Shown here piece by piece: positions 1 through 50,322 of a DNA stretch of 50,322 bases; positions within the stretch are counted from its first letter, which is position 1; every line of letters begins with the position of its first letter. Below the pieces are notes generated by a model. It was not told where the DNA came from. It searched no databases and saw only the letters and a program-made list of their open reading frames with translations. The translations under genes were made by a program, and so were the position numbers. Source of the stretch: Maricaulis salignorans (GTDB lineage: Bacteria; Pseudomonadota; Alphaproteobacteria; Caulobacterales; Aquidulcibacteraceae); contig CAMDDL010000017.1 in assembly GCA_945891505.1 (NCBI GenBank), positions 1 to 50,322 of the forward strand, written 5' to 3'.

Positions 1-83
1 AGCGCGTTTTGATCCAACGGATCAAAGTTGCGCGCCTATGTCTTGTAAGCGCGCTTTGATCCGAAGGATCAAAGTTGCGCGCC
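1..83. repeat. two tandem copies of a 36-bp palindromic repeat
   Basis: Two near-identical 36-bp units (1-36 and 48-83) start 47 bp apart. Each is a hyphenated palindrome: an outer GCGCG/CGCGC pair encloses TTTGATCC, a 3-bp loop and GGATCAAA. They differ mainly in the loop (AAC versus GAA) and one base of the left arm. The 11 bp between them show no relation to the repeat. Because the first unit begins at the window edge, the array may continue to the left. This looks like a dispersed or tandem palindromic element; I see no further copy inside the window. Confidence 0.7.
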
Positions 84-526
84 AACAAAAATGTAGCTAC
101 CCGCGAGTTTGGACCAAGCCTATTGAAAGACCTGACCTCCGGCTTCACACGGCAGTCGGTCTCGAGCACACCGGGCATAAGGACAGCTAATCCTTATGAA
201 AACACGAGGCAGCCACGTCCACCCCGATTAACCCCGCTTACCCATCCCCAACCGGTGTCGCCGCTGCAGCAACAACGCCCTCTCGTCGGAGATGGGACTA
301 GGTTATGGGAAGTTTGGTGGGTGGGGGATAAGTTTTTATCTGTGCTTGCTGAAGCACCCCTTCACCGGCTTCGCCGGAGCTTCCCCGCTAGCGGGGAAGC
401 GGCAGGTGGCAGCAGTTGGGACGTAGCCGCTTCCCCACTCGTGGGGAAGCTGGTCGCGAAGCGGACTGAAGGGGTCTTTGGGCACAGGCGCGCGTCAACA
501 CGGCGTGTGAAAGCCCTCACCCCCCC
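84..526. other. intergenic region without a recognisable gene
   Basis: Apart from the REP-like element at 357-450 I see nothing that I can name here. The open frame crossing it has no family resemblance, and its C-terminal part is translated repeat. I checked for tmRNA, SRP RNA, RNase P and tRNA signatures and found none. The 3' end of the amylase gene lies at 527, so this is the downstream side of that gene. Confidence 0.5.
357..450. repeat. REP-like element, family A, copy 1
   Basis: About 94 bp made of three consecutive hairpins: CCGGC-TTC-GCCGG (365-377), a perfect 22-bp palindrome around CCCCGCTAGCGGGG (379-400), and GCTTCCCCAC-TC-GTGGGGAAGC (429-450). A second copy lies at 17621-17710. 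In that copy the first stem carries compensating changes that keep it paired. An open reading frame of about 150 codons runs across this region, but it is only a by-product of the repeat. Confidence 0.75.
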
Positions 527-2197
527 CTACTGAACCCGCTTATAAGCCGTATATTCCTTGCTCGGATCCTGCAGCACGGGGCGCAGAACCATCGCGGTAT
601 TGGCAGGCACTTCAACGCGGATGAGGCCGGCGCGAGCACGGGTTTGATAGCCGGTGAAGACGTCCTTTAAAGCCTCATTATTCATCAGCTTGGAATCGCG
701 GACGGACAAGAATTCCGAAACTGGTGCATCGGTTGGATTGACCAACACCACCGCTAACTCCCCCACTTTGTCGGTATAGCGGGTGAAGGCCAGCAGGGTT
801 TCGGTATCCAAGCGGCGGAACTCGCCAAGGCGCAGGGCGCGCATCTCCTTGCGCAGGCGCGTCAATTGGCGCAGCCAGACAAACTCTGGATTGCTGTCAT
901 TAGCTTTCGACCAATCCATCGGTGCACGGTTCATCGGGTCGTCTGCCCCTTCAAGGCCGACTTCGACACCATAATAGAGGTTAGGCGAACCGGGCAGCGT
1001 AAACTGAAGCACTTGCGCCATGCGCCGGTTGGCTTGGTCTGGCAAGCGATTGACCAAGCGGGGGCGATCATGATTGTCCAACACGATCCACGACCGAAGC
1101 AGGCCTTCGTAATCGCTGTCGGTTACCATACGCTCCAAGATCGAAGCGGCTTGGCGGCCCGAGACTTTGCCATCGACAAGCTCATAAATCACTTCGCCGG
1201 CAGTGATGTTCAACATCCCATCCATCGGCCCCAGCCATTGTTCGGGATAGTTATAAATCTCACCCAGCATCAGCGAGCCGGGCTTAGCGCGATGAGCGGC
1301 TTGGGTGGCATCGCCCAAGAATTTGAAGCCAATGTCATAGGCAACATCCAACCGCCAGCCATCAACGCCGTCGCGCAGCCAGCCTTGAATGACTGAATCC
1401 GGGTCGCCAAATAGACGGGCCTGCACAGCAGGGGTTTCCCATTTCACATCAGGCAGATTGGCAATATCCCACCAGCCGCGATAGCCCATTTTGTATTCCG
1501 GGCCGATGAAATACCAATCTCGGTAAGGGCTTTTGGGGTTTTTAAGCGCGTCTTGAAACTGCGGCGAATTGCGCCCCATGTGGTTCAAAACGCCATCAAG
1601 GACGAGACGCATGCCATTGTCGTGGAGGCCTGCAGCCAACTTCTTCACATCGTCGCGCGTGCCATATTCGGGCGAGACTTTGAAATAGTCGTTGGCGTCA
1701 TATTTGTGATTGGTGAAGGCATCATGGATCGGCCCCAGATAAAGGACGTCCACATCCAAACTTTTCACATAGTCGAGTTTGCTGGAGAGGCTATCGAGAT
1801 CACCGCCCCAAAAATCCAGCTCATGCGTCCACAGGCCCTGCTCTGGCAGGAGTTTGCCGCGTGTTGGTGCCTTAGACCAAGGTTGCAAGGTCCGAGGAGC
1901 CGCATAGAGCGCGCGCTTGGCTTCTAAATCGCGCGAGGGTGCGAACCGATCGACCATCACCTGATACACCACCGGGCCAATGCGCCAATCGGCTTCGCGC
2001 GCGGCAAGTTTAGGCGCTAGTGCTAGATCATGGGGGTTGGCGAAGGAAATGGTCTCAGACACTTTCGGGCGTTCCTTTTGTTGCACGGGGCGCGGGGTTT
2101 GGGCAAAAGCCAAGGTGCTGACAAGCAATGTGCCGGCAACACATAGGCCAGTACGCAAGATAGTTTTCCAACGATTCTTCAGCATTTTGCACGCCAC
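527..2197 (-). CDS. secreted GH13 alpha-amylase family glycosidase
   Basis: Glycoside hydrolase of family 13, expected to cleave alpha-glucans or maltodextrins outside the cytoplasm. The N-terminus is a signal peptide with likely cleavage after residue 32 (AFA-Q). All four GH13 motifs are visible: region I DGVLNH (201-206), region II GWRLDVA (280-286, nucleophile D284), region III LGEIY (acid/base E313) and region IV DNHD (374-377). The 556-aa length suits a neopullulanase, cyclomaltodextrinase or oligoglucosidase-like enzyme; the exact specificity cannot be read from the motifs. The longest frame starts at a GTG; an ATG four codons later (2185) is a plausible alternative, and neither has a strong Shine-Dalgarno. 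No maltose transporter or regulator is adjacent; the next gene diverges from it. Confidence 0.88.
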   Translation of the reverse strand: MACKMLKNRWKTILRTGLCVAGTLLVSTLAFAQTPRPVQQKERPKVSETISFANPHDLALAPKLAAREADWRIGPVVYQVMVDRFAPSRDLEAKRALYAAPRTLQPWSKAPTRGKLLPEQGLWTHELDFWGGDLDSLSSKLDYVKSLDVDVLYLGPIHDAFTNHKYDANDYFKVSPEYGTRDDVKKLAAGLHDNGMRLVLDGVLNHMGRNSPQFQDALKNPKSPYRDWYFIGPEYKMGYRGWWDIANLPDVKWETPAVQARLFGDPDSVIQGWLRDGVDGWRLDVAYDIGFKFLGDATQAAHRAKPGSLMLGEIYNYPEQWLGPMDGMLNITAGEVIYELVDGKVSGRQAASILERMVTDSDYEGLLRSWIVLDNHDRPRLVNRLPDQANRRMAQVLQFTLPGSPNLYYGVEVGLEGADDPMNRAPMDWSKANDSNPEFVWLRQLTRLRKEMRALRLGEFRRLDTETLLAFTRYTDKVGELAVVLVNPTDAPVSEFLSVRDSKLMNNEALKDVFTGYQTRARAGLIRVEVPANTAMVLRPVLQDPSKEYTAYKRVQ

Positions 2198-2424
2198 CCA
2201 GAGTCATGTTGTTTTCCTACATAGTGCCGGACAATGTCTGAAATGCAAGGGTGTGTGATGCGGCTCGACCCCTGCCACAAATAGGCTTAGAGCAGAAGTT
2301 AGCCTTATTTGTTTGTGAAGAATTAAAGAAACTTGGCTTTAAATTCAGATGGATTGGGCCATTATGCAGGGATGTAGGTCGCAAAACGCAAGAGGCTTAA
2401 AATGACCTCAAGGGGACTGTCACG

Positions 2425-3474
2425 ATGAACCGGCGCTGGATGATTTTGGGCGGCACAGGCCTTGGCGTTGCGGCTGGCTGGGGCATTTGGTCTTGGTTTT
2501 CGCGCAGCAAGCACCGTGATGCCAATCCTCCCGCACCCGAACCAACCCCTGCCCAGCCGACGCCTGCACCGACGCAAGTGCCATCCAAGCCAGAGGCGGC
2601 CAAAGCGGGCCCTCCTAAGTCTTCCATCCGGGAAGGCTTGATCAAAGACCCTGCCGTGCGCGAAAGCCCTGAAGCAGCGGTCGCACGGGGAACTGGCCTT
2701 GCTTGGCGCAAGCCGCAATTGGCGGAAGTGGTGACGCCCGACAAATGGTTGGCCGTCCGCCCGTTAAGTGAGCCAGGCTTTGGTGCGCGTGCCGGCAGCG
2801 GCGTTGACATTACCGATGCCGTTTTGCGAGCTGTCGTTGGCGATCAAGAGCTCGCGTCTGGCCCTGTGGTCTTTGCCATTCGCGGCGCAGTTTCAGATCG
2901 TGCTAGCAATCCTTATGCCTCTGGCCACCGCTTGACGATTGTGCCACCAGACCATTTGAATTTCTGCTGCACCATCGGGGTCTGGGACCCAGAAACCAAG
3001 CAATTATCGACTTATGCAGCCTCAACCGTGCCAAACCGCACGGCCATTGTCTCGTCCGCTTTAGGGGTGCAAGCGGCCAATATGTTGCTGCCGGGCGTGT
3101 TCAATTACGTGCCGGGCTCGCACTCCAATTACAAAAAATACGGCTTTCCCTTCTCCATCATCGGGGCGCTTCGCCAGAACGGTCCGGGCGGCGGCGCGGG
3201 TTCGCTGAAGGTGCTGCGCGCAACGACACCGATGGGCATGCAAGGGGCCAATGTCTCGACCACTACAGACGACAATATTCATTGCGCAGAGACGCCCTTG
3301 TTAGAGCCCTATGACCGCTTTTCTTCAGAGGGCTGTTTGGTGGTGGCGGGGCGCTATACACCTCAAGAAGGCCATACCGGGCCTTGGGCGCGCTTCTTAA
3401 AGGACGCGAAGTTTAAGGGCCGCTCGAAAGTCACCGTCATTCTGGCCAATAGTACGCAACTGCCAGTCGTATGA
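2425..3474 (+). CDS. membrane-anchored protein with L,D-transpeptidase-like SSEGC motif
   Basis: 349 aa of no family I can name with certainty. A hydrophobic anchor spans roughly residues 5-24, followed by a proline-rich linker (about 34-65), so the rest should lie in the periplasm. The C-terminal part holds NIHCAE (H286) followed by FSSEGC (C304). A histidine followed by S-x-G-C recalls the active site of YkuD-type L,D-transpeptidases and of some phage cell-wall proteins. The usual HG..S.GC.R spacing and following Arg are not reproduced, so catalytic function is inference. A good ribosome site (AAGGGG, about 9 bases ahead) supports the ATG start. It diverges from the amylase gene and lies about 200 bp upstream of ileS. 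Confidence 0.7.
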   Translation: MNRRWMILGGTGLGVAAGWGIWSWFSRSKHRDANPPAPEPTPAQPTPAPTQVPSKPEAAKAGPPKSSIREGLIKDPAVRESPEAAVARGTGLAWRKPQLAEVVTPDKWLAVRPLSEPGFGARAGSGVDITDAVLRAVVGDQELASGPVVFAIRGAVSDRASNPYASGHRLTIVPPDHLNFCCTIGVWDPETKQLSTYAASTVPNRTAIVSSALGVQAANMLLPGVFNYVPGSHSNYKKYGFPFSIIGALRQNGPGGGAGSLKVLRATTPMGMQGANVSTTTDDNIHCAETPLLEPYDRFSSEGCLVVAGRYTPQEGHTGPWARFLKDAKFKGRSKVTVILANSTQLPVV

Positions 3475-3520
3475 TCGCCTTGCCTTAACAGAGTGACCTA
3501 AGTGGGCTATGAGGCGCGCC

Positions 3521-3580
3521 ATGAACATCGCCCACGCCCTTTTTGCCCTGTTTCGAATTATCAGCCCGGCACGCCGCTGA
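3521..3580 (+). CDS. possible leader peptide upstream of ileS
   Basis: A 19-codon open frame, MNIAHALFALFRIISPARR, with a GAGG ribosome site six bases before its ATG. It contains three Ile codons, two of them in tandem at positions 13-14. The tandem codons lie just ahead of the 5' arm of a 10-bp hairpin (3565-3600), the geometry expected of translation-dependent attenuation of an isoleucyl-tRNA synthetase gene. There is no T-run after the hairpin and I cannot test conservation, so this is a hypothesis; the frame may be chance. Confidence 0.3.
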   Translation: MNIAHALFALFRIISPARR

Positions 3581-3600
3581 ACTCGAATCCGCGTGCCGGG
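3565..3600 (+). promoter_or_regulatory. hairpin in the ileS 5' leader
   Basis: Perfect 10-bp inverted repeat: CCCGGCACGC (3565-3574) pairs with GCGTGCCGGG (3591-3600) across a 16-base loop. It overlaps the last codons and stop of the small open frame at 3521-3580 and lies about 77 bases before the ileS start. It lacks a following T-run, so it is not a simple terminator. It may instead be the terminator of the preceding gene, or a leader structure. Confidence 0.5.
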
Positions 3601-3676
3601 AAGACATCGCCACAAAATCAAGTCATGACACGCCTGCCGTGACACTACGCAGCGCGCTTAGCTAAAGACCGGACCT

Positions 3677-6565
3677 ATGACCACAGAACCACGCGACTAT
3701 CGCCCCACCATCTTCTTGCCAGACACCCCATTCCCGATGCGCGCAGGCCTGCCGCAGAAGGAGCCGCAATTTGTCGCAAAATGGCAGGCGGAAGACCTCT
3801 ATGGTCGCCAGCGCAAGGCCAGCGCAGGGCGCACGCGCTTTGTTTATCATGATGGCCCACCATACGCGAACGGCAACTCCCACATCGGGCACTCGCTGAA
3901 CAACAGCTTGAAGGACTTTGTCTGCCGGTCGCGCCAAGTCTTGGGTTTTGACGCGGACTTTGTGCCCGGCTGGGATTGCCACGGTCTGCCGATTGAGTGG
4001 AAGGTCGAAGAAGAGTTTCGCGCCAAGGGCCGTAAGAAGGACGAAGTGCCGGCCGCAGAATTCCGCGCTGCTTGCCGCGTCTATGCGCAAAAATGGGTCG
4101 ACATCCAAAGCGGTGAGCGCCAGCGCATGGGCCTGATGGCCAACTTCGCCAACCCCTATCGCACGATGGATTATGAGGCCGAAGCCACCATCGCCGAAGA
4201 ATTCCTGAAAGTTGTCAAAACCGGCCTCGTATTCCGTGGCTCTAAGCCCGTGATGTGGAGCCCGGTGGAGCGCACCTCGCTGGCCGAGGCCGAAGTCGAG
4301 TATCAAGAAAAGGTAAGCCCGACGATCTGGGTGAAGTTTCCGATCCTGACCGGCCCGGCTGAGGGTGCCAGTCTGATCATCTGGACCACCACGCCTTGGA
4401 CCATCCCTGGCAACCGCGCCGTCAGCTATTCGCCTGACATCGCCTATGGTGTCTATGAAGTCGAAGCCATGGAAGCCGATCTGGCGTTCGCGCCTTGGGC
4501 AGCGCCTGGCGATCGCCTCGTCGTGGCCGATAAACTAAAGGACGACGTATTTGGTGCGGCAAAGATTGCTGCAGCCAAGCGCGTGGCAGACTTTGATCCA
4601 GCCACGGCCCTATGCGCCCACCCCTTGCGTGGCCAAGGCTATGACTTTGACGTCCCCCTCCTATCCGGCGATCATGTCACCGATGAAGCAGGTACGGGCT
4701 TTGTGCATACGGCCCCCAGCCACGGCACGGACGATTATCTGGTTTGGATGAAATCTGGCCTACCCCAAGCCGACATTCCCTTCACCGTGGATGCCGATGG
4801 CCGCTACACCAAGGAAGCGCCGGGCTTTGAAGGCTTGGCGGTCTTGGAGTTGGAAGGCAAAAAGGCCGGTAAAGAAGGCCCAGCCAATGGCGCGGTGACC
4901 GCGGCTTTGATCGAGGCTGGCGGGCTGTTGGCGCGCGGCCGCCTCACCCACCAATATCCCCACTCGTGGCGCTCAAAAGCGCCTTTGATCTATCGCAACA
5001 CGCCGCAATGGTTCATCGCCATGGACAAGCCGGTCGAGCATTTGGGGGGTAAGACCCTGCGCGATGTGGCGATGGCCGAGATTGCCGCGACCGATTGGGG
5101 CAATGAAGCAGGCTCTAACCGCATCACCGCGATGGTCAGCGAGCGGCCAGATTGGTTGATCAGCCGCCAGCGTGCTTGGGGCGTGCCCTTGGTCATGTTC
5201 GTCCACAAGGACACCGCCACCATCCTGAAAGATGAAGCCGTGAATGAACGTATCTTGGCGGCCATGCGCACGGGCGGGGCTGATGCTTGGTTCACCAATG
5301 AAGCCAAATTCTTCCTCGGCGATGCCTATGATCCTGCCGAATATGAGAAGGTTGAAGACATTCTCGACGTCTGGTTCGATTCTGGCTGTACCCACGCCTT
5401 TGTGACGCGCAAGCGCTATGGCGAAGATACACAAGCAGACCTTTATCTGGAGGGCTCTGACCAGCATCGCGGCTGGTTCCAATCCTCTCTGCTGGAAAGC
5501 TGCGCCACACGCGGCAAGGCACCTTACAAGGCGGTGCGCACCCACGGCATGATCGTGGACGAGCAAGGCCGTAAAATGTCCAAGAGCTTGGGCAATGGGG
5601 TCGAGTTGGAAGATGTGCTGCGCCAAAACGGCATGGAAATCCTGCGCCTGTTGTTTGCTGCCGCCGACTACACCAATGAGTTGGCCTTGGGCAAAACCAT
5701 TCTGGATCAGGCGAGTGAAACCTACCGCAAGCTACGCAACACCTTGCGCTATATGTTGGCGAGCTTAAAGGACTTCAGCCCCGACAAAGCCGTCGCCTAT
5801 GCGGACATGCCCTTGCTGGAAAAATGGCTGTTGGGCCGAGCCTATGACGTCGGTGAAGAAGTGCGCGCGGCTTGGATGGATTATGACTTTAAGCGGGCTT
5901 TGTCGGCGGTGTCAGACTTTGCCAACCTCGACGTTTCCGCCCTTTATGTCGACGTGCGTAAGGATGCGCTATATTGCGACGAATTGGACAGTTTGCGCCG
6001 CCGCGCGAGCCAAACGGTGCTGGACCTGTTGTTTGAGCGCATGCTTCTGTGGCTTGCGCCGGTACTGCCTTTCACCACCGAAGAAGCCTGGGGCACACGC
6101 TTCCCAGAGGCAGAGTCTATCCATTTGCGCGCGCTCCAAGATGATCCGTCCGAATGGCAAGATGCCGACTTGGCGTCCCGTGTGGGCCATTTGCGCGACC
6201 TTCGCCGGGTCGTGACCGGTGCGTTGGAAGTCCAGCGTAGGGAGAAAACAATTGGCTCGTCGCTGGAAGCGGCCCCAGTTGTATTTGTCACCAATGACGC
6301 CATTCGTGGGGCAATTGGGCAGGAAGATTTGGCTGAGCTGTGCATCACTTCGGGCCTAGAGCTGCGCAATGGCGAAGGACCAGCTGAAGCTTTCCGCTTA
6401 GAGGAAGTCGCAGGCGTGTCGGTCGTGTTTGAACGCGCGCCAGGCGTCAAATGCGCGCGCAGCTGGAAGTTCTTTGATCCTGCAACCGCGCTTTCAGGCT
6501 TCCCCGACATCACCCCGCGTGACGCGCGCGCCGTGATGGCTTGGGACCAAACGAACCCGGCCTAA
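3677..6565 (+). CDS. ileS: isoleucyl-tRNA synthetase
   Basis: Class Ia synthetase that charges tRNA-Ile and edits misactivated valine. Visible features in order: the ATP-binding motif within PPYANGNSHIGH (61-72, HIGH 69-72), the IleS signature GWDCHGLPIEW, a CP1 editing domain with TWTTTPWTIPGN and GTGFVHTAPSHG, and KMSKS at 633-637 before the anticodon-binding helices. Length 962 aa is normal for the bacterial type. The C-terminal zinc-binding knob is degenerate: of the usual two Cys pairs only C926 remains (KCARSW, with TPRD where the second pair should be). The gene stands alone; lspA, a common neighbour elsewhere, is absent. A possible attenuator lies upstream. Confidence 0.97.
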   Translation: MTTEPRDYRPTIFLPDTPFPMRAGLPQKEPQFVAKWQAEDLYGRQRKASAGRTRFVYHDGPPYANGNSHIGHSLNNSLKDFVCRSRQVLGFDADFVPGWDCHGLPIEWKVEEEFRAKGRKKDEVPAAEFRAACRVYAQKWVDIQSGERQRMGLMANFANPYRTMDYEAEATIAEEFLKVVKTGLVFRGSKPVMWSPVERTSLAEAEVEYQEKVSPTIWVKFPILTGPAEGASLIIWTTTPWTIPGNRAVSYSPDIAYGVYEVEAMEADLAFAPWAAPGDRLVVADKLKDDVFGAAKIAAAKRVADFDPATALCAHPLRGQGYDFDVPLLSGDHVTDEAGTGFVHTAPSHGTDDYLVWMKSGLPQADIPFTVDADGRYTKEAPGFEGLAVLELEGKKAGKEGPANGAVTAALIEAGGLLARGRLTHQYPHSWRSKAPLIYRNTPQWFIAMDKPVEHLGGKTLRDVAMAEIAATDWGNEAGSNRITAMVSERPDWLISRQRAWGVPLVMFVHKDTATILKDEAVNERILAAMRTGGADAWFTNEAKFFLGDAYDPAEYEKVEDILDVWFDSGCTHAFVTRKRYGEDTQADLYLEGSDQHRGWFQSSLLESCATRGKAPYKAVRTHGMIVDEQGRKMSKSLGNGVELEDVLRQNGMEILRLLFAAADYTNELALGKTILDQASETYRKLRNTLRYMLASLKDFSPDKAVAYADMPLLEKWLLGRAYDVGEEVRAAWMDYDFKRALSAVSDFANLDVSALYVDVRKDALYCDELDSLRRRASQTVLDLLFERMLLWLAPVLPFTTEEAWGTRFPEAESIHLRALQDDPSEWQDADLASRVGHLRDLRRVVTGALEVQRREKTIGSSLEAAPVVFVTNDAIRGAIGQEDLAELCITSGLELRNGEGPAEAFRLEEVAGVSVVFERAPGVKCARSWKFFDPATALSGFPDITPRDARAVMAWDQTNPA

Positions 6566-6588
6566 GGGAACAACGGTGAGGACAAGCC

Positions 6589-7539
6589 TTGCGCCTCTGC
6601 GCGGGCCGTGGCACGCCCGTGCCTGTGTCTTCACCTACCAGCCCTTCCCGTCCCGGCGTCCTTGATTGGAGCTTGTTGGCCACTTTGGTCATCCTGTGGG
6701 GCTCTGCCTATGCGGGCACCCATATTGGCGTGGAAGTTTTGCCGCCAGCCGTTCTGGTGGCGTGCCGTCTCTGTATCGGGGCGTTTGTGCTGGGTCTGGG
6801 CTGTATCGCCATGGGGGCACACCTGCCCCGTTTGACGGACTATAAGACGTGGGGCGTCTTGAGCCTGATAGGGGCAACGGGCACCCTTCTGCCGTTTCTC
6901 TTGATTTCAATCGCGCAAAAGACGGTGCCATCGGCTTTGGCCGCAATTTATATCGCCGCAGCGCCGTTGACGGTGGCGATCTTGTGCCATTTTCTGGTGC
7001 CGAGCGAGCGGTTAAACCTAAAACGCGCGGTTGGCGTGGGCGTCGGCTTTCTGGGTGTGTGTCTGCTCTTTGCGCCAGCCTTGTCTAATCATGGCGTTGG
7101 GGCAACACCTGTCGTGTCCCAAGTCCTCTTGCTCGCCGCAGCCGTCCTTTATGGCTCCACCAGCGTGATGGTGCGCATGGTCAATCCAAACCTGCATCCG
7201 GTGGCTATGAGTTTTGGTTTTGTATTGGTGGCCGCTTTGTTGTCCCTGCCGCTGGCGGTCAGCGCTTGGCCAGCAGGCGGGGTACATATGGACGCCCGCC
7301 ATGTCTTCGCGATCTTGGGGCTCGGCGTTTTATCGACAGGGGTTGCTAACCTCGTTTATGTGCTGACCATTCGCCGGGTTGGCCCTGTCTTTATGTCCAA
7401 CGTTGGCAATCTGGCACCCTTCTGGTCGATCCTTGTGGGTGCCTTGGCGTTTGGTGAGGCCCTGCCCGCGACGACCTTTGCCGCGCTTGCAATCTTGCTG
7501 TTCGGCGTGTGGCTGGTTCAACGCCAAGGCGCACGTTAA
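6589..7539 (+). CDS. EamA/DMT-superfamily transporter
   Basis: Integral membrane protein of 316 aa with about ten hydrophobic segments arranged as two EamA repeats, the plan of drug/metabolite transporters. Early LWGSAYAG and the paired repeats fit this family; the substrate cannot be predicted. The annotated start is a TTG with a GAGGA ribosome site seven bases upstream; GTG codons at 6619 and 6625 are alternatives that would shorten only the cytoplasmic tail. It follows ileS by 23 bases and may be cotranscribed with it. Its stop overlaps the stop of the DUF2256 gene on the other strand by two bases. Confidence 0.85.
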
Positions 7540-7697
7540 GACGCCTTCGCACCGATCCGGCACTTATCGCTACAATAGAGCACCTGATCCCAATCGCGCG
7601 CCCACTTCTTGCGCCACGAGAAGGGCCTGCCGCACGCTTTGCAGGGCTTATCGGGCAGATTGGATTTCGCGACGACTTTACCCTTGGCGTTTTTCAC
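7536..7697 (-). CDS. DUF2256 small zinc-ribbon-like protein
   Basis: A 53-aa protein starting at GTG (7697). It carries the full DUF2256 pattern: K[15 protein letters not shown], [10 protein letters not shown], and YCSDKCR near the C-terminus. The two Cys pairs (CKAC and CSDKC) should bind a metal ion; the molecular role of the family is not established. Its start lies 20 bases inside the 3' end of the DUF393 gene, so the two are probably translated from one mRNA. Its TAA stop interlocks with the EamA stop on the opposite strand. Confidence 0.85.
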
Positions 7698-8082
7698 GGT
7701 CCACCATCAAGGTTTGTAGGCGCGGGCGCACCTTTAAGAATTGACCATAAAGCCAATCCAGAAACGGCAAGATCAAAGGCAATTGCGCCAGATAGCCCAG
7801 TGGCTGAAACGGCGTGACTTGCTTCCACATGGCCGCAAAGGCTTTGGCACCTGAAATCAAGGGTCCGCCAGCCTCTTGCGCGTGAAAACGGGCCAGCATG
7901 TCCGCCCGGTTTAAAGGACAAGTACCATCCCCTGTCAGATCGACAAAGGCTATCCGGCCAGCCTTTTGATCTAGCCGTTGATAGAGCGATATCTCTGCCC
8001 GACAGAGGGGGCAATCGCCATCAAACCAAACGGTCAAGCGCGGCTGATCCCTTCCCTTTGGATGCGTTTGGCTCATTTGCAC
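7678..8082 (-). CDS. DCC-family thiol-disulfide oxidoreductase (DUF393)
   Basis: 134-aa member of the DUF393 family, named for a DxxCxxC motif near the N-terminus. Here it is DGDCPLC (21-27, C24 and C27) directly after the first beta strand, as in thioredoxin-like folds. A hydrophobic stretch ([18 protein letters not shown]) lies in the C-terminal half, typical of the family. Role: presumed thiol-disulfide exchange, substrate unknown. It is the first gene of a two-gene unit with the overlapping DUF2256 gene and diverges from the TetR gene at 8218. Confidence 0.85.
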
Positions 8083-8217
8083 GCAGCCTCCAACAGATAA
8101 CAGCAGCAGCTCCGATACGATGTTGACGCGCTGTCAGGATTTCGCCAAGTTATTGCAACTAGGTCTATTTGGTACCCCCAAGAACAGAGGTCTATCCCGG
8201 TGCAGGTGCTGAGAGCC

Positions 8218-8880
8218 ATGAAATCCACTTCCGTTTCCACTGAGAAGGATAGGGCGGACGGCCCCGAAGGCAACCAATCGGGTAAGCGCGAACAAACCAA
8301 ACTTGCCAATCGGGCGGCCATCCTCGAAGCTGGCCGGCAAATTTTTGCTGAATTGGGCTATGAAGGGACGACCGTCCGCGACATCATTCGCCGCACCGAA
8401 CTCGCCTCTGGCACTTTCTACAATTATTTCAAATCGAAAGAAGAAGTGTTCCATGCCTTGCATGATGATGGCGTTGCCCGCTTCAAACCGCTTTTGCGGG
8501 CGGCCCGCCAGAGTGCTGGACAGGACTTCCAAGCCTTCATGATCACGGCCTTTGAGGCCTATTTCAATTTTCTGCTGAACGACCAATCTGTTGACCGGGA
8601 AATGGCGGCAATGCCCGAATGGACGCGCGTCCGTTTCGACACGCCTGAAAGCCTAGCCTTGTTTGACGAACTGAAGGACGACATTGTCGCCTTTGCAACT
8701 GAGTTTCAGTTAGACCACGTTGACCCTGAACTTCTGACGGCCTCTTGCGTCGGTATTGCGCAAGAGATCGGCGACCGCCTCTTACGCGGCAGAATTAAGG
8801 ACATTCACGCAGCGGCGCGATTTGCCGCCTATTTTGTGCTGGGCGGATCTCAGCGCGTTCAAAGTGAGATGCAAGCATGA
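8218..8880 (+). CDS. TetR-family transcriptional regulator
   Basis: One-component repressor-type regulator. The N-terminal helix-turn-helix domain is clear (GTTVRDIIRRTELASGTFYNYF), followed by a ligand-binding helical domain; the protein has 220 aa from the ATG at 8218. A GTG six codons upstream (8200) is in frame but less attractive. Its stop overlaps the esterase start by four bases (ATGA), so the regulator, esterase and quinone oxidoreductase form one operon and probably share one signal. An 8-bp direct repeat AGGTCTAT occurs just upstream (8161-8168 and 8188-8195), a weak candidate operator. Confidence 0.9.
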   Translation: MKSTSVSTEKDRADGPEGNQSGKREQTKLANRAAILEAGRQIFAELGYEGTTVRDIIRRTELASGTFYNYFKSKEEVFHALHDDGVARFKPLLRAARQSAGQDFQAFMITAFEAYFNFLLNDQSVDREMAAMPEWTRVRFDTPESLALFDELKDDIVAFATEFQLDHVDPELLTASCVGIAQEIGDRLLRGRIKDIHAAARFAAYFVLGGSQRVQSEMQA

Positions 8881-9914
8881 GCCTACAGAAAACCATCATC
8901 AATTTGCTGCTGAAACTGCCAGACCCAGTCCTTGTTTCCATGGCCGGTGGCAAACCCGTCGTGCGCGATGGCAGGACTTTGGATGCCCGTTTTCAGTTCA
9001 TCGCCCATAGCGTGACAAAGCAAGGCCCTCCACCAGAACTGACCAAGGAGTTTGCGCGTCAAGGGACAGAGATTTTGACGGTGCTGTTCGGCGGGCCGTT
9101 GGAACCGGGCGTCAGCTGTCAGGACCGCACCCTAGAGCTTGCCGGACGCACGATCGCTGCCCGCAGCTATCGCCCTTCCAACCAAAACCCGCAGGCACCC
9201 CTGATGGTGTTCTATCACTTTGGCGGTGGCGTGGTCGGCAGTCTTGAGACCTGCCATGCCTTTTGCTCCATCCTCGCCAAGACAATTGGCTGTCCAGTCC
9301 TTTCGGTGGATTATCGCTTAGCGCCGGAGCATCCTTGGCCAGCTGGCCTCGATGACGCGATCGACTCCTTCCTATGGGCGCGCGACCATGCGCAGGAATT
9401 TGGCGCCCCCACAGGCGTTGCTGCGGTCGGTGGCGATTCCATGGGCGGCAATTTCAGCGCAATCCTTGCCCAAGAGATGCAAAGACGCGACCTACCGCAG
9501 CCATTCCTACAGCTCCTGATTTATCCCGCCACCACGATCCTCGAAACCGAAGGGTCCATGCAATCCTGTGCGGATGCCTATCCGCTGACGGCTGATATCA
9601 TGGCATGGTTCATGGCCAATTATTTGCCAGATCCAAATTTGGGCGAAGATCTGCGCGTCTCCCCTGCTTTAGCCCCAAGCTTAGCTGGCCTTGCCCCGGC
9701 TGTCGTCATCACGGCAGGCCACGACCCCCTACGAGATCAGGGCAAAGCCTATGCTGAGGCCTTGGAAGCGGCAGACGTTAAGGTCCATTACCAATGCTAT
9801 GACAGCCTTGCGCATGGCTTTACCGCCTATACGGGCGGCGTTGTGCAAGCGGATCGTGCATGTCGCGAAATTGCAGGCGTAGCTGCCCGGGCCTATCGCG
9901 CCATGGGTGGCTAA
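8877..9914 (+). CDS. alpha/beta hydrolase, hormone-sensitive-lipase-type esterase
   Basis: 345-aa carboxylesterase of the bacterial HSL family (family IV). The triad is visible: S188 in GGDSMGG, D283 in GHDPLRDQG and H313 in LAHGFTAY. The family signature DYRLAPEHPWPA is intact. The oxyanion-hole motif reads YHFGGG instead of the common HGGG: the His is displaced by one residue and Phe precedes the glycines. Substrate is not predictable, but cotranscription with a TetR regulator and a quinone oxidoreductase suggests detoxification or catabolism of an ester. Confidence 0.9.
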   Translation: MSLQKTIINLLLKLPDPVLVSMAGGKPVVRDGRTLDARFQFIAHSVTKQGPPPELTKEFARQGTEILTVLFGGPLEPGVSCQDRTLELAGRTIAARSYRPSNQNPQAPLMVFYHFGGGVVGSLETCHAFCSILAKTIGCPVLSVDYRLAPEHPWPAGLDDAIDSFLWARDHAQEFGAPTGVAAVGGDSMGGNFSAILAQEMQRRDLPQPFLQLLIYPATTILETEGSMQSCADAYPLTADIMAWFMANYLPDPNLGEDLRVSPALAPSLAGLAPAVVITAGHDPLRDQGKAYAEALEAADVKVHYQCYDSLAHGFTAYTGGVVQADRACREIAGVAARAYRAMGG

Positions 9915-9917
9915 GGG

Positions 9918-10895
9918 ATGATGCGCGCCTTTGTGTGTCATGCGATTAGCGATGATTTGTCTGGGACTGGGCTGGCCGAAATCGCCATTCCTCAGCCCCA
10001 AGCGGGCGAAGTTCTGATCAAAGTTAAGGCCGCCAGCGTCAATTTTCCTGACATCTTGATGTGCCAAGGCAAGTATCAGTTCAAGCCTGACCCGCCCTTC
10101 ACCCTAGGCCTTGATTGTGCGGGCGAGATCGTTGCCTTGGGCGCGGGTGTGACCGACTGGGCGGTGGGTGACGAAATTGTCGGCGGCGCACGGCTCGGGG
10201 GTTTTGCTGATTTCGCCGTGCTGTCTGCTTCCGCAATCCAGTTAAAGCCCCCTAATCTAAGTTGGGAAGAGGCCGCTGCCTATCAAGCAGCCTATTTGAC
10301 GGCCTATGTGGCCTTAGTCCGCCGGGCCAATCTTCAAGCGGGTGAGACGCTCTTGGTGCATGGCGCGGCAGGGGGCGTCGGGCTGGCAGCAGTTCAACTG
10401 GGCTTGCATATGGGTGCGCGGGTCATCGCCACCTCGGCCTCACCGACGAAGCTGCAAGCGCTGCGCGATCTGGGTGTCGAGCATACGCTGTTGGTGCAAG
10501 ATGGCTTCCGTGACGCGGTGAAGGCACTGTCGGGCGGACGTGGGGCCGATGTTGTGTTTGATCCCGTTGGCGGTGATGTGTTTGATGAGAGTGTCCGCTG
10601 TATGGCCTTTGATGGGCGCCTGTTGGTCATTGGCTTCACAAGCGGCCGGATCCCGACTGTTTCGGTCAATATGCCCCTCATCAAAGGCTTTTCAGTCATG
10701 GGCGTGCGAGCAGGCGAGTATGGCCGCCAATTCCCCGAGCGTGGGCGCGAAAATGCGAAAGCGGTTTATGATCTGGTGGCCAGCGGCAGCCTCAAGCCAC
10801 ATGTCGGTGCCGTCTTCACCCTGACCGAAGTGCGGAACGCGTTTGATCTGATGATCGCGCGACAGCTTGTCGGCAAAGCAGTGATTTTACCCTAG
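9918..10895 (+). CDS. NADPH:quinone oxidoreductase-type MDR enzyme
   Basis: 325-aa zinc-independent medium-chain dehydrogenase/reductase of the quinone reductase or acryloyl-CoA-reductase-like type. The nucleotide-binding motif is HGAAGGVGLAAVQLG, and the N-terminal GroES-like domain includes VKAASVNFPDILMCQG. No structural-zinc Cys cluster is present, which fits QOR proteins. Start codons ATG-ATG at 9918/9921 lie three bases after the esterase stop, so it is the third gene of the TetR operon. It reduces an unsaturated carbonyl or quinone with NADPH (family knowledge); the true substrate is unknown. Confidence 0.9.
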   Translation: MMRAFVCHAISDDLSGTGLAEIAIPQPQAGEVLIKVKAASVNFPDILMCQGKYQFKPDPPFTLGLDCAGEIVALGAGVTDWAVGDEIVGGARLGGFADFAVLSASAIQLKPPNLSWEEAAAYQAAYLTAYVALVRRANLQAGETLLVHGAAGGVGLAAVQLGLHMGARVIATSASPTKLQALRDLGVEHTLLVQDGFRDAVKALSGGRGADVVFDPVGGDVFDESVRCMAFDGRLLVIGFTSGRIPTVSVNMPLIKGFSVMGVRAGEYGRQFPERGRENAKAVYDLVASGSLKPHVGAVFTLTEVRNAFDLMIARQLVGKAVILP

Positions 10896-10901
10896 ATAGT
10901 T

Positions 10902-11789
10902 TTAGCCGACGCCAACTTTGGCGATCACTTCCTCAAGCCCACTCACCACTTGATCGCGCATGTGGCTCTGAAGATTGGGCGTCTTAAACAGAACGTCGAT
11001 CGCATTCAAATGCGTTTGGATCACATCGGGCCGCACCGTTTCAGAACCGCTGGCCCGGCCAAGGTAGCCCCGAAGCAGTTGCGCAACGCGTGAGACGTGG
11101 AAGTCCTGGATCTCGTCCGCAATTGAATGAACTTCGCCAACAGCCCGCAACAAGAGCGGCATGATATCGGTTCGGCCATCCTGCAACGCATTGACATGCA
11201 AGCCAATTCTAGCAACGGCTAAATTCATGATTGAGCGCATCGACTCAACCATTTCTTCTTCTGTTGCGACTTCTAACGGATCGTCAAAGCGACGATAAGG
11301 CCCTTTAAAGGTAGGCTCCGCGCGTCGACGACGGCAAGGGCCCGAATAACCTGGATCATCAATGAAGTTACGTGGCCGCTCGATCACTTCGCGCAGTCGA
11401 TCACAAACAGACTTCACCGAAACCGGCTTTAGAATGAATTCATCCACCCCGGAATTGCGCGCAAACTCGATTTGGCTTTTACGATTATTGGCGGTCACCA
11501 AGATGATAGGGGTGACCTTCAGAACATTATCTTCTGAGGCGCGTACCCGTCGCGTCAGTTCAATGCCATCAATATTCGGCATCATCCAGTCGGTGATTAA
11601 GATATCAGGTCGAACCGAATCAAAGGCGTCGAGCCCATCTTCCCCGTCGACCGCGACCGAGACGCTGCGCACGCCTAGATTGCGCAATATCTCAGTTAGC
11701 AACACGCGAAAAAATGGCTGATCGTCGACCACAAGGATCGACAACAATGACAAATCTAGCCGTTGTGGTGTCCTCTGTTTGAGTGGCAC
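10902..11789 (-). CDS. response regulator with REC domain and helical C-terminal domain
   Basis: 295-aa two-component receiver. Residues 17-135 form a REC domain with the acidic pair VDD (21-23), phospho-acceptor D67 in ITDWMMPN, T99 and K121 in ILKPV. The linker carries two GPxRR-type motifs (YSGPCRRRR and FKGPYRRF), which I associate with a group of alphaproteobacterial stand-alone receivers. The remaining 130 residues are helical without a DNA-binding or enzymatic signature, so the output is unknown; protein-protein interaction is likely. GTG start. Its stop lies six bases from the convergent quinone oxidoreductase stop; no histidine kinase is adjacent. Confidence 0.88.
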   Translation of the reverse strand: MPLKQRTPQRLDLSLLSILVVDDQPFFRVLLTEILRNLGVRSVSVAVDGEDGLDAFDSVRPDILITDWMMPNIDGIELTRRVRASEDNVLKVTPIILVTANNRKSQIEFARNSGVDEFILKPVSVKSVCDRLREVIERPRNFIDDPGYSGPCRRRRAEPTFKGPYRRFDDPLEVATEEEMVESMRSIMNLAVARIGLHVNALQDGRTDIMPLLLRAVGEVHSIADEIQDFHVSRVAQLLRGYLGRASGSETVRPDVIQTHLNAIDVLFKTPNLQSHMRDQVVSGLEEVIAKVGVG

Positions 11790-11891
11790 GCGTGAAGTTC
11801 CCCATATTCGGCGACAAATCTACTCAGTTTGGAGTTAAGATCGCCTTACCAAGGACGTGAGCTTCCACACTTGTTACTGCGAGAAACCCAC

Positions 11892-12890
11892 CTAGGGTCG
11901 ATCACCTGATTTGGTGATATCTGCAACAGCGTCGCGCTTTACCCGCGCAATCGCGTCGATCACGGCTCGGCCATGGATCGGACCAAGGATAGTCGTATGG
12001 CTGGCAGCCTCAACATTGATCGACGATCCTCTCTTGGATAGGCGCGCCGGACGGGCTTGGGCCTCTTTCCAAGCGTTTCGACCGGCCGTAACAGGCCCCG
12101 CCGTTAGGGTAGCCACTGGGATGGCCTCCAAATAGCGATCGGCTGCCATCGCAGCCTCGGCGCCTTCAATCGTGGCCGCAATTTCCGCAGCTGAAGCCCG
12201 CATGTGGGATGGCGCGCCAAACATGCGGCGTTTCTCTCGCAAAGGTATCCCGCTTAAACCAATTCGATTGGCGTAGAACGAGGCCAGAGGCTTCACAAGG
12301 CCAAACTGGGCAAACCCAGCGCCGACGCTGGCGAGCCTCTGATAGCGCTTGATCCAGATTTGAGCTTCAGGAATTGAAATTGCACTGGGGTCGGCTGCAT
12401 CGATCAACACGAGACCGACCACATCATCTGGATTTTGACTGAGATAAGCGCGCGTCAACAGCCCGGCCATGGAGTGGCCGACCAACACATATGGACCCTT
12501 TTCGCCCGCAGCAGTCAACAAGGCCTTGAGTTCGCTAGCCATCGTTGCTGGGTCACGAGGGGCCTTCGAGGGTTCCGACCAGCCCATACCTGCCCGGTCA
12601 TAAGAACAAGTGCGACCTGACTTTGCCACTTCAGGCTGAAGGTATCCCCAGTCCGCTGCTGCCGAATAAGCGCCGGATTCAAAGATAATGGTCGGCTCCC
12701 CGGGGCGCGCCTCACCCTCACAGACCAGACGTTGCTTGCGGCCTTCGACCTCAATCAAAACCCCGCGCGGTGGGTTCTTCCATCCCCCTGCTGCCATGGC
12801 TAAACCTGTCCCTGTCCAAGTCAAAACGCTTGCCACCAAAACGAGTCCCACCCAGCGCAATGCTGTCAAAAACAGTTTTTTCACGGCCAC
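11892..12890 (-). CDS. membrane-anchored alpha/beta hydrolase
   Basis: 332-aa alpha/beta hydrolase with an N-terminal hydrophobic signal-anchor (about 10-34), so the catalytic domain is periplasmic or membrane-bound. The nucleophile elbow is GHSMAG, preceded by the oxyanion strand IIFESGA and the CSYDRAGMGWSEP segment typical of the family. A C-terminal His in ASHTTIL is a candidate triad member. Substrate is unknown. It starts (GTG) one base after the DUF1499 stop, so both are surely cotranscribed; the response regulator gene follows 102 bases downstream on the same strand. Confidence 0.85.
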   Translation of the reverse strand: MAVKKLFLTALRWVGLVLVASVLTWTGTGLAMAAGGWKNPPRGVLIEVEGRKQRLVCEGEARPGEPTIIFESGAYSAAADWGYLQPEVAKSGRTCSYDRAGMGWSEPSKAPRDPATMASELKALLTAAGEKGPYVLVGHSMAGLLTRAYLSQNPDDVVGLVLIDAADPSAISIPEAQIWIKRYQRLASVGAGFAQFGLVKPLASFYANRIGLSGIPLREKRRMFGAPSHMRASAAEIAATIEGAEAAMAADRYLEAIPVATLTAGPVTAGRNAWKEAQARPARLSKRGSSINVEAASHTTILGPIHGRAVIDAIARVKRDAVADITKSGDRP

Positions 12891-12891
12891 T

Positions 12892-13302
12892 TCAGCTCGC
12901 CAACGGCAGTTTTTGCGCCAAGAGCGACAACCACAGGCGGACCCGCTTTTCGTTCACGCCCATATCGCGAATGCCGTATTTTGAGCGCGAGAAGATGCAA
13001 ATGGAGGCTTTGCCTTCCCCCAAATCGACGGGCATAGCGGTGATCCAATCGGGAAAGCCGACTAAAGCTGTGCGTTGAACTGCTTCAATCTGCCCCTCCT
13101 CTTCGCGGATGTCTGACACGCGGGACTGGCTGCGCGCAATCTCCAGCCAAGCCTCGCGGACTTGGTCGATACTGGCCTGAAACACGCCAGACTGCAGGTC
13201 GGGCGCTTGTGCTGCCTGAAAGCCAGATGGCAGAGCCAAGCATTGATTGGGTTTTGAGATTTTCTTGAAACGGGCAAAGTCGAGCGGGAAATCTTTGATC
13301 AT
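12892..13302 (-). CDS. DUF1499 family protein
   Basis: 136 aa of the DUF1499 family, recognised from the FPDWITAMPVDL stretch and the C-terminal SRSKYGIRDMGVNEKRVR region. Members are often periplasmic or membrane-linked; this one has no clear signal peptide and is probably cytoplasmic. Function of the family is not known. It directly precedes the membrane-anchored hydrolase with TGA-A-GTG spacing, indicating an operon. Upstream, 45 bases separate it from the DUF2855 gene on the same strand. Confidence 0.82.
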   Translation of the reverse strand: MIKDFPLDFARFKKISKPNQCLALPSGFQAAQAPDLQSGVFQASIDQVREAWLEIARSQSRVSDIREEEGQIEAVQRTALVGFPDWITAMPVDLGEGKASICIFSRSKYGIRDMGVNEKRVRLWLSLLAQKLPLAS

Positions 13303-13347
13303 GCAGTGTTCCTTAAAGGGCCGAATCTGAACGGCAGGGTGGGTCGG

Positions 13348-14424
13348 CTAAAGGGTAATGACAAGGCCTTCTTTGGGTGAGACCTGATTATCCAACAAAC
13401 GCTTCCAAGCTGCTTGCGCCGCATCAAACCCTTCGCTCTCCACCACGTCGAGCCAAGCCCGCGACTCATGGGCAAACCGGTCAAAGGCTGCATCAACCGC
13501 GCGGTTAAACTCAGCCCCGCCCCAAGCGGCGCTCAATCGGGCCATATGGGTTGGTGCGAAGAAGAATTGTGGCTTTGGTCCCGGCAGAGCGGCTGGCGCT
13601 GCGGTGCGCTCTGCATCCCAATGCGCCCCACCGACGATGATGGACTGCTTCAATAGGTCGGCCAGACGATTATGGACGCCGGCAGTCACCGCAGGATCAC
13701 CTGCAAAATCGACATAGATTGACGCCTCCATCGGCAAATCAGCCAATTGGTCATAGGTCACCACAAGATCATAATAGCCTGTGGCTTCCACAAAGGCTTT
13801 GGACCGGGCCGATGTCAGACCAATCAGCTTCACCCCGCCACGACGCTTCAAGCAGGCATTCATCGCCAAGGCCGTCTTGCTGGAGGCGCTGGATGAAATC
13901 ACATAGTAGCTGTCCCAATGCCGCTCGTCCGCAATCCAGTCGTCGAGCAAAAAGCCTGTCATAAACAAGGGCTTCAGCAAAGCAACGCGGCCTTCGGTTT
14001 CTGCGTTCTCTGGCTGCGCCACGCTATAATGATTATAAGCGGCGGCCATTTCTTGGCGATGCGCGGCCCCGTCACGGAAGCCTGCAGCACTGACTTTAAC
14101 CGGCTGAACTTTCAGCGTGTTCGCAATCGGGAAGTAGCCATAAACACGGGTGCCGATGGCGACCCCTCCAGTCTTCGACGCAATCACCTCAGCAAAACCC
14201 CAGACAGGCACGCGGCCGAGGCTGGCGCTGGAGGCCGGGAAGAAGTTCCAATACTTCATACCGTCGCCAAACATGGCATAGGTCACATTATTGGCCGTTA
14301 GAGAGAAGCGCGAAATCGCCAGCAGGGCTTCGCCGTCCGCCAAATCATCGGGCGCTTGCGCCGTAAGCTGCATGTCGCGAAACGTCTGACGACCCATTTC
14401 CAGCACGAATTGATTGACGCTCAT
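13348..14424 (-). CDS. DUF2855 family protein (MDR-like)
   Basis: 358-aa protein of the DUF2855 family. Typical blocks are [16 protein letters not shown], the KYWNFFPA segment, PVWGFAEV, and the [11 protein letters not shown] stretch where an MDR Rossmann loop would be. The family looks like medium-chain reductases that have changed their nucleotide-binding motif; a substrate has not been assigned to my knowledge. It heads a possible minus-strand series (DUF2855, DUF1499, hydrolase) and diverges from metX, with 104 bases between the start codons. Confidence 0.82.
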
Positions 14425-14528
14425 GGCTTGTTCTCCCTAAACTTCTTGTTCGCACACCTTGCACTGACTGGATCAAAAGTGCGAGGCCCCTCGACCATTT
14501 CTTAAAGTCCGTCTATCGGCTTGTCATC

Positions 14529-15644
14529 ATGACTTCCGCTTTGCAAATTCTTCGTCTGGACATCGGCCTGCCCTTAGACAGTGGCGCGATCTTTTCGCCG
14601 CTGGAAATCGGCTATGAGACGTGGGGCGAATTGAACGCGGAAAAGTCCAATGCCGTCCTGATTTGCCATGCTTTGACCGGCGACCAGTTTGTGGCTGGCC
14701 CCAATCCGGTGACGGGCCAACCGGCTTGGTGGGCGAATTTGGTGGGGCCAGGGCGGATCATCGACACCAACCGCTATTTTGTTATCTGTTCTAACGTGCT
14801 GGGCGGCTGCATGGGTACATCCGGTCCAGCCTCTATTGGACCAGACGGCCAGCCCTATGGCCTCTCCTTCCCCGTCATTACGATTGCCGATATGGTCCGA
14901 GCGCAAGCGGCTTTGATCGACCATTTGGGGATTGGGCGTTTATTTGCGGTGATCGGCGGCTCGATGGGTGGCATGCAAGTGCTGGAGTGGATCGCCAGTC
15001 GGCCAGACCGGGTGGGCGCGGCGATGCCGATTGCCTCTGCTGCGCGGCATTCAGCCCAAAATATCGCCTTCCACGAAGTGGGCCGTCAGGCGGTTATGGC
15101 AGACCCAGAATGGCAAGGTGGTGCTTATCAGGCTAAAGGCACCAAACCCGTCAAAGGCCTGTCAGTCGCGCGCATGGCTGCGCACATCACCTATTTGTCG
15201 GATGCGGCTTTGCATCGCAAATTTGGTCGCCGGCTGCAGGACCGCAATGAGGTTGCCTTTGGCTTTGACGCGGACTTCCAGATTGAAAGCTATTTGCGCT
15301 ATCAGGGCAGCCGCTTTGTCGATCGCTTTGATGCCAATTCCTACCTCTACATCACACGCGCCATGGATTATTTCGATCTGGCGGCAGGGTATAATGGCCG
15401 ATTGAGCGACGCATTTACTGCCTTCAAGGGTCGCGCTTGTGTGGTGTCCTTCTCCTCAGACTGGCACTATCCCCCAGCTGATAGCCGCCATATTACCCGC
15501 GCGATGATCGGGGCAGGCGTTGAGGTTTCAGCCTTTGAAGTCGAAACGGACAAAGGCCATGACGCCTTCCTGCTGGACGAACCCCAGTTCCACGAAGCCA
15601 TGGCAGGCTTTCTGGCCGCCAGCGCTGCAGATCAGGGTTTGTGA
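14529..15644 (+). CDS. metX: homoserine O-acyltransferase MetX
   Basis: Acylates homoserine, the first committed step of methionine synthesis. 371 aa, alpha/beta-hydrolase fold with a visible triad: S145 in GGSMGGMQ, D311 in SSDWHYPP and H344 in DKGHDAF. Whether the donor is acetyl-CoA or succinyl-CoA cannot be settled from these motifs. The ATG start has little Shine-Dalgarno. metW overlaps its stop, the usual alphaproteobacterial arrangement. I looked for a SAM-II riboswitch in the 104-base upstream gap and did not see its conserved core. Confidence 0.95.
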
Positions 15645-16276
15645 TGTCAAACGCCGCCTCGACCCGCGCCGATCATGAGATCATTATCCATGCCGTGCCG
15701 CAAGGCGCGCGCGTGCTGGACGTTGGCTGTGGCGATGGCGTTTTGTTGCACCGCCTGAAGCAAGAGCGGACCGCCGTCGTGCGCGGCATGGAATTGAGCC
15801 AAGCCGGGGTGAATGCTTGCGTGGCAAAAGGGCTCTCCGTGGTGCAAGGCGACGCGGACCTAGACCTTGCGCTCTATCCCGATGATTCCTTTGATATTGT
15901 CGTGCTGTCGCGCACCATTCAGGCCACACGCAAGCCAGAAATGGTGCTAAAGCAAATGCACCGTATCGGTGCCAAGGCGGTTGTATCGCTACCCAATTTC
16001 GGTTTCTGGCAAGTACGGCTTTCGCTGTTTTTGCGCGGTCGTATGCCAGTGACGCAAGGCCTGCCTGATTCCTGGCACGAGACCGAGAACTTGCACCTGT
16101 GCACCCTGTTGGATTTTGACGATCTGGCCAAGCAATCGGGCTTTGATCTGGAATCGGTTACCCGAATTGCAGCCGGGAAAGCCAGCCCACCGTCGCAGGC
16201 AACATCCAGCTTGCTCAACTGGCTCTCTGAAGAAGCGGTGTTTGTTTTGAAGCGTGCCGGGATGACTGCCCGGTGA
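15644..16276 (+). CDS. metW: methionine biosynthesis protein MetW
   Basis: SAM-dependent methyltransferase-fold protein that accompanies MetX in many proteobacteria and is thought to support its activity. Visible: the SAM-binding motif VLDVGCGDG, GMELS, and the MetW-typical stretch GRMPVTQGLPDSWHETENLHLCT. Start chosen at ATG 15644, overlapping the last base of metX and preceded by AGGG; a GTG one codon earlier is also in frame. Its TGA overlaps the GTG start of ccmA, so translation is coupled into the cytochrome c maturation genes. Confidence 0.95.
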   Translation: MSNAASTRADHEIIIHAVPQGARVLDVGCGDGVLLHRLKQERTAVVRGMELSQAGVNACVAKGLSVVQGDADLDLALYPDDSFDIVVLSRTIQATRKPEMVLKQMHRIGAKAVVSLPNFGFWQVRLSLFLRGRMPVTQGLPDSWHETENLHLCTLLDFDDLAKQSGFDLESVTRIAAGKASPPSQATSSLLNWLSEEAVFVLKRAGMTAR

Positions 16277-16929
16277 CGGCCATGCCAGCCTTGCACCACG
16301 ATGTGCGCCTGCAGATTTCGGGCGTTGCCCTGCAGCGCGGTTTTCGTCGCTTGGTAGCTGACTTTGATCTCACCTGCGCGCCAGGCGACATCATCGCCCT
16401 GCAAGGGCCAAACGGCAGCGGTAAGACGACCCTGTTGCGTGCCATTGCAGGCTTTCACACCCTTGCCGCGGGCCGGATCACACTTTCGCGCCTGCAAGGT
16501 CCCGGAATTGAAGAGCCCGGCGAAGTCCTGTCCTTTTTGGGCCATCAAGACCCGATCAAGGCCGGGGAAAAGCTGATCGATCAATTGCGCTTTTGGGCCG
16601 ATCTTTGCGGGGCTAGCCGCGGCCATGTGGCGGAAACTTTGGCCCAAGTGGGTTTAAGCAAACAAGCAGAGTTACAAGGTGGCGACTTATCGGCCGGTCA
16701 GCGCAAGCGCGCCGCCCTTGCCCGTTTGCTTCTGGAAGATCGCGCCATCTGGCTGTTGGACGAGCCTGCCTCGCCCTTGGACCAAGAAGGCCGCGCTTTA
16801 CTTGGATCGCTGCTGGACCAGCATGCAAAGCAAGGCGGGATAATTTTGGCCGCCGTTCACGACCCCTTGCCCCTTGTCTCTGCCCGCATCCTCACCCTTG
16901 GCACGGTCAAGAGCGGGGTGGCGGCATGA
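16273..16929 (+). CDS. ccmA: cytochrome c maturation ABC ATPase CcmA
   Basis: ATPase of the CcmABCD complex that releases haem-charged CcmE for cytochrome c assembly. Walker A GPNGSGKTT (45-53), ABC signature LSAGQRKR and Walker B WLLDEP are intact; 218 aa is normal. GTG start overlaps the metW stop (GTGA) and its own stop overlaps the ccmB start (ATGA). Here the partner genes ccmC and ccmD are not downstream but about 22 kb away at 39.6 kb. Cotranscription with metXW is suggested by the overlaps. Confidence 0.95.
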   Translation: MTAMPALHHDVRLQISGVALQRGFRRLVADFDLTCAPGDIIALQGPNGSGKTTLLRAIAGFHTLAAGRITLSRLQGPGIEEPGEVLSFLGHQDPIKAGEKLIDQLRFWADLCGASRGHVAETLAQVGLSKQAELQGGDLSAGQRKRAALARLLLEDRAIWLLDEPASPLDQEGRALLGSLLDQHAKQGGIILAAVHDPLPLVSARILTLGTVKSGVAA

Positions 16930-17603
16930 GCTTGCTGCGCGCCTGTTTGGCGATCTTAGGACGCGAAGTCCGGCTTGGTTGGGGCGCTGGTGGCGGCGCG
17001 CTTTTGTCTGCGAGCTTCTTTGCAGGCTCGGTCATGGTGGCCCCTTTTGCCTTGGGGCCTGCGCCCGACACGTTGGGCAAGATTGGTCCGGGTTACTTAT
17101 GGCTGGCCCTGACTTTGGCCAGTTTGGTGAGCCTCGAGCGTCTGTTTCAAGCCGATCTGGAAGACGGCACGCTCGACCAAATGCTGCTCAGCCCCCTGCC
17201 ACACAGTCTGCAAGTTTTAAGCAAAATCCTTGGCCAATGGTTGGCGACGGCGGTACCTTTACTCGCCGTCAGCCCGATCGCGGCACTTCTTGTCCGCGTA
17301 GAGCCTGAAGTGATCCTGCCGCTGTGCGGTCAATTGGCGGTGGGTAGTTTGGGTCTGTTCCTGATTGGCGCGATTGGCGCAGCACTTGGGGCCAGCGTGC
17401 GGCGCGGTGGCCTTTTGGTCGCTCTCGTTGTTCTGCCGCTCTATGCGCCAAGTGTGATTTTTGGCGCGAGTGCTGCGGCAGCCCTTGCCAGCGGCGGGCA
17501 TTTCTTCAGCCAGCCGTTTTTGTTTTTATGCGCTTTGGTTCTGGCAGCCTTGGCCTTTGCGCCGGTAGCGGCAGCAGCGGCGGTGCGCCTGCACGTGGAT
17601 TGA
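16926..17603 (+). CDS. ccmB: haem exporter membrane subunit CcmB
   Basis: 225-aa membrane subunit of the CcmABCD ABC complex with about six hydrophobic segments. The FQADLEDGTLDQMLLSPLP segment is the CcmB hallmark. It overlaps ccmA by four bases and ends the metX-metW-ccmA-ccmB unit. Downstream come two blocks of palindromic repeats (17621-17834) instead of ccmC. Function by family: transmembrane partner of CcmA in ATP-driven release of holo-CcmE. Confidence 0.94.
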   Translation: MSLLRACLAILGREVRLGWGAGGGALLSASFFAGSVMVAPFALGPAPDTLGKIGPGYLWLALTLASLVSLERLFQADLEDGTLDQMLLSPLPHSLQVLSKILGQWLATAVPLLAVSPIAALLVRVEPEVILPLCGQLAVGSLGLFLIGAIGAALGASVRRGGLLVALVVLPLYAPSVIFGASAAAALASGGHFFSQPFLFLCALVLAALAFAPVAAAAAVRLHVD

Positions 17604-17620
17604 GGTGAGTGGATAGACCT

Positions 17621-17710
17621 CCCCTTCACCGCCTTCGGCGGAGCTTCCCCGCGAGCGGGGAAGCGGCAACCGGAAACAGTTGGACATGCCACTTCCCCAT
17701 TCATGGAAGC
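17621..17710. repeat. REP-like element, family A, copy 2
   Basis: Second copy of the element at 357-450. First stem CCGCC-TTC-GGCGG (17629-17641) differs from copy 1 by a paired G/C to C/G exchange that preserves pairing. The second stem GCTTCCCCGC-GA-GCGGGGAAGC (17643-17664) is perfect. The third hairpin is decayed, having lost two G residues on its right arm. It sits between the convergent ccmB and tlpA genes. Confidence 0.8.
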
Positions 17711-17719
17711 TGCAGGTGT

Positions 17720-17834
17720 CCTCCCCTGCGAAGCGGGGGAGGTGGCAGCGAAGCTACGGAGGGGGGAACCTGGATCCCGAATGCCCCCTCCACCATGCTA
17801 CGCATGGTCCCCCTCCCCCGCTTCGCAGGGGAGG
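17720..17834. repeat. 115-bp palindromic element with perfect 23-bp terminal inverted repeats
   Basis: The ends 17720-17742 (CCTCCCCTGCGAAGCGGGGG followed by AGG) and 17812-17834 are exact reverse complements over 23 bp. Each end also contains an internal CCCC..GGGG hairpin. The 69-bp interior is itself partly self-complementary (ACGGAGGGGG against CCCCCTCCACC). This is the layout of a paired REP/BIME or a very small MITE. There is no coding sequence, and I do not see a target-site duplication. It directly follows the family A element in the ccmB-tlpA gap. Confidence 0.8.
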
Positions 17835-17850
17835 ACAGGCCCGCATAACC

Positions 17851-18477
17851 CTACTGCTCCATCGCCGCCTGAATCAGCGCCCGCGCCTCGGGGCTATTCC
17901 AATCGGCTTCACCAGCCAGCCGGGCTAGCTCTTTGCCTTGCCGATCATAGAGGATGGAAGTCGGGAAGCCGCGCGCCTTTAGGGGGTACACAATCGCCAT
18001 TTTGGGGTCGTGGTAAAAGACAAGGTTGCCTTTACTAAGCTCTGCCAATTCCTTCTTGGCCTCTTCGGCTTCAGTGGCTTTGTCGACACTGATGGCGACC
18101 ACCTTGAAGTCCTTTTCGCCCATTCCTTGCTGCAGGGCTGCCAAGGTCGGCATTTCGGTGACGCATGGCGCACACCACGTCGCCCACAGATTGACCAAGA
18201 CAACTTTGCCATGAAACGCGCTGAGCTGAGTAGGCGCACCGTCTGGCCCTGCAAAGCTGTTCGGTGGTTGGGGCACGGGGTCTTTGGCGATCTCAAGGCC
18301 TTTGAGGGGGCCTGCAGCAAAGGAGGCCAAATCCTTCCCACCTTGAGAGATTGGCACTGCCCGATAAACTCCGTAAAGGATAATCCCGATTAACAAAGCC
18401 CCAAGCAGCGCCCATTGCGCCCGTTTGGGCTTTCCCGTCGTCACAGGTCCATCGCGCTCAGGTTGCTCTTCACTCAT
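17851..18477 (-). CDS. tlpA: TlpA-like membrane-anchored thioredoxin
   Basis: 208-aa periplasmic thiol-disulfide reductase. One N-terminal membrane segment (about 21-40) is followed by a thioredoxin-like domain with the WCAPC active site (101-105; C102, C105) and a cis-Pro region GFPTSILYD. Such proteins supply electrons for cytochrome oxidase or cytochrome c thiols. The start is ATG 18477 with AGGA just upstream; a longer in-frame extension reading back through argH is not supported. Its start codon shares two bases with the argH start on the other strand. A second, CcmG-type thioredoxin is at 40.5 kb. Confidence 0.9.
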   Translation of the reverse strand: MSEEQPERDGPVTTGKPKRAQWALLGALLIGIILYGVYRAVPISQGGKDLASFAAGPLKGLEIAKDPVPQPPNSFAGPDGAPTQLSAFHGKVVLVNLWATWCAPCVTEMPTLAALQQGMGEKDFKVVAISVDKATEAEEAKKELAELSKGNLVFYHDPKMAIVYPLKARGFPTSILYDRQGKELARLAGEADWNSPEARALIQAAMEQ

Positions 18478-19906
18478 GTCGTCCTCAGATTCCTCTATCC
18501 CGCCCGCTTCTGCCAAAGGGCAACAAATGTGGGGCGGTCGCTTTGCAGCCAGTCCTGATGAAACCATGAAGGCGATCAATGCCTCCATCGATGTTGATCA
18601 ACGTATGTGGCGCGAGGACATCGCCGGGTCAAAGGCCCATGCTGCAATGTTGACCGCCACGGGCATTCTTACGCAGGAAGACGGCCAAGCGATACAAGCG
18701 GGCCTTGACGAAATTGGTGCCGAGATTGAAGCGGGTGCTTTCCCCTTCTCCACTGATCTTGAGGATATCCACCTCAATATTGAAGCGCGCCTGACGGAGC
18801 GGATTGGCGACGCGGGTAAAAGGCTGCACACGGGCCGCTCTCGCAATGACCAAGTTGCGACGGACTTCCGCCTCTGGGTGCGCCGCGCCTTGGGTGAGGC
18901 TGATGAGGCATTGCTCGGCCTCATGCGTATCTTAGTCATCCAAGCCGAAGCCCATGCCGACTGGATCATGCCGGGCTTTACGCATTTACAGACGGCGCAA
19001 CCCGTCACCCTTGGCCATCATCTTTTGGCCTATGTCGAGATGTTTCAGCGCGATCGCGCGCGGCTGCAAGCCTCGCTCAGTCACGGTAATGAATCCCCCT
19101 TGGGCTCTGCAGCGCTCGCAGGGACACCCTATCCGATTGATCGCGATGCAACCGCCAAGGCGCTTGGGTTTGACCGCCCGATGGCCAATTCGCTCGACGG
19201 CGTGGCGAGCCGGGATTTCGCGATGGAAGCGCTCAACGCGCTCTCGATTAGTGCCGTGCATTTGTCGCGCTTAGCTGAAGAGATTGTATTGTGGACCTCG
19301 TCACATTTCCGCTTTGCGCGCTTGTCGGATAGCTGGTCGACTGGTTCCTCCATCATGCCGCAGAAGCGCAATCCCGATGCGGCAGAGCTCGTCCGCGCTA
19401 AGGCCGCTCGCATTGCCTCAAACGCGCAGTGCTTAATGATGATCGTCAAAGCTTTGCCCCTAACCTATGCCAAGGACTTGCAGGACGATAAGGCTATGAC
19501 CTTTGAATCCTTTGATGCTTTTATGCTGAGCGTCGGGTCGATGGCGGGAATGATGCAAAGCGTGACCTTTAACCGCGATGCGATGCGCCAAGCGGCCACG
19601 TATGGCTATTCCACCGCCACTGATCTTGCCGATTGGCTGGTGCGGGTCCTCAACATGCCGTTCCGCGAAGCCCATCATGTGACGGGCGCTGTCGTTAAAG
19701 CCGCCGAGGCCGCTGGTATTGCAGAGCTATGCGATGTGCCTTTGGTGACCTTCCAAGCGATCGAGCCGCGCATTGATGCATCTGTGATCGCACTCCTCTC
19801 GGTTGAAGCTTCCGTGGATGCGCGGGATTCTTACGGTGGGACCGCCCCAAAACGGGTTTTGGATCAGGTAAAACATCTTCGCCAAGCCCTTCAGTTGGAT
19901 GCGTGA
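18476..19906 (+). CDS. argH: argininosuccinate lyase
   Basis: Last enzyme of arginine synthesis, splitting argininosuccinate to arginine and fumarate. The fumarase/aspartase signature GSSIMPQKRNP (290-300) and the N-terminal MWGGRF hallmark are present; 476 aa from ATG 18476. That start overlaps the divergent tlpA start (shared CATG) and has no Shine-Dalgarno. An ATG at 18527, at MWGGRF itself, has an AAAGGG sequence eight bases ahead and would give 459 aa. Family members usually have a short tail before MWGGRF, so both are possible. lptM and lysA follow, a conserved alphaproteobacterial order. Confidence 0.95.
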   Translation: MSSSDSSIPPASAKGQQMWGGRFAASPDETMKAINASIDVDQRMWREDIAGSKAHAAMLTATGILTQEDGQAIQAGLDEIGAEIEAGAFPFSTDLEDIHLNIEARLTERIGDAGKRLHTGRSRNDQVATDFRLWVRRALGEADEALLGLMRILVIQAEAHADWIMPGFTHLQTAQPVTLGHHLLAYVEMFQRDRARLQASLSHGNESPLGSAALAGTPYPIDRDATAKALGFDRPMANSLDGVASRDFAMEALNALSISAVHLSRLAEEIVLWTSSHFRFARLSDSWSTGSSIMPQKRNPDAAELVRAKAARIASNAQCLMMIVKALPLTYAKDLQDDKAMTFESFDAFMLSVGSMAGMMQSVTFNRDAMRQAATYGYSTATDLADWLVRVLNMPFREAHHVTGAVVKAAEAAGIAELCDVPLVTFQAIEPRIDASVIALLSVEASVDARDSYGGTAPKRVLDQVKHLRQALQLDA

Positions 19907-19980
19907 TCGCCTTTGATTGCTGGGCCGTTTCGCTCTATAGCTGTGTTTCTTCCCCAACTTTGACCGCAAAGATAAAGCCC

Positions 19981-20196
19981 ATGAAAACCCGCCTTGCCTT
20001 AGCCTGTGTCGCGCTCTGCCTGCTGAGTGCGTGCGGAATCAAGGGACCTTTGGAGACAGCACCACCCATGTGGGGTCCTGACCGGGCCGCCTATGAGGCA
20101 GAGCAAGCTAAAAAGGCGGAAGAGGCAAAAGCAAAGAAGGCTGCGGAAGACGCCGAAAAAGCGGGCAATTCAGCTCCATCCACCGCGCCCCAATAG
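19981..20196 (+). CDS. lptM: LptM/YifL-type small lipoprotein
   Basis: 71-aa lipoprotein with signal peptide and lipobox LSAC (lipidated C18), followed at once by GIKGPLE, the hallmark of LptM (formerly YifL). In E. coli LptM assists assembly of the LPS transporter LptD; the same role here is inferred. The mature tail is Lys/Ala/Glu-rich and probably a charged helix. Start chosen at ATG 19981 because an upstream in-frame extension would bury the signal peptide. The position between argH and lysA is conserved. Confidence 0.9.
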   Translation: MKTRLALACVALCLLSACGIKGPLETAPPMWGPDRAAYEAEQAKKAEEAKAKKAAEDAEKAGNSAPSTAPQ

Positions 20197-20203
20197 GCCT
20201 GTC

Positions 20204-21478
20204 ATGCGCTTTTTTGATTATCGCGATGGCGCGCTTTATGCCGAAGACGTGCCGCTGGCAGAGATTGCCGAGGCTGTTGGCACCCCTGTCCATATCTATT
20301 CCCGCGCGACGTTAGAGCACCATTACCGCGTGTTCAAAGCCGCCATGGGCGATTTGCCTGTCCATATTTGCTATGCCGTAAAGGCCAATACTAATCGCGC
20401 AGTGATCGCGACTTTGGCAGCCTTAGGCGCTGGTGCAGATACCGTATCAGAAGGGGAAATCCGCCGCGCGCTGAATGCCGGTGTACCGCCCGACGGGATT
20501 GTGTTTGCGGGCGTGGGCAAGACGGATCAAGAATTGGCCTATGCGATCTCGGTCGGCGTGCGGCAAATCAACATCGAGAGCGCCAGCGAACTCGACCGGA
20601 TCTCTGCATTGACAGAAACTCTGGGCCGGGTTCAGCAAGTCTGCATTCGGGTCAATCCCGATGTCGGCGCTGGCGGACATGCCAAAATCACCACCGGCAA
20701 AGCAGATAACAAATTTGGTGTCAGCTTTGATCTGGCCGAAGAACTCTATGCCCGCGCCGATAAATTACCGGGCGTAGACCCTGTCGGCCTATCCGTTCAT
20801 ATTGGCAGCCAGATCATTGATTTTGCGCCGATGGAAAAGGCCTATCAGAAGCTGGCCGATTGTGTCGTGCGGCTTCGGGCACGCGGGCTAAAGGTTACCC
20901 GCCTCGATTTAGGCGGTGGACTGGCTGCGACCTATGATGAGACCGTCACAGGGCCAGATCTTGCTGCCTATGGCGCAATGGTGGCCCGCGTCGTTGGTCA
21001 TTTGGACGTTGAGCTGGAGTTTGAGCCAGGCCGTATGATCGCAGCGAACGCTGGCGTGCTTTTGTCGCGCGCGATCGTCACGAAAGATAATGGCGGCAAG
21101 TCCTTCTTGGTTGTGGATGCCGCCATGAATGATCTGATCCGCCCTGCGCTTTATGAGGCCTATCACCAGATGCTGCCGGTGAAGAAGGCCGACGACCATG
21201 ATAATCTGGCCCCACTCGATGTGGTTGGCCCCGTTTGCGAAACAGGCGACACGTTTGCCGAACAACGCCCCATGCCCGCCATTGCGGCAGGCGAGTTGTT
21301 AGCCTTCATGAGCACGGGTGCTTATGGTTTTGCCATGGCCTCGACCTATAATTCCCGGCCTTTGGCAGCCGAAGTCATGGTCAGCGGTGATCAATGGCAA
21401 GTCATACGGCCGCGCCAGACCTATGAAGAAATGTTCGGGATGGAAACCCTCCCCGATTGGCTAGGAAGCAAGACATGA
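20204..21478 (+). CDS. lysA: diaminopimelate decarboxylase
   Basis: PLP enzyme that makes lysine from meso-diaminopimelate. 424 aa from ATG 20204, starting seven bases after lptM; a longer upstream frame overlaps lptM and is not credible. Visible: PLP lysine K60 in YAVKANTN, GADTVSEGEI, SVHIGSQI, the glycine loop LDLGGGL, and the substrate-binding VCETGDTFA segment. Its stop overlaps the yciB start by four bases. It is the third gene of the argH-lptM-lysA-yciB unit. Confidence 0.96.
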   Translation: MRFFDYRDGALYAEDVPLAEIAEAVGTPVHIYSRATLEHHYRVFKAAMGDLPVHICYAVKANTNRAVIATLAALGAGADTVSEGEIRRALNAGVPPDGIVFAGVGKTDQELAYAISVGVRQINIESASELDRISALTETLGRVQQVCIRVNPDVGAGGHAKITTGKADNKFGVSFDLAEELYARADKLPGVDPVGLSVHIGSQIIDFAPMEKAYQKLADCVVRLRARGLKVTRLDLGGGLAATYDETVTGPDLAAYGAMVARVVGHLDVELEFEPGRMIAANAGVLLSRAIVTKDNGGKSFLVVDAAMNDLIRPALYEAYHQMLPVKKADDHDNLAPLDVVGPVCETGDTFAEQRPMPAIAAGELLAFMSTGAYGFAMASTYNSRPLAAEVMVSGDQWQVIRPRQTYEEMFGMETLPDWLGSKT

Positions 21479-22149
21479 GTACGCAAGAACCTACGCCTGC
21501 CCCGGCCCCGGCATCAAAGGGCGGCGCAAGCTGGGTCCGGCTGGTTAGTGACCTTGGCCCCGCAATTGTCTTCTTCATGTCCTATCAGCATGCAGAAAAG
21601 AACGGCGTGCCAGAATTTGCGCGTGCGCTGAGTGGCGATCAGGCGGTCTTGTTCGCGACCGTTTTGTTCATTCCAGCGGCGATAGCAGGCTTTGCTTTTT
21701 CCTATTGGAAAGAGCGCACCGTTAGCCCGATGGGCTTGTTCACCTTTGCCATGATCGGTGTCTTCTCTGGTTTGGCGCTGTGGCTCAAGAATGACATCTT
21801 CATCAAGATGCGACCTACTTTGGTCTACACATTAATCGGTCTGATTTTGTTGGGATCGGTCTTGTTTAAGCGCAATGTTTTGAAGGCCTTGTTTTCAGGT
21901 GCGCTTCACATGCCTGAGCCGGTCTGGCACGGCCTCGCTCAGCGCGCGGGCCTCATGTACATCGCGCTGGCCATCATCAATGAAGCGGTATGGCGCACCC
22001 AGCCTTTGGCAACGTGGGTGACCTATAACACCTGGGGCGATATGGCGATTAATATGATCTTCTGGGTCGTAAACTTGGCGCTTTTGGCCAAATATTTCAC
22101 CGATGCAGACGGCAATCCGCTGCTCGAAGAGCCCAAAGACAAAGTCTAA
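21475..22149 (+). CDS. yciB: inner-membrane protein YciB/IspZ (septation protein A)
   Basis: 224-aa integral membrane protein with about six hydrophobic segments. The LVSDLGPAIVFF start of the first helix and the FKPTLVYTLIG-like segment (here IKMRPTLVYTLIGLILLGSV) are diagnostic, as is the later NEAVWR motif. The family affects cell-envelope synthesis and division in E. coli; the precise activity is unsettled. The start at ATG 21475 overlaps the lysA stop; an ATG six codons upstream is less likely. It ends the argH operon. Confidence 0.92.
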   Translation: MSTQEPTPAPAPASKGGASWVRLVSDLGPAIVFFMSYQHAEKNGVPEFARALSGDQAVLFATVLFIPAAIAGFAFSYWKERTVSPMGLFTFAMIGVFSGLALWLKNDIFIKMRPTLVYTLIGLILLGSVLFKRNVLKALFSGALHMPEPVWHGLAQRAGLMYIALAIINEAVWRTQPLATWVTYNTWGDMAINMIFWVVNLALLAKYFTDADGNPLLEEPKDKV

Positions 22150-22226
22150 AATTCTGGTAACAATTCTGCGTCTTGACCTCAGGCAGAAATGGTTATTTGT
22201 GATACCCACAAGATAGAGGGGATCAC

Positions 22227-24368
22227 ATGAACCGTCGTAACCTATTGGCCGCCATTTCGACCACAGCTTTGGGATTTCTCGCTTTCAACACATCCGCCCT
22301 CGCCCAAACTGCCGCTGATGCGGTGAGCAATGATCCGTTCTTGTGGCTTGAGGAAGTTGAAGGCGAAAAGGCCCTTTCGTGGGTGCGCGGGCAAAACGCG
22401 CGCTCGTTGCCAAAGCTGACCCAAGACCCCCGCTATGCGAAGCTTGAAGAAGATGCCCTCAACATCATTCGCGCCAAAGACCGCTTGACCTTTGGCTCCT
22501 ATGCCAACGGCTTTGTCAGCAATTTCTGGCAGGACACCAATCACGTGCGCGGCATTTGGCGGCGGGCAGACTTTACGGCTTGGCGCCTCGGCAGCCCTGC
22601 TTGGGAAACCGTGCTGGACATTGATAAGCTGGCCAAGGATGAGGGCAAGAATTGGGTCTATCAGGGCAGCAATCCACTCGACCCGCATGATATCTGGAAC
22701 ACCCGCCTCTTATTGGACCTATCCAATGGCGGCAAGGATGCCGATACTAAGCGCGAATGGGACGTAAAGACCCGCTCGTTCGTTGACGGTGGCTTTGAGC
22801 TGCCAGAAGCAAAATCCGGGGCTGTTTGGGTCGATAAAGATACGTTGTTGGTTTCAACCGACTGGGGCCCGGGCTCGATGACCGAAAGCGGTTATGCCTA
22901 TATCGTCAAACGCTTAAAGCGCGGGCAAAAGCTTGAAGACGCAGTTGAAGTCTATCGCGGCACGGAAAAGGACGTGGCCGTGGCTGCGTTCCGTGTCGAT
23001 GACGGCACCCGCTACCATCACTTCATCAACCGCGCGCCCACCTTCTTCACGACCGAGACCTTCTATCTCGAAGCCGATGGCAAGGTTGCCAAATTAGACT
23101 TACCCAGCAAGCATAGCTTGCAAGGTCTGCGCGCTGGTCAGGTCTATCTAACCCTGCAAGAAGACTGGAGACCCCGGGGAGCTAAGAAGACGATTGCGGC
23201 TGGCTCTTTGGTTAGCGCACCTTTGGCGGCCTTGAAGGCCAAATCGGGAGTTGTCTCCACCACGACGATCTACGCACCCGGCCCCCGTGAGGCCTTGCAA
23301 GATGTGACCATGGCAAAAACGGGCCTTTACCTCACCTTGTCCACCAATGTGAAAAGTGCCGTTCGCTATTACACCCAGAACGCAAAGGGCGCTTGGTCGT
23401 TTAAGCCAGTTGCCCTGCCGGCCAATGGCGTGGCTTCTGTCGTCGATGCCGGCATTCGCCAAGAAGAGGCCTTTTTCTCCTACAATGACTTCATCACGCC
23501 ACCGTCGATCTTGTTTGCGGCTAAGCCAAGCGACAAGCCTGCAACGGTGCAAGCCCAAGCCGCGCGCTTTGATGCGTCAAACCTTGAGGTCAACCAGTAT
23601 GAGGCAACCTCAAAAGATGGCACCAAAATCCCCTATTTCGTGATTGCGAAAAAGGGATTGGTATTGGACGGCAGCGCGCCCACCCTGCTCTATGGCTATG
23701 GCGGCTTTGAAGTCTCGCTTTTGCCAAATTACTCCGCGATGAATGGCAAACTATGGAACGAACGCGGTGGCGTTTATGTTCTGGCCAATATCCGTGGCGG
23801 GGGTGAGTTTGGCCCCGCGTGGCATACAGCAGGCCTGAAGGGCAAGCGCCAAGTGATCTATGATGACTTCATTGGCGTGGCTGAAGATCTAATTGCGCGC
23901 AAAATCACCAGCCCGCGCCGCTTGGGGATTCAGGGCGGCTCCAACGGTGGTCTTCTGATGGGGGTGATGATGACCCAGCGGCCAGAGCTTTTCCAAGCCG
24001 TCGTCTGCCAAGTGCCGCTTCTGGACATGCTGCGCTATCACAAGCTTTTGGCGGGCGCGTCCTGGGTGGATGAATATGGCGACCCCGATGTGGCGGCTGA
24101 GCGGCCTTGGTTGGAGCAATTCAGCCCTTATCAGAATTTGAAGAAGACAAGCCCCTTCCCGGAAGCCTTCTTCCTGACCTCAACCAAGGACGACCGCGTC
24201 CATCCCGGCCATGCACGCAAGTATGCGGCTAAGATGGAGAGCTTGGGCATGCCCTTCCTTTATTATGAGAATATCGATGGCGGTCACTCGGCGGCGGCAA
24301 ACTTGGTCGAGAGTGCCAAGCAGCGCGCTTTGGTGGCGACCTATCTGATGCAAAAGTTGGTCGATTAG
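22227..24368 (+). CDS. secreted prolyl oligopeptidase family protease (S9A)
   Basis: 713-aa serine peptidase. An N-terminal signal peptide begins with NRRN, faintly Tat-like, and is probably cleaved after SALA (about 27). A beta-propeller precedes the hydrolase domain. Catalytic residues: S572 in GGSNGG, the KDDRVHP Asp region (654-660) and H687 in DGGHSAA. S9A enzymes cut short proline-containing peptides, here outside the cytoplasm. A strong ribosome site (AGAGGGG) precedes the ATG. The gene stands alone with a 77-base upstream gap. Confidence 0.93.
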   Translation: MNRRNLLAAISTTALGFLAFNTSALAQTAADAVSNDPFLWLEEVEGEKALSWVRGQNARSLPKLTQDPRYAKLEEDALNIIRAKDRLTFGSYANGFVSNFWQDTNHVRGIWRRADFTAWRLGSPAWETVLDIDKLAKDEGKNWVYQGSNPLDPHDIWNTRLLLDLSNGGKDADTKREWDVKTRSFVDGGFELPEAKSGAVWVDKDTLLVSTDWGPGSMTESGYAYIVKRLKRGQKLEDAVEVYRGTEKDVAVAAFRVDDGTRYHHFINRAPTFFTTETFYLEADGKVAKLDLPSKHSLQGLRAGQVYLTLQEDWRPRGAKKTIAAGSLVSAPLAALKAKSGVVSTTTIYAPGPREALQDVTMAKTGLYLTLSTNVKSAVRYYTQNAKGAWSFKPVALPANGVASVVDAGIRQEEAFFSYNDFITPPSILFAAKPSDKPATVQAQAARFDASNLEVNQYEATSKDGTKIPYFVIAKKGLVLDGSAPTLLYGYGGFEVSLLPNYSAMNGKLWNERGGVYVLANIRGGGEFGPAWHTAGLKGKRQVIYDDFIGVAEDLIARKITSPRRLGIQGGSNGGLLMGVMMTQRPELFQAVVCQVPLLDMLRYHKLLAGASWVDEYGDPDVAAERPWLEQFSPYQNLKKTSPFPEAFFLTSTKDDRVHPGHARKYAAKMESLGMPFLYYENIDGGHSAAANLVESAKQRALVATYLMQKLVD

Positions 24369-24443
24369 GTCAAAAGGCTTGGCCCAAGCGGCCAGGCGAC
24401 TTAGTTGGCTCGTAAGAGGGACGCAAATAGCAGGAGACAGGCA

Positions 24444-24893
24444 ATGAAGCCAATGAAGATCATGCTGGCGTGCGGGCTTTTGGCCTTCACCGCCGCTTGC
24501 GAGACCATCCCGTTTGAAGAGCGGGCAAAGGCCTATGAAGACCAGATGGCGCAACGTTTTGTCGGCAAATCGGCCGACGAATTGGTATTGGCTTTTGGCC
24601 CGCCTCAGTCATCCTACAAGCTGACCGATGGTCGCGATGTGCTGCAATATGAGCAAAAGCGCACCAGCACCCAAGGCGGGGAAAGCTATACCAGCTTTCG
24701 CGAAGTCACCCGCTTCCGCACGGAGACGGACGCAGCAGGCAATGTGCGCACAGTGCAATATAGTGAATCCATTCCTGTGACGAATTCATCCCCGGTCTAC
24801 ACGGTCAATCAAAATTGCATCCGCCGCTTTGTGGTCGCCAGCGATAAAAAGGTTGAAAGTTTCCGCTGGGAAGGCAATGCCTGTTTTCGCTAA
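24444..24893 (+). CDS. lipoprotein of unknown function
   Basis: 149-aa lipoprotein: short signal peptide with lipobox TAAC (C19). The mature part begins ETIPFEERAKAYEDQM and continues with GKSADELVLAFGPPQ and LQYEQKR, which recalls small SmpA/OmlA-like lipoproteins that begin with a helix-turn and then a beta sheet; this is only a resemblance. Start ATG 24444 has an AGGAGA ribosome site, which rules out the longer frame starting 39 bases upstream. Its stop overlaps the convergent TetR stop by four bases (CTAA shared). Confidence 0.8.
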   Translation: MKPMKIMLACGLLAFTAACETIPFEERAKAYEDQMAQRFVGKSADELVLAFGPPQSSYKLTDGRDVLQYEQKRTSTQGGESYTSFREVTRFRTETDAAGNVRTVQYSESIPVTNSSPVYTVNQNCIRRFVVASDKKVESFRWEGNACFR

Positions 24894-25465
24894 GCAGGTG
24901 TCGTCAAATCCAATCCCGCGCCGATCAAGCGGGCAAATTGGGTAATCAACGCGGCTAAATCTTCATAGCTGGTCGCCTGTGACTTTAAGCCATGGAGTGC
25001 GGCCGTGATCGCGCGTGCCTGAAGGGCTTGGAGGGCGGGGGGCACCCTATTGGTCAGCCGCGCCTCCACCAAGGCCTGCATCCGACTGTCGATGGCTGCC
25101 ACCACATCGCCAACGAGGGCGGAGTTGGTGGCCATCAATTCTGCGCCATGTGGGGAGGTGTGGATCGCTTGCCAACTCAGGCCATGCAGGGCAAGCCCAG
25201 CCGCAGCCAGCCCTTCCTCAAACGCCAGATCAACTGGCCACGCAGCCTCGGCTGCATCACAGCTGGCCTGCCCTAAAGCCACCGCTAAGGCCGCAAAGAT
25301 CGCCGCTTTATTCTCATAGGATTGGTAGAGCGCGGGCCTTGAAATGCCTGCTTCGGTCGCGACATCCTCCATCGAGGCACGCTTAAAGCCATAGCGCGCA
25401 AAGACGGCCAGAGCTGCTTGTAAGATCTTGTCGCGGCGGGGATCGCCATCCAAACGTATTGACAT
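24890..25465 (-). CDS. TetR-family transcriptional regulator
   Basis: 191-aa regulator with an N-terminal HTH (ASMEDVATEAGISRPALYQSYE), then a variable ligand domain. It diverges from an NAD-dependent epimerase/reductase gene at 25526, and a 40-bp inverted repeat covers both promoters. The expected behaviour is autorepression plus control of the SDR gene. Its own promoter, TTGACA-17 bp-TATTAT, places the transcription start at or next to the ATG, so the mRNA is probably leaderless. Confidence 0.9.
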   Translation of the reverse strand: MSIRLDGDPRRDKILQAALAVFARYGFKRASMEDVATEAGISRPALYQSYENKAAIFAALAVALGQASCDAAEAAWPVDLAFEEGLAAAGLALHGLSWQAIHTSPHGAELMATNSALVGDVVAAIDSRMQALVEARLTNRVPPALQALQARAITAALHGLKSQATSYEDLAALITQFARLIGAGLDLTTPA

Positions 25466-25499
25466 TTAGCGATAATATTGTCAGATCGTTATAATGTCA
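25460..25499. promoter_or_regulatory. TetR-type operator between the regulator and SDR genes
   Basis: Outer arms TGACATT (25460-25466) and AATGTCA (25493-25499) are a perfect 7-bp inverted repeat. A further TTGTCA lies between them, and inner bases show partial symmetry (GCGATAA against TCGTTAT). The block overlaps the TetR start codon, the minus-strand promoter and a perfect plus-strand -10 (TATAAT, 25490-25495). Binding here would shut both divergent genes. Confidence 0.65.
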
Positions 25500-25500
25500 A
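25472..25500 (-). promoter_or_regulatory. sigma-70 promoter of the TetR gene, probably leaderless
   Basis: On the minus strand TTGACA (25500-25495) and TATTAT (25477-25472) are separated by exactly 17 bp. Only six bases lie between the -10 box and the ATG at 25465, so transcription should begin at the start codon. No ribosome site could then be present in the mRNA. Confidence 0.65.
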
Positions 25501-25525
25501 TTTGTAAGATGAAGGAATAGAAGCG

Positions 25526-26560
25526 ATGGCGAGCAAGGGATTGGTGCTGGTAACGGGCGGATCTGGCTATATTGGCGGCTATATCATCGCCCAACTTTTG
25601 GAAGCAGGCTATCAAGTCCGCACCACGATCCGCAATCTGGGCCGCGAGCCAGAGGTTCGCGAAGCACTGAAAAAGCTAACCCCCAATTTGGACCATCTGA
25701 CCTTTTTCGCCGCTGACCTCACCCGCGATGATGGCTGGGCAGAAGCTGTTGAAGGCGTTGATTTTGTTCAGCATGTGGCCTCGCCTTTCCCAGCCGTGAT
25801 GCCCAAAGACGAGAATGAATTGATTGGCCCAGCCCGTGAAGGGGCTTTGCGGGCACTCCGGTTTGCCCGCGATGCAGGGGTGAAGCGGGTCGTGATGACC
25901 TCGTCCATGGCGGCCATCTCCTATGGTCAAAGCGGGCCACGCTCCAAGCCCTATACCGAAGCAGACTGGACCGACGAAACCAGCCCCGACACCGGGGCCT
26001 ACATCCGCTCCAAAACCATAGCTGAGCGCGCAGCTTGGGACTTTATGAAAACCGATGGTGGCAAATTAGAGCTTAGCACCATCAACCCCAGCGCCGTACT
26101 GGGGCCAATCCTTGGACCAGACTTCTCGACCTCCATTCTCTTGGTGCAAAAGTTACTAAATGGCGATTTTCCGGGCAGCCCGCGCTTGGGCTTCTCGCTG
26201 GTGGACGTGCGCGACGTGGCTGACCTGCACATCCGAGCCATGACCCATGAAAAGGCCGCTGGTGAACGCTTTTTGGCGGCCTGCGACTTTTATTGGGTGG
26301 AAGATGTGGCGCGCGTCTTGCGGGAGGATTTGGGAACTCAAGCCCGCAAAGCCCCCACTGGACGCTTACCCAGCTGGCTGGTGCGGATCATCGCCAATTT
26401 CGATCCTGTTATCAGAGGGGTCGCCTTTGAGCTCGATAAAGTGCGGATGGCCGATAACACCAAGGCCAAAACCTTGCTGGGCTGGGCCCCACGAGATGTC
26501 CGCACCTCGATCACCGACACGGCCCGCAGCCTGATCCGCGAAGGCATTGTGCGGGTTTAA
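25526..26560 (+). CDS. NAD-dependent epimerase/dihydroflavonol-reductase-like SDR
   Basis: 344-aa extended short-chain dehydrogenase. The coenzyme motif TGGSGYIGG is at the N-terminus, and the catalytic YxxxK is YIRSK, preceded by a Ser-rich VMTSSMAA strand. Overall order resembles dihydroflavonol 4-reductase or cinnamoyl-CoA-reductase-like enzymes that reduce ketones or aldehydes with NADPH. A ribosome site AAGGAA precedes the ATG. It is controlled, by position, by the divergent TetR protein. Confidence 0.9.
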   Translation: MASKGLVLVTGGSGYIGGYIIAQLLEAGYQVRTTIRNLGREPEVREALKKLTPNLDHLTFFAADLTRDDGWAEAVEGVDFVQHVASPFPAVMPKDENELIGPAREGALRALRFARDAGVKRVVMTSSMAAISYGQSGPRSKPYTEADWTDETSPDTGAYIRSKTIAERAAWDFMKTDGGKLELSTINPSAVLGPILGPDFSTSILLVQKLLNGDFPGSPRLGFSLVDVRDVADLHIRAMTHEKAAGERFLAACDFYWVEDVARVLREDLGTQARKAPTGRLPSWLVRIIANFDPVIRGVAFELDKVRMADNTKAKTLLGWAPRDVRTSITDTARSLIREGIVRV

Positions 26561-26573
26561 AGCGACTTCAGCT

Positions 26574-27038
26574 TTACAAGGTCAGGGCTAACGCATCCAA
26601 TTGATCGGCAGCAGCATTCCAGCCGGCCTCAAAGCCCATGGCTTCGTGTTGGGCCTTGGTTTCTTCGCTCCAGTGTCGGGCACCCCACTCCATGTGGGTG
26701 CCGCCATCTGGCGCGTCGCTCAAGATCACATAGCCTGTCATAAAAGGTGCGCCAGAGCCGGGCATCCAATCGCCAACATAAGCGTCGGTGAAGGTCTGCT
26801 TGTAGCCGTCAATCACTTCAACATATTGGCCATGCATGGGGTTTTCTTCCCCTGCCGGACCATTCATCACGATATAGCTGGCACCACCCGGGCGCACATC
26901 GATGTCTGCAACAGAAACAGTCCACGGCTTAGGACAATACCATTGTTTGAGTAGCGCGCCCTCTGACCAGCAGCGCCAAACGTGAGCGCGAGGTGCTTTG
27001 AGATGCCGGATAATCTTGAGTGTGCGTTCGTCCGACAT
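26574..27038 (-). CDS. SRPBCC/AHSA1 (activator of Hsp90 ATPase-like) domain protein
   Basis: 154-aa START/SRPBCC-fold protein of the AHSA1 type. Landmarks are LKAPRAHVWRCWSE, the LLKQWYCPKPW loop, DVRPGGAS and the C-terminal helix with GFEAGWNAAADQL. The fold binds small hydrophobic ligands; no function is known for this member. The DUF4287 gene ends immediately before its ATG (TAA-ATG), so translation is coupled. It is last in a minus-strand series starting at 28446. Confidence 0.88.
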   Translation of the reverse strand: MSDERTLKIIRHLKAPRAHVWRCWSEGALLKQWYCPKPWTVSVADIDVRPGGASYIVMNGPAGEENPMHGQYVEVIDGYKQTFTDAYVGDWMPGSGAPFMTGYVILSDAPDGGTHMEWGARHWSEETKAQHEAMGFEAGWNAAADQLDALALTL

Positions 27039-27269
27039 TTAGGCATCTCCTTCTTTCTTTGCACCCTTGAGAAGGGCAAAAATGGCCATGGAGTGGCCAT
27101 GACCCAGATCATGATGCTCTTTAAACCAAGCCACAATGGTGCCTGCTTTGGTGGAGGGCGTGAGCACACCCGCTTCGGTCCATCCTTGCTCATCGGCTAA
27201 ACGGCGAAGGTCGGCAGGTGTCAGTCCGGTTTTTTTGTGGATGGTGTCGAGATAGGCTTGGAAGGACAC
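27039..27269 (-). CDS. DUF4287 small protein
   Basis: 76 aa, essentially a single DUF4287 domain: FQAYLDTIHKKTGLTPADLRRLA followed by the VLTPSTKAGTIVAWFKE and LGHGHSMAIFALL segments. The domain occurs alone or fused to DUF5655, often next to SRPBCC genes, as here. Function is unknown. It is sandwiched between the membrane protein (30-base gap) and the AHSA1 gene (no gap) and is clearly part of that operon. Confidence 0.85.
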   Translation of the reverse strand: MSFQAYLDTIHKKTGLTPADLRRLADEQGWTEAGVLTPSTKAGTIVAWFKEHHDLGHGHSMAIFALLKGAKKEGDA

Positions 27270-27299
27270 GGTAGCTGGTTCCTAAAGTCGGACGTTGCT

Positions 27300-27965
27300 T
27301 TAAGTCGGCTTCACGGTTCCCAAAAAGCCAATGAGTAGCAGCAAAGCATAGGTCAGCCAGACCCACAAGCGGGCCCGGTCCATCGCCCGGCGAAGGGGGA
27401 TCTCCGTCTCGTCGCTGGAGCCTTTTTCAATCACGGCAAGCAAGAGTGGACCGACAGGGCGACCGGCGACGTCGATCATGATTGCGGCACCAAAGATGGC
27501 TGCGAACACAAGCGCTTTTTGGCCAAGCCAGATTTCAGTAAGAGGTCCCCAACCCAGTAACGACGTGATGCCGATGCCCGCATAAAAGGCCGTGATGGCA
27601 AGTTTAAGCCAGAACTCAATTTGTTTCAGTTGCGGCACAATTGGTCGCCCAGTCATCATATGGATCGACCATGTCAGGCCCATCCAAACCGCGCCAACAA
27701 GCCAAGCCAACCAAAGCGCCCAATTGGGCAAATCCCAATAGCCCGCCACGGCAACCAACGTCACAGACAGCGGCACCATCACAACCCAAGCCGTGCGTGG
27801 CCCCATATCGACGACGCCCAACAGCCTTAAAATCTCCAGCCTTGTTGCAAGTGGCTTTGCCCGATTGCGAAAGGCTGAGCCCAAAATCGCAACGCCAAGG
27901 TCGCCGCCTAGCCAGAAGACAAAAGCCAAAACATGAACATAAACAAGTACGTCATAGAGGCCCAT
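27300..27965 (-). CDS. integral membrane protein, CopD/DUF2269-like
   Basis: 221-aa membrane protein with about six hydrophobic segments. The first helix reads VHVLAFVFWLGGDL, a pattern with His and Gly found in CopD and DUF2269-type proteins, where the His can bind haem or metal. I could not place it in one family with confidence. It lies between DUF3598 (34-base gap) and DUF4287 (30-base gap) on the same strand. Confidence 0.7.
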   Translation of the reverse strand: MGLYDVLVYVHVLAFVFWLGGDLGVAILGSAFRNRAKPLATRLEILRLLGVVDMGPRTAWVVMVPLSVTLVAVAGYWDLPNWALWLAWLVGAVWMGLTWSIHMMTGRPIVPQLKQIEFWLKLAITAFYAGIGITSLLGWGPLTEIWLGQKALVFAAIFGAAIMIDVAGRPVGPLLLAVIEKGSSDETEIPLRRAMDRARLWVWLTYALLLLIGFLGTVKPT

Positions 27966-27999
27966 GTTAACTCCTCAGGCGTGCGGGCAAAGAAAAGGA

Positions 28000-28446
28000 C
28001 TACTTCACACGCCGCTCTTTGATGCAAGTGCGCTTGACCAGTCTATCCTCTTCAAACCAATGCCACGTGCGGCCGCGATCATTGCCATCGTCAGACAATT
28101 GGATCATCTCATACAAATAAGTGCCGGGGCTGTCTTTGCGCGTCCACGTCAGCACGACGGTCTTGTCGTCAATCTCCCAAGCCCGGCCAAAGATGCGTTC
28201 AGTATCCCACCAAATCTGCTTGTCCTTGTAGGTCGCTGGGAAATGGATTTCTTCGCGCCGACCATCTGGCCACGTGTAGGTATTGATCTGATAATAGGGA
28301 TAGGTCGCATCATCTTGAAACTTGCATTGCAGATGCGACGCGTGACGATCCAGCTCAACATTATTGGCGTCAACATGAATGTATTCCCCGACCCATTCGC
28401 CTTCGTGACGGGCCAGAAGCGGCATGCCGGTTCGAATATTATCCAT
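28000..28446 (-). CDS. DUF3598-type lipocalin-like protein
   Basis: 148-aa soluble protein resembling the DUF3598 family. It opens with MPLLARHEGEWVGEY, common in small lipocalin-like barrels, and has alternating strands with many aromatic residues (YPYYQINTYTWPDG, TWHWFEEDR). It lacks a signal peptide. Function unknown; a hydrophobic ligand is plausible for the fold. First gene of the minus-strand run DUF3598, membrane protein, DUF4287, AHSA1, and divergent from the crotonase gene. Confidence 0.7.
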   Translation of the reverse strand: MDNIRTGMPLLARHEGEWVGEYIHVDANNVELDRHASHLQCKFQDDATYPYYQINTYTWPDGRREEIHFPATYKDKQIWWDTERIFGRAWEIDDKTVVLTWTRKDSPGTYLYEMIQLSDDGNDRGRTWHWFEEDRLVKRTCIKERRVK

Positions 28447-28532
28447 AATGCAGAATCCCTTTTGATGCAGACCAAAGACGTCTAAGCTGCGCCAGTAAAT
28501 GATATATCCTATCTCTCTGACAAGGGCTTCCC

Positions 28533-29312
28533 GTGGAAAACCTCATCCTTCTGCAGCGCCATGCCAATCACTCTGCTACCCTATGGATCAACCGACCTGA
28601 CAAGCGCAATGCCCTGACAGTGGCGATGTGGGCCACCCTCCCCGCTCGTGTCGCTGAAGCGGTCGCCGATCCCGATATCAAACTGCTCTTCCTGCGTGGG
28701 GCGGGCGGCGTCTTTGCAGCCGGGGCCGACATTGCAGAAATGCCAGAAGTCTATGCCACGACCGAAGCGGCACTTAAAAATGATGAGAAAATTCAAGGTG
28801 CGATGAAGGCGCTGGAAGATTGCCCAAAGGCAGTGATTGCCCTGATCGAAGGCCCATGCGTTGGCGGTGGCTGTGGCTTGGCACTGGCTTGCGACTTGCG
28901 CATCGGCGTGGTCGGCAGCCGGTATGGTGTGACACCGGCAAAGCTAGGCCTCGTCTATGGCGCAGGCGATACGCGGCGCTTAATTCAAGCGGTCGGACTT
29001 TCCAAAGCCAAGGACATCTTGTTCACCGGTCGGTTGCTCGATAGCGCAGAAGCCTTGTCCTGCGGCCTGATCGACCGACTGGTTGCAGCCGAAGAGCTGG
29101 ATGAGGTCGCTTCAGACTATGCAGCCAAAATCAGCGCGGCGTCGGTCTATTCGATCCGAGCGCAGAAGCAAATTCTGGCCATGTTACGCGGTGGGTGTGA
29201 CGACGCAGAAGCCAGCCGCGCCCTCTTTGGCGCAAGCTTTGCGGGCGCAGATTTCAAAGAAGGATTTGCAGCTTTTATGGAAAAAAGGCCTGCGCAATTT
29301 ACTGTACGTTGA
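28533..29312 (+). CDS. enoyl-CoA hydratase/isomerase family protein (crotonase fold)
   Basis: 259-aa crotonase-fold protein. The first oxyanion-hole segment FAAGADIAEM and the second, GPCVGGGCGLALACDLRI, are good. At the places where the two catalytic Glu of classical hydratases should sit, the sequence reads VTPAKLGLVYGAGDTRR, with Ala and Gly. It may therefore be an isomerase or another acyl-CoA enzyme, not a hydratase. GTG start. It is not in a beta-oxidation operon; the acyl-CoA dehydrogenase and ligase genes are 15-20 kb away. Confidence 0.88.
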   Translation: MENLILLQRHANHSATLWINRPDKRNALTVAMWATLPARVAEAVADPDIKLLFLRGAGGVFAAGADIAEMPEVYATTEAALKNDEKIQGAMKALEDCPKAVIALIEGPCVGGGCGLALACDLRIGVVGSRYGVTPAKLGLVYGAGDTRRLIQAVGLSKAKDILFTGRLLDSAEALSCGLIDRLVAAEELDEVASDYAAKISAASVYSIRAQKQILAMLRGGCDDAEASRALFGASFAGADFKEGFAAFMEKRPAQFTVR

Positions 29313-29381
29313 TTGGTTGTGCTCTATTTCTTGAGCGTGAGGAAAAGTCCTGTTTTGGCTTGGAAGTAAGAGGGATATCGA

Positions 29382-30368
29382 GTGGGCAGCTTTGCTATTA
29401 TCGGCGCGGGGATTAGCGGACTTGCCTGCGGCAACGCGCTGGCGGCGGCTGGTCATAAAGTTTCCCTATTCGACAAAGGCCGAGGCCCAGGAGGGCGCAT
29501 GTCGACCCGCCGCGTCGATACCCCTTTTGGCCAAGCCAGTTTCGACCATGGCGCGCAGTTTTTTACTGAGCGGGACGCGGATTTTCAAAAGGCGATTTCG
29601 GCACTGGAGGCACAAGGGGCAGTCGGTCTTTGGCAGGGCGAATTTGTGCGCTTTGACAGCAAAGGCCAGCAGCACACATTAGGCGACGAGCCCCGCTATG
29701 TCGGCTCACCGGGCATGAATGACGTTGTGCGTGGGCTTGCAGCCGGCCTGAACACCACTTGGGGGATGCGCGTCAGCGGCCTATCGGGTCGGAAAGGCGC
29801 TTGGCAGGTTCATGGTGAATCCGGCGAGACCCTGGGGCCTTTTGACCAGATTGTCTGCGCGGTCCCCGCTGAACAGGTGAGTGACTTATTGGCACCGCAT
29901 ACGCCAGCGATTGCGGTAAAGGCCAAAGCCGTGCGCTCGCTGCCGTGTTGGGCAGGCCTTTTTGCGTTTGAAAAACCTCTAAAAATTGACTGGGACATGG
30001 CGCGCTTTGACGCTCACCCTGTGTTGGATGTGATATCGGCAAGTGTAAACCAGCCCGGCCGCACCGGCCCTGCGTCCTATGTCGTTCATGGTCACGCCGA
30101 TTGGTCCATTGCGCATTTGGAAGAGGCCGCAGACCAAATAGCGGCATTGCTTCTTCAAGAACTGGCAAAAATAGCAGGCCCCCTGCCAACCCCTCTTGTC
30201 CAATCGGCCCATCGCTGGCGGTATGCCCGGGTCGAGACCAGCCATGGACCTGGTTATCTTTATGATAGAGATCAAGGCATTGGTGCGTGCGGGGACTGGC
30301 TGGCTGGTCCACGCGTTGAATCGGCGTGGGTTTCTGGCCACCATTTGGGCCAGGCTCTTTTAGGTTAG
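29382..30368 (+). CDS. FAD-dependent oxidoreductase, renalase-like
   Basis: 328-aa flavoprotein. N-terminal dinucleotide-binding motif GAGISGLACG, then an acidic strand end (FDKGRGPGGRMSTRR), the pattern of renalase-like amine-oxidase-fold proteins. The C-terminus has the second FAD-binding segment GACGDWLAGPRVESAW. Electron donor and substrate are not predictable. GTG start with an AGAGGG ribosome site seven bases upstream. It follows the crotonase gene by 69 bases and is followed, after a 76-base gap, by the creatininase operon. Confidence 0.88.
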   Translation: MGSFAIIGAGISGLACGNALAAAGHKVSLFDKGRGPGGRMSTRRVDTPFGQASFDHGAQFFTERDADFQKAISALEAQGAVGLWQGEFVRFDSKGQQHTLGDEPRYVGSPGMNDVVRGLAAGLNTTWGMRVSGLSGRKGAWQVHGESGETLGPFDQIVCAVPAEQVSDLLAPHTPAIAVKAKAVRSLPCWAGLFAFEKPLKIDWDMARFDAHPVLDVISASVNQPGRTGPASYVVHGHADWSIAHLEEAADQIAALLLQELAKIAGPLPTPLVQSAHRWRYARVETSHGPGYLYDRDQGIGACGDWLAGPRVESAWVSGHHLGQALLG

Positions 30369-30444
30369 CTGACAAGTCGGAAAGGCCGCGCTACAGTCGA
30401 CCACGTGCGCGCTCACCACCACTAACCGTAAAAAGGAATCCCAT

Positions 30445-31197
30445 ATGTTCTTGTCTTTAGCCACCTGGCCCGAAATCGATCAGCGGCTGAAAGCAGGCAA
30501 GCGCGGGATCATCATTCCCATTGGCAGCCATGAACAGCATGGCCCAACCGGCCTTGTTGGCACCGATGCTTTATGCCCAGATATCATCGCGCGCGAAGCT
30601 GAGAAGCAAGGTGACCTTTTGATTGCCCCGCCTTTCTCGATTGGTATGGCCCAGCACCATATGGGCTTTCCGGGCTCTATGACGCTGCGACCTTCCACGA
30701 TGATTGCCACCATCGTCGACTGGACGGCCAGCCTAACGCGCGCTGGTTTTGACCGCCTCTATTGGGTCAATGGCCATGGTGGCAATGTCGCGACCATCCA
30801 AGCTGCTTTTGCGGAGACCTACGCGCCTTATTCCCTACGCGGAGAAGCTGCCCCCTTTGCCCATTTGCTGAAGAACTGGTGGGAATTGCCCGGTATCGAG
30901 CGGCTATGTCTCGATATGTATCCCGTCGGCCATGGCTCGCACGGTACGGCTTCTGAAGTAGCGGTTACCTATTGGGCCTATCCCGAACGGGCAGATCTGG
31001 CGAAACTGGTGCTGGAGCCGAAGATCGCGCCCAATGGCCCGATCCGCGATGCAGCAGATTATCGCCGCCGCTTTGCCGATGGCCGCATTGGCTCTGACCC
31101 GACCCAGTCCACGCCAGAGCAAGGCGGCAAGATTGTTGCCGCTGCCGCCAAAGCCTTGATTACAGACGCCACCAACTTCTTTGCTGAGACTGCCTGA
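30445..31197 (+). CDS. creatininase-family amidohydrolase
   Basis: 250-aa metal-dependent amidase of the creatininase superfamily. Predicted metal ligands E30, H32 and D41 lie in GSHEQHGPTGLVGTD; further ones are in NGHGGN and in GHGSHGTASEVA. Family members act on creatinine, formamidopyrimidines or mycofactocin precursors, and this one cannot be assigned. A strong AAGGAA ribosome site precedes the ATG. Its stop shares one base with the next start, so creatininase, UbiH-like and VOC genes are one operon. Confidence 0.88.
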   Translation: MFLSLATWPEIDQRLKAGKRGIIIPIGSHEQHGPTGLVGTDALCPDIIAREAEKQGDLLIAPPFSIGMAQHHMGFPGSMTLRPSTMIATIVDWTASLTRAGFDRLYWVNGHGGNVATIQAAFAETYAPYSLRGEAAPFAHLLKNWWELPGIERLCLDMYPVGHGSHGTASEVAVTYWAYPERADLAKLVLEPKIAPNGPIRDAADYRRRFADGRIGSDPTQSTPEQGGKIVAAAAKALITDATNFFAETA

Positions 31198-32462
31198 TGG
31201 CCCAAAACAACCATGACTTCGACGTCCTCATCTCTGGCGGCGGCCTTGTTGGCCTAACCCTGGCCTTGGCACTCGACCAAGGTGGGCTGAAGGCCGCCGT
31301 TATCGACCGCCTGCCCGCAGCCGACCTGTTGGAAGAAAGCTTCGATGGGCGCGCTACGGCCATGGGGTTTGCAACCTACCGGATGATGCAAAGCTTGGGC
31401 GTTGCCCGTCACATTGGCGAAGTGCAGCCGATTGACCAGATTTTGGTGTCAGACGGGCGGATTGGTAGCCCATCACGCCGAGGCGGCCCCTCGTCTCTCA
31501 CGCTCCACTTCGACCATCGCGAGACGGGGACCGGCGATGAACCTCTCGGCTGGATGATTGAGAACCGCCGTATCCGCTTGGCACTCGACAAGGAAGTCGC
31601 CACCCGTTCTGGCATCACGCGCTTTGCACCCGACGAGATTGAGGATCTGCAAATTGGCACGGGCCAAGTCTCTGCGCGCCTAAAGTCTGGCAAAGTTCTA
31701 ACTGCTCCGGTCATTGTCGGCGCAGATGGTCGCGGTTCTTTTGTGCGCAAAAGGGCTGGCATTCGTACTTATGGCTGTTCGTATGATCAAACCGGGATCG
31801 TGACCACCGTTGCGATGGAAAACGCCCATCAAGGGGTGGCGCACGAGTATTTCTTGCCAACCGGCCCATTCGCCATTCTGCCGCTGATGCATAATCGCGC
31901 CAATATCGTCTGGTCTGAAAAGACCAGCCGCGCAAAGGCGCTCATGGCCATGAGCCGTCCCGATTTAGAACAGGAATTGGCGCGCCGCTTTGGCGACTTC
32001 TTGGGTGCCGTAAAGCTCGACGCGCCGGTTTGGTCCTATCCCTTGTCGATGGAGCTGGCGGCGACTTGGGCAAAGCCGCGCATGGTGCTGGCCGGCGATG
32101 CAGCACATGGCATTCACCCCATTGCGGGCCAAGGTCTGAACCTCGGCCTCAAAGACGTGGCGGCCCTAGCCGAAGTTCTGGTGGAAGCGCGCGGGCTGGG
32201 TCAAGATTTGGGCGATCTGGCCGTGCTGGAGCGCTATGCGCAATGGCGGCGGACCGACACGATGACCTTAGCCATTTCATGCGATACTTTCGTCAGACTC
32301 TTCTCCAATGACATCGCACCGGTTCGGGCCCTGCGTACCCTTGGCCTTGGCCTCGTCGATGCGATTGGCCCGGCACGGCGCTTTTTTGCCAGCCATGCAG
32401 GCGGGGCCGTGGGTGACTTGCCCAAGCTCCTACGTGGCGAAAGACTTGGGGCACCTGCGTGA
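31197..32462 (+). CDS. UbiH/UbiF/VisC-type FAD monooxygenase
   Basis: 421-aa flavin hydroxylase of the ubiquinone-biosynthesis type (UbiH, UbiF, Coq6). N-terminal FAD motif SGGGLVGLTLALAL, the GADGRGS (DG) motif near the middle and the signature AGDAAHGIHPIAGQGLNLGLKD. It likely hydroxylates the quinone ring at one position; which position is not visible. Overlaps the creatininase stop by one base and the VOC start by four bases (GTGA). No other ubi gene is in the window. Confidence 0.92.
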   Translation: MAQNNHDFDVLISGGGLVGLTLALALDQGGLKAAVIDRLPAADLLEESFDGRATAMGFATYRMMQSLGVARHIGEVQPIDQILVSDGRIGSPSRRGGPSSLTLHFDHRETGTGDEPLGWMIENRRIRLALDKEVATRSGITRFAPDEIEDLQIGTGQVSARLKSGKVLTAPVIVGADGRGSFVRKRAGIRTYGCSYDQTGIVTTVAMENAHQGVAHEYFLPTGPFAILPLMHNRANIVWSEKTSRAKALMAMSRPDLEQELARRFGDFLGAVKLDAPVWSYPLSMELAATWAKPRMVLAGDAAHGIHPIAGQGLNLGLKDVAALAEVLVEARGLGQDLGDLAVLERYAQWRRTDTMTLAISCDTFVRLFSNDIAPVRALRTLGLGLVDAIGPARRFFASHAGGAVGDLPKLLRGERLGAPA

Positions 32463-32821
32463 CCGATTATGCGACGCCAAACCTGCCTGCCAAAGATATG
32501 GCGGCAACATCTGCCTTCTATCAAAAGCTTGGCTTTAGCGAGGACTATGTTTCGCCGGGCTGGATGATCATGTCGCGCGGCGGCCTACAGCTCGAATTCT
32601 TTCCCTATCCAGACTTGGACCCCACAACATCGTCGTTTGGGAGCTGCTTGCGCGTCGATGATTTGCAAGGGCTCTATCAAGCCTGCGTCACCTCTGGGAT
32701 TCCCCAAGCCCACCTCGGAATGCCCCGTGTTCATCCGCCACAAAAGGAAGCGTCTGGCTTAACGATCGCCTATTTGATCGACCCAAACGGCTCTTTGATC
32801 CGCATTATCCAGAACGACTAG
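32459..32821 (+). CDS. VOC/glyoxalase-bleomycin-resistance family protein
   Basis: 120-aa vicinal-oxygen-chelate protein. It begins with the typical NLPAKDMAATSAFYQKLGF and ends with AYLIDPNGSLIRIIQ, and the central GGLQLEFFPYPD resembles bleomycin-resistance proteins. The exact activity is unknown. GTG start overlaps the UbiH-like stop. Its TAG stop interlocks with the stop of the ATP-grasp gene on the other strand (CTAG shared). Confidence 0.88.
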   Translation: MTDYATPNLPAKDMAATSAFYQKLGFSEDYVSPGWMIMSRGGLQLEFFPYPDLDPTTSSFGSCLRVDDLQGLYQACVTSGIPQAHLGMPRVHPPQKEASGLTIAYLIDPNGSLIRIIQND

Positions 32822-33714
32822 AGCCGCTCGAGCACCGCTTGAGCAAACAGTTTCGCGCCATGCTTGCCGTCTTGACGGTCGAGCGTCAGATAGAGCCAAG
32901 GCTCAATCAGCTCTAACTCCATCAACAGCCAATTGCCATCTGCGCCGCGCACCAGATCGACGCGGGCATAAGTCAAAGGCGTGCCATCGGCCTTTGCCAA
33001 CACCGCTTCTGCAGCTTCCAGCGCGCCCTCAGGTGCATCAATACCTGCTTCGACCGCGCCATGTTGGCCTTGGGTGCGATAATCACCCGCCTTGGGTCGC
33101 TTGATGAGGGCATGGGAGAACCGTCCCCCGAAATAGAGGAGAGATAGCTCTCCTTCTTCGGTCACGGCGGGCAGGAAGGGTTGGATAAGCGCTGCGGCGG
33201 GCGGCAATACGTCCGCACTGGGTATAGGCTCACCGCGCCTCAAGCGCGCCTGTCGCCAAGCACCCGCACCGATGCGCGGTTTGATGATGATCTCATCGGC
33301 GTTCAGCGTGTCAAAGCTCGCCAGAATCATCTCGGGGCTGCAGGCCTCAACAGCTAAAGTCGGCGGCACCGGGGCACCGCGACGCGCCAGCTCTGCCAAA
33401 TAGCCCTTGTCCATATTGGCGCGGATGACATCGCCGTCATTGAACAAAGAAGTGCCTGCGGCTTCGATTTCATCTAGGCGTTTCAGGAAAGTCTCAGTCG
33501 CTTGGGGATAGTTCCAAGCCAAAAGTGGCAGAACGGCTGAAAAACGCGACCAATCCGTGCCGTCGTCCTGCCAGAAAACCGGCTCTATCGTGACACCCGA
33601 CGGCGCAAATGCCTCGCGCAACAAGACGAGCTGATTGTGCGCATAATCCGGCTCGGCCCGATCAGGACGGCTGGGGTAATAATCGTGGGTGACAAGGAGT
33701 GCGATTGGTTTCAT
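32818..33714 (-). CDS. ATP-grasp family protein, glutathione-synthetase-like
   Basis: 298 aa from ATG 33714 (a TTG two codons upstream is in frame). The order fits ATP-grasp ligases: an N-terminal pre-ATP domain, NMDKGYLAELARRGAPVPPTL, the ATP-binding lysine strand EIIIKPRIGAGAW, IQPFLPAV with EGELSLLYF, and the metal-binding MELELIEPWLYL. Such enzymes form amide or peptide bonds using ATP, and the substrate is unknown. It diverges from the adenosine kinase gene. Confidence 0.85.
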   Translation of the reverse strand: MKPIALLVTHDYYPSRPDRAEPDYAHNQLVLLREAFAPSGVTIEPVFWQDDGTDWSRFSAVLPLLAWNYPQATETFLKRLDEIEAAGTSLFNDGDVIRANMDKGYLAELARRGAPVPPTLAVEACSPEMILASFDTLNADEIIIKPRIGAGAWRQARLRRGEPIPSADVLPPAAALIQPFLPAVTEEGELSLLYFGGRFSHALIKRPKAGDYRTQGQHGAVEAGIDAPEGALEAAEAVLAKADGTPLTYARVDLVRGADGNWLLMELELIEPWLYLTLDRQDGKHGAKLFAQAVLERL

Positions 33715-33794
33715 GTCCAAGCCGCTAGCCGCATCACGCGCAAACGTCTAGAGCAAGCCCGCACTAATTTTCCTGAGGCAAGGAGCCAATAAAG

Positions 33795-34787
33795 ATGACG
33801 ACCCAGTTTGATGTTTGCGGTGTTGGTAATGCGATTGTTGATGTGATTGCACCCGCATCGGATGAGTTCCTAGCTGAACATCAAATTGCCAAGGGCGCCA
33901 TGACGCTGATTTTTGATGAGCCAGCTGTTGAGCGCCTCTATGCTTCGATGGCAGCGGGTCAAGAAAGCTCTGGCGGGTCTGCAGCCAACACGCTGGCAGG
34001 CATCGCCTCTTTAGGTGGCAACGGGGCCTATATTGGCAAGGTTGCCGATGACACCTTGGGCCATGTGTTCCGTCACGATATGAATGCAGGCGGCGTTGCC
34101 TATGATACGCCACCCCATGCCAATGGCCCGTCAACAGCGCGCTGTTTGATCAATGTGACGCCAGATGGCCAACGTTCCATGAGCACCTTCTTGGGCTGCT
34201 CGCCCCTTTTGACACCAGAAGACTTGGACCCCGCCAAACTGGCTTCAGCGCAAATCGTCTTCTTGGAAGGCTATTTGTTTGACGCCGAGGAGGCCAAGGC
34301 CGCATTTGTGAAGGCGTCTGAGATTGCCCACACCGCAGGCAATAAAGTAGCCCTGACCTTGTCGGACTTGTTCTGCGTAGACCGTCACAAGGCCGCGTTC
34401 CGCCATTTGGTTGCCAACCATATCGATATTCTGTTCGCCAATGAGGCCGAGATCATCGCCCTTTACGATGCGGCAGACTTTGATACGGCTTTGGCTGCCG
34501 CCCGCAAGGATTGCGATCTTGTGGCGCTGACACGCTCTGAAAAAGGGTCCGTCCTGGCGCGGGGTGACGAAGTTGTGACCGTTGCAGCTGATCCTGTCGC
34601 CCAAGTCGTCGACACCACTGGGGCGGGCGACCTTTATGCGGCAGGCGTGCTTTATGGCTTAGCGAGCGGTCGCGAACTCGAAGCATGTGGTAAACTGGGC
34701 TCGCTCGCGGCTGGCGAAGTGATCTCCCATTATGGCGCGCGCCCGCTGGTGAGCCTTGCAGACTTGGCGGCTGCACGCGGCCTCTAA
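33795..34787 (+). CDS. PfkB-family adenosine kinase
   Basis: 330-aa ribokinase-like sugar kinase of the alphaproteobacterial adenosine-kinase type. Opening GVGNAIVDVIAP, the substrate Gly pair GGSAANTLAGIASLGG, and the PfkB signature DTTGAGDLYAAG with catalytic D279 are present. It phosphorylates adenosine or a related nucleoside. AAGGAG ribosome site, nine bases before the ATG. Downstream, after 38 bases, lies the small secreted protein gene on the same strand. Confidence 0.92.
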   Translation: MTTQFDVCGVGNAIVDVIAPASDEFLAEHQIAKGAMTLIFDEPAVERLYASMAAGQESSGGSAANTLAGIASLGGNGAYIGKVADDTLGHVFRHDMNAGGVAYDTPPHANGPSTARCLINVTPDGQRSMSTFLGCSPLLTPEDLDPAKLASAQIVFLEGYLFDAEEAKAAFVKASEIAHTAGNKVALTLSDLFCVDRHKAAFRHLVANHIDILFANEAEIIALYDAADFDTALAAARKDCDLVALTRSEKGSVLARGDEVVTVAADPVAQVVDTTGAGDLYAAGVLYGLASGRELEACGKLGSLAAGEVISHYGARPLVSLADLAAARGL

Positions 34788-34825
34788 TCGGGCGGGATTG
34801 GCGCAAAACTTGCTTAAATCAAACC

Positions 34826-35179
34826 ATGATCAAGCACGCGGCCTACCTTGGAACACTGATAGCATTGGGCTTTGCCTCAACTGGGCAAGCCCAAAGCGTA
34901 TCTACCTATCGATCTGACGGCGTCACCGCGCCTCAAGTGAAGGCAGAGGTGCGCCGGGAAAAGCCTCGAAAAGTCCGTGTTACGCGTTCCAGTGATGCCT
35001 TGCCCCCTGTTGGCAGTTTTGTTGATACCATTGAACCCGTTGGCGGGGGCGTACGTCTTGCGCCCGCTTCAACAGAAAGCCAGTCAGTGCCGATGACCAT
35101 CCTTTTTGATGTTCAGCCATCGTCACGTCCGAAGCGTGCACCGCGTCAGTCCCGGCCAGAGCGCAAGCGCCGCAACTAA
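34826..35179 (+). CDS. small secreted basic protein of unknown function
   Basis: 117 aa with a signal peptide ending near AQA (residue 22). The mature part is Arg/Lys-rich (VRREKPRKVRV, and the C-terminal KRAPRQSRPERKRRN) with a Pro-containing centre (PPVGSFVDTIEPVGGG). No family recognised. Low complexity and high charge suggest binding of an acidic partner such as membrane, nucleic acid or wall polymer, but this is speculation. It is 77 bases upstream of the Gld-type ABC genes. Confidence 0.6.
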   Translation: MIKHAAYLGTLIALGFASTGQAQSVSTYRSDGVTAPQVKAEVRREKPRKVRVTRSSDALPPVGSFVDTIEPVGGGVRLAPASTESQSVPMTILFDVQPSSRPKRAPRQSRPERKRRN

Positions 35180-35256
35180 CGCTCGCAGCGGGCTGCCCTT
35201 TCCCTGCGCCTGCTGGACGGCTAGAAAGCCCAACCTGCGAAGGGATAAACGCCAGT

Positions 35257-35988
35257 ATGTTGAAACTTGACGGGCTCACAAAAACCTATGCAGGCCAGAG
35301 GGGTGTGAGCTCTGTCAGCTTTGAGGTTGCGCCCGGCGAAGTGGTCGGGTTTGTCGGTCCCAATGGTGCAGGCAAGACGACGACCTTACGAATGATCGCA
35401 GGCACGTTGGAGCCTGATCAGGGCACAGTTCAGGTGCTTGGCCAAGATGTATGGTCAAACCGACAGGGGGCCCAAGCCCTGATGGGCTATTTGCCAGAAC
35501 ATGCGCCTTTGTATGACGATATGACCCCGCGCACTTATCTGGACTTTCTCTTGTCCGCGCGAGGGGCGACGCGCAAACAGCGTCCAGAGTTAATGTCTCA
35601 AGCGGCTATGAGGACGCAGATTGAAGATGTACTGGATCGCCGGATTGAGGGGCTGTCGAAAGGCTATCGGCGGCGCGTCGCCCTTGCAGGTGCGCTCGCC
35701 CATAATCCCCCGGTCCTGATCTTGGATGAGCCGAGCGATGGCCTCGACCCCAACCAAAAGCGGGTGACGCGGGCCCTGATCCGCGAGCTCTCGCCTGGAC
35801 GGATCATTTTGATCTCCACCCATCAGTTAGACGAAGTCGTCCATGTGTGCAGCCGATTGATCCTGATTGCCGATGGTCAGGTACGCGCGGATCAAAGCCC
35901 TGCGGACTTTGCCGCCCAAGACCAAAACGGGCAAATCGACGAGGTCTTCTTTCGCCTCACCGTGCGGCCCGACGAGGCGGCTACATGA
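35257..35988 (+). CDS. GldA-like ABC transporter ATPase
   Basis: 243-aa ABC-2-type ATPase, first gene of a four-gene translationally coupled module. Walker A GPNGAGKTT (34-42), signature LSKGYRRRV and Walker B LILDEPSDGLDP are intact. It has the longer C-terminal tail ending in the EVFFRLTV segment typical of GldA/NatA-like proteins. Gld-type ATPases pair with GldF permeases and GldG-like periplasmic proteins; the exported substrate is unknown. Its stop overlaps the permease start by four bases. Confidence 0.9.
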   Translation: MLKLDGLTKTYAGQRGVSSVSFEVAPGEVVGFVGPNGAGKTTTLRMIAGTLEPDQGTVQVLGQDVWSNRQGAQALMGYLPEHAPLYDDMTPRTYLDFLLSARGATRKQRPELMSQAAMRTQIEDVLDRRIEGLSKGYRRRVALAGALAHNPPVLILDEPSDGLDPNQKRVTRALIRELSPGRIILISTHQLDEVVHVCSRLILIADGQVRADQSPADFAAQDQNGQIDEVFFRLTVRPDEAAT

Positions 35989-36737
35989 TGGCGTTTTGGA
36001 ACAGCTTTCTGGCCGTGTATCAGCGGGAGCTGCGCCAAGACGGCAGCAATCCCTTGGCTTATGTCTTTGTGGCAAGTTTTGTCTCAGCCTCCATATTATT
36101 GGCGTTTCAGGTCGGTGGACTGTTCGAGGCGGGCCGCGCCGAACTGGTGGCCTTCTTCCAATTCCATCCTTGGCTGTTTGTTGTCTTGATGCCGGCTCTT
36201 AGCATGCGGGCGTGGAGTGATGAGGCACGGACCGGGACGCTGGAAACCCTACTGGCGCTGCCGGTGCCGACTGCTGCGCTGGTGCTGGCAAAATTCATGG
36301 CGGCTTGGACCTTGGCGTGCCTGATGTTGGGATTGACGACACCGCTGTGGCTCGGAATTAGTTTGCTTGGCCCGGTCGATCAGGGCGCGACTTTGACCGC
36401 CTATCTGGGCTCGTGTTTATTGGCAGGAGCCTATCTGGCAATTGGTATGGCAGCTTCTGCGGCCAGTCGTAGTCAGGTTTTAAGCTTCGTGATTGCCCTA
36501 GGCGCAAGCTTTCTGGCCACGGCGGCAGGCCTGCCCTTGGTGAGCAGCACTTTTGCCGCGTTTTTGCCTTTGCCATTGACCGAAACGCTCGCATCCTTGT
36601 CCATGTTAGACGCGTTTTCAGGCTTTGAGCGTGGCGTCATTGAAGCGCGCGCAATAGCCTATTTTCTGGCTGTTATGGCTTTGGGTCTCTGCTTGACCGG
36701 GCTTTGGGTTGATAACAAACGCGGGGGACCGCGATGA
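35985..36737 (+). CDS. GldF-like ABC-2 permease
   Basis: 250-aa integral membrane protein, about six hydrophobic segments, with the ABC-2 landmark MRAWSDEARTGTLETLLALPV. Start at ATG 35985 overlaps the ATPase stop; a much longer in-frame reading back through the ATPase gene is not credible. The stop overlaps the GldG-like start by four bases. Pairs with the preceding ATPase to form the transporter core. Confidence 0.9.
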   Translation: MMAFWNSFLAVYQRELRQDGSNPLAYVFVASFVSASILLAFQVGGLFEAGRAELVAFFQFHPWLFVVLMPALSMRAWSDEARTGTLETLLALPVPTAALVLAKFMAAWTLACLMLGLTTPLWLGISLLGPVDQGATLTAYLGSCLLAGAYLAIGMAASAASRSQVLSFVIALGASFLATAAGLPLVSSTFAAFLPLPLTETLASLSMLDAFSGFERGVIEARAIAYFLAVMALGLCLTGLWVDNKRGGPR

Positions 36738-38563
36738 AGCGCCCTCTGTTCACCCGCCTTGCGGCAGCACTCCTGTTTGTGTTGTTCGTCTGCAGCCAGT
36801 TAATCAGTCAAAACTGGCTAACTCAGCTGCGGCTCGATACGACGCAAGACCAGCTCTACACGCTCTCCGGCGACACAAAAGCCGTGTTGCGCGACATGAA
36901 ACAGCCAATCGAAGCACGGCTCTATCTCTCGCGCGAAGCCTTAACGGAAGACCCTGTGATGCGTGGCTTTAGCCAGCGCGTGGCGGATCTGCTTTCTATC
37001 TATGCAGGGGAAGCCAACGGTCTGATCAAATTGACCCAAGTCGATCCTGCTCCCTTTTCCGCCCAAGAGGATGAAGCTTTGAAGTCGGGCCTGACGCCCA
37101 TCCCGGGCCCGCGTCCAGACGATGCCGCAGCTTATCTTGGTCTGGTGTTAAAGAGCCCCTATGGCCGACAGGTGGTACTACCTTTGTTGAATCCATCGGA
37201 CGAAGCTAGCCTCGAATATAGCCTGACCCGTGCGGTGACAAAGCTACAGCTGGCAGAGCCCATTCGCGTCGCGATGATCACGAGCCTGCCTTGGTTCATC
37301 ACGACGGACCCAGAGCGCGGCGGTTTACGGCCGATAGCCGACCTTGCCACCCTATTGATGCAGGAGACCGAATTCTCCCTCTTAAGCCCAGGTTTTCAGG
37401 CCATTCCCACCGCTACCGATGTCGTGATTGTGGCCCAGCCAGAACCGCTTAGCGACGCACAACAATTTGTGCTCGACCAATATGTCCTAAAAGGTGGCAA
37501 GCTATTGTTGTTGCTAGACCCTGCCTCAACGATTGCCCGCGATGGCGGGGGCGGGCCACAGGAAGGCACGCAAGCTTTGGGGCGCTTGCCGCAGACTTGG
37601 GGCTTTAGTGTCCAAGGCGATGTGATCGCAGACCGCACATTTGCTCTGCCCGTACAAACCGGTCTTTCAGGGCGCGCGGCCATTGCCCCTCAGCCTCTGA
37701 TTTTTCAAGTGCCCGTCAGCGGCCTCAATCAGGACCAAGCCGTTACGCGCAGCTTAAGCCAAGGCGTGCATGTGGCAACGCCGGGCGAGGTTGTGTCGCT
37801 GGGCCAGACAGGCACCAGCTTTACCCCTCTCCTTACCTCTTCGCCCGACACGATGCGCCTAGAAGCCAAGCGCGCCTTATCGGGTCTAAGCCCACAGGAC
37901 CTAGAGCTTGATTGGCAAAGCTCGGGCCAGCGCCAAGTGTTGGCTGCCGACGTGCGGGGTTCTTGGGGCACGGCGTTTCCCGGCGGCGATCCCGCTAAGT
38001 CGGGTGCAAGCGCAACCGTGAAAAGCGAGAGCGCTGGCCAAATCCTTGTCTTTGGCGACGTCGATTTCCTAGCCGATAGCTTGTACGTTGATGGAAGTGG
38101 CGCTGTGGCAGACAATGCGCGCCTCATCCTCAATAGCGTTGACTATCTTGCAGGCCGATCCGCGCTTTTGGACCTGCGCTCTCGCACGCCACGTCCGCGA
38201 AATTTGGTCGTGGTTGAAAAGCTGCGGCAGGCGGCCCAGACGCGGGTATTGGAAGAAGAAGAAGCCTTAGAGAGCCGCTTAGAACTTGCCGAAACGCGGT
38301 TGAGAGAAATCGAAGCCAAGGAAGCGGCGAAAGACCTTATTGCCTCTGACGTGACGAACCGGGAACTCGCCCAAGTCCGCCAAGAAGTGCGCGACACCCG
38401 CACCCGTTTGCGCATCGTGCAACAGGGCGTCCGTGAGGATGTTGCGCGTATCAAGACCCGTCTCATGGTGATCCCGGGCATCGTAATCCCGTTACTGATC
38501 TTGCTTGCGGGGCTGTTGATCCAGCTTTTCCGGCGTCGCAGACAGATGCGGCTCGCACCATGA
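36734..38563 (+). CDS. GldG-like ABC-associated membrane protein
   Basis: 609-aa protein with an N-terminal membrane segment (about 10-30), a long periplasmic region of the GldG/ABC-type uncharacterised transport type (DTTQDQLYTLSGDTKAVL near the start), a coiled-coil Glu/Arg-rich stretch (about 500-575), and a C-terminal membrane helix (VIPLLILLAGLLIQLF) ending in basic residues. The family accompanies GldA/GldF; its molecular job is not established. Translation is coupled on both sides by ATGA overlaps. Confidence 0.88.
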   Translation: MKRPLFTRLAAALLFVLFVCSQLISQNWLTQLRLDTTQDQLYTLSGDTKAVLRDMKQPIEARLYLSREALTEDPVMRGFSQRVADLLSIYAGEANGLIKLTQVDPAPFSAQEDEALKSGLTPIPGPRPDDAAAYLGLVLKSPYGRQVVLPLLNPSDEASLEYSLTRAVTKLQLAEPIRVAMITSLPWFITTDPERGGLRPIADLATLLMQETEFSLLSPGFQAIPTATDVVIVAQPEPLSDAQQFVLDQYVLKGGKLLLLLDPASTIARDGGGGPQEGTQALGRLPQTWGFSVQGDVIADRTFALPVQTGLSGRAAIAPQPLIFQVPVSGLNQDQAVTRSLSQGVHVATPGEVVSLGQTGTSFTPLLTSSPDTMRLEAKRALSGLSPQDLELDWQSSGQRQVLAADVRGSWGTAFPGGDPAKSGASATVKSESAGQILVFGDVDFLADSLYVDGSGAVADNARLILNSVDYLAGRSALLDLRSRTPRPRNLVVVEKLRQAAQTRVLEEEEALESRLELAETRLREIEAKEAAKDLIASDVTNRELAQVRQEVRDTRTRLRIVQQGVREDVARIKTRLMVIPGIVIPLLILLAGLLIQLFRRRRQMRLAP

Positions 38564-39567
38564 CAAGGCCTAACTTGACGCCCGGCGATCTGAAACGGCG
38601 CGATGTTCTGATCCGCTTGGCCAGTGCCTGTGCCGGTGGAGTGGGCCTTAGCTATGCGGCACAAACCTTTAAGCGTGGCGGCAGGCCGGGAGAGCAAAAG
38701 TCTGGCAAGGTGTTTGCGAACCTTGGCAAAGAAGCGTCCAAAATCGCGCGCATCAGCCTCATCAGCCGAAGCAGCCAGTTTGACTTGGTGAAGGCCGAAG
38801 CGGGCTGGGTCTTGCCACAGGCTGACTTCTACCCCGTGGCGGACGATGCCTTAAGCCGCTTCATTAAGGCGCTGACAGACCTTCGCTATGTCCGCACCCT
38901 TCCGCCCCCGACCAAGCTCGACACCCAAGCGAGCCAAATTGCGCCGCTTCAAGGCGCAGATGGCGTTTTTATAAGCTTGGAGACCAAGGATAAGGCCCAA
39001 ATTGCCATTCTGACCCTTGCTCGACGTGGCGACATGACACTGGCCCAGCTTCCCGGCGAAGAGGCACTTTATGAAATCAGCACGGTGGATTGGCCGCCCT
39101 TGGACAGCCCAAAAGCTTGGTTGGACTTACCGAGGTTCGATATCTCGCCCGAGCGCATTGCAACGGTAGAACTGATCCGCCCTGACCAAGACCGTCTTGA
39201 CATCGTACGCAGGCCAGACGGCGGTTTCGCCCCTGTCGGTGGGACGCCCAGCCCAAGGGTCACGGATATCGTCCTGATCCTCGGTCGATTAGAGCCGCAA
39301 GCTGTGATGGCGGCAAACAGGCTTAGGGGTGCGCCCGCCTTTAGCCATAGTACAAGCCTCAAATCAGGGCTGATCATTGCCTTGGACGGGTTTGAAAGCG
39401 CAGGCCAGTTTTGGGTCAAGGTCCGCACCGATACCAGCAAGGCCGCAAGCCCTGAGGAGGGCGAGCGCTGGGCCACGCAAACCAAAGGATGGGCTTACGC
39501 AATCCCACCCAATTTCTGGACCCTGCTCATGACCCCAACCCCCTCGCTCTTGCAGGCAAGTCCTTAG
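38560..39567 (+). CDS. DUF4340 protein of the Gld-type ABC module
   Basis: 335-aa DUF4340 family protein, the usual fourth partner of this ABC system. The N-terminus KRRDVLIRLASACAGGVGL looks like an uncleaved or Tat-like signal, unlike the plain anchor I would expect. The remaining periplasmic region contains repeated beta-strand units (for example SRSSQFDLVKAEAGWVL). It overlaps the GldG-like gene by four bases. ccmC begins 65 bases downstream. Confidence 0.85.
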   Translation: MTRPNLTPGDLKRRDVLIRLASACAGGVGLSYAAQTFKRGGRPGEQKSGKVFANLGKEASKIARISLISRSSQFDLVKAEAGWVLPQADFYPVADDALSRFIKALTDLRYVRTLPPPTKLDTQASQIAPLQGADGVFISLETKDKAQIAILTLARRGDMTLAQLPGEEALYEISTVDWPPLDSPKAWLDLPRFDISPERIATVELIRPDQDRLDIVRRPDGGFAPVGGTPSPRVTDIVLILGRLEPQAVMAANRLRGAPAFSHSTSLKSGLIIALDGFESAGQFWVKVRTDTSKAASPEEGERWATQTKGWAYAIPPNFWTLLMTPTPSLLQASP

Positions 39568-39632
39568 CCGTGCTGCTTCTGATGAAGGCCAAACGCTGGA
39601 CCTGATGGCGTGTGCGTTCTAACTGAGGACCT

Positions 39633-40352
39633 ATGATTTCTGGCTTCGCAAACCCACAGCGCTTTTTGGGCCTCAGCAACTGGCTGTTGCCGATTATAAT
39701 TGTGCTGGCGGTGATTGTTTCTGCTGTCGGCGTGATTTGGTCCATGGTCTATGCTCCGGCTGACTATCAGCAAGGCGAGACGGCGCGGATCATGTATATC
39801 CATGTGCCCTCGGCTTGGATTGCGGTCGGTGCCTATACGGGCATGGCGATTGGCAGCGTTTCGTTTCTGGTATGGGGCCATGCTTTGGGTGATATTGCCG
39901 CCAAAGTAATGGCACCGATTGGGGCCGCCTTTACCGCCCTTTGCTTGGCGACTGGGTCCATCTGGGGCCGCCCGACTTGGGGAACCTGGTGGGAATGGGA
40001 TGGTCGTTTGACCTCTGTTTTGGTGCTCTTCTTTCTCTATCTGGGCTATATGGCGCTGCGCAGTGCGTTGGATGAAACCAGCAAGGCTTCAAAAGCGGCT
40101 GCCATCCTGTGCTTGGTTGGCACCATAAACATTCCCATCATCCGGTTTTCAGTCGAGTGGTGGAACACCTTGCACCAGAAGGCCTCCATTGTTCGCGCAG
40201 GCGGACCGAGCCTTGACCCCAGCTTGCTGCATCCCCTTCTTGTGATGGGCGTCGCCTATTTGTTGATCTTCGCCGCCTTGACCTTGGCCGCGATGCGCGC
40301 TGAAATCTGGAAACGCTCAGCAGATGCGATCCAGGCGAGGCTACAGGTATGA
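39633..40352 (+). CDS. ccmC: haem lyase/exporter subunit CcmC
   Basis: 239-aa membrane protein that loads haem onto CcmE. The WWD motif region WGRPTWGTWWEWD (111-123) and the two haem-ligand histidines H57 (YIHVPSAW) and H181 (NTLHQ) are present, with about six membrane segments. ccmD follows with a four-base overlap. Its ABC partners ccmA and ccmB lie about 22 kb upstream in the metXW operon; ccmE, ccmF and ccmH are not in the window. Confidence 0.95.
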   Translation: MISGFANPQRFLGLSNWLLPIIIVLAVIVSAVGVIWSMVYAPADYQQGETARIMYIHVPSAWIAVGAYTGMAIGSVSFLVWGHALGDIAAKVMAPIGAAFTALCLATGSIWGRPTWGTWWEWDGRLTSVLVLFFLYLGYMALRSALDETSKASKAAAILCLVGTINIPIIRFSVEWWNTLHQKASIVRAGGPSLDPSLLHPLLVMGVAYLLIFAALTLAAMRAEIWKRSADAIQARLQV

Positions 40353-40540
40353 CACCGCAGTTTGCTTCTGTGTCTGAGTTCTTTGCGATGGGCGGCTATG
40401 CCGGCTTTGTGTTTGGGGCTTGGGGGTTGAGTTTGGCTGTAATCGCGGGACTTATCGTTCGTGCTATTCTGGCAGGTCAACATCAGAAAGCCCGCCTTGA
40501 AGCACTGCGCCACGAAAAGGACGCGAGCACAAACCCATGA
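40349..40540 (+). CDS. ccmD: haem exporter small subunit CcmD
   Basis: 63-aa single-span membrane protein. The pattern FFAMGGYAGFVFGAWGLSLAV followed by a Lys/Arg-rich cytoplasmic tail is standard for CcmD, which stabilises the CcmABC-CcmE complex. Start overlaps ccmC stop (ATGA). ccmG follows ten bases downstream. Confidence 0.9.
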   Translation: MTPQFASVSEFFAMGGYAGFVFGAWGLSLAVIAGLIVRAILAGQHQKARLEALRHEKDASTNP

Positions 40541-40550
40541 GCCCAAACCC

Positions 40551-41096
40551 ATGAACGCAGAGCCTAAAGCCAATCGCCTAATGGCGTTTCTGCCGCTCGC
40601 TTTGTTTCTAGCCTTAGCTGGGCTTTTTGTTTGGGCCATGTTTGGCCAAAGGGTTGACCGCCACGCCAGCGCCCTGATCGGCAAGCCCGTACCCCCGATC
40701 CTGTTGCCAGATATGGCGGGCAAAACCCTCGACCTCGCGAGCTATAAGGGGCGCGCAGTCATTTTGAACGTGTATGCTTCGTGGTGCGCGCCCTGCCGGG
40801 TTGAGCACCCCATGCTTTTTCAATTGGCCAAGGACAAGCGCTTTGTCGTGATCGGCCTAGCCTACCGCGACGATCCCAGCAAAACGCAAGCCTATCTCGA
40901 AGAATTGGGCGACCCGTATGCGCAGACCGGTATTGATCGGCAAGGGGCTGCTGGGGTGCAATTGGGCTTAGGTGGCGTGCCGGAAACTTATGTCATCAGC
41001 GCCAAGGGCGTTGTCTTGACCCGGCATCAGGGCGAAATCACGCCAAAGATAGCGGGAGAATTGGCGCAATTGGCGGCGCGTAATTCAGCACCCTGA
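40551..41096 (+). CDS. ccmG: thiol-disulfide reductase CcmG (DsbE)
   Basis: 181-aa membrane-tethered thioredoxin that keeps apocytochrome c thiols reduced. N-terminal anchor (about 11-31), active site WCAPC (78-82; C79, C82), then the CcmG-typical acidic stretch GVPETYVISAKG. Start at ATG 40551, ten bases after ccmD; a longer frame that begins inside ccmD is rejected. It closes the ccmCDG unit. Confidence 0.93.
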   Translation: MNAEPKANRLMAFLPLALFLALAGLFVWAMFGQRVDRHASALIGKPVPPILLPDMAGKTLDLASYKGRAVILNVYASWCAPCRVEHPMLFQLAKDKRFVVIGLAYRDDPSKTQAYLEELGDPYAQTGIDRQGAAGVQLGLGGVPETYVISAKGVVLTRHQGEITPKIAGELAQLAARNSAP

Positions 41097-41174
41097 GACA
41101 AGCTCAGTTAAGCTGGTTCCCCGTCGAAAATTTGTTAGCCAATCATTAACGCGACGCAGATTAGCCCTGACGTC

Positions 41175-41447
41175 ATGAAAGTCGATCCGCCTCTTTTTCC
41201 CCAGTCCTTAGGCCAAACCCCTGCCCCTGCGCGCCCATCAGCGGACGCCACAGAAGCGCGCAAGGCGTTTGCTGCCCTAGTGAGTGCCGCCAATCAACGC
41301 TCAAGCCTGCCGCGCGCGCCGTCAGCCGATGCCGCACCAACCCGACCCAATTCTGCCACCAATTCAACACCTTCCGTCAAAGCAGAAGAGCCAGCCACCC
41401 CAACTGGCTTGGCGAGACCTGGACGCGTGATCGACATCCGCGTCTAG
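41175..41447 (+). CDS. hypothetical Ala/Pro-rich 90-aa protein
   Basis: 90 aa rich in Ala, Pro and Ser, predicted disordered, ending in a hydrophobic-basic tail GRVIDIRV. No family recognised and no strong ribosome site (ATG after GACGTC). Its position between ccmG and the flagellin island, on the same strand, hints at a flagellar role, but nothing in the sequence proves one. It could also be a non-coding stretch with a chance open frame. Confidence 0.5.
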   Translation: MKVDPPLFPQSLGQTPAPARPSADATEARKAFAALVSAANQRSSLPRAPSADAAPTRPNSATNSTPSVKAEEPATPTGLARPGRVIDIRV

Positions 41448-41537
41448 AGGCCAAATTTGTCTAAAATCCAATTCAAATAAGCCTCAAATCAAGCGCTAAC
41501 TTAGCTTAATTTCCCCCAATTCTGCGGACGATTTATT

Positions 41538-41568
41538 GGTAACCAGTAGGTAATATTACCCTCGGTTA
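41538..41568 (+). promoter_or_regulatory. TTACC/GGTAA element upstream of the mini-flagellin
   Basis: A cluster of half-sites: GGTAACC (41538), GGTAAT (41549) and TTACC-CTC-GGTTA (41556-41568). The 12-mer ATTACCCTCGGT also occurs upstream of the second full flagellin (43194-43205). It lies in an AT-rich gap, 52-82 bases before the start codon, a suitable place for a regulator or core promoter. Confidence 0.5.
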
Positions 41569-41619
41569 TACCAACCAAGCGCCTGAATGGCGTTCCACCG
41601 CTTGATGAAGGATCATACA

Positions 41620-41994
41620 ATGATTGGCATCAACTCCAGCTTGGGGACCTTACTCGCCTTACAGCTGCAGGTCGCAGCCCGTAGTGACCCGGACCAGAAA
41701 AATCTGGACGACATACGTGCTCACGACGCTTCGTCAGACAGGGGTCAATTGGCCGTTGAGCTTGATCTGACGATACCTAGAAATCTGCCAGACAAACTCC
41801 CCAAGCCACACCACATCGATTTCCTCTCCCAGATGGAAGCAATCCTTTCCGCCAAATCAGAGCAGGAAACCACAAGTGACCTATCGACCGATGCTGCCCG
41901 CCTACAAGCGCTGCAAATACGTCAACAATTGGAGTCACAGCCTCACGGGATCGCCAATCGCGCATCCCAACTCGCGCTAGCGCTTTTCCGCTAG
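41620..41994 (+). CDS. mini-flagellin: flagellin ends without the core
   Basis: 124-aa protein. Its N-terminus (MIGINSSLGTLLALQLQ) lines up without gaps with the flagellin start (MISVNTNIGAMAAVQNL). Its last 34 residues (ARLQALQIRQQL...IANRASQLALALFR) line up with the C-terminal helix of the two neighbouring flagellins (AKLQSLQVKQQL...IANSGTQAALSLFR). About 70 residues between have no likeness to the flagellin core, so D1 is missing while both D0 ends remain. Start chosen at ATG 41620, preceded by AAGGATC as in the real flagellin genes; in-frame starts upstream (41587, 41605) are less likely. There is no frameshift or internal stop, so it is not an obvious decayed gene. It may be a minor filament, hook-junction or regulatory subunit. 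Confidence 0.8.
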   Translation: MIGINSSLGTLLALQLQVAARSDPDQKNLDDIRAHDASSDRGQLAVELDLTIPRNLPDKLPKPHHIDFLSQMEAILSAKSEQETTSDLSTDAARLQALQIRQQLESQPHGIANRASQLALALFR

Positions 41995-42047
41995 CCTCGG
42001 CTGACTTCACACCCTCTTTGTATGCGTGCCTTCGAGAGTTCAACCAT

Positions 42048-42092
42048 GCCGACCCGCGTCGGCGTGCATGGGGGCGGCTGTCCGCACCCATG
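42048..42092 (+). promoter_or_regulatory. two adjacent hairpins in the gap before flagellin 1
   Basis: GCCGAC-CCGC-GTCGGC (42048-42063) is followed almost at once by an 11-bp arm pair with one mismatch, CATGGGGGCGG (42067-42077) against CCGCACCCATG (42082-42092), loop CTGT. No T-run follows. It may end the mini-flagellin transcript or fold in the leader of the flagellin mRNA, which starts translation 96 bases later. Confidence 0.5.
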
Positions 42093-42187
42093 GGCTGAGC
42101 GAAGTTTCCCATAAACAGGGCCATAGCGCCCGTTTCAGCAACGCGTGACTTAAAGTCAAACCAATTGCTAAATGCAAGGAGATCACA

Positions 42188-43012
42188 ATGATCAGTGTAA
42201 ACACCAATATCGGTGCCATGGCCGCCGTTCAAAACCTCAAACAAACCGGCGTGCAACTTCAACAAACTCAATCCGCCATCTCAACCGGCAAGAAAATTGC
42301 CAATGTTCGCGACAATGGCGCGGTTTGGGTCATCGCCAATAAAATGACCACCGATCTGCAAGCCTATAGCCGCGTGCGTGAATCAAATGACCGGGCCAAT
42401 GCCATCCTTGACACCGCCATAGCCGCTGGCGAAGGGGTGATGGAATTGCTCAATGAAATGAAGGCAAAGGCCTTGGCAGGCACCCAAACCGGTCTGTCAG
42501 CGGGCTCACAAGCCGCGCTAGCAGCTGACTTCGCCCAATTGCGCGACCAGATCACAACCATCGTTGCCAATGCTTCCTTTGACGGGACCAATATGGTGAA
42601 GGCCACACCCGATAGCGCCATTGCTTTAGGGGATTCCTCTGGCGGCAATGGCATTACAATCCTCGGCGCAGATTTGGGTTTAAACGGCGGCGTGGTCACT
42701 GTCACAACAGGTTCAGCCGTTGATTCATCCGGAAATGCCTTGACTGCCCTTGGGCAAGTCAACGCATCGATCACAGCTGTTGGGACGCAATTGGCCACTT
42801 GGGGTGCCGGAGCAAAGCGGCTGCAAGTCCAACGTGCCTTTGTCAGCAAGCTGCAAGATGCCCTAAACACCGGGATTGGCTCGCTGGTTGACGCCGATTT
42901 GTCGTCCGAGAGCGCCAAATTGCAATCCTTGCAAGTGAAACAGCAATTGGGCATCCAGGCCCTTTCCATTGCTAACTCAGGCACGCAAGCGGCTTTGTCG
43001 CTGTTTCGCTAA
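42188..43012 (+). CDS. flagellin, first full-length copy
   Basis: 274-aa flagellin, the filament subunit exported through the flagellum. The conserved N-terminal helix runs from MISVNTNIGAMAAVQNL through SAISTGKKIANVRDNGA, and the C-terminal helix ends in SIANSGTQAALSLFR. The variable D2/D3 domains are almost absent, as in Caulobacter flagellins. An AAGGAG ribosome site lies seven bases before the ATG. It is very similar to the second copy downstream. flaF and flbT are not in the window, so this locus is separated from those genes. Confidence 0.95.
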   Translation: MISVNTNIGAMAAVQNLKQTGVQLQQTQSAISTGKKIANVRDNGAVWVIANKMTTDLQAYSRVRESNDRANAILDTAIAAGEGVMELLNEMKAKALAGTQTGLSAGSQAALAADFAQLRDQITTIVANASFDGTNMVKATPDSAIALGDSSGGNGITILGADLGLNGGVVTVTTGSAVDSSGNALTALGQVNASITAVGTQLATWGAGAKRLQVQRAFVSKLQDALNTGIGSLVDADLSSESAKLQSLQVKQQLGIQALSIANSGTQAALSLFR

Positions 43013-43032
43013 GGCGCTAGGCAAAGACTGAT

Positions 43033-43088
43033 TGACCCGAGCCAATGGCCCGGATGATTGCTTGAGGCACTCGTCCGGGTCACTTTGT
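43033..43088 (+). terminator. possible terminator after flagellin 1
   Basis: Arms TGACCCG (43033-43039) and CGGGTCA (43076-43082) pair perfectly across a 36-base, partly structured loop. The right arm is followed by CTTTGTT. The long loop makes it a weak candidate. Confidence 0.4.
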
Positions 43089-43194
43089 TAGTAGCCTAGG
43101 CCACTGTCGTTGCGATGGTGCAGTCGTGTCGGACCGCACCCTACGAGCCGCAATCCGCGAAATATGTCGCCCACGCCAGCCAGACTGCATTTCA

Positions 43195-43232
43195 TTACCC
43201 TCGGTAACGTACGATTCATAACCCGGTGGTAA
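43195..43232 (+). promoter_or_regulatory. TTACC/GGTAA element upstream of flagellin 2
   Basis: Perfect inverted repeat TTACC-CTC-GGTAA (43195-43207), followed by TAACC-CGGT-GGTAA (43219-43232). Twelve bases, ATTACCCTCGGT, are shared with the element at 41555-41566 before the mini-flagellin, but no such element is seen before flagellin 1. It lies 68-105 bases upstream of the start codon. Confidence 0.5.
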
Positions 43233-43299
43233 CATCGATCCTGTCACAATGACATGGCGACAAAAAGTCGCCCAAAATGCAAAAAGCAAAGGGATCAAA

Positions 43300-44127
43300 A
43301 TGATCAGCGTCAATACAAATATCGGGGCTATGGCTGCCATTCAAAACTTGTCTGCTACCAATCGCGACTTGCAGGAAACTCAGAACGCGATTTCGACCGG
43401 CAAGAAAGTCGCTTCCGCCAAGGACAATGGCGCAATCTGGACCATTGCCAATAAAATGACCTCCGAAGTCAAGGCCTATGGCCGCGTTCGGGAATCCAAT
43501 GAGCGCGCTGCAGCAATCCTCGACACGGGCATTGCAGCGGCGGAAAGCATCATGGAGTTGCTTAATGAAATGAAGGGCAAAGCGCTCGCTGCGACCCAGC
43601 CGGGCTTATCTGCCCCATCCCAAGCAGCTTTGGCAGGCGACTTTCTGCAATTGCGCAATCAAATCACCAACGTGGTTGCAAACGCCTCATTCGACGGCGC
43701 GAACATGGTCAGCGGTGCAACACCGGCCTCTGCCATCTCCCTGGGCGATGCCGCTGGCGGCAATAACATCACCGTAGCTGGCGCGAACTTGTCTCTGGGA
43801 GGCACGGTCGTGACGGTGACGGGATTGAATGTCCTAACTTCGGACATAACCGCCGGTGCCGCACTGACCGCGGTCAACGCCTCAATCACCAACCTTGGCA
43901 CGCAAATGGCAACTTGGGGCGCTGGCGCGAAGCGGCTAGAGGTTCACCGCGAGTTTGTTTCTAAGCTTTCAGATGCCCTCAACACCGGGATTGGGGCCAT
44001 TACTGATGCCGACCTCAGCAAGGAGAGCGCGAAGCTGCAATCCTTGCAAGTCAAACAACAGCTGGGCATTCAGGCACTTTCGATTGCCAATAGTTCCGCC
44101 CAGTCCGCGCTTTCACTCTTCCGCTAA
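43300..44127 (+). CDS. flagellin, second full-length copy
   Basis: 275-aa flagellin. N-terminus MISVNTNIGAMAAIQNL and C-terminus SAKLQSLQVKQQL...SIANSSAQSALSLFR are nearly the same as copy 1; the central part (about 140-215) differs most. Start at ATG 43300, with an AAAGGGATC ribosome site of the same type as the other two genes; a longer frame from 43249 is rejected because flagellins begin MISVN. Own promoter region with the TTACC/GGTAA element and own terminator show separate transcription. Confidence 0.95.
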   Translation: MISVNTNIGAMAAIQNLSATNRDLQETQNAISTGKKVASAKDNGAIWTIANKMTSEVKAYGRVRESNERAAAILDTGIAAAESIMELLNEMKGKALAATQPGLSAPSQAALAGDFLQLRNQITNVVANASFDGANMVSGATPASAISLGDAAGGNNITVAGANLSLGGTVVTVTGLNVLTSDITAGAALTAVNASITNLGTQMATWGAGAKRLEVHREFVSKLSDALNTGIGAITDADLSKESAKLQSLQVKQQLGIQALSIANSSAQSALSLFR

Positions 44128-44150
44128 GAGAAGAGACTTATTTAAAAACT

Positions 44151-44180
44151 TGGCCCGGACGATACCGCCCGGGCCATTTT
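44151..44180 (+). terminator. rho-independent terminator after flagellin 2
   Basis: TGGCCCGG (44151-44158) pairs with CCGGGCCA (44169-44176) across a 10-base loop, followed by TTTTCTTGTT. It is the clearest terminator in the window and separates the flagellin from the convergent acyl-CoA dehydrogenase gene. Confidence 0.85.
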
Positions 44181-44204
44181 CTTGTTGATTTTTGACTACG
44201 CGAC

Positions 44205-45500
44205 CTAGCGAATGCCGGGTACGTGCAAAGCAGCTTCCGCTTCAGCTTTTGCCTTCATGGCACCCCCCGCATGACGCCCCAGTTCAAGGCGCGCAATCGT
44301 GCGGTTATGCACTTCATCGGGGCCGTCTGCCAGACGCAGGGTACGCTGATGGGCATAAGCCGACGCCAAGCCAAAGTCTTGGCTGACACCACCGCCGCCA
44401 TGGGCTTGGATCGCATCATCGATGATTTGTAGAGCCATGTTCGGTGCCTGCACCTTGATCATCGCGATCTCAGCGCGTGCAACCTTATTGCCGACCGTAT
44501 CCATCATATAAGCAGCCTTTAGGCAGAGCAGACGGGTCATTTCGATGTCGATGCGGGCGCGCGCGATGCGTTGCTCCCAGATCGAGTGCTCGGCGACTGT
44601 CTTGCCAAACGCGACGCGCGTGGTGAGGCGCTGACACATCTTTTCCAGCGCCATTTCAGCGACGCCAATGGTGCGCATGCAATGGTGAATCCGGCCTGGG
44701 CCCAAGCGGCCTTGGGCGATCTCAAAGCCAGCGCCTTCGCGCAAGATCAAGTTTTCAGCTGGCACGCGCACATTTTCCATCTTCACTTCGAAGTGGCCAT
44801 GTGGCGCATCGTCATAGCCAAACACATGCAGCGGACGGACCAAGGTCACGCCTTTTGCATCCAAAGGCATCAAGATTTGGCTCTGCTGGGTGTAGGATTT
44901 GGCGCTAGGGTCGGTCTTGCCCATCACGATGGCGACTTTGCACCGTGGGTCGCCCACGCCAGAGCTCCACCACTTGGTACCATTGATGACATATTCATCG
45001 CCATCGCGCACGATGGAGGTCTGGATGTTGGTCGCGTCGGACGAGGCAACGGCTGGCTCGGTCATCAAGAAGGCCGAACGGATTTGCCCGTTCATCAACG
45101 GCCGCAGCCACTTTTCCTTTTGCTCTAACGTGCCATAGCGCATCAGCACTTCCATATTGCCGGTGTCAGGCGCCGAGCAATTGAAAACTTCAGAGGCAAA
45201 ACCGACGCGGCCCAAAATTTCAGCGATGGCCGAATAGGTGACGTTCGACAGGCCGGGGCCTTCAAATTCAAATGTATCGTCGACATGGGCTGCGCCATGG
45301 CTTGGCGGCATAAACATGTTCCAAAGGCCAGCAGCCTTTGCTTTAACTTTGAGGTCTTCGACAACTTGGATGACCTTCCAACGCTCACCCTCAGCATCTT
45401 GTTGCTGATAAACCGGAATGGCAGGAATGATATGTTCCTCCATAAAGGCTTCAACGCGGTCGATCCAATGCTTGGTTACGTCTGAATGTTCGAAAATCAT
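44205..45500 (-). CDS. acyl-CoA dehydrogenase (ACAD10/11-like)
   Basis: 431-aa flavoprotein that introduces a double bond into acyl-CoA. Landmarks: [15 protein letters not shown] (FAD/substrate loop), [25 protein letters not shown] and the C-terminal [32 protein letters not shown], which is the pattern of the ACAD10/ACAD11 and FadE-like branch. Start at ATG 45500 with an AGGGAG ribosome site; a longer frame reaching 45620 would overlap the divergent GNAT start and is not supported. Chain length preference is unknown. It stands alone. Confidence 0.92.
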
Positions 45501-45618
45501 GTCGTGCTCCCTGTTTCGTGTTCTTCTACCTTCCAAGCAACCTAGCCCCGTGCTGGCGGGAGGGCAATCGAAAGCATGAGACTTGAAGCGGATAAAACTG
45601 CGGCATAAACAGCACGAC

Positions 45619-46194
45619 ATGAAACTTGTCCCCGTAACCGCACACCGACACGATGTTTCCTTGGCCCCTTTGACCGAAGCGGACCGAAAAGAAATGCAGG
45701 CCGCCGCCGCTGACCCTGCTCTATTCCGCTATTGGCCGCGCGATATGGCCGCCAATAAGTGGGATCAGAACTTTGACTGGATGTTGCAAGAGCAAGCGGC
45801 TGGCAGGTGGCTTTTGCACACGGTGCGCGCTGGCAGCGGGCAGCTTCTGGGCCAGACCTGTTATCTCGCAATCCGCCCAGAGCATAAGGGCGTTGAGATT
45901 GGCGGGACTTGGTATGTCGCCAGCGCCCACGGCACCCAAGTTAATCCAGCCTGCAAGTTAGCCTTGTTGGACAATGCCTTTGCGTGCGGCGCAGAGCGCG
46001 TTGAACTGAAGACCGATGCGCGGAACGCGCGCTCTCGCGCCGCGATATTAAAGCTAGGCGCTTCATTTGAAGGCATTTTCCGGCGACATCTCTTGCTGCC
46101 AGATGGCCACTGGCGCGACACAGCTTGGTTCTCCATCCTTCGTGATGAATGGCCAAGGGTCAAAGCAGGTCTCGAAGCCCGACTGGCGCGGTAA
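45619..46194 (+). CDS. GNAT-family N-acetyltransferase (RimJ/RimL type)
   Basis: 191-aa acetyltransferase with the RimJ/RimL plan: an early [13 protein letters not shown] helix, the [23 protein letters not shown] acetyl-CoA region, [18 protein letters not shown] and [27 protein letters not shown] at the C-terminus. It acetylates the N-terminus of a ribosomal protein, another protein, or a small amine; the target is unknown. ATG 45619 is preferred over a TTG 36 bases upstream. It ends three bases before the convergent CCA gene. Confidence 0.88.
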
Positions 46195-46197
46195 TCC

Positions 46198-47445
46198 TTA
46201 CCCGAGCGCTTGGACGAGGGCTTTCAGACGCTCGACCAAACCCATTTCGTCTTCGGTAAAGTCATTTTCGACCCACCAACGCTCCAGTTCGCGCAGGATA
46301 TGGCCGATTGCTGGCCCCGGGCGGGCACCGGCTGCCAACACTTGCTCACCCGTCACCGGAAAGCGCGGGGCGACAAAGCCGCTAGACAGCGCAATCATCG
46401 CGCGCCACTGGCTGGTGCGACGGGGCTCGGGATCATGCGCCCAAGCTAGCCGGACGCGGTCGAGATAAAGCGGTGTCCCCATCCAATACAGCGCGCGGCG
46501 GACTTCGCGCGCGGACAGATAGGACTGGATCCCCGTTTGATCACTGGCCCATGCCAACAGGCGATCCCCCTCCGCACTCGACAATTTAAGGCGGCTGAAC
46601 AAGCCTGCAACGCGGGTTGGATCGCGAGGTAACAGCGCCATCAAGCGCTGCAGGGCCTCAGGATCTAGGAATAGGCTGTTCTCAATCTCAACCAAATGCC
46701 GCAGTGCTTCTAGGCCTTCCGCTTCAGGCAGAATGGCAGCCAAAACCCCAGTTTCAGCCATGGCCGCCAAAACCAAGCGCGGATCAGGAGCCGCGAGGAG
46801 GCGCTTGATCTCCATCCAAACCCGTTCAACCGATAGTCTAGCGATGCCGTCACGATGGGCTGCGCACGCCGCCAAAGCCGCAGGGTCCAGCGCGCCCTTG
46901 CCGTAGAAAGCGTGAAAGCGGAAGAAGCGCAGAATCCGCAGATAATCTTCCGTAACGCGCGTCTCGGCATCGCCAACAAAGCGGACGCGGCCAGCCTTGG
47001 CATCGACAACGCCTGTGCCGACGGGATCAAAAACGTGGCCTTGGGCATCACAATAAAGCGCATTCATGGTCAGGTCGCGCCGCTGGGCATCGGCCAACCA
47101 ATCGTCTGTAAAGACGACCTCGGCGTAGCGGCCATCGGTGGCAACATCGGTTCGAAGGGTTGTCACTTCCACCGGCTTGCGCGCTGGAATGGCCGTCACC
47201 GTCCCATGGGCTAGCCCTGTGGGCACCACTTTGATCCCGGCCGCTTGTAGGGCGGCGATCACGGCATCAGGTGCTAATTGGGTGGCGATATCAATGTCAT
47301 GCGCTAGCTTCCCCAAAACAGCATCCCGCACGCACCCGCCAACCAAGCGGGCACAGTCAGCCTTAACGGCATTGAGGGCAGTGAGAACAGCTTGGGCATC
47401 AAAGTTGCGCACCAAAGCATGGGAAGCGAGGCTGATTTCCGTCAT
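46198..47445 (-). CDS. cca: CCA-adding enzyme / poly(A) polymerase family
   Basis: 415-aa class II nucleotidyltransferase that adds or repairs the 3' CCA of tRNA. N-terminal signature LVGGCVRDAVLG (35-46), the metal pair D50 and D52 in HDIDIA, then RRDLTMNALYCD and FDPVGTGVVDAKAGRVRFVG. Family members of this size in alphaproteobacteria are annotated as CCA tRNA nucleotidyltransferase; an exclusive poly(A) activity cannot be ruled out from sequence. The VOC gene lies 64 bases upstream on the same strand. Confidence 0.9.
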   Translation of the reverse strand: MTEISLASHALVRNFDAQAVLTALNAVKADCARLVGGCVRDAVLGKLAHDIDIATQLAPDAVIAALQAAGIKVVPTGLAHGTVTAIPARKPVEVTTLRTDVATDGRYAEVVFTDDWLADAQRRDLTMNALYCDAQGHVFDPVGTGVVDAKAGRVRFVGDAETRVTEDYLRILRFFRFHAFYGKGALDPAALAACAAHRDGIARLSVERVWMEIKRLLAAPDPRLVLAAMAETGVLAAILPEAEGLEALRHLVEIENSLFLDPEALQRLMALLPRDPTRVAGLFSRLKLSSAEGDRLLAWASDQTGIQSYLSAREVRRALYWMGTPLYLDRVRLAWAHDPEPRRTSQWRAMIALSSGFVAPRFPVTGEQVLAAGARPGPAIGHILRELERWWVENDFTEDEMGLVERLKALVQALG

Positions 47446-47509
47446 GCTGCGCAGATAGGGCTGAATGTGGCACCTGTCATCCCAAAGACTGCATGGCGCG
47501 GGTCACGCG

Positions 47510-47890
47510 TCACTCAAAGCCACCGGTTTGCTGCCACAATTCAATCTTGGTGCCATCGGGATCGACCAGCCAAGCAAACTTGCCATAAGGCTCTTCCTGC
47601 ACATCGCCCTGCATCTCGCCACCAGCCGCCAAAATCCTAACAATCAACGCATCAAGGTCATCAACCCGAAAGTTCAGCATAACTTCCCGGGTCGATGGCG
47701 CAAAGTAGGTGGTGTCCGCCGCAAACGGGCTCCAGACTTGATCGCCATCCTGACCAGTCAATGAAAAGGTGACGCCATAATCATCAAGCGCCAAACCTAA
47801 CACATCGCGATACCAAGCCTTGAGACGATCCGGGTCAGGGCTTTTGATGAAAACCCCGCCCAAACCCAAAATGCGTCCGCGATCTGTCAC
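47510..47890 (-). CDS. VOC family protein
   Basis: 126-aa vicinal-oxygen-chelate protein. It opens with GLGGVFIKSPDPDRLKAWY and closes with FAWLVDPDGTKIELWQ, giving the paired beta-alpha-beta units typical of glyoxalase-like dioxygenases and resistance proteins. Activity unknown. GTG start. The acyl-CoA synthetase gene ends nine bases upstream and the CCA gene follows, so these three may share a transcript. Confidence 0.85.
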   Translation of the reverse strand: MTDRGRILGLGGVFIKSPDPDRLKAWYRDVLGLALDDYGVTFSLTGQDGDQVWSPFAADTTYFAPSTREVMLNFRVDDLDALIVRILAAGGEMQGDVQEEPYGKFAWLVDPDGTKIELWQQTGGFE

Positions 47891-47899
47891 ATTGTGCCC

Positions 47900-49615
47900 C
47901 TATTCAAACAGAGCTTTAAGCTCCCGCTTGAGGATTTTGCCATTCGCATTGCGCAGCAAAGGCTCGTACATAATGCGCACATGAGCTGGCACTTTAAAGC
48001 TGGCAAGCGATGCACCGACCCAGCGCTTTAACTCTTCCGCTGTCAGGGTCGAGCCCGGTGGCACCGTCACTACCGCACCCACTTCTTCGCCCAAAACCTT
48101 GTGCGGCACGCCGATGATCGCGGCATCGGAGATATCGGGATGCTTGTAGAGGATATCCTCGATCTCAGAACAATAGACGTTCTCGCCACCGCGAATGATC
48201 ATATCCTTGGCGCGGTCAACGATGAAGATGAAGCCTTCCTCATCCATTTTGACCAGATCGCCAGACTTAAACCAGCCACCGCCAAAAGCGGCCTCGGTCG
48301 CTTCAGGCTTATTCCAATAGCCGACGATGACGTTGGGGCCGCGGATCCAAAGCTCACCGACTTCGCCAAGGGCCACATCTTGGCCGTTGCCATCGACAAT
48401 CCGTACATCATTGACCGGATGAGCGGGACCGCAAGACAGTGGCCGCAATTCATAATCTTCTGAGCCAATATTGGTGACAGCGGCGGAAGTCTCGGTCAGG
48501 CCATAGCCTTGACCGGGAGACACTTTCGGGAAGGTCTCGACAATCTTGCGAACCAATTCCGCCGAAGATGGCGCACCACCATAAGAAACGCTCTCCACCG
48601 TCGAGGTATCAAACTCTTTCAACTGCGGATGCTCAATCACTTGCCAGGCAATGGCAGGCACCCCGCCAAAGCTGTTGATCTTTTCCGCCTCGATCAACTC
48701 AATGCCTTTGAGCGCGTCCCAACGGTGCATCATCACAATCTTTACGCCTTGCGCCACCGAAGGCACCAAAACGGCGTGACAGCCCGTGACGTGGAAGAAG
48801 GGAATGGCCAGCAATGCCGCCTTTTTGGGCAGGGTTGGATCTGGCTCAGGCGGGGTCTCACCCCGACGCAGGAATTGGCGGGCCGTATTGACCATCATAT
48901 TCATCAGATTGGTGATGACATTGCGGTGCGTACCAAAAGCACCTTTAGGCGCGCCGGTTGTGCCGGAGGTATAAAACAGGGTGCAGAGGTCTTCTGGATC
49001 AAGCTCGACATTCGGCACCGCTGTCTCAGGCAGGTCTGCCCAAGAGACGGACTCGCCGATCAAATCCTCCAGCGCGATCGCGCCAGCTGGCTTATCATCA
49101 CCACCACGCGCAACGATCAGCGCCTTTAGGTTCGGGATATTGGGAAGCTTTTCCGCGATACGGTCGGCGCGCTCCACATCCACAATGGCGAGGACAGAAC
49201 CGGAATCGCGTAGGCCATATTCGAGCTCGTCAGCCGTCCACCAGGCATTGAGTGGGCAAATCATTGCGCCAATGATAACGCTTGCCCAGAAAACCACAGG
49301 CCATTCGGGCAGATTGCGCATCACAAGGGCAACCCGGTCGCCCTTCTGAACGCCGTAGGTGTCTTTCAGAATATGGGCGAGCTTCGCAGCCGCATTGGCG
49401 TGGGCGCGATAGGTAATACGCTCATGGCCATAAACCAAAAACTCAAGCTCACCATGCGAGCGGCCAATATCGAAGATGTCGCGCAAATTCTGTGGGCCGA
49501 CTTTATAAACGCGAAGCTCCTGACCTCGAATGGTCTTGGTTTCGATCTCGAGTGGGCCACCTGGACCCGTTAGAATGGCATGTGTCTGAGCAACTGACAT
49601 GGCTGGAAATGGCAT
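47900..49615 (-). CDS. long-chain acyl-CoA synthetase / AMP-dependent ligase
   Basis: 571-aa ANL-superfamily enzyme that activates a carboxylic acid as acyl-AMP and then acyl-CoA. Signature FYTSGTTGAPKGAFGTHRN, substrate motif GQGYGLTETS, and C-terminal KDMIIRGGENVYCSEIE with the hinge are all present; the C-terminal Lys is in NANGKILKREL. The ATG is preceded by an AGGGAGAGGAA sequence. It is the first gene of a minus-strand series leading to the VOC and CCA genes and diverges from a CreA-family gene. Confidence 0.93.
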   Translation of the reverse strand: MPFPAMSVAQTHAILTGPGGPLEIETKTIRGQELRVYKVGPQNLRDIFDIGRSHGELEFLVYGHERITYRAHANAAAKLAHILKDTYGVQKGDRVALVMRNLPEWPVVFWASVIIGAMICPLNAWWTADELEYGLRDSGSVLAIVDVERADRIAEKLPNIPNLKALIVARGGDDKPAGAIALEDLIGESVSWADLPETAVPNVELDPEDLCTLFYTSGTTGAPKGAFGTHRNVITNLMNMMVNTARQFLRRGETPPEPDPTLPKKAALLAIPFFHVTGCHAVLVPSVAQGVKIVMMHRWDALKGIELIEAEKINSFGGVPAIAWQVIEHPQLKEFDTSTVESVSYGGAPSSAELVRKIVETFPKVSPGQGYGLTETSAAVTNIGSEDYELRPLSCGPAHPVNDVRIVDGNGQDVALGEVGELWIRGPNVIVGYWNKPEATEAAFGGGWFKSGDLVKMDEEGFIFIVDRAKDMIIRGGENVYCSEIEDILYKHPDISDAAIIGVPHKVLGEEVGAVVTVPPGSTLTAEELKRWVGASLASFKVPAHVRIMYEPLLRNANGKILKRELKALFE

Positions 49616-49857
49616 TGGTGTTTCCTCTCCCTGAAGGGATTATGTGCCGCCTCTTTGGGCGTTTGTTGCAGGTATTCAACGAGAGAAGCTGCAAAGCAAG
49701 GAAAAATCATGCGACTTCTGGGATGATTGCAGCCAAAGAATCCAAGACCCGCTATACCCGCTGCAGACTAGGCCAAAAGCCGATGACAAATAGTCCAATC
49801 GTCCCCACATAGAGCTAAAGACAGCGCCGTTCGCTTCGGCCCGCACAGGAGCAGGAT

Positions 49858-50322
49858 ATGCTACATAAACGCCCTAGAAATCGCCTATTCGCGCTTACGC
49901 TGGCACTCAGCCTCCCACTTTTCGCCGCCGCCTGCGGGGCAAAGGACGATAAGGTCGGAGGGTTTACCAACGACTTGACGGGCAATGAGATTAAAGTGAC
50001 CGCCTTGCGCGATCCACAATTGCCGCAAGTCACCTGCTATTTCGGATCCTTCGACCGCAGCCTTATCGACCGTTTGGGCAATGGCAATTGGTTTGAGAAC
50101 CCTTCCAACACCGCCATTGATTGCCACCAGACAAGCCCAATCGATGCGACCACCTTGGCGACCCTACCGAAGAATGCCGAAGTCTTCTCCAAAGGCTCTA
50201 GCTTGTTTTTTAAGAGCATTGCGCTGCGCCGGATCGTCGACGTGCCAAACCAATCCATCGTCTATGTCTCGTACAGTCGTGAATTGGTGGCGGCTTCTGC
50301 CAAACTGGGGATGAGCGTTGTT
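49858..50322 (+). CDS. CreA-family lipoprotein, 3' end outside window
   Basis: Partial CDS of 155 codons starting at ATG 49858, with an AGGAGC ribosome site. The signal peptide carries a lipobox, AAAC, lipidated at C26. The mature protein matches the CreA family: VGGFTNDLTGNEIKVTALRDP, VTCYF, FENPSNTAIDCHQTSPID and LFFKSIALRRIVDVPNQSIVYVSYS. Family members are small periplasmic or lipid-anchored proteins of unknown function. The reading frame runs off the window edge, so the stop is not seen. Confidence 0.85.
   Translation, partial: MLHKRPRNRLFALTLALSLPLFAAACGAKDDKVGGFTNDLTGNEIKVTALRDPQLPQVTCYFGSFDRSLIDRLGNGNWFENPSNTAIDCHQTSPIDATTLATLPKNAEVFSKGSSLFFKSIALRRIVDVPNQSIVYVSYSRELVAASAKLGMSVV

Follow-up and report, generated by a model that had tools for sequence, protein, structure and literature searches.

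A short gene with flagellin-like ends precedes two full-length flagellin genes in the window, by which the whole analysed stretch of 50,322 nt is meant (Table 1). Translation of the window gave a 124 aa ORF with zero internal stops, and similarity at the N- and C-termini bore out an earlier sequence-only reading, which had described an intact frame of this length with both flagellin ends upstream of the flagellins. A longer frame of 135 aa opens at the ATG at 41587; as this codon sits in a leader hairpin and is absent in the relative G005, the 124 aa start was taken as right. The ribosome-binding site had been described as of flagellin type, and a similar GGATCA context and leader were indeed seen before flagellins. 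Just upstream of this mini-flagellin gene lies a 90 aa ORF (41175–41447) that matched no Pfam or NCBIfam model at E ≤ 1; by eye, a clear relative of it lies at the same place in another locus (L033:6880–7182).

Table 1. Positions of the mini-flagellin gene, its neighbours and associated elements (window coordinates unless a locus is named)
Feature	Position	Strand	Basis
Promoter/operator-like motif GTAAC-N5-GGTAAT (alternatively GTAA-N7-GTAA)	41539..41554	+	Pattern search of 15 loci
Leader hairpin A, GGTT-ATACC-AACC	41564..41576	+	Four pairs unbroken in 9/9 leaders; U-A to C-G in G002
Leader hairpin B, AGCGCC-TGAAT-GGCGTT, with its end 25 nt upstream of the ATG	41578..41594	+	Folding and alignment
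Ribosome-binding site AAGGA	41608..41612	+	Reading by eye; similar GGATCA context before several flagellin starts
Mini-flagellin gene, 124 aa	41620..41994	+	Translation, BLAST and alignment of orthologues
Flagellin-like N-terminal segment, codons 1–22	41620..41685	+	Orthologue alignment, shuffle test, dS
Linker, codons 23–63, fast-evolving, predicted coil	41686..41808	+	dN/dS and low-confidence AlphaFold2 models
Segment homologous to flagellin C-terminus, codons 64–124	41809..41991	+	NCBIfam, blastp, dN/dS
Pro108-x-Gly110, mini-specific	41941..41949	+	Alignment of minis with flagellins
Flagellin 1, 274 aa, in a probable operon with the mini gene	42188..43012	+	Pfam; no promoter motif of its own in nine genus loci
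Same promoter motif ahead of flagellin 2	43218..43233	+	Pattern search
Tandem-hairpin leader of flagellin 2, up to the start codon	43239..43302	+	Comparison of flagellin leaders and covariation
Flagellin 2, 275 aa	43300..44127	+	ORF and Pfam
Second mini-flagellin type (other genus of the family)	L028:9238–9588; L029:9419–9769		

Residues 65–124 of the mini protein were 43 % identical to flagellin 2, the second gene downstream (blastp, E = 2e-12), and residues 82–124 matched the NCBIfam flagellin model NF009329 (E = 3.5e-6, 26.7 bits, the whole-protein cut-off being 311). Residues 64–124 also matched residues 213–273 of solved flagellins (best E = 2e-4), among which those with Flj names are from Caulobacter. 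Pfam Flagellin_C scored 15.5 bits (E = 0.022) against a cut-off of 23 bits, homology being clear from the blastp result, and Flagellin_N gave no match at E ≤ 1. The N-terminal D0/D1 domain that forms part of the Pfam definition of a flagellin (PF00669 plus PF00700) is therefore lacking, with similarity over about 17 N-terminal residues. For each of the eight orthologues, the ungapped score of these 17 residues against the neighbouring flagellins was reached by at most 4e-4 of 20,000 shuffles. Three of the 1094 ATG-started 17-mers of the window reached the score of the mini protein (values 75, 75 and 30); judged from these values, they are the two flagellins and the mini gene itself.

Of the 17 N-terminal and 34 C-terminal residues previously said to match flagellin, the N-terminal part (17–22 residues) held, whereas the C-terminal similarity spans 60 residues, so that the unrelated middle shrinks from about 70 to about 41 residues (23–63). 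This middle showed no similarity beyond the orthologues in Pfam, NCBIfam, genome and blastp searches or among solved flagellins. The D1 core is missing, as had been stated, but by the usual domain borders of flagellin the mini protein retains part of the C-terminal D1 helix. It keeps just the two ends of the filament protein. In codon usage the mini gene was no less flagellin-like than the two flagellin genes beside it and scored higher than all 39 background genes of the window, although 6.7 % of 150 background chunks scored as high; as a weak proxy for stoichiometry, this does not point to a rare regulator.

From same-genus labels we infer that the source organism belongs to the Aquidulcibacter group, freshwater bacteria of the Caulobacterales, and a family Aquidulcibacteraceae has been proposed for Aquidulcibacter and its kin in the available part of the source (PMC12700997). 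Orthologues were sought in 61 genomes and in 60 genomes of the family. Eight of the nine genomes of the genus, the source genome included, carried an intact mini gene (identities 100, 81, 81, 81, 74, 72, 51–52 and 34–36 %), in every case directly upstream of a flagellin and without frameshift, so that the layout beside flagellin genes for which a search had been proposed recurs in relatives. In the ninth, G006, a broken remnant was recognized by eye, with promoter motif and leader kept; this genome has lost the mini gene, whereas its flagellins, FlbT and FlaF are retained. From the remaining 51 genomes of the family, nothing came out at E ≤ 2e-8 apart from two matches to the C-terminus only, one in a flagellin-length frame of 312 aa (G013) and one at a contig edge (G011). 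Among 385 genomes of the class, the source genome alone matched at E ≤ 3e-9, and that draw therefore contained no other intact member of the genus.

Nei–Gojobori estimates were obtained for 28 orthologue pairs. For residues 64–124, dN/dS was 0.09–0.26 in the 23 pairs with finite dS, the five saturated pairs all involving G005, and this C-terminal segment is under purifying selection. The linker was the least conserved part, with values of 0.23–1.0 wherever the ratio was finite (25 of 28 pairs). In the 21 pairs of equal length, flagellin 1 gave 0.03–0.11. Over the short stretch of the first 22 codons, dS was below that of the C-terminal segment in 21 of the 21 pairs without G005, as if the RNA were constrained too.

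Residues invariant in the eight minis include A19-A20-R21, R101-Q102-Q103-L104-E105, P108, G110, I111 and R114-A115. Where all eight have Pro108 and Gly110, the 28 full-length flagellins aligned all have Ala and Ser. The CD0 helix of flagellin is continuous, and an invariant Pro and Gly at these columns argue against ordinary D0 packing. The proposal that both ends serve D0 packing and that the protein is hence a cap, nucleator or terminator loses support accordingly. Prediction of the structure of the protein alone, which had also been suggested, gave no confident fold in two AlphaFold2 runs (mean pLDDT 56.6 and 58.8). Both models had the same layout of helix and coil, with a short N-terminal helix, a coil linker and a long C-terminal helical stretch broken within residues 106–113, and because pLDDT was low in both, statements about helices are weak. 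Within this limit, an interruption of the C-terminal helix at Pro108/Gly110 is likely, and these residues together with the missing D1 argue, as far as sequence can, against polymerization into a filament. For FlbT and FlaF, no sequence relative was found in the PDB at E ≤ 1.

A motif of the form RTAAC-N5-GGTAAY precedes the mini gene and flagellin 2, at 81 nt and 82 nt from the respective start. The search pattern [AG]T[AG]AC-N5-GGTAA[CT], chosen after the two window copies had been seen, occurred 19 times in 15 loci, 10 times before flagellins and nine times before the mini gene, counting the remnant. Its distance from the start was 80–82 nt in the 18 places where a start was assigned, which leaves out the remnant. 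All nine genomes of the genus had it ahead of the mini gene and also ahead of one or more other flagellins; none was found in four loci from outside the genus or in two other flagellin loci of the source genome. Since a reversed control was more frequent in the source genome (five occurrences against three), only the conserved place in relatives gives the motif weight. Its spacing resembles that of CtrA sites. Flagellin 1 had no such motif upstream in any of the nine genus loci, and the mini gene is therefore probably the first gene of an operon with flagellin 1. The 193 nt gap between the two genes (41995–42187) is well conserved in the genus except in G002 and G005, even beside the remnant in G006, and holds inverted repeats such as 42067–42077/42082–42092 and 42045–42053/42058–42066.

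Both hairpins of the mini leader were recovered by RNAalifold. Misalignment of hairpin B in G002 and G005, where gap placement breaks its pairs while both leaders form a stem of their own at about this position, accounts for a covariation term of +0.29; two of the 14 predicted pairs were changed on both sides. The loop of hairpin B, TGAAT, recurs in three of the four L076 flagellin leaders. A leader model (R1) was built from 23 of 35 flagellin leaders, on which the structure was drawn by eye before counting; mini leaders were excluded, as were nine flagellin 1-type leaders with a single hairpin and the leaders at L022:14613, L028:6415 and L029:6562. All six pairs of the second helix of R1 showed changes on both sides, with 85 % of cells paired, and its covariation score was 0.461, compared with 0.178 after shuffling and 0.054–0.131 in slid controls. 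Five of the eight held-out mini leaders were found by R1, each match ending at the start codon (14.5–16.9 bits, the best stray match scoring 14.0), with E values of 0.08–0.33 over 301,815 bases; these five come from close relatives and are not independent. The mini leader of the window itself reached 6.5 bits (E = 6.4) with filters off only, and those of G004 and G005 were not among the matches listed. Held-out flagellin 1 leaders scored 19.7–26 bits. No Rfam family matched positions 41000–44300 of the window.

The strongly covarying tandem-hairpin 5′ leader was seen at flagellin genes of the genus, as before flagellin 2 in the window and at L076:4495–4558, 5545–5609 and 6601–6665, and more weakly in other genera (L030, L038 and L078). 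It is a candidate RNA target of FlbT. In G008 (L024:11944–11968, − strand) and G007 (L025:5281–5305), the first hairpin can be extended to a 10 bp stem that uses part of the second, a possible RNA switch.

In G020 and G032, two of the five genomes of a different genus in the family, a second type of mini-flagellin, of 117 aa, was present. Its gene sits between a gene that we call FlaG-like and a flagellin, directly 5′ of the latter. The two copies differed with dN 0.037 and dS 0.548, and their C-terminal 51 codons had no non-synonymous against 14 synonymous changes. The Pro/Gly mark is absent, Ser and Ala occupying these columns in both. In a tree of C-terminal sequences (66 columns, long branches), the second type fell within another flagellin clade (fork 98/95), apart from the first, and its origin was probably separate. 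When 200 genomes of the order were scanned, it occurred, among the matches listed, in G020 and G032 only, the others being C-terminal matches mostly within flagellin-length frames. Because a second and probably separate mini gene also lies 5′ of a flagellin and is under strong purifying selection, loss of D1 with retention of both ends seems to have been useful more than once.

Other short frames were set aside. G148:C82 (101 aa), G148:C27 (157 aa), G130:C21 (82 aa) and G054:C42 (182 aa) are contig-end frames of ordinary flagellin sequence, and G006:C17 and G013:C242 are contig-edge pieces (38 and 40 residues) of full flagellins. G021:C29, G007:C159 and G048:C2 are split frames or contain N; among the matches listed, a frameshift splits the flagellin G183:C8, and G202:C2 is a scaffold that contains runs of N. 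Further short flagellin-C frames were one of 74 aa starting at a contig edge in G011:C130, one of 46 aa at a contig edge in G004:C65 and one of 225 aa in G006:C80, a tally that covers the matches listed and may miss weaker ones. A divergent flagellin (L021:9621–10442 and L022:13794–14615 (−)), 52–55 % identical to flagellins 1 and 2 and ending in REQLATQAFSVAN...LFP, lies between the counterparts of flagellins 1 and 2 in G003 and G001; it was not seen in the other genus loci read.

FlbT and FlaF genes were each found in all nine genomes of the genus; as most mini-free relatives have both too, their presence is not specific to minis. In G003, whose genome is one contig, about 288 kb separate FlbT and the mini gene. 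Within the genus of the second type, G025 and G029, which lack a mini gene, have FlbT beside the flagellins, G020 and G032 have it on another contig, and no FlbT was found in G034. An association of mini genes with unlinked FlbT rests on few genomes. The FljJ–FlbT–FlaF scheme of Caulobacter crescentus, whose original study is reportedly that of Ardissone et al. 2020, offers a precedent. In the available parts of PMC7591256, FljJ binds FlbT, whereupon translation of the other flagellins is repressed, and FlaF-dependent secretion of FljJ lifts the repression; FljJ is described there as 49 % identical to the other flagellins and unable to form a filament alone. Binding of the flagellin 5′ UTR by FlbT is likewise reported in excerpted sources (PMC4347634, PMC3930126), and for Brucella FlbT a role as activator has been proposed (PMC4347634).

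With a little less than an even chance in our estimate, the mini protein is a flagellin-derived regulatory or export-checkpoint protein and not a filament subunit. This reading is based on the position of the gene at the head of a probable operon, the selected C-terminus, the shared motif and leader, Pro108/Gly110 with the helix break there in both low-confidence models, and the FljJ precedent, and further on the presence of FlbT and FlaF in all nine genomes, the second mini type and the eight intact copies among nine. Having a promoter and leader of the flagellin type, the mini protein would be made alongside the flagellins; motif and hairpins are seen in the sequence, and expression is presumed. 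Its C-terminal segment may be bound by the export chaperone FlaF and/or the translational regulator FlbT, its N-terminal segment would be a probable export signal, and without a D1 core and with Pro/Gly in the C-terminal helix it would not polymerize. As long as it stayed inside the cell, it would signal that export was not yet running, and FlbT would restrain the flagellin mRNAs by way of the leader hairpins; with the hook–basal body ready, FlaF would export the mini protein and the block would end. Except for the role of the hairpins, which is added here, this scheme is the one reported for FljJ in the accessible text (PMC7591256). Of the functions listed in the sequence-only reading, titration of flagellin-specific factors fits best. 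The full length of FljJ, the loss of the mini gene from G006, with FlbT, FlaF and flagellins kept, the weak fit of the mini leaders to R1 and, as a weak test, the flagellin-like codon usage count against the regulatory reading. The Pro/Gly mark need not be a mark of FljJ, since an ordinary C-terminus was seen in the G050 flagellin that lies nearest FlbT, a guessed FljJ position. The second mini type is without the mark.

Chief among the rivals, and possible but in our view unlikely, is a minor structural part close to the hook, by which the protein would be a hook-proximal adaptor, nucleator or filament terminator that packs through its D0-type ends only. Retention of both flagellin ends, a motif common to flagellins, first place in the probable operon and codon usage like that of the neighbour flagellins are compatible with such a part, and FljJ is placed closest to the hook in the available passages of PMC7591256. 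The invariant Pro108/Gly110 pair, which stands in the D0-type stretch of the C-terminus and was found in none of 28 flagellins, is difficult to reconcile with it, as are the mere 17–22 N-terminal residues, the lack of a match to FlgL or hook-associated models and the lack of a confident fold in either AlphaFold2 run. It is quite unlikely that the protein is a passive decoy competing for FlaF or the export gate, or a secreted product with an extracellular role, and exerts no translational control. The linker, where an exported domain might have been sought, shows no sign of one and is the least conserved part; conservation of the putative export and chaperone segments would suit this explanation, and secreted non-filament flagellins have precedents in Campylobacter FlaC and the Vibrio FHPs (PMC4863622, PMC6692518, in part), but FlaC as described there is near full length, at about 28 kDa.

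We regard it as very unlikely that the ORF owes its retention chiefly to its RNA or to a translational coupling of flagellin 1, with a peptide of little use. The low dS of the first 22 codons and the promoter motif and leader retained beside the remnant in G006 speak for it; the C-terminal codons, however, lie far from the leader and are nevertheless selected, in both mini types, and a gap of 193 nt to flagellin 1 is unsuited to coupling. A decaying flagellin duplicate is hardly credible. The earlier reading had named a non-conserved linker in homologues, or a frameshift in sister strains, as evidence against its proposal: the orthologues are intact and free of frameshifts, although the linker is poorly conserved and evolves fast, and a broken remnant was seen in one species only. 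Persistence of intact copies down to 34–36 % identity, clade-specific invariant residues and purifying selection led us to reject decay for most species, G006 excepted.

Taking the regulatory reading further, the family may at least twice have made a dedicated, non-polymerizing ‘export reporter’ from the flagellin ends on a flexible string, read by FlbT and FlaF to switch flagellin translation on at channel opening and autoregulated in that its own hairpin leader would be of the type under its control; we consider this speculative and rather doubtful. How bacteria without FliA/FlgM-type control sense an open export channel before flagellin translation is only partly understood, and a natural protein of flagellin ends only would show which part of flagellin FlbT and FlaF sense. 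The mini protein is a minimal, directly testable component, and its probable repeated origin would be a case of regulators evolving from a structural protein through domain loss.

The open-licence PubMed Central literature searched on FljJ, FlbT and FlaF, on short or D1-lacking flagellins and on Aquidulcibacter flagella contained no comparable protein, in line with the earlier statement that no described protein of this architecture was known. We think that the mini protein works like a specialized flagellin paralogue, but it is neither a flagellin by the Pfam definition nor an FljJ by length. FljJ is a full-length flagellin and heads the flagellin tandem. The mini protein, too, is a paralogue of flagellin whose gene comes first in a flagellin tandem (all eight intact copies), in genomes that encode FlbT and FlaF, and is likewise proposed to be unable to build a filament alone; unlike FljJ, with its full length and about half identity to other flagellins, it has 124 aa, no D1 core, the ends only, and Pro/Gly in the C-terminal stretch. 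FlgL (HAP3) also has flagellin-like D0 ends, but the mini protein is far shorter and matched no FlgL/HAP3, FliD or hook-associated model of Pfam or NCBIfam at E ≤ 1, and an identity as FlgL or FliD was rejected on this ground; the two full flagellins match the NCBIfam FlgL model weakly. The Vibrio FHPs are near full length and flagellin-like throughout. Like them and FlaC of the Campylobacterales, the mini protein is a flagellin relative, and those two lie outside the filament as far as the accessible reports go; their reported roles are outside the cell, FlaC retains D1, and the mini protein lacks the near full length and D1 of such secreted flagellins. EspA, termed a ‘mini-flagellin’ in the available part of PMC1084347, shares with it the name and the idea of a shortened flagellin-like subunit. 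EspA as described there is without D0 and keeps a D1-type coiled coil, and the mini protein, with D0 ends and no D1 core, is its reverse.
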